IMG/VR virus record: IMGVR_UViG_3300031746_000180
Coordinates: 1 to 23,251 of that record
Source of the DNA: a virus
Strand: one strand, 5' to 3'
Length of the DNA: 23,251 bases
Both the position numbers and the translations under genes were made by a program. Of this stretch, positions 1 through 23,251 are shown piece by piece. The notes under the pieces were generated by a model that was not told the origin of the DNA, made no database searches, and worked only from the letters and a program-made list of their open reading frames with translations. Positions within the stretch are counted from its first letter, which is position 1. Each line of letters starts with the position of its first letter.

Positions 1-1
1 G

Positions 2-958
2 TACGGATACAATGCGACTGTTGGAAATTTATATGAAGAATCAGGAACAAAAAAGGTAAAATTTGAGCGTGAGTTTTCCGGTACTGTAGTTGTGATTACT
101 ATAAACTATACCATCATAGAAATGACTAATACAGTTGTGCAACATGGATATGTTGATTTTCCCAATGGAACAACGGTAAAAACGGCAACCATTACAGCGG
201 TTGCCGTAACAAAAACTTTTGTTTTGGCAGGAGCTTCAACTGAAACTTACGACGCATGGGCACGAGATTTTTTTATTCTTACTGAAGTAACTAACACAAC
301 CACAATAACCCTTCGACGCGGCCAGGGTTCTGGTGATTTGCATTGCCATTATCAGGTAATAGAAATGAGCGAGATTACTTCTTTACAAACTTTATCGGGA
401 ACTATCAGTAACACCAATGCTACATTAGATATAACAATCACAGAAGTTGACCTTACAAAAGCAATTCTCATACCTTCTTACAGAATAACAAGCGCGAATT
501 TCGATTCGGACAATAATAGAACTATTAGGCTTTACAATTCTACAACCATAAGATTTTCGGCGATTTATGGTATTAGTGACGGGTATATTTATTATAATTT
601 TGTAGTAATAGAATTACCTTATATCAATGTATTAAGGGCTTATACCACCATATCTTCAGGTGATTCGACTGCTGATGTTACGCATGGCGGTACAATAGAC
701 CCTAATAGGTCAATAGTAAAAATTGGGGGTAATGCTCGCACCTGGTGCTCTGCAAACTATTCGAGTAAAAACGCTGCGGATTCGTGTTTTAGACCAAGTG
801 CGTTGACAGCTTCGCAGTTTACTTTAACACGCGGTAAGTCTGGCGTAACTGCATACGTTCCCTGGGAAGTTATTGAGTTTCCTGCTTTATCAGCTACCGT
901 TTTAGATCATCCAACAGGCAGGGGTTTGTCTCGTGGAGTAATACGTGGAATAAATTAA
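2..958 (+). CDS. Tail protein with repeated beta modules (5' end cut by window)
   Basis: The frame is open from the first full codon of the window, so the gene starts upstream; a GTG at 92 is only an internal codon. About 318 residues are visible. The protein repeats a module of roughly 75-90 residues rich in Thr, Ser and beta-branched residues. Each module ends in a related strand: TIIEM, QVIEM, VVIEL and EVIEF. This pattern of repeated beta-sandwich units is usual for phage tail or fibre proteins. I recognise no named family. It is followed after 16 nt by the fibre gene, whose SD (AGGAG) lies just behind this stop, so the two are probably co-transcribed. The tail assignment rests on repeats, composition and neighbours. 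Confidence 0.65.
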   Translation, partial: YGYNATVGNLYEESGTKKVKFEREFSGTVVVITINYTIIEMTNTVVQHGYVDFPNGTTVKTATITAVAVTKTFVLAGASTETYDAWARDFFILTEVTNTTTITLRRGQGSGDLHCHYQVIEMSEITSLQTLSGTISNTNATLDITITEVDLTKAILIPSYRITSANFDSDNNRTIRLYNSTTIRFSAIYGISDGYIYYNFVVIELPYINVLRAYTTISSGDSTADVTHGGTIDPNRSIVKIGGNARTWCSANYSSKNAADSCFRPSALTASQFTLTRGKSGVTAYVPWEVIEFPALSATVLDHPTGRGLSRGVIRGIN

Positions 959-974
959 AAGGAGTAAATAAAAA

Positions 975-2846
975 ATGGAAGTATTAAGAAAAAATGGTGT
1001 GTCAAGTTCGTTTGTGTTTCCGCTTGTGAGCGTGGCGTCTAGGCCTGACTATGTTTCCGGTGCGACTTTTGCCGCCGGGGATGTAAAAATTTTACGTCAT
1101 ACAGGGGGCGTATGGAATGTTGCAAATGTAGGTACTCTACCAACCGAAATTAGTACCACAGGTGTATATTATATGCCATTAACCGCTACAGAACTTACAC
1201 CGGATGATATTGTATATCCTGTAGTTATAAAAATAGTAGATCAAACATCTCCTAAAATTTGGGATGATACCGCAATTATAGTTACATTTAAAACCGCCGA
1301 TGATGTTGCTGCTATTTTAGTTGATACTGCACTTGTTAAAGGGTACACAGACACGATTGAGGGAGTGCTCGGAACTCCAGTCGGAGCGAGCTTGTCCGCA
1401 GATATAGCAGCGGTAAAAGCCGATACCGTTTTAATAAAAGGGTATACAGATACGGTTGAAGCTTCACTTACTACAGCACTCGCAGACCTGGTTTTAATAA
1501 AGGGTTATACTGATAGTGTTGAAGCATCTTTGACTACCCTGTTAGCTGACAGCACTACGGTAAAAGCTGATTTGGTATTGATAAAGGGATATACCGATAC
1601 TGTTGAAGCTTCTTTGACTACTGCACTAGCTGACCTGGTGACTATCGGAGCGGATGCAGTTTTAATAAAGGGATATACCGATACTGTTGAAGCTTCTTTG
1701 ACTACTGCACTCGCAGATTTAGTTACGCTTAAAGCTGATACTGGCGTAATACAAGGTTATACCGATACCTTGGAAGCTTCATTGACAACTGCTCTTGCTG
1801 ACCTTGTACTATTAAAGGGTTATACGGATACGCTTGAAGCAAGCGCTACTACTCTACTCGCGGATACGGTTACTTTAAAATCCGATACAAGCACTATTAA
1901 ATCTGATTTAACCACCACGAAAAATAATAGTGCTACTATAGTAGGTAAACTGCCTTTGTCCTCTGATGCAATGGCAGGCGATTTAGACGTTAAGGACATT
2001 AAGGCTAAGGCTTTGGTAATATATACCGCGCTCCCTGCACAAACCGCAACCATTGCTTCACAAGATGACGTTTTAGCAATTCAGAACAACACTAATTTTT
2101 CTGCATCGATAATCCAAGAAATAATAATTCCAGTCGCTCCAGATGTAAAATGGATTCCCATTTCTGTGCAGCTAAGGGATTCCGGCGGTGCTCCCGAAGA
2201 TCCCGACAGTAACGAACTAACCGTACAAATGAGGTGCGATACAGACTTAGTAAACTATACAGATTTGTATGATGAGTTGGGCGGGGCATCATTAATCGGC
2301 TCAACCACGTTCACGCCGGATTTTTACCTGCTTAAAAAAATAGATACCGGTATTTATGAAGCCTGGATTAAGGTTGTCGACACCATAACAGAGGGTAGTT
2401 ATACTTTTACTTTTAAATATAAAGAAGCTACAGTGGTACAAATCTACACAAGAAATACTGCCATAATGACCGAGGCACCTACTGTAAACATTGAGATTGC
2501 TAATAGCCCTACAAATCAGGCAGTTATAGCACAGGCCATGAGGGATATAGATATATCCGATACACCTACCACTACGGGAAGCGTACTAAAAACCATTATT
2601 GACGAAATGGGAATAATAATAAATAAACTGCCTTCAGGGACTATATCAGATTTGTCGCTTAGTACAACCGTGGAATCAATAACTATATCCGAGATGTTTA
2701 GTATGCTCATGGCCATGTTTAATGGTAATTATACGATAAACACAGAAACGGGAATGGTAACATTTTTTAAACGTGATGACATAACGCCTTTATCAATAGT
2801 AAAAGTTACCGAGACTCAAAGAGAAAGGCAATTGCTACCTAGCTAA
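975..2846 (+). CDS. Putative tail fibre protein with seven GYTD repeats
   Basis: This 623-residue protein starts at an ATG 10 nt after AGGAG. Residues 1 to about 110 form a beta-rich domain (GATFAAGDVKILRH to about IIVTFK) like those at the head of other phage fibre proteins. Residues about 115-305 hold seven copies of a repeat with core (L/I)IKGYTDTVEAS followed by LTTALADLV, which would suit a trimeric coiled coil or shaft. A second beta-rich domain follows (about 370-510), then a short C-terminal part ending in a beta pair (NTETGMVTFFKRDD). It lies between the repeat-module tail protein and the DUF2612 protein. The fibre role is inferred from architecture and context; I do not recognise a specific named homologue. 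Confidence 0.7.
   Translation: MEVLRKNGVSSSFVFPLVSVASRPDYVSGATFAAGDVKILRHTGGVWNVANVGTLPTEISTTGVYYMPLTATELTPDDIVYPVVIKIVDQTSPKIWDDTAIIVTFKTADDVAAILVDTALVKGYTDTIEGVLGTPVGASLSADIAAVKADTVLIKGYTDTVEASLTTALADLVLIKGYTDSVEASLTTLLADSTTVKADLVLIKGYTDTVEASLTTALADLVTIGADAVLIKGYTDTVEASLTTALADLVTLKADTGVIQGYTDTLEASLTTALADLVLLKGYTDTLEASATTLLADTVTLKSDTSTIKSDLTTTKNNSATIVGKLPLSSDAMAGDLDVKDIKAKALVIYTALPAQTATIASQDDVLAIQNNTNFSASIIQEIIIPVAPDVKWIPISVQLRDSGGAPEDPDSNELTVQMRCDTDLVNYTDLYDELGGASLIGSTTFTPDFYLLKKIDTGIYEAWIKVVDTITEGSYTFTFKYKEATVVQIYTRNTAIMTEAPTVNIEIANSPTNQAVIAQAMRDIDISDTPTTTGSVLKTIIDEMGIIINKLPSGTISDLSLSTTVESITISEMFSMLMAMFNGNYTINTETGMVTFFKRDDITPLSIVKVTETQRERQLLPS
1318..1881 (+). repeat. In-frame tandem repeats in the fibre gene (7 units)
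   Basis: Seven in-frame units encode GYTDT/S followed by V/L/I-E-A-S. Several are near identical in DNA, for example the stretches around 1585-1640 and 1672-1725. Unit spacing varies because some units carry an extra heptad-like insert (such as TVKADLVL or TIGADAVL). Near-identical DNA makes this a likely site of copy-number change. Confidence 0.85.
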
Positions 2847-2857
2847 AAAGGTTAAAA

Positions 2858-3553
2858 ATGTATTATCCAGTAAGTTTAAACTTAGCAACGTTCGGAATCA
2901 ACTCCTCTTTTATTAGTGGTCTAGTGTCTACATGGGGATACAATATTTTTATTGGTGTTCCCAATGATTATATTGATGATTTTATAGCTACGTCTCAGGG
3001 ATTATTGATTGAGCAATTCGAGGAATCCGAGAGTATACGGAAATTCGTTTCGATTTTTGTCAGACCTTTGCAGGAAACTGAACTTGTTGCGTCTCAACTT
3101 CTTAAGTGCAGAAATCTTGACAATGCTACAGGTGACAGACTGGACATAGCAGGCGAAATAGTTGGAGTTGAGAGAGGTTCTTTAAACGATAATGATTATA
3201 GGAACATAATTAAACTATATATTATGCTCAACAGAAGTTGCGGTGAACCTGAGATATTGATCACAGCACTTAAGTCTTTTACAAAAGCGAGTGCTGTACA
3301 CTATTTCGAGTCTTACCCTGCTAAGGTAATAATTGAGTTTATATCACCGTTTACGCCGGATCCAAACTTAGAAACCATGCTGCAAAAATTAGCGGTAGGC
3401 GGTGTAAAGATCATGCTCTCATGGGCAATAGATGATGATCCAAATTTTTCTTTTAGCGGGGAGGGAGTTTTCCCGCCGCCATCAAAAACCTCTGGACTAG
3501 GAGAAGAATTCATGGCTATAGATGGCGGTAAATTTATTGAAAAGTACATATAG
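2858..3553 (+). CDS. DUF2612-family baseplate/tail protein
   Basis: This 231-residue protein starts at an ATG after AAAGGT. Residues about 45-150 fit the DUF2612 pattern: LLIEQFEESESIRKFVSIF, then CRNLDNATGDRLDIAGEIVG, then DNDYRNIIKLYIMLNRSCGEPE. Members of this family sit in phage tail/baseplate operons next to fibre genes, as here, and are thought to join baseplate and fibres. The C-terminal 40 residues are Gly/Pro-rich (FSGEGVFPPPSKTSGLGEE). It is 11 nt downstream of the fibre gene and 11 nt upstream of the first of three paralogous tail proteins. Family membership comes from motif recognition; the exact place in the tail is inference. Confidence 0.8.
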   Translation: MYYPVSLNLATFGINSSFISGLVSTWGYNIFIGVPNDYIDDFIATSQGLLIEQFEESESIRKFVSIFVRPLQETELVASQLLKCRNLDNATGDRLDIAGEIVGVERGSLNDNDYRNIIKLYIMLNRSCGEPEILITALKSFTKASAVHYFESYPAKVIIEFISPFTPDPNLETMLQKLAVGGVKIMLSWAIDDDPNFSFSGEGVFPPPSKTSGLGEEFMAIDGGKFIEKYI

Positions 3554-3564
3554 GGAGTAATATC

Positions 3565-4338
3565 ATGGGTTTATATTTAGATACCGATCCGCCTGAAACA
3601 GTTCCAATCTTTGCGGAAGGCAATTTAGTTGATCCTGATAGTGGTTTAAATAACGTGATCGAACCGCCATATGAACAAAAAACATTTGGTTGGATACCGT
3701 CAAGAAAAGTTCCTCAACGCGGAGTCATGAACTGGCTTCATCGGTATACCGGCAGGTGGTGCAGTTTTTTAAAGGACTATTTTTTCCCTGAAGTCGACGG
3801 CGGTTTAGATGATCACGAAGATAGGATTTTAGATTTAGAACACAAAGCACATTGGCACACAGCAGGAATTGTTTATTTACAAATGCAAGTAACTAATGGA
3901 TATTTTAGCAATTCCAGTCCTGGAGGGATTTTAACAGAGGACGGAAGAATTAATTTCGAACTTGATTATCAGATATTAGAAAATTCAGTGTTGTTTACCC
4001 ACAAGGAGTGGTACGACTTTGGTAATTGGCCTATTTCTGAAAATTATTCTTATATTGGAGGGGCTATTGTTGCAGCTTATTCAACGTGTTATAATTTTAA
4101 AATAAATATTAGACCTGGATATGATTGGCCTTCGGATATTTTACCCTCATATAATTATAGTTACTTTTTAGGCAGTGTGTTATGTGCAGGTTCAAGCGAG
4201 ATTTTACCTGTCTGGTTACAACCGCGGCCACAAAACGGATTGAGCGGGATTTTTTTAAGTGTTGATTGTCCAGCAACTTCAACGGGGCAAGTATTAGGAT
4301 TAAACTGTTGTACCATTATAAGAGGTTTTACGATTTAG
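3565..4338 (+). CDS. Paralogous tail-tip/receptor-binding candidate 1
   Basis: This 257-residue protein (SD GGGAG) is the first of three tandem paralogues. The N-terminal 150 residues are shared by all three: a PPE..P.FA start, D..SG.NNVIEP, EQK..GW.P, the motif RGVMNWLHR.TG, a DHE.RI..LE helix, a His-rich H.H..GIVYLQM segment, and FELDYQI. The C-terminal 100 residues differ between paralogues. A conserved front and variable end is what is expected when the front docks onto the tail and the end contacts the host surface. I know no named family. The role is inferred from position behind the DUF2612 gene and from this divergence. Confidence 0.6.
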   Translation: MGLYLDTDPPETVPIFAEGNLVDPDSGLNNVIEPPYEQKTFGWIPSRKVPQRGVMNWLHRYTGRWCSFLKDYFFPEVDGGLDDHEDRILDLEHKAHWHTAGIVYLQMQVTNGYFSNSSPGGILTEDGRINFELDYQILENSVLFTHKEWYDFGNWPISENYSYIGGAIVAAYSTCYNFKINIRPGYDWPSDILPSYNYSYFLGSVLCAGSSEILPVWLQPRPQNGLSGIFLSVDCPATSTGQVLGLNCCTIIRGFTI

Positions 4339-4360
4339 AAAAGGTTTTACGATTTAGAAA
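4323..4360 (+). repeat. 19-bp tandem duplication at a gene end
   Basis: The unit aggttttacgatttagaaa occurs twice head to tail (4323-4341 and 4342-4360). The first copy holds the last codons and TAG stop of paralogue 1. The second is noncoding and leads into the AAGGA ribosome site of paralogue 2. Confidence 0.95.
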
Positions 4361-4372
4361 AGGAATATTTTT

Positions 4373-5161
4373 ATGCTTTCGTATCTAACAATTGAACCGC
4401 CTGAAGTCGTTCCAGAATTTGCGACTGATGATTTAATCGATGAGGCCAGCGGGGTTAATAATGTCATTGAAGCTACTACGGAACAAAAGCTAAACGGTTG
4501 GTATCCATACAAAAAGCGACCTGAACGCGGGGTGATGAACTGGTTACATAGGCACACTGGTTTATATTGCCAATACATAAAAAAATTCCTTGTTCCTGAG
4601 ATCGATGCAGGTCTTTTTGACCATGAAACCAGAATACATGCAATAGAATCTAAAAACCATAGACACAGACAAGGCACTATCAATTTACAAATGAGAGTGG
4701 TTGATGGGCACTTTTCAACCGCATCAGGGGGCGTACTTACCGAAACTGGTGAGATTGATTTCGACCTTGATTATCAAATACTTAATTATGATAATTTAGC
4801 AGTATTTACGTTTAAAGAAACGTGCGGTGAAGTTGATCTGGGTGAATACCCGTATATCGGCGGGAATGTGGTTGCCGATGGTGCTGGGTGCAATAGAGTA
4901 AATGTTGGTTTTAGAATCGGTGAGTTGTTTCCTTGGTGGGAATATCTCTGGGCACCGGTGAACCAGAATTATTTTATAGGCAGAATAAGCGCACCTACTT
5001 CTTTAATGGTACCTATTAAATTTGATGCAATAAGCTTTGAAATATACCCTCCCACGCAGCTTTTTCTGATAATTGATTTTCCTACTATTCTTACTAATAC
5101 GCTTTTTGGGTTATGGTGTCAACCACTTTTCCGAAATAATCATGGATGGGGGGGATCGTAA
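4373..5161 (+). CDS. Paralogous tail-tip/receptor-binding candidate 2
   Basis: This 262-residue protein starts at an ATG after AAGGA and is a paralogue of the genes on either side. It has the shared N-terminal pattern: EPPEVVPEFATDDLIDE, SGVNNVIE, EQKLNGWYP, RGVMNWLHRHTG, FDHETRIHAIE, a His/Arg-rich turn, INLQMRV, FDLDYQI. From about residue 150 it departs from its neighbours and is rich in aromatic, Pro and Gly residues. The stop touches the start of the third paralogue (TAA then ATG), so the two are translationally linked. Its function is inferred, as for its neighbours, from family layout and operon position. Confidence 0.6.
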   Translation: MLSYLTIEPPEVVPEFATDDLIDEASGVNNVIEATTEQKLNGWYPYKKRPERGVMNWLHRHTGLYCQYIKKFLVPEIDAGLFDHETRIHAIESKNHRHRQGTINLQMRVVDGHFSTASGGVLTETGEIDFDLDYQILNYDNLAVFTFKETCGEVDLGEYPYIGGNVVADGAGCNRVNVGFRIGELFPWWEYLWAPVNQNYFIGRISAPTSLMVPIKFDAISFEIYPPTQLFLIIDFPTILTNTLFGLWCQPLFRNNHGWGGS

Positions 5162-5923
5162 ATGTATTTAGATCATACGTATAAACCGGAGTCATTACCT
5201 GAATTTGCTACCGAGAATATGATTGATACCGTTACTGGAAAAAATAATGTGGTTGAACCGGAAACGTCACAGAAAAAATATGGTTGGCACCCGTTCAGGA
5301 GATTACCCGAACGTAATGTGTTTAACTGGTTACATCGGCATACCTATAATTTTTTAAAATATTTATCCGATGATCTTTTTAACGAGGTCAATGACGGTTT
5401 AACATACCACGAGACTAGAATTACTAATTTGGAAAGTTCCACGCATATACATAACTCTGGAACGGTTCATTTAAGTCTACAAGCGGAGAACGGATATTTT
5501 TTAACATCAGCAGATTACGGGACTCTTGTAACAGGTCAAATTCATTTTGATATGGATTATCAGATTTTTAACAAGGCGGTAATTTTTACTTATCAAGACG
5601 GAGCACCTGGAACTGTTCGTGGACTGGTCGGCGGTACTGTTCACGCCATAAGTGGAGTTAATACGTTTACTATTAGAGTTGTGCCTTCATCATATTGGCC
5701 GACATATTTAAATACTTCTGCGTTTTATCAATACTGTGTCGCGCATTTTCAATTCGGCTTATATCCTGCGTTGACTCAAACACCATTATTTTTAGATTTA
5801 TATAATAATTTTACAAATTATTTCGATACATATTTATTTACTGTTACGATACCCGAAACATTATGGGGGTTCGAGAGTATATTTAGGATGTATTTGCACC
5901 CTTTGTATTACTGTGCAAAGTAA
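5162..5923 (+). CDS. Paralogous tail-tip/receptor-binding candidate 3
   Basis: This 253-residue protein starts immediately after the stop of paralogue 2, with a G-run SD 7 nt upstream. It keeps the shared front half: PESLPEFATENMIDT, TGKNNVVEPE, SQKKYGWHP, RNVFNWLHRHT, YHETRITNLE, HIHNSGTVHLSLQ, FDMDYQI. The tail is again divergent and rich in Tyr, Phe and Thr. It is the last gene of this rightward tail operon and meets a leftward early gene 14 nt further on. No clear terminator is visible in the gap. The functional suggestion rests on paralogy and place. Confidence 0.6.
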   Translation: MYLDHTYKPESLPEFATENMIDTVTGKNNVVEPETSQKKYGWHPFRRLPERNVFNWLHRHTYNFLKYLSDDLFNEVNDGLTYHETRITNLESSTHIHNSGTVHLSLQAENGYFLTSADYGTLVTGQIHFDMDYQIFNKAVIFTYQDGAPGTVRGLVGGTVHAISGVNTFTIRVVPSSYWPTYLNTSAFYQYCVAHFQFGLYPALTQTPLFLDLYNNFTNYFDTYLFTVTIPETLWGFESIFRMYLHPLYYCAK

Positions 5924-5937
5924 GACAAATTATAACG

Positions 5938-6405
5938 TTAGAGACCTTGTGACATCTGTTCCTTCCTTGGGGGATTTGAACTAACATTATTCAAATCCCT
6001 CTTTGCAAACCTAACATAAATGGGCATTTGACAATTCGGACTTTTAGCTTTTGCAGTAGCGGTTTTTACTGCATTGGTATAGCCCAATGAACTTAAAAAT
6101 TTTTTGTTTTCAAGCTCCATAGTAATTTCTTTTTTTATTATGTCTACGATTAAAACGTATGACATTACTTCAGTGATACCGTTATCAAAAACGACCTCTA
6201 TTAATTTATCACCAGTAACAACAGGTATGAGCGCGTGATTTCCGTTAACTTCTTTTTTAGTGTAGATAACGAGTTTTTTGCTGAATGCGTAATCGGTAAT
6301 AATTCTTGCATGTCCTTGATTTAATGCAGTATCGAATCCGCCGGACTCCCATAAACATGGAACACCTTTTTTAGTAAACTCAGCTTTTAGTTTTATTTTG
6401 TTCAT
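5938..6405 (-). CDS. Hypothetical early phage protein (155 aa)
   Basis: The gene encodes 155 residues that I do not recognise. The front half is beta-rich (KLKAEFTKKGVPCLWESGGF, ARIITDYAF, KKLVIYTKK, ALIPVVTGDKLIEVVF). The end is basic and Pro/Asn-rich, without signal peptide or membrane segment. It is the last gene of the leftward early operon, 26 nt after the 134-residue gene, and ends 14 nt from the converging tail operon. A small cytoplasmic accessory protein is the safest description. Confidence 0.6.
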   Translation of the reverse strand: MNKIKLKAEFTKKGVPCLWESGGFDTALNQGHARIITDYAFSKKLVIYTKKEVNGNHALIPVVTGDKLIEVVFDNGITEVMSYVLIVDIIKKEITMELENKKFLSSLGYTNAVKTATAKAKSPNCQMPIYVRFAKRDLNNVSSNPPRKEQMSQGL

Positions 6406-6431
6406 CTTTTAAATCCTTGATTTTTTGTTTG

Positions 6432-6836
6432 TTATTGGTTTCTATAGTTATTATCAACGTATTCTTGTGCTTTTTTTTCTTTTAATTTTTCTTCAATTTC
6501 TTCTTCAATTTCCTTCTCTTTTTCTCTTTCCAGTCTCCATTTAAACTCAAGAGCTTCAAGGTTTTTATGTTCTTGGTTTTCTTCTCTTTTTATTGCTTCC
6601 CGTAATCTTTTTTCTTTGTTAAATTCGCTCAACTTTAGATTGTCTATTTCTTTATGTAGTGTAACTACCGCAGTCTCACGCCACAGAAAATCCTGATCGC
6701 GATTGCAACAACAGTTACCGGCATGCCCGCCATGTACCTCAACCTCGAAACCTCGCCCGTTTTTAAGCAGTACGGCATGAGAGAAGTTTAAATTTATGTT
6801 TCGTTTTAAAGATTTTTTAGCTTCGTTAAATGTCAT
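6432..6836 (-). CDS. Hypothetical coiled-coil early protein (134 aa)
   Basis: The first 60 residues include a Cys/His cluster (HGGHAGNCCCNRDQDF) that could bind a metal. Residues about 68-125 form an almost pure Glu/Lys/Arg helix (REKEKEIEEEIEEKLKEKK) expected to make a coiled coil. The start overlaps the end of the upstream 32-residue gene by 11 nt and has AGGAG about 10 nt upstream, inside that gene. I do not recognise a family. Confidence 0.6.
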   Translation of the reverse strand: MTFNEAKKSLKRNINLNFSHAVLLKNGRGFEVEVHGGHAGNCCCNRDQDFLWRETAVVTLHKEIDNLKLSEFNKEKRLREAIKREENQEHKNLEALEFKWRLEREKEKEIEEEIEEKLKEKKAQEYVDNNYRNQ

Positions 6837-6924
6837 TTTCTTTTATCTCCTGAATAAATTCAATAATTTCCTTTACTTTAATTTCCAAATTTTCTAGAAT
6901 GGCTTCGATTTCTTCATCTTCCAT
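6826..6924 (-). CDS. Very small acidic protein (32 aa)
   Basis: A 32-codon frame that starts MEDEEIEAILENLE and ends KENDI, very acidic and fully helical in character. Its ATG shares one base with the TGA stop of the upstream (broken) frame, and its end overlaps the next gene by 11 nt and contains that gene's SD. This tight stop-start overlap on both sides is the main reason to accept it. Function unknown. Confidence 0.5.
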   Translation of the reverse strand: MEDEEIEAILENLEIKVKEIIEFIQEIKENDI

Positions 6925-7093
6925 CACTCTTCATCTTCCTCTTTTTCATGAATATCTTCAATGATTTTTAACATATTTTTTATTTCGTCAATGACTTTTT
7001 TAATTTCGTCAATCGGATCATGTTTGTAAAATTGTGTTGCATGCCACTCTGCATATTCCTGCCCTAAGTTGAAACTATTTTATCATTAATCAT
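6924..7093 (-). pseudogene. Small early gene with a frame break
   Basis: An ATG at 7093, with GGTGGG 5 nt before it, opens a frame (MINDKIVST) that meets TAG after nine codons. From just before that stop a different frame runs on without a start codon: FNLGQEYAEWHATQFYKHD, then PIDEIKKVIDEIKNMLKII and an acidic end, closing at TGA 6924-6926. One base change in length would join the two into a protein of about 56 residues. The long part has clear amphipathic coding character and its stop overlaps the next start. It is either a broken gene, a sequencing error, or a frame-shifted gene near AAAATAG. Confidence 0.5.
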
Positions 7094-7679
7094 TGTTCCC
7101 ACCTTTCAATATTTTGTCTATTTCCATGATGCGGTTGAATAATTTTTCACGTTCTGATTTTAGTTCGTCGAGATTAATTTTTACAGGATATTCTATTTCA
7201 ACAGTTTTGATCCATTCTGGTGGGTTATCTTTTATTTCTTTTGCAAGTGTTAAAGGAACGTCAAGTACTTTTATTTTTGTTCCACCACGGACTTCAGTTT
7301 TCCAGTTTTTTACACTTCCCCCAGAATCAAAACCCCCTTCTAAAACAATAATACCTGTTGACGTTTTTGCTCCTGAGTCACGCCCACTAGCTGAAGCTAT
7401 TGGGCGACCATGTAACGAAAATCCACACAGAGAGTTGAACTGACAGTAATTATCTTTTGCAACACAAATCAACGTAACCATATTCGGAGGTTCATCAAAA
7501 TATCCATATATTGATTCATAAACACTTTTGACTTCTGCATATACACGAGAATCAAATACCCAGGCTCGTGAGCTTGCATTCCATCGGCCGCCGATTTCTT
7601 TTGCTGCTTCTGGCAATTTTTTGTTGTAATCTGAGACAACAATAATTTGACTATCGGTTTTTTCAATTTTAATACACAT
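7086..7679 (-). CDS. Hypothetical early protein with GGRWN/AWVF module (197 aa)
   Basis: This 197-residue protein is the first gene behind a strong promoter and a structured leader. Its first 45 residues carry the pattern YNKKLPEAAKEIGGRWN then SRAWVFD, a short module found in many phage and plasmid proteins and resembling HARP-like/DUF5710-type modules; I infer a nucleic-acid-related role, with low certainty. The middle (about 65-150) has several Cys residues and a Gly/Ser-rich stretch. The last 35 residues form a helix (LDELKSEREKLFNRIMEIDKI). It has no signal peptide. The stop overlaps the start of the next, broken gene by 8 nt. Confidence 0.6.
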   Translation of the reverse strand: MCIKIEKTDSQIIVVSDYNKKLPEAAKEIGGRWNASSRAWVFDSRVYAEVKSVYESIYGYFDEPPNMVTLICVAKDNYCQFNSLCGFSLHGRPIASASGRDSGAKTSTGIIVLEGGFDSGGSVKNWKTEVRGGTKIKVLDVPLTLAKEIKDNPPEWIKTVEIEYPVKINLDELKSEREKLFNRIMEIDKILKGGNND

Positions 7680-7689
7680 GATTTTTTAC

Positions 7690-7768
7690 CCTTCAATTTT
7701 AAGGTTTATGTTTAGAGGTTCGTTTTGAACCTCATATATATTATACCACCATTTAAGATATTTTACAA
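7690..7768 (-). promoter_or_regulatory. Promoter with two-hairpin leader, copy 1
   Basis: Read leftward: -35 TTGTAA (7763-7768), 17-bp spacer, -10 TATAAT (7740-7745). A hairpin close to the transcript start follows (7715-7733, GAGGTTC arms), then CCTT...AAGG (7690-7704), in which CCTT can pair with the AAGG of the ribosome site of the 197-residue gene. The same three elements recur at 7936-8013 and 11587-11666. Confidence 0.8.
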
Positions 7769-7771
7769 GTG

Positions 7772-7927
7772 TTATTTTGTATCTCGTTTGTTTTCATTGG
7801 CTTCCATTTTGCAGTCAATGTTGTGATAATAGCAGGTAGAAAATATTTCGCAGTCTATGCATAACATATAAATCCTGGGATTTTTATGTATGCAATGTTC
7901 TCTTATATTTCGTATGTCGTAGTTCAT
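7772..7927 (-). CDS. Small Cys-rich protein (51 aa)
   Basis: This 51-codon gene begins MNYDIRNIREHCIHKNPRIY and contains four further Cys residues (MLCIDCEIFSTCYYHNIDC), a pattern fit for a small zinc-binding protein. It has its own promoter and conserved leader upstream, with AAGG before the ATG. Its last residues (EANENKRDTK) resemble the end of a gene remnant at 11670-11780 (EANENKQVTK), so gene end plus downstream promoter were copied as one block. Function unknown. Confidence 0.6.
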   Translation of the reverse strand: MNYDIRNIREHCIHKNPRIYMLCIDCEIFSTCYYHNIDCKMEANENKRDTK

Positions 7928-7935
7928 TTTTTAAT

Positions 7936-8013
7936 CCTTCATTTTTAAGGTTTGTTTTGATAGAAGCTCATTTGCTTCTCTATATAGTATACACCTTTTT
8001 CAGACTTTTGCAC
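7936..8013 (-). promoter_or_regulatory. Promoter with two-hairpin leader, copy 2
   Basis: Read leftward: weak -35 GTGCAA (8008-8013), 16-bp spacer, -10 TATACT (7986-7991). Next comes a hairpin with AGAAGC/GCTTCT arms (7962-7979), then CCTT...AAGG (7936-7950) overlapping the ribosome site of the 51-residue gene. The arm bases differ from copies 1 and 3 while pairing is kept. Confidence 0.7.
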
Positions 8014-8150
8014 TATAAATCGTATCAATATCAAATGTTTTTTTGGCATTTTGATTCTGTGGGATGATTTTTTTCAGTACTACAGCACAATAAATTTTAT
8101 TTTTTTAATCCTAGGACACTTGAAAACACATAAAATTGACACAATAATAC

Positions 8151-8180
8151 TTGACAACAAACTAATACCAAAGGTAATAT
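8151..8180 (+). promoter_or_regulatory. Sigma70-like promoter, rightward
   Basis: TTGACA (8151-8156), 18-bp spacer and TAATAT (8175-8180), ahead of a small rightward frame at 8202. A second TTGACA lies at 8136-8141 without a matching -10. Confidence 0.55.
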
Positions 8181-8201
8181 TAAATAAAAGCTCACAAAAC
8201 T

Positions 8202-8375
8202 ATGAACTCAATAAAACCAAAAAAGTTTTACATAAACCCTCAAACAGGGAATGTTTTTTCTGGTGAGAATTGGATTAAATTCCCAGAAAAAGAAAGAAAA
8301 AATATTATTGAAGTTGTATGGAAACCTCCCAGTGCATTCAAAAATATACTTTATTTTTTGAGACTATCCCAATAA
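8202..8375 (+). CDS. Small rightward protein (57 aa), convergent
   Basis: A 57-codon frame, the only rightward gene inside the leftward early block. It reads MNSIKPKKFYINPQTGNVFS, GENWIKFPEKERKNIIEVVW and ends LYFLRLSQ, which has normal coding character. A good promoter ends 21 nt upstream, but there is no clear SD. Its last 12 bases overlap the end of the VRR-NUC gene on the other strand. Function unknown. An overlapping frame starting at 8051 is less likely, as it begins upstream of this promoter and reads like noncoding AT-rich sequence. Confidence 0.45.
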   Translation: MNSIKPKKFYINPQTGNVFSGENWIKFPEKERKNIIEVVWKPPSAFKNILYFLRLSQ

Positions 8376-8759
8376 ATATTTTTCTATCACCTCAACAGCT
8401 TCATCGTAACCAAAAACCACAGTTCCAAAATATCCTCTTTCTGCCGCAAGCAGAATAAATTCAATTTGTTCTTCTGTGGTTGATCTGTTCCCTTTTATTT
8501 TTAGCTCTATTACTGCACCATGATATTTACCCCTAGGCTCAAAAATTAAAAAATCTGGAGTGCCTTTTCTGTACCCCCGGCTCTTTAAAATTTTAGCTTG
8601 ATGTATTTGCAACTTTATATCATTAGGCGCAATCGTAAAAAGACAATCAGGAAATTTTACTTTCATCCATGCTGCAATTTTTATTTGCTCTGTAGTCTCA
8701 TGGTGTTTGTTTTTGTTTTTATACTCAAACGGCCAAGACGAAACAAAATTTTTAACCAT
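8364..8759 (-). CDS. VRR-NUC domain nuclease
   Basis: The predicted protein has 131 residues and the VRR-NUC signature of the PD-(D/E)XK superfamily: an early Glu in HETTEQIKIAAWM, the catalytic Asp in RKGTPDFLIFEPRG, and E-x-K in VIELKIKG, followed by a conserved Q-x-x-F/L-type helix (TEEQIEFILLAAERGY). Stand-alone phage VRR-NUC proteins act on branched DNA such as Holliday junctions or replication intermediates. I chose the ATG at 8759 (SD GGTGAT) over GTG codons at 8768 and 8771, since it places the start 5 nt beyond the upstream stop. It sits in the operon of the Sak4-like ATPase, consistent with a role in recombination-linked replication. Confidence 0.85.
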   Translation of the reverse strand: MVKNFVSSWPFEYKNKNKHHETTEQIKIAAWMKVKFPDCLFTIAPNDIKLQIHQAKILKSRGYRKGTPDFLIFEPRGKYHGAVIELKIKGNRSTTEEQIEFILLAAERGYFGTVVFGYDEAVEVIEKYLLG

Positions 8760-8764
8760 GTTGA

Positions 8765-9211
8765 TCACCACGTTTTTAATTCCACAAACACCGGGATATT
8801 ATACTGCACTCCAAACATTATTATTTTTTCCCCATAACTAAAATTATACATTGCAGAGCCGAAAATGTTTCCAAGCTGGAAATTTACTCCTACAGCACAA
8901 ACCTCAAGACCAAAAAGAGCAGTAATTCCGGCTCCGATTATTGGGCGGTAAACGAATAAATCAATATTACTGTGATTAATTCTGTACATTTCGCAGGTCG
9001 CAGAAACTCCACTAGAGACATTTGGGTAATAGTTCCATTTGCCATTTTTTTTGATTATTGACGTGAGCGATACAGGGACATCCGTTGATAAACCAATCAA
9101 AAATTTTTTGTCTGTTGAGTCTGAAGAAGTTCTTACATGTGATTCTAAAATAACATCTTGCGCATATGCGCATACCACAAAAGCCATTAAAAAAACTATT
9201 GCTTTTTTCAT
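8765..9211 (-). CDS. Exported beta-barrel-like phage protein
   Basis: The gene encodes 148 residues. The ATG at 9211 has AAGGAG 7 nt upstream, so I prefer it to an in-frame ATG at 9241. The N-terminus is a classical signal peptide: MKKAIVFLMAFVVCAYA with cleavage expected before QD. The mature part alternates polar and hydrophobic residues and ends with two strand-like runs, closing in VFVELKTW; an aromatic last residue is typical of outer-membrane barrels. I know no matching family. In a replication operon such a protein is unexpected. It may change the host envelope (for example superinfection exclusion or receptor masking), which is inference. Confidence 0.65.
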   Translation of the reverse strand: MKKAIVFLMAFVVCAYAQDVILESHVRTSSDSTDKKFLIGLSTDVPVSLTSIIKKNGKWNYYPNVSSGVSATCEMYRINHSNIDLFVYRPIIGAGITALFGLEVCAVGVNFQLGNIFGSAMYNFSYGEKIIMFGVQYNIPVFVELKTW

Positions 9212-9222
9212 AATTCTACTCC

Positions 9223-9468
9223 TTATAAAATTTCTTCGCAATATTCACAGTAATTTCCGTTCGTTATTAATTTATGAGGTTTACCTTCTTGACATGGTAG
9301 GGGAAAAGAAAAAAAGTCGAAAACTTTTCTGGAATAATACTTGTATATTTTTTCACACGCGTCACAAGTATGAAAATAAATTTTATTATCCTCGTAAATA
9401 AAACCATCATCTTTAGTTATATAGTTTCCAACGCGACAGTATGGACATTGTATATCGATTATTTCCAT
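9223..9468 (-). CDS. Small zinc-ribbon-like protein (81 aa)
   Basis: Three Cys pairs are visible: CPYC near residue 8, CDAC near residue 36 and CEYC near the end, which suits a zinc-ribbon fold. A shared central pattern (FDFFSFPLPCQEGKPHKL) recurs in the rightward gene at 14475, so the two are paralogues. I chose the ATG at 9468 because it overlaps the end of the upstream 53-residue gene by 10 nt, as in coupled phage genes; an earlier ATG at 9510 has no SD. Function unknown. Confidence 0.6.
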   Translation of the reverse strand: MEIIDIQCPYCRVGNYITKDDGFIYEDNKIYFHTCDACEKIYKYYSRKVFDFFSFPLPCQEGKPHKLITNGNYCEYCEEIL

Positions 9469-9620
9469 ATTTTTTTTTCCATTTGTTTTAAAATTTTTTC
9501 TTTTTCGCATGAATTATTATCAGGATACGTATCAAATATTTTCCGCCAGCAACCAGATGAGTTTTTGCTTGTTACGCACAACTCATCTGGACAAATCTTA
9601 CATTTTATCACTTTGATCAT
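9459..9620 (-). CDS. Small Cys-rich protein (53 aa)
   Basis: This 53-codon gene starts 3 nt after the Sak4-like gene stop and overlaps the next gene. It reads MIKVIKCKICPDELCVTSKN, then SSGCWRKIFDTYPDNNSCEK and a basic end. The pattern C-x2-C-x4-C, then C, then C could hold zinc. It belongs to a group of small Cys-rich early proteins in this window. No family recognised. Confidence 0.55.
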   Translation of the reverse strand: MIKVIKCKICPDELCVTSKNSSGCWRKIFDTYPDNNSCEKEKILKQMEKKIWK

Positions 9621-9623
9621 ATT

Positions 9624-10730
9624 TTACGCTTGAAGAACCTTTAAATTGCTTTCACTAGTTTTTGAGTTCTCGATAATCCAGCTTGAATACCAAGAACTAT
9701 ATCCCGTGCGTAGTATCTCCTCAATTTTTTCTTTGCCAATAAGCAATTCATCTAAACAAAGTGCTTCGATTGCGGTATCTGAGTACGTACCTAGACATCC
9801 CTTTTTAAGAGCGCACTTTGCGATTTTCATCTCCTTTGATGTACCTGGGAAGGTGTTTTCAAGTACGCCTTCGATCTCCTCAACTAAAATTCTTTTGTTG
9901 CGATAATATAACTGTCCCTCATCACTAGGTATAAGGTTTGTTGTGTTAGTAGCTCCAGCAACGTCACCAGTTTTTAAACCCATTAAAAAATCCACCACAG
10001 GCTTGAAATCATTATACGTAGGGTTGATAAATGTTTTTCCGTTGATCAAACCAGACCTGTCTTTCATAATCATTGCGGTATACCATTGTACAATATTACC
10101 ATTCTCAATTTTTTGTTCTGTTGACATCCATATATTCATGTCCGGCTCATACGGTGTCTCGCCTGAGAGTTTAAATTTTACTCCGGACTGCACAAACTCT
10201 TTTTTAGTTTTGCCATTGTCCTGCTCAATCTCTTCCAGGTCATATTTATACCCCCCTCTACCCGTAAACACAACACAACCATCGGCGTCAACGAGAACAT
10301 TGTTAAATTTTTCTTGCCATTCAGGAATGATATTTGCCCAATCTTTCATGGTTAAAAAATTTCGATGCAATCTGTCTTTGTAATCTATTATAAATTGATA
10401 CCAAATTTTAGTCAACGAGTCAATAAAAATATAGTCAACCTCACCGGTATTGAGGTAATGAAAAGCATCCAAAACATCCGCGAGATGAAATGTGTTTTTA
10501 ACAAAAATTTTAATACCATTTTTCTCGAAATAGGGCATCAAAAACCGAGCGCCTTTCTCGTTATCTATAAGCATAATAGGTGCTTGTAATTTTAAATCAA
10601 TGTAGCTACCTGCCACGAAACTTGACGCGGTTTGTGTTTTGCCTGCACCAGCAAAACCGCCAAACGAGACTTTTATAAAATTATTTTTCGCTACTAATTC
10701 ACTTGCAAACTCTGTGAGTTTTAAAAACAT
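9624..10730 (-). CDS. Sak4-like RecA/AAA ATPase (recombination)
   Basis: This 368-residue protein has a Walker A motif GGFAGAGKT at about residues 23-31, an acidic strand IMLIDNEKGARF, a Walker B-like DYIFIDSLTKIW near 100-110, and a sensor-like CVVFTGRG strand near 155. The layout matches the AAA_24 / Sak4 group of phage single-strand-annealing partners (short Rad51-like ATPases). The C-terminal 110 residues are specific and may bind partners. Its start lies inside the end of the upstream Cys-rich gene (10-nt overlap). With the VRR-NUC gene in the same operon it probably handles recombination-dependent replication. Alternative: a related phage P-loop protein used in replication. Confidence 0.8.
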   Translation of the reverse strand: MFLKLTEFASELVAKNNFIKVSFGGFAGAGKTQTASSFVAGSYIDLKLQAPIMLIDNEKGARFLMPYFEKNGIKIFVKNTFHLADVLDAFHYLNTGEVDYIFIDSLTKIWYQFIIDYKDRLHRNFLTMKDWANIIPEWQEKFNNVLVDADGCVVFTGRGGYKYDLEEIEQDNGKTKKEFVQSGVKFKLSGETPYEPDMNIWMSTEQKIENGNIVQWYTAMIMKDRSGLINGKTFINPTYNDFKPVVDFLMGLKTGDVAGATNTTNLIPSDEGQLYYRNKRILVEEIEGVLENTFPGTSKEMKIAKCALKKGCLGTYSDTAIEALCLDELLIGKEKIEEILRTGYSSWYSSWIIENSKTSESNLKVLQA

Positions 10731-10969
10731 TTTTCTACCTCATTTCTTTTTTTAAATTCTTCAATTCGCTGCTCCTTGGATAATAAACGCCTATGATCCA
10801 TCTCGTTTTTTAAATTCTGATATTCGTTTCGTATATAATTTTTTTCGTGACGTGGATTCTCAGAACACAAAGAACATTTTTGTAATTTTTTAGGCTCAGG
10901 GGTACCGGCTTTTCGGGTACTGCCACAATAACTAGAACTGTAGGGGCATTTAAAATAATAATTTATCAT
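10721..10969 (-). CDS. Small Cys-containing protein (82 aa)
   Basis: The N-terminal half carries Cys residues as CPYSSSYC and CSLC, which may bind zinc. The C-terminal half is a charged helix (LLSKEQRIEEFKKRNEVEK). Its end overlaps the ATPase start by 10 nt, so the two are likely made together. AGGAAGG lies about 6 nt before the ATG, and a TATAAT box lies at 11007-11012 inside a dyad (11000-11039). No known family. Confidence 0.6.
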   Translation of the reverse strand: MINYYFKCPYSSSYCGSTRKAGTPEPKKLQKCSLCSENPRHEKNYIRNEYQNLKNEMDHRRLLSKEQRIEEFKKRNEVEKCF

Positions 10970-10999
10970 GTTGACCTTCCTGTTAATAATATTGTTTTA

Positions 11000-11039
11000 T
11001 AGTCTCATTATACTAATATACATTGTTTTTATGAGACTA
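11000..11039 (-). promoter_or_regulatory. Promoter in a TCTCA...TGAGA dyad (site A)
   Basis: Perfect 9-bp arms TAGTCTCAT and ATGAGACTA frame 22 AT-rich bases. On the leftward strand TATAAT (11007-11012) falls next to one arm, and no good -35 is seen. Similar arms occur at 14410-14447 and 17551-17587. This suggests a shared regulator for the promoters of three operons, which is inference. Confidence 0.4.
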
Positions 11040-11058
11040 TGATAAAAATCTCTAAAAG

Positions 11059-11397
11059 TTACAAAAAATTATTAAATATCTCTGATTTTAACCTATTTAG
11101 GGATCTCTCTACAGGCTCAATCCCTGAGTTAATTTCATAATATTCGTCATCACAAACATCTAGAAATATTTCTGTGTTTTCTCTGGAAATATCTTTTATT
11201 ATTGTGATCTTTATTTTTACATCTATATCGTTAGGGTTAACATTGTTTTCAAAAAAAAGACTGTGATTAAAAATTAATCTCCTGTATTCGTCGGAAATAT
11301 TTTCAATCAATCCTGTTTTTTCTTTCTGAGACATTGATTTTATCGCAGGATAATTATTTTCGATCAGCTCATCTTCAAGTTTAATATAAAGTTGCAT
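11059..11397 (-). CDS. Hypothetical early protein (112 aa)
   Basis: A 112-residue acidic protein reading MQLYIKLEDELIENNYPAIK at the start and YYEINSGIEPVERSLNRLK near the end. It has an alpha/beta pattern and no Cys, signal or membrane segment. AAAGGT precedes the ATG by 8 nt. It follows the 54-residue Cys-rich gene in the same leftward operon, downstream of the strongest promoter of the window. Not recognised. Confidence 0.6.
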   Translation of the reverse strand: MQLYIKLEDELIENNYPAIKSMSQKEKTGLIENISDEYRRLIFNHSLFFENNVNPNDIDVKIKITIIKDISRENTEIFLDVCDDEYYEINSGIEPVERSLNRLKSEIFNNFL

Positions 11398-11413
11398 TTA
11401 ATTTTACCTTTTT

Positions 11414-11578
11414 TTAATAGTAGTTAGATTCTGTTTCGTAGAACAAATTATCTGAGTCTATTTCACAATATTTTGGTCTTTTGGGGTTAAAATTTTTGCA
11501 GTCACCTGATTTGTCTTTTTTGCAAATATTTTTGCAGTTTTTACAAACTTCTGAGATAATTTTTTTTTCGCAGTTCAT
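11414..11578 (-). CDS. Small Cys-rich protein (54 aa)
   Basis: This 54-codon gene reads MNCEKKIISEVCKNCKNICK, KDKSGDCKNFNPKRPKYCEI and ends ESNYY. Six Cys residues include C-x2-C-x3-C, so a small metal-binding fold is likely. It is the first gene after promoter copy 3 and its leader, with AGGG before the ATG. Together with the small Cys-rich genes at 7772, 9223, 9459 and 10721 it makes a family-like set in the early region. Function unknown. Confidence 0.65.
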   Translation of the reverse strand: MNCEKKIISEVCKNCKNICKKDKSGDCKNFNPKRPKYCEIDSDNLFYETESNYY

Positions 11579-11586
11579 TTTTTTAC

Positions 11587-11666
11587 CCTTCAATTTTAAG
11601 GTTTGTTGTTTTGAGGTTCGTTTGAACCTCTATATATATTATAACACCATTTCAGATATTTTTCAA
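11587..11666 (-). promoter_or_regulatory. Promoter with two-hairpin leader, copy 3
   Basis: Read leftward: -35 TTGAAA (11661-11666), 17-bp spacer, -10 TATAAT (11638-11643), the best promoter in the window. Then comes a hairpin GAGGTTC/GAACCTC (11613-11630) and CCTT...AAGG (11587-11601) that can cover the ribosome site of the 54-residue gene. It probably drives the leftward early operon down to the ATPase region. Confidence 0.85.
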
Positions 11667-11669
11667 GTG

Positions 11670-11780
11670 TTATTTCGTAACTTGTTTGTTTTCATTGGCT
11701 TCTGACATTTCTTCAATCACCTGCTTAACATCATCAGTATACACCAATGCACAGACTAAACCTTCATTTCTGGAAAAAAA
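11670..11780 (-). pseudogene. C-terminal remnant of a small early gene
   Basis: A frame without a start codon reads FFSRNEGLVCALVYTDDVKQ, then VIEEMSEANENKQVTK and stops at 11670. Its composition is protein-like and its last residues match the end of the 51-residue gene (EANENKRDTK). The front of the gene is missing: a stop lies a few codons upstream, near the start of the 166-bp repeat block. It appears to be the tail of a gene cut off by rearrangement. Confidence 0.4.
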
Positions 11781-11826
11781 ATTTGTGGAAAAGGTTTTGC
11801 GAGATGTATTTTAGTAGTAATTGGGA

Positions 11827-11992
11827 TTTTTGAGAGGTTGTGCCCCAGGGAGCAAGCTCCCTGGGCACGGATAAACCCCCTTAAAAAATTTCACCCGATT
11901 TGTTGATATTAATATATATCATGGGGTGAAAGAAAAGGGTTGGGTTTATTCCTTCTCAAAAAAAAATATTTAATTATTTTTTTTGTAGGAGT
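11827..11992 (+). repeat. 166-bp regulatory repeat, copy 1
   Basis: A 166-bp stretch is nearly identical to 14944-15109; differences are limited to a short segment near 11879-11902. It holds a strong palindrome CCAGGGAGCAAGCTCCCTGG (11845-11864), a second long dyad (11890-11930, TTCACCC to GGGTGAA with inner TGATAT/ATATCA), a T/A-rich run and the AGGAG ribosome site. The palindrome has no T-run, so it is not a normal terminator. Each copy stands directly before an initiator-like gene. It may be a shared promoter/operator or an origin element. With promoter copy 3 and the remnant it fills the gap 11579-12000. Confidence 0.85.
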
Positions 11993-12000
11993 GATGAACC

Positions 12001-13380
12001 ATGATAGTTCGAGAAGAAAAAAAATCACATTACACCATCATCGATAACTCGATTTTACAAAACAAAAATATTTCCAACCATGCGTTTTGTTTGTTGACTA
12101 GACTAATGAGTTTACCCCCAAAATGGAATTTAAACTTTTGGGACATTTTTAGATATTCTAATACCGGAAAAGGCACATGTAGAAAAGCGGTGAGTGAGTT
12201 GGTCTCTATGGGGTATTTTGAGCCTGTCCCATATCGAGATCAGAGAGGTCAGTACGCAGGACTACACTACAATATACACGAAAAACCATGCAATCCGCAA
12301 ACCGCTGATTTTGACACAGTTAATCCGCGTACCGATTTACGGTACACCGTGAAATGGTACGGTAACAAAAGTAATATATATATAAAAGAAAAACAAACAC
12401 TAGAACAAGAAGCTACATATAATGCCGTTGTTTGTTCGGATAAAAAAATTAGAGTACAGGAAACCATCACACCAGTACAGGAAACCATCACACCAGTACA
12501 GGAAACCATCACACTGGTGCAGGAAACCATCATACCAGTTCAGGTCACACCAGTGCAGGAAACACCAGTGAAGGTCGCACCTATACAGGTCGCACAGGAG
12601 CAAAAACCCATCACACAGGAACAAAAATCAGAAAACCAGAAACAATTAAACAGAACTTTTCTTAGAAATAAAATCCGGTTGGAGATGGATCGGAATTCTT
12701 TAAACAGAACTCGCACACCAGAAGTAAAAAACAGTTTTGGTATTGAGCAGGTCAGCAACTCATTAGATTCCATGATGGAAAGTTTAAAAAACAATGTTGC
12801 CGAACAACAAATACAACTTACATCAAATCAACCTATTACAAAGGAGTCTAAACCCATTGAGCACGTTCGGCAGGTCACACCGGTTAACGTCACGCCTAAA
12901 AAACCTATCACAGAAAAGGATTTAGAGGAACTGTCAAAACTTAGTAAAGAATCATCTTCAGACGTGAAAAAGTTGCTTTGGAGATTTCGGTTTGAGTCAT
13001 GTGAGTACATTCGGGCGCAGATCGAGTACTCAAACAAACACAGTAAAACAAATTTCCCTGGATATTTAAATGATTCATTGACAAAGGACTATGCAGGATT
13101 TAACAAAAAGCAGGCAGAAATAAAAGAAAAAGAAACAAAAAAAATTGAAGCCGAGAGAAAAAAGAAAGAAGAGGAGGCGAAAAATCATACAGTTATGGAG
13201 CAAATGAGAGAAAAAGCTCTTTCCATTTTTCGCCGTTTACCTGGAACTGTGCAGCAGGGAATAAAAAATATTTTTGATAAAAACGCTCTTATTCCGTACC
13301 ATGACGACGAGAGTTTTTTGGATTACCTGGAGTTTCAGTTCAAAAAATTCGGTGAGCAGTGGTTTTTTGTCACAGGTTAG
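12001..13380 (+). CDS. Winged-helix replication-initiator-like protein 1
   Basis: This 459-residue protein has AGGAG 10 nt before the ATG. Residues about 10-90 form a winged-helix domain (YTIIDNSILQNKNISNHAFC, LLTRLMSLPPKWNLNFWDIF, GKGTCRKAVSELVSMGYF), as in phage and plasmid replication initiators and DnaD-like proteins. Residues about 150-200 are a low-complexity Val-Gln-Glu-Thr-Pro linker built from 21-bp DNA repeats. A Lys/Glu coiled coil spans about 375-400. The C-terminal 60 residues make a helical domain. It shares its upstream repeat with a second initiator-like gene at 15116. The DNA-binding role is known of the fold; origin binding is inferred. Confidence 0.65.
   Translation: MIVREEKKSHYTIIDNSILQNKNISNHAFCLLTRLMSLPPKWNLNFWDIFRYSNTGKGTCRKAVSELVSMGYFEPVPYRDQRGQYAGLHYNIHEKPCNPQTADFDTVNPRTDLRYTVKWYGNKSNIYIKEKQTLEQEATYNAVVCSDKKIRVQETITPVQETITPVQETITLVQETIIPVQVTPVQETPVKVAPIQVAQEQKPITQEQKSENQKQLNRTFLRNKIRLEMDRNSLNRTRTPEVKNSFGIEQVSNSLDSMMESLKNNVAEQQIQLTSNQPITKESKPIEHVRQVTPVNVTPKKPITEKDLEELSKLSKESSSDVKKLLWRFRFESCEYIRAQIEYSNKHSKTNFPGYLNDSLTKDYAGFNKKQAEIKEKETKKIEAERKKKEEEAKNHTVMEQMREKALSIFRRLPGTVQQGIKNIFDKNALIPYHDDESFLDYLEFQFKKFGEQWFFVTG
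12454..12597 (+). repeat. Iteron-like direct repeats inside initiator gene 1
   Basis: Four 21-bp units beginning GTACAGGAAACCATC (or GTGCAGG) run from 12454 to 12537. They are followed by 15-bp shortened units (GTTCAGG, GTGCAGG, GTGAAGG, ATACAGG). They encode VQETITP-type peptide repeats. Direct repeats in the middle of an initiator gene recall the iterons in lambda O, so this may be an origin. Alternatively they may only be a flexible linker. Confidence 0.75.
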
Positions 13381-13589
13381 TACGGATTGCTTAATAGTTC
13401 AAAAGTGATATTCTCTTATTGTAAACTTGTGTCATTAATACTAGTTTGTATACTCCATGGCCTGAACTACCTAATAAATAATAATTTACGCTCATAACTA
13501 ATATTATAATCAAAATGTCAAAAAATAATATATATTAGTGGTATATTGAGATAGTTGCCATTGTTTTTATTAGGAGATGTAAAAAAATT

Positions 13590-14258
13590 ATGAATATTGG
13601 ATATGCTCGCGTATCGACCTCAGATCAAGTTTTAGATTTGCAAATGGACGCGCTCAACGCAGTCGGTTGTACTAAAATTTTTACAGATGTTTGCTCGGGT
13701 AGACACACTACACCAAAACCCGGTTTTATTTCCGCACTCGATTATATGCGGGCGGGAGATTGCTTGATTGTCTGGAAACTAGACAGGATGTGCAGATCAC
13801 TGCGTACCTTGATCGATATAATAAACAATCTAAACAATAAAGGAATGTTTTTCAAGTCACTTCAGGAAGATTTGAACACCAACTCAACCGCTGGGAAATT
13901 AATATTTCATGTTTTTGGTGCGCTCGCTGAATTTGAGCATGATGTTATTAGGGATCGTTGCCATGCCGGTTTAGTTGCTGCTCGTGCTCGCGGTAGGTTC
14001 GGCGGTAGACCAAGAAAGGTTAACGATTCTAAAATTGTCATACTGAAATCTTTGTTGGCGGATCGCAGGCACTCGATAAGTGATATATGCAAGTCTCTAA
14101 AAATTTCAAGAGCAACTTTATACCGTTACGCCAAAATAAACACTATAGAACTAAATCCTACCTCACCTTCAAGAGAGTTGAGAAATTTTTCTAAAGTGAT
14201 CGAAGAAAATCCTATTGAAAACCCCAGCGAGGTACTATTAAGCCAGGAAAAAAATTAA
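13590..14258 (+). CDS. Small serine recombinase (resolvase/invertase family)
   Basis: This 222-residue protein has the complete catalytic domain: YARVSTSDQ with the catalytic Ser at position 9, the LDRMCRS motif with conserved Arg residues, the FFKSLQEDLNT strand, and AEFEHDVIRDRCHAGL in the long helix. A short helix-turn-helix follows (ILKSLLADRRHSISDICKSL then KISRATLYRY). About 35 residues beyond the usual end are extra and polar. Start: ATG with AGGAGAT upstream. Such enzymes invert or resolve DNA between short dyad sites, or move small elements. Nothing here shows what it acts on; the nearby 166-bp repeats and the tail genes are possible targets. It stands between the two initiator genes. 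Confidence 0.9.
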   Translation: MNIGYARVSTSDQVLDLQMDALNAVGCTKIFTDVCSGRHTTPKPGFISALDYMRAGDCLIVWKLDRMCRSLRTLIDIINNLNNKGMFFKSLQEDLNTNSTAGKLIFHVFGALAEFEHDVIRDRCHAGLVAARARGRFGGRPRKVNDSKIVILKSLLADRRHSISDICKSLKISRATLYRYAKINTIELNPTSPSRELRNFSKVIEENPIENPSEVLLSQEKN

Positions 14259-14282
14259 TTTGAACTGATACACGGGTGAAAA

Positions 14283-14396
14283 ATGCTTTTAAAATTTAAC
14301 ACCTACAACACTCGTCGCAACTTACCGCCGGATCGCCCAACATTGTCCACCGGTGCCCAGATTGATTCTTTCTTAGCTGATTTTCATTTCCAATAA
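14283..14396 (+). CDS. Possible tiny protein (37 aa)
   Basis: A 37-codon frame, MLLKFNTYNTRRNLPPDRPT then LSTGAQIDSFLADFHFQ, begins 5 nt after GGGTG. It could be a real small gene or the leftover of a longer one. Nothing in it is recognisable and no promoter is obvious. Low confidence. Confidence 0.25.
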   Translation: MLLKFNTYNTRRNLPPDRPTLSTGAQIDSFLADFHFQ

Positions 14397-14409
14397 AAAT
14401 TCACTTTTA

Positions 14410-14447
14410 TTGTCTCAAAATGATATATGTTATAAATAATGAGACTA
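14410..14447 (+). promoter_or_regulatory. Promoter in a TCTCA...TGAGA dyad (site B)
   Basis: TTGTCTCA (14410-14417) and ATGAGACTA (14439-14447) resemble the arms of site A. TATAAA (14431-14436) lies between them and could serve as -10 for the zinc-ribbon gene that starts at 14475. A -35 at TTGTCT would leave a short 15-bp spacer. Confidence 0.4.
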
Positions 14448-14474
14448 AATTCTATTTAAAACAGGAGAAAAAAA

Positions 14475-14816
14475 ATGTACGATTTAAAATGCCCGTACTG
14501 CAACCAAGAAATTGAAATTGACTATGACAAAAAACATAATGATGATGGTGAATCCGAGTTTCAAGACTGCGAAAACTGCGGCAAAACATTCGGCTTCATC
14601 ACCCATGTTACGTGTATTTACGTAACTCCTTGCCAAAACAATGGAGACCACAAACTAGTTGATATTTTTCGTTTTCCACCGGAACTATCGACACGCCCGC
14701 GCACGCGCGGAGTATACTCTATTTTTCCCGCTCTCACCAGACGCTCTTTCGACACGCCCGCGCACGCGCGGAGTATACTCCAAATTTTGTTTAAAAACAA
14801 AACACGTCGCAGTTAG
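14475..14816 (+). CDS. Zinc-ribbon-like protein with disrupted C-terminus
   Basis: The ATG follows AGGAGA. The first 70 residues are a paralogue of the leftward zinc-ribbon gene at 9223: CPYC near residue 7, CENC near residue 33, then TPCQNNGDHKLVDIFRFPPE. In the paralogue a third Cys pair follows. Here the frame runs instead into two GC-rich 32-bp repeats and encodes an Arg/Pro-rich tail (STRPRTRGVYSIFPALTRRS) that has no Cys. The tail is simply the translation of the inserted repeats, so this gene is probably truncated in function, with the original end lost. Confidence 0.6.
   Translation: MYDLKCPYCNQEIEIDYDKKHNDDGESEFQDCENCGKTFGFITHVTCIYVTPCQNNGDHKLVDIFRFPPELSTRPRTRGVYSIFPALTRRSFDTPAHARSILQILFKNKTRRS
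14688..14780 (-). CRISPR. CRISPR-like repeat-spacer-repeat (61-bp period)
   Basis: Two identical 32-bp copies (14688-14719 and 14749-14780) start 61 bp apart. Each has a GC-rich dyad CCGCGCACGCGCGG and ends in the palindrome GAGTATACTC. Period 61 equals type I-E repeat plus spacer. The sequence 14717-14749 (33 nt, including 3+1 nt shared with repeat edges) is the exact reverse complement of 16112-16144 in the downstream initiator gene. Thus 28 unique repeat bases plus 33 spacer bases make 61, as in I-E acquisition. Leftward, TTGTTT, 17 bp and TATACT at the outer repeat could be a promoter. No cas gene is near. Alternatives: a host dispersed palindromic repeat or a rearrangement. Confidence 0.5.
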
Positions 14817-14943
14817 TGAGTGAAAATTAATTCCTCACCATTCGGCTACGTGACTAGCCGGTTTGATTTAAAAATAGTTTCTGGGAAAAAATAATAATGT
14901 TTGGAAAATATTTTGCGTAATGTATTTTAGTATTAATCAGTTG

Positions 14944-15109
14944 TTTTTGAGAGGTTGTGCCCCAGGGAGCAAGCTCCCTGGGCACGGATAAACCCCACTA
15001 AAAAATTCACCCCGAGTTGTTGATATTAATATATATCATGGGGTGAAAGAAAAGGGTTGGGTTTATTCCTTCTCAAAAAAAAATATTTAATTATTTTTTT
15101 TGTAGGAGT
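14944..15109 (+). repeat. 166-bp regulatory repeat, copy 2
   Basis: Second copy of the block at 11827-11992, same length and order. It has the palindrome at 14957-14985, the long dyad at 15006-15047 (TTCACCCC/GGGGTGAA, here with 8-bp arms), the A- and T-runs and AGGAG. It fills most of the 14817-15115 gap. Weaker similarity seems to extend about 60 bp further upstream. A separate short hairpin CGGCTA/TAGCCG is at 14843-14860. Confidence 0.85.
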
Positions 15110-15115
15110 AGAAAA

Positions 15116-16438
15116 ATGGAACAAACCCTGAGAAAAATAGAAGAAAAAAGGAATAGTTTACTCACATACACGATGAGCGCAGAGTTAAAAAACGAATTTG
15201 GATGGTTGGGCGCGTCGATTATACATAATTTTCAGTACTGGCAAAAACAAAATATAGAGAACAAAAAAAATTTTCATGATGGGAAAACCTGGGTTTTCAC
15301 GACTATTCGAAAATTGGCCGAAAAATATTCAGAATCGTGGTTTGTAGTGTGGAGAAAAATAAACCAACTGAAAAAATATGGTATTTTAGAAACCGGAAAT
15401 TACAACCACTCTCCATGGAATCGCACCACATGGTACACAATAATTTCACCATACGTGATGGATTTTTACGAAATACCTTATCAAAAATCTGAACTAAAAA
15501 TTTTCGATCAAAAGGGAAAAAATCGGCCTGAAACCCGCGATACTATGCATTCTGCATCTATGCAGAATGGATTATGCGCCGATGCAGAATCATTAAACAT
15601 ATTAAAACAAAATATAAAAAAGGACATACAGACTCTAGAACTAGAAGCATCTCAGGAGAAAGGGTTTGTTTGTTCTGATTTAAAAATCAAAAATGAAAAA
15701 ATTCCAGTACAGGTCACACCAGAGATTAAAAAAAACATTTCATCAGAACCGGAAAAAATTTCTTCTGTTATTAAGACTCAAATGGAAATTATATTAAAAA
15801 AAGAAGCGCCTGAACCGATTAAAATTGCAACTTCAACGCATGAAAAGGAAACTCCAGAACCTGAACAAAATTTGCATCTTATTGATACTAAACAGGTTAA
15901 TGAGTTGGTGAGTGTTGCAAGAGTAAAAAACTTTTCACTCAGACAGTTAATTCTAAAAAACATTTTAATTCACTCATTTCAGTTGATCAAAAAAAATTTG
16001 GAACTTTCAAACAAAAAAGTTAAATTTGATTGGGGATACGCTAGTTATGCGTCAAAGGCGATTGACGGAGATTACGCGAGGCAAGCACGTGAAAAAGAGG
16101 AGCTGAAAAATAAAGAGCGTCTGGTGAGAGCGGGAAAAATAGAGAATGCAAGAAAAGAGGAGGTGCAAATAAAACAGAAAAATGAAGCTTTTGTAATTCA
16201 GAAACAACAGGAAAATCAGAGCCTTGAGGAGTTTTTCAATGGAATTCCTGAATATCGATTAGTTTACTATAGGGAAAAATTCCTTGCTCAGACGAATGCT
16301 TTTATGAGGGATTTTATCCAAGAAGTTGGTTGGACTTCTGATTATGTGATGTCATCTTTGCGGGAGTTTATAGACAAATGTTCCGAAAAAGAAACACAGG
16401 GAGCGTTATCAGAGACTATTGAGACTATATTTTTTTAA
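15116..16438 (+). CDS. Winged-helix replication-initiator-like protein 2
   Basis: This 440-residue protein has AGGAG 7 nt before the ATG. Residues about 25-120 match the winged-helix domain of many phage replication proteins: LGASIIHNFQYWQKQ, DGKTWVFTTIRKLAEKY, VWRKINQLKKYGILETGNY, then RTTWYTI. A linker follows with LELEAS...FVCSD and PVQVTPE segments also found in initiator 1, so the two genes share a mosaic middle. A Lys/Glu coiled coil near 325-370 includes NKERLVRAGKIENARKEE, whose DNA equals the CRISPR-like spacer. The end is a helical domain. Iteron-like DNA lies at 15548-15590. Its last 30 bases overlap the radical SAM gene on the other strand. Confidence 0.65.
   Translation: MEQTLRKIEEKRNSLLTYTMSAELKNEFGWLGASIIHNFQYWQKQNIENKKNFHDGKTWVFTTIRKLAEKYSESWFVVWRKINQLKKYGILETGNYNHSPWNRTTWYTIISPYVMDFYEIPYQKSELKIFDQKGKNRPETRDTMHSASMQNGLCADAESLNILKQNIKKDIQTLELEASQEKGFVCSDLKIKNEKIPVQVTPEIKKNISSEPEKISSVIKTQMEIILKKEAPEPIKIATSTHEKETPEPEQNLHLIDTKQVNELVSVARVKNFSLRQLILKNILIHSFQLIKKNLELSNKKVKFDWGYASYASKAIDGDYARQAREKEELKNKERLVRAGKIENARKEEVQIKQKNEAFVIQKQQENQSLEEFFNGIPEYRLVYYREKFLAQTNAFMRDFIQEVGWTSDYVMSSLREFIDKCSEKETQGALSETIETIFF
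15548..15590 (+). repeat. Iteron-like ATGCAGAAT sites inside initiator gene 2
   Basis: The sequence CATTCTGCAT (15548-15557) faces ATGCAGAATG (15560-15569) as a perfect dyad with 2 bp between. A third ATGCAGAAT stands at 15582-15590, 22 bp (two helical turns) after the second. A very AT-rich stretch of about 40 bp follows. This resembles a phage origin inside its initiator gene; inference. Confidence 0.5.
16112..16144 (+). other. Exact match to the CRISPR-like spacer (protospacer candidate)
   Basis: These 33 bases are the exact reverse complement of 14717-14749. Flanking bases on both sides do not match. The 5' flank on this strand is AAT, and the opposite end is followed by AAT on the same strand. 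If the element is type I-E, the 33-nt length is that of an acquired prespacer. Confidence 0.8.
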
Positions 16439-17134
16439 ATCATTTTTTATGTAATAATTTTTTCCTTTTAGCAGATTAATAGCTTGATTAATATAATATT
16501 TCCAGTCTATATTTTCTATTTCTTTGAAATGGTTGAGCTTTCCAAGTTTCCAAAAAGAAACATACTCCTTTAAATCTTCAATTACTTTTAACGCCTCTCC
16601 TGGATCAACAACTGGTTCCAAGGACACCCATGTATAAATCCCCAGGTTATGCGCAATTTTTACAGCTTCATAGCGAGAGACAATTGAGGGTGCTCCAGGT
16701 TCCCATTTGGCTCTCATTTCTTCGGATCTCATTATTATTGTGCTACCAAATTTCCAGTTATTTTTTAATAATATATCAAAATTACTAACAGCACGAAACC
16801 CGGCCTTTGTTAAAATTTGTGGTATCAATCTATATTTTTCACATATTAGTAATGCTTGTTTTGTTAAAAAAGCAGCCTCTTCAGATTGATAAGGATCGGT
16901 CATAAAAGAAAAAAGGATTTCTCTTTTGTCCCCTTGTAATTTTATAGCATCTTTTTCTAATTGTTTTAAAATTCTGGTTCTGGGATGTGGAGCATTAGAC
17001 CAATCGTCTAATGTTTTTCTAAAGATGGCCGGACAATAACAATATTTACATTTGTGGGAACAGCCCGTAAAAAGATTGCAGGCTAACGGAGAATACTCTA
17101 AAGCTTTACCTCTCGGTTCATAAATAACTGGCAT
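16409..17134 (-). CDS. Radical SAM protein (SPL/Rv2578c-like)
   Basis: This 241-residue protein carries the cluster motif C-x3-C-x2-C in GCSHKCKYCYCP (about residues 25-35). It is followed by FSFMTDPYQSEE, ILTKAGFRA and WVSLEPVVDPGEAL, which fits the family of small radical SAM proteins related to spore photoproduct lyase and Rv2578c. They bind a 4Fe-4S cluster and S-adenosylmethionine; the substrate of the phage members is not known to me, and DNA repair or base modification are possible. The ATG at 17134 has GAGG 7 nt upstream; an in-frame GTG at 17140 is the alternative. Its end overlaps the converging initiator gene by 30 nt. Confidence 0.8.
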   Translation of the reverse strand: MPVIYEPRGKALEYSPLACNLFTGCSHKCKYCYCPAIFRKTLDDWSNAPHPRTRILKQLEKDAIKLQGDKREILFSFMTDPYQSEEAAFLTKQALLICEKYRLIPQILTKAGFRAVSNFDILLKNNWKFGSTIIMRSEEMRAKWEPGAPSIVSRYEAVKIAHNLGIYTWVSLEPVVDPGEALKVIEDLKEYVSFWKLGKLNHFKEIENIDWKYYINQAINLLKGKNYYIKNDLKKYSLNSL

Positions 17135-17168
17135 TTTCACGCCTCATTTTTTAAAATGAAATTAAAAT

Positions 17169-17220
17169 GGTTATAATATAACCTTTGTTTATAATACAAT
17201 ATATGAATTGCATTATTCAT
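17169..17220. promoter_or_regulatory. Two dyads upstream of the radical SAM gene
   Basis: GGTTATAATATAACC (17169-17183) is a perfect 7-bp-arm palindrome 35 bp upstream of the radical SAM start. ATGAAT and ATTCAT (17203-17220) form a second dyad touching the end of the upstream leftward gene. An operator for the first and a weak terminator hairpin for the second are reasonable guesses. Confidence 0.35.
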
Positions 17221-17444
17221 AATTTTTTATTTAATATAACAGCAAAATAAACAGTCGCTTGCTTCCACGTACCACAACCGTATTTTACTACCAATCGGTC
17301 AACACTCCACTGTGGAACAATGCAATTTAAAACATGGCGAAGATACGATGGGTATCTGTGGTAAATCGCAGCCATAAGAGTCAATGATCTTTCAGGCCAA
17401 TCACATTTATTCCTAATAAATTCAGGTATTGCTGTTCTCATCAT
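17217..17444 (-). CDS. Small hypothetical protein (75 aa)
   Basis: I start it at the ATG at 17444 because AGGG lies 5 nt upstream; GTG/ATG codons at 17483 and 17480 would add 13 or 12 residues. The protein reads MMRTAIPEFIRNKCDWPERS, LTLMAAIYHRYPSYLRHVLN and then a Trp- and Val-rich end. It is basic and mostly helical, so it could bind DNA. Not recognised. Its base composition is less AT-rich than the region around it. Confidence 0.4.
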   Translation of the reverse strand: MMRTAIPEFIRNKCDWPERSLTLMAAIYHRYPSYLRHVLNCIVPQWSVDRLVVKYGCGTWKQATVYFAVILNKKL

Positions 17445-17550
17445 CGCTACCCTACGTAATGTTCCGTCGGTACACGCCATCACGAACTCTACGCCTCTCA
17501 GTATGCCATCTCATTAATTATTACTCCATATTGTTCCGGTCATTTTTGCG

Positions 17551-17620
17551 ATCTCATAATTATTAATATAAATTGTTTTTTTGAGATGTTGAATTAAATA
17601 TTTGTTATAGAGATAACAAA
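17551..17620 (+). promoter_or_regulatory. Control region of the late operon (site C and a 20-bp operator)
   Basis: ATCTCA (17551-17556) and TGAGAT (17582-17587) resemble the arms of sites A and B. Next to them TTTGTTATAGAGATAACAAA (17601-17620) is a perfect dyad with 8-bp arms. A -10-like TATATT or TATTAT follows at 17628-17635, only about 5-7 nt before the first ATG (17640). No good -35 is seen, as expected for a promoter needing an activator. The region divides leftward genes from the rightward head operon. Confidence 0.5.
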
Positions 17621-17639
17621 TATGTTGTATATTATTGTT

Positions 17640-17819
17640 ATGAGACAAGAAATAGAAACCGAAAAGGATTATGAAGAAAATTTAACGCTCGCAATGAAAA
17701 AGTTAAATTCTTTGCCTGAAGAACAAAAAAACAAATACTTTTCACGCGCCAAAGTCGGATCTCCTGAGCTGCGTAGGGAAGTCGCTGCACTGATCTACAT
17801 GCGAGAATCAATTTTTTAA
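17640..17819 (+). CDS. First gene of the late operon (59 aa), hypothetical
   Basis: A 59-residue charged protein (MRQEIETEKDYEENLTLAMK, KLNSLPEEQKNKYFSRAKVG, ending YMRESIF), helical throughout. No SD precedes the ATG at 17640, and the -10-like box sits so close that transcription might begin at or near the start codon (leaderless). An in-frame ATG at 17622 lies just 1 nt beyond the operator dyad and is less likely. Function unknown; an early regulator or packaging accessory would fit the place. Confidence 0.5.
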   Translation: MRQEIETEKDYEENLTLAMKKLNSLPEEQKNKYFSRAKVGSPELRREVAALIYMRESIF

Positions 17820-17829
17820 GGGCGTGGAG

Positions 17830-18099
17830 ATGAAGCCGGACTACGTTATTAAAAACTTTTTGTCTGATATTTTAAATTTAACTCACGAGCCTAAAGGAAC
17901 AAAAGTATTTTTAAAAATAATCCGTAGACTGCCTTTATGCGCTCTTTATGATACAATGTCGCTCACAAAAGTTGATTGCAATGAGCTTGACAAAAGGAGC
18001 ATTCCTCACAATAGCGGGAAAATTTTTGTGTACCACGCTAAACACGTAGCCGAAAAGTTTAAAATTGACCTTGGATTCAAAAAAACTAGTTGTAAATAA
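17830..18099 (+). CDS. Hypothetical late-operon protein (89 aa)
   Basis: The ATG at 17830 has AAGGG 7 nt upstream; a GTG at 17824 would add two residues. The protein reads MKPDYVIKNFLSDILNLTHE, then VFLKIIRRLPLCALYDTMSL and a basic end. It has an alpha/beta look and no recognised motif. It lies between the first small gene and the small-terminase-like gene. Confidence 0.55.
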   Translation: MKPDYVIKNFLSDILNLTHEPKGTKVFLKIIRRLPLCALYDTMSLTKVDCNELDKRSIPHNSGKIFVYHAKHVAEKFKIDLGFKKTSCK

Positions 18100-18145
18100 C
18101 AATCATTAATGATAATATTTTAAAAAAGGGACAGAGGTAAAACGC

Positions 18146-18598
18146 ATGGAAACAGAGGAAAATAATACTCCAATAGACCAAAAATCCAGCACCGAAAAAG
18201 CACCGCTAACAGGTAAGGCACGAGCTTTAGCCAACTTACGACCCCCTTGGAAACCTGGATACTGCCCGAATCCGGTAGGCAGAAAAAAGGGATCGAAGAG
18301 TTTTAAAACAATTTGCAAAGAAATTTTAAAATGGGATTGCCCAGAAGAAATTTCCAAAAGCATAAAAAAAACCTTTAAAAACCAGGCACCAGAAAAATTG
18401 TCTAATGAAGTCGCGCTAGGAGTGCTGGCTGTTAAATATGCAATGGCAGGAAATGAAAAATTTTATGATCGACTATTCGGGAAAGTCGCGGATGTCATGG
18501 AAGAGTCTAATAAAATCAACATGGGCACAATCATATCTGAAATACATCGGGTAGCACTAAAAGCAATCAGTGAAGAAGAAGCCAATGAAACTTTTTAG
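18146..18598 (+). CDS. terS: DUF5681-family protein, probable small terminase
   Basis: This 150-residue protein has GAGG 8 nt before the ATG. Residues about 30-55 carry the DUF5681 signature NLRPPWKPGYCPNPVGRKKG (usual form: WKPGQSGNPKGRPKG), followed by helices. Genes of this family usually sit just upstream of large terminases. Here the end overlaps the large terminase start by 14 nt, which supports a role as DNA-recognition subunit of the packaging motor. Family membership is by motif; the terminase role is inferred from position. Confidence 0.7.
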   Translation: METEENNTPIDQKSSTEKAPLTGKARALANLRPPWKPGYCPNPVGRKKGSKSFKTICKEILKWDCPEEISKSIKKTFKNQAPEKLSNEVALGVLAVKYAMAGNEKFYDRLFGKVADVMEESNKINMGTIISEIHRVALKAISEEEANETF

Positions 18599-19814
18599 AT
18601 CGCAAGCCGTCTCTATCCTCAATTCTGATAAGTTCTTAAACTTCTGGATTGGTCCCGTTCGGAGTGGAAAAACTATAGCGTCAATTTTTCGCTGGATAAC
18701 CTTTGTATCCGAATACTCAGGAACAAACAGTTTAATCATGATAGGTAAAACGCAACAAACGTTATACCGTAATGTCATAAAAATAATAGAAGAATTGATA
18801 GGAAAAAACTGCTACTACTCATCTTACAAGAATGAGTTTAAAATATTTGATAAAATATGTTACACTATTGGGGCGAATGATTCCGCTGCTGAAGGAAAAA
18901 TACGGGGATTTTCAGCAGGCGGGGCTTATGGTGATGAGGTTGTACTGTGGCCTTACAACTGCTTCCAGATGTTGATTAGTAGACTCTCTGAAGCCGGTTC
19001 AAAAGCTTTTTTTACCAGCAATCCAGATAGTCCAATGCACCCGATAAAAGTCGAATATTTAGACAAAAAAGACTCTTTAGATATGTCACTATTTGAATTT
19101 ACATTTGACGAGAATGTTTTTATAGCACAGGATTTTAAAGAGCAGTTAAAAAAAATATACACTGGTCTATGGTATCGGCGTTTTATTCTTGGGCAATGGT
19201 GCCTTGCAGAAGGAGCTATAATTGATTTTTTTGATGAAGAGGAGCATACTCTTACGAAATGTCCGAAGGCAAAATACTATAATCTTGCAATAGACTACGG
19301 AGCCAATAACCCTTTTTGTGCTTTACTTATAGGACATAACAATGAGACGCGGCCAAAAGTCTGGCCGCAACACGAGTTTTATCATGACGGAAAACTTTCA
19401 GGTACGCGCACTAATAGCGAATATGCCGATATGTTAGAAAGGTTCTGTAAATCTAATCTAGGTGAAAACTGGCGAAATTATGTAAATAAAACCATTATCG
19501 ACCCTTCAGCAGAATCTTTTCAAATAGAACTGGAAGGAAAATATTTTCCAGGTGTAACGCATGCAAATAATGCGGTTTTAGATGGAATTCTTTTCACCTG
19601 TTCGCTATTAAAATCAGGAGTTTTGGCTTTTTCCAATACCTGCACTAACCTGATAAAAGAAACTTACTCATACACCTGGGATGCTAACGCGCAAAAACAT
19701 GGTGTTGACGCACCTGTTAAGGTCAATGACCACGTTATTGATGCACTTCGATACGGAGTATATACAGAACTTGGCGGTTCGAACGTTGATTTAATATCAT
19801 TAACCAAATGGTAA
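18585..19814 (+). CDS. terL: Terminase large subunit
   Basis: A packaging ATPase-nuclease of 409 residues. Motifs in order: Walker A-like GPVRSGKT near residue 24, Walker B region AGGAYGDEVVL near 115 (Asp-Glu pair), coupling motif FFTSNPDSP near 143, then the RNase H-like nuclease residues in LAIDYGANNPF, in TIIDPSAESF and in DHVIDALRYG. All key acidic residues seem present. I chose ATG at 18585 over a GTG at 18570; both lie inside the end of the small subunit gene. It cuts and pumps phage DNA into the prohead through the portal encoded next. Confidence 0.93.
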   Translation: MKLFRSQAVSILNSDKFLNFWIGPVRSGKTIASIFRWITFVSEYSGTNSLIMIGKTQQTLYRNVIKIIEELIGKNCYYSSYKNEFKIFDKICYTIGANDSAAEGKIRGFSAGGAYGDEVVLWPYNCFQMLISRLSEAGSKAFFTSNPDSPMHPIKVEYLDKKDSLDMSLFEFTFDENVFIAQDFKEQLKKIYTGLWYRRFILGQWCLAEGAIIDFFDEEEHTLTKCPKAKYYNLAIDYGANNPFCALLIGHNNETRPKVWPQHEFYHDGKLSGTRTNSEYADMLERFCKSNLGENWRNYVNKTIIDPSAESFQIELEGKYFPGVTHANNAVLDGILFTCSLLKSGVLAFSNTCTNLIKETYSYTWDANAQKHGVDAPVKVNDHVIDALRYGVYTELGGSNVDLISLTKW

Positions 19815-19827
19815 AAGGTAAAATTTT

Positions 19828-21171
19828 ATGAATGAAAAAAGAGATGGCTGGGGTAATATTTTTACTGGCATGGGTAATTTAAACAGAGATAAAAAAATGT
19901 CTACTGTTTACGGCACTTGTAATAGACTATCACAACAGGAATTGACGGAAATATTTAGAGGTGACGGACTTGGCAATAGAATTATTACTGTACCTGTTGG
20001 TGATATGCTGAGGGAATGGTTTACGGTAACTGGTGACACCGGTGGCGAGGTTAACATGAGACTCGATGAGCTATCGGCAAAAACAATTTTTGACGAAGCG
20101 TTAATGTGGGATCGTCTTTACGGAGGTTCAGTTATTTTAATGTTTATTGATGACGGACAGGAACTAGATCAACCTGTGAACGAGGAACAAATCATTGATG
20201 TTATGGGCTTCCAGGTCTATGAACGATATTATGTTACGTGGTCTACTTCAGATTTATATCAAAATAGAATTGATCCCAATTATGGCAATCCTGAGTTTTA
20301 TAACGTCATGAACATTTCAACGGGGGTAACGTTTCGAGTTCATGAGTCTCGTGTAATGCGTTTTAATGGGGAATTGGTGCCGGTATTGAGCAGGCAAGAA
20401 AATCAGGGTTGGGGGGATTCGGTAATAATAAAAATATATGATCGGCTTCGGGGGCTTGCTGAGGGTTATGATGGACTTGAGCACATAGTAACGGATTTTG
20501 TCACCAACATACTAAAGGTAAAAAATTTAGATTCATTAATGGCGACAGCCGGCGGAACTGAAAAGGTAATAAATAGATTGCAAATGATTGATATGACACG
20601 CCATATAATGAATACCATGATACTTGATGATGGTGAAGTTTTAGAGCGCATAGTATCCGCAGGAGCGACTGGGGTAGCTGACATTTTGATACATTTGATA
20701 GATGTTTTAGTTGCGGTGTCCGGTATACCAAAAGTCAAGTTATTCGGTGAACAGTCTCAGGGATTAGGCAGTGAGGCGAGCGGGAATATTAGAATGTACT
20801 ATGATGAAATAGCTTCAATGCAGTTGAAAAAACTTCAAAAACCTTTAGAAAAACTTGTCCGGTATATAATAAAATCGAAAAACATGGATGAAGAAATTGA
20901 TGATTGGACTATAGAGTTTAATCCTCTATGGCAACCGTCGGAATCCGAAGAAGCCAATACAAAAAAAATTATAGCGGAGACGGATAATATTTATTATAAC
21001 ATGGGATTGCCTGAACAGCTAATTTTTGCAACCAGGTTTACAGAAGCCGCAACCGCGTCGATAAAGGTACCTGCGGAACTGATTGAATATTATAAAAAAA
21101 CTTCTGTGGCAGTCAATAAAGGGATTGCGCCGAAAGAATTAGAAGAGGTTGAGCCTAAAGAGGGAGCTTAA
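19828..21171 (+). CDS. DUF1073-family portal protein
   Basis: This 447-residue protein has AAAGGT about 9 nt before the ATG. It matches the DUF1073 portal family: an early LTEIFRGDGLGNRIITVPVG, LWDRLYGG-type segment (EALMWDRLYGGSVILMFID), HESRVMRFNG, and the highly typical SGIPKVKLFGEQSQGLGSEA followed by IRMYYDEIASMQ. It forms the dodecameric ring at one capsid vertex. It is placed as expected between large terminase and the Mu F-like head protein. The end is acidic (PKELEEVEPKEGA). Confidence 0.92.
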   Translation: MNEKRDGWGNIFTGMGNLNRDKKMSTVYGTCNRLSQQELTEIFRGDGLGNRIITVPVGDMLREWFTVTGDTGGEVNMRLDELSAKTIFDEALMWDRLYGGSVILMFIDDGQELDQPVNEEQIIDVMGFQVYERYYVTWSTSDLYQNRIDPNYGNPEFYNVMNISTGVTFRVHESRVMRFNGELVPVLSRQENQGWGDSVIIKIYDRLRGLAEGYDGLEHIVTDFVTNILKVKNLDSLMATAGGTEKVINRLQMIDMTRHIMNTMILDDGEVLERIVSAGATGVADILIHLIDVLVAVSGIPKVKLFGEQSQGLGSEASGNIRMYYDEIASMQLKKLQKPLEKLVRYIIKSKNMDEEIDDWTIEFNPLWQPSESEEANTKKIIAETDNIYYNMGLPEQLIFATRFTEAATASIKVPAELIEYYKKTSVAVNKGIAPKELEEVEPKEGA

Positions 21172-21175
21172 TTTT

Positions 21176-22084
21176 ATGGTTCATATTTTTACCTTTCTTA
21201 AGGCACTGGGAAAAAGCAAGATGCGTATTCGTGCCATGTCTAAAAAGCGACCCCCTAAAATGAAGTATCCTACAAAACTTGAAAATATTTATGTGGAGTA
21301 TTATAAAAGTTTAGTCAGGTCATGGAAAGAAATCTATTTAGAAACAATCGATCAAAAATTGAGCGATATTCATTTCCAGTTTACGGGTAAAGTGGATTCG
21401 TGGCAAAGCGATCTGGAATCTATCGTAAACGTGTTTACCTTACAAGCGAATACTGCAACATTGTCGGTTATTCCAGCAGCAAAGGAAATGGCTGATCTGG
21501 TTTCTAAATTTAACTATTTAGAATTCCAAAGAACAGTTCAAAAGGTGATTGGTATACCGGTTTATTCTGCGCCTGCTGCCATGGAAAAATATCTCAGCAT
21601 TTTTACTGCGCAGAACGTTTCATTGGTGACCAACCTGAGTCAATCCCTGGAAGGTGAAATAAATCGAGTGGTTCAACGTGGGTTGCAATACGGAAAAAGT
21701 GTAAAGGAGATCAAAAAAACTTTATTAGGCACTGACATTGATCAGGGTGTTTTTAACAGAATAGAGACGCGCGCGGAATTAATTGCACGTGATCAGGTCG
21801 GTAAACTCAATGGGCAAATGACTAAAATCAGACAGGAAGATCTAGGAATTGATCGGTATATATGGCGTACTGCTATGGATGAGCGAGTTAGAGACTCTCA
21901 TGAGGTATTACAAGGAATGTTATGCCAGTGGAATGATGGCTCGATTTACTCACAGAATGACGGGGAAACCTGGGATGATAGGGATTCCATCGGCGCGTAT
22001 GTCGGTGAGCCTGGGGAGGATTATCAATGCAGGTGTTACGCGGAGCCGTATTTTAAAAACCTTTTGGAAGAGGAAACAGAATGA
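21176..22084 (+). CDS. Phage Mu F-like minor head protein
   Basis: The predicted protein has 302 residues. I chose the ATG at 21176 (AGGGAG 9 nt upstream) over one at 21149 inside the portal gene. The first 40 residues are basic. The conserved head-morphogenesis domain lies at the end: ARDQVGKLNGQMTK, then GIDRYIWRTAMDERVRDSHE and PGEDYQCRCYAEP. Members are minor capsid proteins linked to the portal, needed for head assembly and sometimes injected with DNA. The stop overlaps the next ATG (ATGA). Confidence 0.9.
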   Translation: MVHIFTFLKALGKSKMRIRAMSKKRPPKMKYPTKLENIYVEYYKSLVRSWKEIYLETIDQKLSDIHFQFTGKVDSWQSDLESIVNVFTLQANTATLSVIPAAKEMADLVSKFNYLEFQRTVQKVIGIPVYSAPAAMEKYLSIFTAQNVSLVTNLSQSLEGEINRVVQRGLQYGKSVKEIKKTLLGTDIDQGVFNRIETRAELIARDQVGKLNGQMTKIRQEDLGIDRYIWRTAMDERVRDSHEVLQGMLCQWNDGSIYSQNDGETWDDRDSIGAYVGEPGEDYQCRCYAEPYFKNLLEEETE

Positions 22085-22257
22085 ATGAAAATGTTAAAAA
22101 ATCTATATGTAATGCGTCGATTAATTTTCATGAAGTTTTAAAATTTAAATTTGAAGAAGAACCCTTTTTTACTGGCAGAATTGTTTATACGATTGATTGC
22201 AAAGACGGCGGTATAGGTAGTTATGAAGCGTTCATACAAAGAAAAATAAATAAATAG
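22081..22257 (+). CDS. Small hypothetical protein (58 aa)
   Basis: It starts at an ATG that overlaps the head-protein stop as ATGA, so translation is coupled. It reads MNENVKKSICNASINFHEVL, KFKFEEEPFFTGRIVYTIDC and ends FIQRKINK. A mixed beta pattern, no recognised motif. It directly precedes the promoter of the CRISPR-repeat RNA (the -35 begins 2 nt after its stop). In phages carrying RNA anti-CRISPRs, neighbours may be anti-CRISPR genes, but nothing in this sequence shows that here. Confidence 0.6.
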   Translation: MNENVKKSICNASINFHEVLKFKFEEEPFFTGRIVYTIDCKDGGIGSYEAFIQRKINK

Positions 22258-22258
22258 T

Positions 22259-22286
22259 TTGACTTTTATATTTTTTATGTTATATT
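22259..22286 (+). promoter_or_regulatory. Promoter of the CRISPR-repeat RNA
   Basis: TTGACT (22259-22264), 16-bp AT-rich spacer, TATATT (22281-22286). Expected transcript start is about 22293. An own promoter inside a head operon, directly after a stop codon, implies that the following RNA is made separately. Confidence 0.75.
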
Positions 22287-22319
22287 AATATTGTGTAGGA
22301 TGCGAAAAGTCTAGTGATG

Positions 22320-22348
22320 TAGTTCCCCGCAAACGCGGGGATGAAGCG
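22320..22348 (+). CRISPR. Solitary type I-E-like CRISPR repeat unit
   Basis: These 29 nt have the full I-E layout: short 5' flank TAGTT, 6-bp stem CCCCGC/GCGGGG with 4-nt loop AAAC, and an 8-nt 3' handle ATGAAGCG. By my alignment 22 of 29 positions equal the E. coli I-E repeat, with loop excluded nearly all; the handle differs at two positions from ATAAACCG. There is no second copy and no spacer. Cas6e (Cse3) cuts such repeats just after the stem, leaving the 8-nt handle. Confidence 0.75.
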
Positions 22349-22355
22349 ATTTAAG

Positions 22356-22391
22356 CCCTACTCAGGCGATGAGCTTGAGTGGGGTTTTTTT
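22356..22391 (+). terminator. Intrinsic terminator of the CRISPR-repeat RNA
   Basis: CCCTACTCAGGC (22356-22367) pairs with GCTTGAGTGGGG (22373-22384), 12 pairs with G-U pairs, loop GATGA, then seven T (22385-22391). Transcription of the head operon must pass it, or the DUF2213 gene needs read-through. Confidence 0.9.
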
Positions 22392-22411
22392 ATTTTGGGG
22401 GATATTTTTAC

Positions 22412-23251
22412 ATGGATGTAAAAACAATTAGCGTTACTCATGTAGATTTCGTTAAGAAAAAAATAGGCAGTTTTGCAAAAACCTCTGAGGGATATTTAAA
22501 GGGCAGTGGAGCTATTGCCAAGGTTGGCGTTTTAAAATATACCCTTACCGATGGAACTACAATCAACGAACTAGTCCCAGAAGAAACATTGTTTGAACCT
22601 CAAAGCTTGGAAACTGTTCATTTAAAGCCAATTACAAATATGCACCCGCAGGAAAAACGCGTAGATTGCAACAATGCCAAGGAGAAAAAAATCGGTTGGG
22701 TTGGTGAACAGACAAAAAAAATAGATAGTTATTTAGTGGCTAATATGCTCATTACGGATGCCGATGCAATCAATGCGGTTAATCTGGGTAGACAAGAGCT
22801 GTCACCTGGATATACATGTGATTTGGTGATGCAACCCGGTGAATACAATGGCGTGAAATATGACGCGGTACAAACCAACCGTAGGTACAATCATGTTGCT
22901 ATGTGTGATCGAGCGCGTGGGGGGGATGATCTGAGAATAAATTTAGATTCTGAATTTGATGGATACGAAACAAATGTAAATGATAAAATATTTAATCGAA
23001 AGGAAACTTTTATTATGGCACTTTTTAAAATCGATGGTGTTGATTATGAAATTTGTCCTCAAGCGGTGAATTTTATTACAAAGCTTGAAGAAAATTTAAA
23101 GTCAAAAGTTGACGAATGCGATAAAACGGCTGCTTTGCTCGATGCTGCAAAGCAAAAAATAACAGACCTGGAAAAAAGAGACACAACCGCTGAAATAGCT
23201 ACAGGGGTAAAAAATAGAATAGCTCTTTTAAACAGTGCAGCAAAAATTTTA
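22412..23251 (+). CDS. DUF2213 prohead protease fused to scaffold (3' end cut)
   Basis: The ATG at 22412 follows GGGGGA by 9 nt and the frame is open through 280 codons to the window end. Residues 1-185 fit DUF2213: SEGYLKGSGAIAKVGVLKYT, the ITNMHPQEKRV turn, GRQELSPGYTCDLVMQPGEY, NGVKYDAVQTNRRYNHVAMC and RARGGDDLRINLD. The family is regarded as a capsid maturation protease. From residue about 201 a scaffold-like part begins with a new Met, then a coiled coil (ITKLEENLKSKVDECDKTAA). An SD (AAAGGA) 10 nt before that in-frame ATG at 23015 could give a separate scaffold. It follows the terminator after 20 nt. Confidence 0.88.
   Translation, partial: MDVKTISVTHVDFVKKKIGSFAKTSEGYLKGSGAIAKVGVLKYTLTDGTTINELVPEETLFEPQSLETVHLKPITNMHPQEKRVDCNNAKEKKIGWVGEQTKKIDSYLVANMLITDADAINAVNLGRQELSPGYTCDLVMQPGEYNGVKYDAVQTNRRYNHVAMCDRARGGDDLRINLDSEFDGYETNVNDKIFNRKETFIMALFKIDGVDYEICPQAVNFITKLEENLKSKVDECDKTAALLDAAKQKITDLEKRDTTAEIATGVKNRIALLNSAAKIL

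Follow-up and report, generated by a model that had tools for sequence, protein, structure and literature searches.

The DNA that we examined, hereafter the window, is a virus record of 23,251 bases from a collection of uncultured viruses, which may be a fragment. Its genes include those for terminase, head and baseplate proteins, as well as two putative replication-initiation genes. Upstream of the second of these, referred to here as rep, two copies of a GC-rich repeat enclose an inverted copy of a segment of rep itself, while a different, solitary repeat lies much further downstream (Table 1).

Table 1. Features of the repeat-spacer-repeat unit, of its match in rep and of the solitary repeat.
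Feature	Position	Strand	Basis
Small Cys-pair (zinc-ribbon-like) protein ORF	14475..14816	+	Array within 3' end
Second 29-nt repeat, identical to first	14689..14717	-	Direct-repeat analysis
32-nt spacer AAAGAGCGTCTGGTGAGAGCGGGAAAAATAGA	14718..14749	-	Exact copy of 16112-16143
First 29-nt repeat	14750..14778	-	Direct-repeat and profile analysis
Putative replication-initiation protein gene (rep) with protospacer	15116..16438	+	PHROG 11233, E 1.7e-17
PAM-side triplet AAT, Asn codon of rep	16109..16111	+	Sequence; AAT among I-E PAMs (PMC8482600)
Protospacer within rep, the putative replication-initiator gene of the phage	16112..16143	+	Exact match, 1 nt more to 16144
Promoter-like site TTGACT-16-TATATT, TG before -10	22259..22286	+	Consensus match only; 0.8 expected in shuffles
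Solitary repeat TAGTTCCCCGCAAACGCGGGGATGAAGCG, type I-E-like; candidate RNA anti-CRISPR (Racr)	22320..22348	+	Profile, plasmid array matches
Intrinsic terminator-like hairpin, 15 pairs, T run	22353..22387	+	0.1 expected in shuffles

The two copies of the direct repeat, 14688-14719 and 14749-14780, agree in all 32 bp; their starts are 61 bp apart, and their G+C content is 72%, against 36% for the window. The repeat is absent from every shuffle of the window, even when 3 mismatches are allowed. The 33 nt at 14717-14749 are the exact reverse complement of 16112-16144. No other inverted exact match within the window is as long (maxima of 13-17 nt in 20 mononucleotide shuffles), and a relaxed comparison of 14714-14749 with 16112-16147 gives 35 identities out of 36. 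An earlier note on this DNA, which had described a GC-rich pair of identical repeats 61 bp apart in an AT-rich phage and the inverted match to the same genome, is thus borne out on these points. Its fit to a 28-bp repeat core plus 33 bp holds as regards the 61-bp unit and the type I-E geometry, but the unit is better parsed on the minus strand, with 29 nt of repeat and 32 nt of spacer. With this parse, the 33rd base of the self-match already belongs to the next repeat, as its first base, and the identity of the repeats extends 3 nt beyond the 29-mer (GA before it and A after it). When the two strands of the array were folded, the minus strand reached -40.7 kcal/mol versus -26.5 kcal/mol for the plus strand. 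Upstream of the array on the minus strand, we found neither a promoter-like site nor a known leader.

As for the repeat, 29-nt repeats with a period of approximately 61 bp are the mark of type I-E arrays, and this is the geometry of the phage unit. The period was usual in 16 distinct reference arrays from cas6e-guided loci, a few of which had 60 or 62 bp. Repeats from these 16 arrays, which came from the phyla of a Pirellulaceae genome and a Geodermatophilus genome (two phyla), were combined with one E. coli repeat into an I-E profile (17 repeats in all). The best profile score of the window repeat is on the minus strand, where it is read as GTATACTCCGCGCGTGCGCGGGCGTGTCG and is identical to panel members at up to 19/29 positions, compared with at most 10/29 in the opposite orientation. 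The register of the profile (GTATAC...GTGTCG), set independently of the spacer, places the 3' edge of the repeat exactly at the edge of the self-match, the other edge being 1 nt off. The score is 6.7, or 9.1 with a slightly larger panel; real repeats, when left out one at a time, score 3.1-44.9. Mononucleotide shuffles score as well in 24 of 200,000 cases, and two sets of hairpin-matched nulls do so in 110 and 447 per 200,000. Since the window-wide score only equals the top of 30 Markov nulls (9.1 versus 9.0), the profile supports a type I-E reading of what would be a divergent I-E-like repeat, without proving it. In the usual stem register the repeat has a C8/C19 mismatch, and a longer alternative hairpin is possible.

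The protospacer has AA at positions -3 and -2, and its PAM-side triplet agrees with the I-E PAMs that have been reported, which include AAG, AAN, AAT, AAC, AAA and AWG among others (PMC8482600). If the host system recognized AAG only, AAT could be an escape state. The array copy of the spacer is flanked by TCG, versus AAT at the protospacer, and would therefore be spared. The template strand is preferred as an I-E target (57%), and a crRNA from the minus strand of the array would target the template strand of rep, in line with this preference. The earlier proposal that the crRNA matches the initiator gene of the phage stands as far as an exact match inside a putative rep gene is concerned, the crRNA being a prediction. 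Among viral contigs, no other encodes the same 11-residue stretch.

Copies of the mini-array repeat were sought widely. An exact 25-mer of it has no match in a collection of 84,980 species genomes, in which a degenerate pattern returned only four single GC-rich chance matches without array context. None of 396 actinobacterial genomes contains the repeat at 3 mismatches, viral contigs hold no further copy by exact or degenerate patterns, and blastn of the whole unit against plasmids and phages gave chance-level GC matches only. No host array with this repeat beside cas genes was present in the collections searched, from which the host itself is possibly absent. The comparison with host genomes called for by the earlier note has therefore yielded no host array, and the outcomes that it had named as speaking against a CRISPR origin, namely dispersed copies of the repeat or the 33-bp piece joined to it elsewhere, were not seen in these collections either. 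Since the repeat was found nowhere else, the link of the mini-array to a host CRISPR system is unproven and predicted from sequence. Searches by terminase, portal, Sak4-like and rep proteins returned only distant or mosaic relatives, and hence no relative with one repeat or another spacer with which to compare the unit. Rfam gave no match at its gathering score; an RT-4 match (E 0.58) was judged to be due to chance.

The solitary repeat at 22320-22348, overlooked in the earlier note, is much closer to genuine I-E repeats. It scores 23.6 bits on the profile, or 25.7 with the slightly larger panel, for which the nulls reach 9.0 at most, and it is identical to GTGTTCCCCGCACACGCGGGGATGAACCG at 25 of 29 positions. 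Repeats of plasmid CRISPR arrays (Acetobacter, Paracoccus and others) match it with up to 92.9% identity over 28 nt, and in both plasmid records that we opened (n = 2) an annotated type I-E cas operon ends just before the array. This closeness makes it likely that the phage has been exposed to I-E hosts. Together with its promoter-like site and terminator, the repeat occupies 22257-22397. The RNA of the element folds 4.4 sd below shuffles. Being intergenic, behind a promoter-like site and close to a real CRISPR repeat, the element has the features expected of a Racr; we regard it as a Racr candidate, for which inhibition is predicted, and do not call it a Racr. Counted by eye, it shares only 14 of 29 positions with the mini-array repeat, and the two may therefore not belong to one host system. 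Just upstream, a 58-aa ORF without a PHROG match lies at 22081-22257. Genes for Racrs and for anti-CRISPR proteins are reported to cluster, which makes this ORF a possible anti-CRISPR protein gene.

By a narrow balance of probability, these features identify the element at 14688-14780 as a phage-borne CRISPR mini-array of the type I-E kind, without cas genes and with a single spacer from the rep gene of its carrier. An unlikely, albeit real, alternative is a template-switch mutation in which CRISPR has no part: replication would stall at the GC-rich palindrome, jump over 1.4 kb to rep, onto its complementary strand, copy about 30 nt and jump back, duplicating the 32-bp hairpin around an inverted templated insert. 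The repeat is indeed strongly palindromic, the junctions share 3 nt (CTC) and 1 nt (T) between the repeat edges and the source of the insert, the 3-nt extension of identity past the 29-mer is microhomology-like, and duplications occur elsewhere in the phage, such as one of 166 bp at 96%. However, such an event gives no reason to expect a unit of 61 bp, an I-E-like repeat in matching register or a match of exact spacer length.

The geometry bears likewise on an improbable regulatory reading, in which a plus-strand transcript would present a 33-nt perfect antisense of rep mRNA between two hairpins and limit rep expression. The array is upstream of rep and its plus strand is antisense to it, but an RNA with such a role requires no 61-bp period and no repeat of I-E-like sequence, and the stronger fold is on the minus strand. 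An assembly artefact, finally, would account for a spacer matching the very phage that carries it: the phage would have one repeat, and the assembler would have looped through a unit of a host array targeting the phage, in a record that belongs to a collection of virus contigs and is possibly incomplete. We consider this very improbable, as a single ordinary read is longer than the 90-bp unit, assembly usually employs k-mers above 32, and phage DNA lies on both flanks.

If the element is a mini-array, it could have arisen by two routes. During infection, host Cas1-Cas2e could have integrated 33 nt of phage DNA at a repeat that the phage carried beforehand, which would yield a self-matching spacer directly; alternatively, the phage could have acquired a repeat-spacer-repeat piece of a host array that had been immunized against its lineage. 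Both origins had been put forward in the earlier note. The I-E-like repeat, its register at the match edge, and AAT and the strand agree with the I-E geometry on which that note relied, but no host array or cas gene was found to go with them. The perfect identities suggest that the event is recent. If the minus strand is transcribed and a host I-E system matures the transcript, the resulting crRNA would base-pair with rep on the template strand, and related phages sharing rep would be hit (superinfection exclusion). The carrier would be hit as well, making a functional mini-array suicidal, unless AAT works poorly as a PAM in the host or the phage can block the system. Such a block would be supplied by the Racr candidate if it acts on the same system, so that tolerance of the self-matching array is perhaps Racr-mediated. 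The full scenario, in which host Cas1-Cas2e wrote a piece of the phage into the phage's own repeat and the phage survives its own vaccination through an encoded I-E RNA anti-CRISPR, we put forward tentatively, as a possibility that is more doubtful than not. The mini-array may also be a neutral by-product.

Known virus-borne mini-arrays (Medvedeva et al. 2019, PMC6858448; reviewed in PMC11656645) likewise consist of one spacer and two repeats in a virus genome without cas genes, and borrow host Cas proteins against related viruses; use of host Cas proteins would be expected here as well. In contrast, their spacers target related viruses and not the carrier (PMC6858448, PMC11656645), whereas this spacer matches the carrier's rep, and for the phage unit neither host repeat nor leader was found. 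In models of mini-arrays, a spacer identical to the genome of its own carrier would inactivate the carrier (PMC7099407). Solitary repeat units acting as RNA anti-CRISPRs have been surveyed (Camara-Wilpert et al. 2023, PMC10651486), and for two I-E Racrs, RacrIE1 and RacrIE2, inhibition of a Pseudomonas I-E system has been demonstrated. The repeat at 22320-22348 resembles Racrs in being a single, intergenic I-E-like repeat with an upstream promoter-like site and its own terminator; the mini-array differs from them in having two repeats and a spacer, a class left out of that survey. Chromosomal self-targeting spacers are tolerated through anti-CRISPRs (reviewed in PMC6990116), which parallels the combination of a self-matching spacer and a candidate CRISPR inhibitor, except that here both are in one phage, the inhibitor candidate is an RNA and its action on the system of the array is predicted. 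While phage mini-arrays and Racrs are already known, what falls outside the published pattern is a spacer with a perfect match to its own carrier. If the proposed scenario is true, self-memory and antidote are together on one 23-kb contig. With a perfect self-match and a Racr candidate at hand, it becomes testable whether phages can serve as substrates when spacers are acquired, by what means they survive this, and whether phage repeat mimics are entry points for new mini-arrays.

Several further features of the window were recorded. The ORF at 14475-14816 does not have the C-terminal Cys-x-x-Cys carried by two related proteins and is possibly truncated at the array. The 166-bp duplication (11827-11992 and 14944-15109, 96%) lies ahead of both putative replication genes and holds a GC-rich hairpin, resembling a shared leader. 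Tandem 21-bp units are found at 12453-12557 in the first replication gene; the second contains a related copy of 22 nt (15701-15722). Finally, two regions at gene 5' ends within the minus-strand block, 7682-7804 and 11580-11702, show 80% similarity over 123 bp.

Follow-up and report, generated by a model that had tools for sequence, protein, structure and literature searches.

The locus lies in the head-gene region of a tailed phage, a mobile element, within the 23,251-nt stretch of viral DNA analyzed here (the window), where the genes follow in the order terminase, portal, Mu-F-like head gene, 58-aa ORF, and DUF2213 protease gene (Table 1). The feature of interest is a short noncoding cassette in the intergenic space between the end of the 58-aa ORF (22257) and the protease start (22412). 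The 58-aa ORF matched nothing in Pfam, NCBIfam, PHROGs, or PADLOC; a nearby acr gene is enriched with solitary repeat units but is not required. The serine recombinase gave no clue to the host.

Table 1. Coordinates of the cassette, its neighboring genes, and the integration-scar candidate
Feature	Coordinates	Strand	Remarks
Portal	19828–21171	+	Upstream of cassette
Mu-F-like head morphogenesis gene	21149–22084	+	Upstream of cassette
58-aa ORF	22081–22257	+	Directly upstream of cassette; no family match
Sigma-70-like promoter	22259–22286	+	TTGACT-16-TATATT, TG before −10; 10/12 consensus matches; not significant alone
Predicted 5′ leader of RNA	22293–22319	+	About 27 nt, without CRISPR handle; start near 22293 inferred from promoter position
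Solitary type I-E-like CRISPR repeat	22320–22348	+	29 nt; stem 22324–22330/22335–22341, loop AAAC, handle ATGAAGCG from 22341
Intrinsic terminator	22353–22391	+	15-pair stem, then seven T; no terminator-like site in the 5.7 kb scanned (17500–23251) is stronger
Head maturation protease gene (DUF2213)	22412–23251	+	Downstream; cut by window end
Replication-initiation genes	12001–13380 and 15116–16438		Each preceded by a copy of the 166-nt leader
Probable off-target I-E integration scar	14689–14778	−	Two identical 29-nt units, 14689–14717 and 14750–14778, 61 nt apart
33-nt insert ("spacer")	14717–14749	−	Perfect inverted copy of 16112–16144
Insert source (protospacer)	16112–16144	+	Inside second replication-initiation gene, 15116–16438

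We found that 22259–22391 is a real feature with the anatomy ascribed to it in an earlier note on this DNA: a −35/−10 pair, a full 29-nt I-E-like repeat with an AAAC loop, and a terminator with seven T are all present. The −35 (22259–22264) and −10 (22281–22286) elements are separated by a 16-nt gap, with TG one base ahead of the −10. The idea that the unit has its own promoter within the head operon held for the site itself, which sits <250 bp upstream of the repeat, but not for its significance taken alone, because such 10/12 sites are as frequent as in shuffled sequence (20 found versus 19 expected), that is, at chance level.

The 29-mer at 22320–22348 is TAGTTCCCCGCAAACGCGGGGATGAAGCG. Its hairpin is as described earlier, but the stem folds as seven pairs (TCCCCGC/GCGGGGA) rather than as CCCCGC/GCGGGG, and its dot-bracket structure is the same as that of the E. 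coli I-E repeat. Folding also revised the dimensions given for the 3′ part: the spacing between the repeat and the terminator stem is 4 nt instead of 7, and this stem (22353–22387) has 15 pairs, not 12, before it runs into TTTTTTT at 22385–22391. Folding of the transcript region gives −41 kcal/mol (z = −5.4). The core pattern TTCCCCGCNNNNGCGGGGATGAA matched once in the whole window even when three mismatches were allowed, and not at all in 100 dinucleotide shuffles. The earlier note had reported no second repeat, cas gene, or ORF, and our searches agree: there is no full or partial second repeat within 100 bp of the lone repeat, whose only direct repeat shared with its flanks is 8 nt long (ATGAAGCG); a Pfam scan of the 29 window ORFs yielded no Cas families; and no ORF lies inside 22259–22391.

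Repeats of genuine arrays contain a 24-nt core of the lone repeat, GTTCCCCGCAAACGCGGGGATGAA, without any mismatch. An exact scan of genome contigs with a 23-nt core returned five stretches, genuine I-E arrays among them; the core-bearing I-E arrays in these contigs belong to Neomarinimicrobiota, Oryzibacter, and other proteobacteria, and GTGTTCCCCGCAAACGCGGGGATGAACCG is present in 15 copies in the array of a Neomarinimicrobiota metagenome-assembled genome and in 8 copies in a large Oryzibacter array. Because several phyla are represented among the cellular arrays with this core, it names no host. Over its full length, the repeat is at best 26/29 identical to a cellular array; the best full-length viral match, the repeat TCGTTCCCCGCAAACGCGGGGATGAACCG on a viral contig, is 27/29. 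Relative to the nearest arrays, the lone repeat differs at bases 1, 2, and 27 (the handle C). By blastn-short, 24 of 24 nt are identical (48.1 bits), with a coverage of 24/29 (83%) of the repeats compared here. SRUFinder accepts a solitary repeat at ≥90% identity over ≥90% of a known repeat and ≥41.1 bits (PMC10651486); our score of 48.1 lies above the bit threshold and our 83% coverage below the 90% line, both being relative to the repeats fetched here, not to the 17,823-repeat library. Five viral contigs carry one common type of I-E array (CCGTTCCCCGCGAACGCGGGGATGAACCG), each with between three and six exact matches to the core; one copy ends in CCA.

The position of the cassette, within the late operon and ahead of the protease gene, with a terminator directly after the repeat, would also suit an ordinary structured leader or attenuator of the head operon that merely resembles an I-E repeat. 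We regard this as highly improbable: the match goes beyond the stem to span the loop and flanks (GTT...ATGAA), with zero such matches expected in shuffles, no Rfam family matched the cassette, and relatives do not have room for such a unit at this place. In the closest relative found (portal 41%, Mu-F 34%, and protease 37% identity), the order is portal, Mu-F, small ORF, and protease, with a gap of 2 nt versus 154 nt in the window; the corresponding gap is 4 nt in MW202455 and 59 nt in another relative, both of which share this arrangement of head genes. In relatives, the place of the 58-aa ORF is taken by a small ORF that differs from it in sequence. Because these three distant relatives keep the head-gene order without the cassette, and because the cassette has its own promoter-like site and terminator, it looks from this comparison like a moron, an extra RNA gene inserted between late genes.

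Searches of viral contigs with the portal, terminase, protease, and second-replication-gene proteins returned distant relatives only (29 to 45% identity for portal and terminase), a DNA search with 22089–22420 found no match in phage records, and the whole anatomy, an I-E repeat followed by T6, recurred in none of the viral contigs. These searches thus brought up no close relative with the cassette, and hence no evidence of its conservation, which counts against the Racr reading given below.

Location in an operon would also be expected of a Cas-dependent regulator or an RNA processing site, where host Cas6e cuts the late transcript or where the unit guides repression, and regulatory CRISPR-repeat-like sequences exist (PMC10651486). 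We consider either role very unlikely here. With its own promoter-like site and terminator, the unit need not be on the operon transcript, and type I-E is not known to use a tracrRNA-like guide.

Virus-borne mini-CRISPR arrays (PMC6858448) are like the cassette in that host-like repeats are carried by a virus without cas genes, and many viral contigs with similar repeats have at least two, at a spacing of 61 nt. The lone repeat could accordingly be a remnant or seed of such an array, left over or awaiting a spacer, rather than a decoy. This appears unlikely: unlike those arrays, the cassette has no spacer, its repeat stands alone, the hairpin is intact, and the terminator begins so close downstream that there is no room for an old spacer. 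A point in favor of an array origin is that the last repeats of arrays can carry this handle change as well. Of the 454 I-E-like repeat copies in the fetched loci, 445 have CC at positions 27 and 28 (CCG, CCA, CCC, or CCT) and 9 do not; the GCG variant occurs at three loci only. One of these, L068 (minus strand, offset 1392), is a further solitary I-E-like repeat from a virus; it too has the ATGAAGCG handle, and a 10-pair hairpin directly follows it. L067 and L069 share a single GCG copy, the terminal repeat of a three-repeat viral mini-array, with the handle ATAAAGCG. Neither in a solitary repeat nor in a terminal array repeat is the handle required to start a crRNA. Because the handle is dispensable in both settings and RacrIF1 tolerates changes to it, we infer that the deviation fits a decoy and is no argument against one.

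We think it probable, from the sequence features described above, that the cassette is an RNA-only moron making a candidate type I-E Racr (RNA anti-CRISPR). Racrs of type I-E are already known and tested, and the cassette is a further candidate, not a new kind. Like it, RacrIE1 and RacrIE2 (Camara-Wilpert et al. 2023, PMC10651486) are mobile-element-encoded solitary type I-E repeat units, and both of these I-E examples were active, inhibiting a P. aeruginosa I-E system when expressed. The cassette differs from them in its own terminator, its moron site in the head operon, and its changed handle base. RacrIF1, from a Thiocystis violascens prophage (PMC10651486), is likewise a solitary repeat RNA, made from its own promoter where the cassette has a promoter-like site. 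There, the product upstream of the Cas6 cut, which includes the stem, is the inhibitor, and the handle is largely dispensable, since handle changes still allow substantial inhibition (PMC10651486); we assume the same for the cassette by analogy. RacrIF1 differs in being type I-F and in its bound product of 70 to 76 nt, versus a predicted 48 nt for the cassette.

Built on this analogy with RacrIF1, the proposed mechanism begins with transcription of the cassette into an RNA some 99 nt long. Cas6e of the host would bind the repeat hairpin and cut at the hairpin's 3′ base, after 22340, retaining a 48-nt product that would consist of the 27-nt leader and the stem and have no 5′ handle. Cas7 may polymerize along the leader; Cas5 and Cas8 (Cse1) would not be recruited because there is no handle. 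Cas6e, and perhaps Cas7, would thereby be drawn off genuine crRNAs. As the leader is shorter than in RacrIF1, capture of Cas6e may matter more than capture of Cas7. The altered handle would depart on the 3′ product, where it is expected to be dispensable; if the cassette is a Racr, the analogy argues that it acts through the stem product upstream of the cut rather than through the handle product.

Several observations weigh against the Racr reading: the best identities of 26/29 (cellular) and 27/29 (viral), the 83% coverage, the promoter score at chance, and a predicted product shorter than those of RacrIF1. In addition, without readthrough the terminator would impede transcription of the head genes that follow; antitermination past it in the late operon is likely.

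Other repeats are also present in the window. A 166-nt leader, 96% identical between its copies (11827–11992 and 14944–15109), lies ahead of two different replication-initiation genes; a GC-rich hairpin lies within it (in the second copy, CCCAGGGAGC/GCTCCCTGGG), and the leader could serve as a common control region or as a point of recombination. A 123-nt repeat (7682–7804 and 11580–11702; 80% identical) lies partly in noncoding DNA, and 21-nt tandem repeats in the first replication gene (12453–12544) encode repeated VQETITP motifs. A phage-borne radical SAM protein encoded at 16409–17140 on the minus strand is weakly like PA0069 and mobile-pair families.

A consensus scan exposed a further pair of 29-nt units, CGACACGCCCGCGCACGCGCGGAGTATAC, flanking an insert that matches the phage's own genome at 32/32 (33/33) positions, with the source 1.4 kb away. 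We scored all 29-mers of the window against six I-E repeats, made up of the lone repeat and real ones; on the minus strand, this unit ranks second in similarity, directly behind the lone repeat, matching at 20/29 positions in exact register. During E. coli I-E acquisition, a 33-bp protospacer is inserted, its first base is counted as the last of the 29-bp repeat, and spacers are mostly 32 bp long (PMC10011333). Read as 28 + 33 or as 29 + 32, the unit and insert here sum to 61 bp, which is I-E integration geometry. An I-F geometry would give 60. The two flanks of the source are AAT and TTC; neither is the AAG PAM, which counts against integration. Read on the minus strand, the base before the insert is G, and AAT stands before the source. 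AAG is usual in I-E acquisition but not obligatory, and a change from AAG to AAT at the source (16109–16111) after acquisition is possible.

Off-target Cas1-Cas2 integration outside arrays was reported in E. coli by Nivala et al. (2018), as cited in PMC11788318 and PMC9456107. According to those citing accounts, the resulting neo-CRISPR loci are like the structure here in having a spacer-sized insert and a duplicated repeat-like target outside an array, and they arose in E. coli overexpressing Cas1-Cas2, whereas here the site is in a phage genome and the insert comes from the phage itself. From this precedent and the geometry and repeat-like unit described above, 14689–14778 is probably an off-target scar written into the phage by a host I-E Cas1-Cas2. 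A templated replication error could in principle also create an inverted insert, but its exact I-E size would then be coincidence. An assembly chimera is possible as well, given that the 166-nt leader is repeated nearby.

We rejected three other candidates in this region. A serine-recombinase site was discounted because recombinases make no templated inverted insert flanked by a duplication. An antiviral mini-array does not fit the non-I-E handle and the perfect self-match of the insert; true viral mini-arrays avoid matches to their carrier's own genome (PMC6858448). An IHF-like site at 14652–14664, with one mismatch, is of a type too common to count. Exact copies of the 14689 unit were absent from the viral contigs, as were DNA relatives of the region from phages and plasmids.

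The scar candidate is indirect evidence, separate from the cassette, that the phage meets an active I-E system. Of the interpretation given earlier, the part that sees the unit as a solitary mimic of an I-E repeat, with a promoter-like site and terminator of its own, is supported. The 23-nt core also occurs in real I-E arrays, the cassette is extra at a spot that is tight in relatives, and the phage carries this apparent scar. More tentatively, and at somewhat less than an even chance, one genome may record both sides of the contest: an RNA decoy gene and a fixed scar, with a spacer from the phage's own replication gene at the next most repeat-like site, whose source may have lost its PAM.

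The cassette is a compact I-E Racr candidate with a complete gene anatomy of promoter-like site, leader, repeat, terminator, and moron position. Its handle points to a possible decay of handle bases where a repeat is solitary, since only the upstream stem product would be needed. If confirmed, the scar would mean that the adaptation machinery of a host can insert spacers into the genomes of phages themselves, and such scars would offer a readout of the CRISPR type met by a phage without knowledge of its host.
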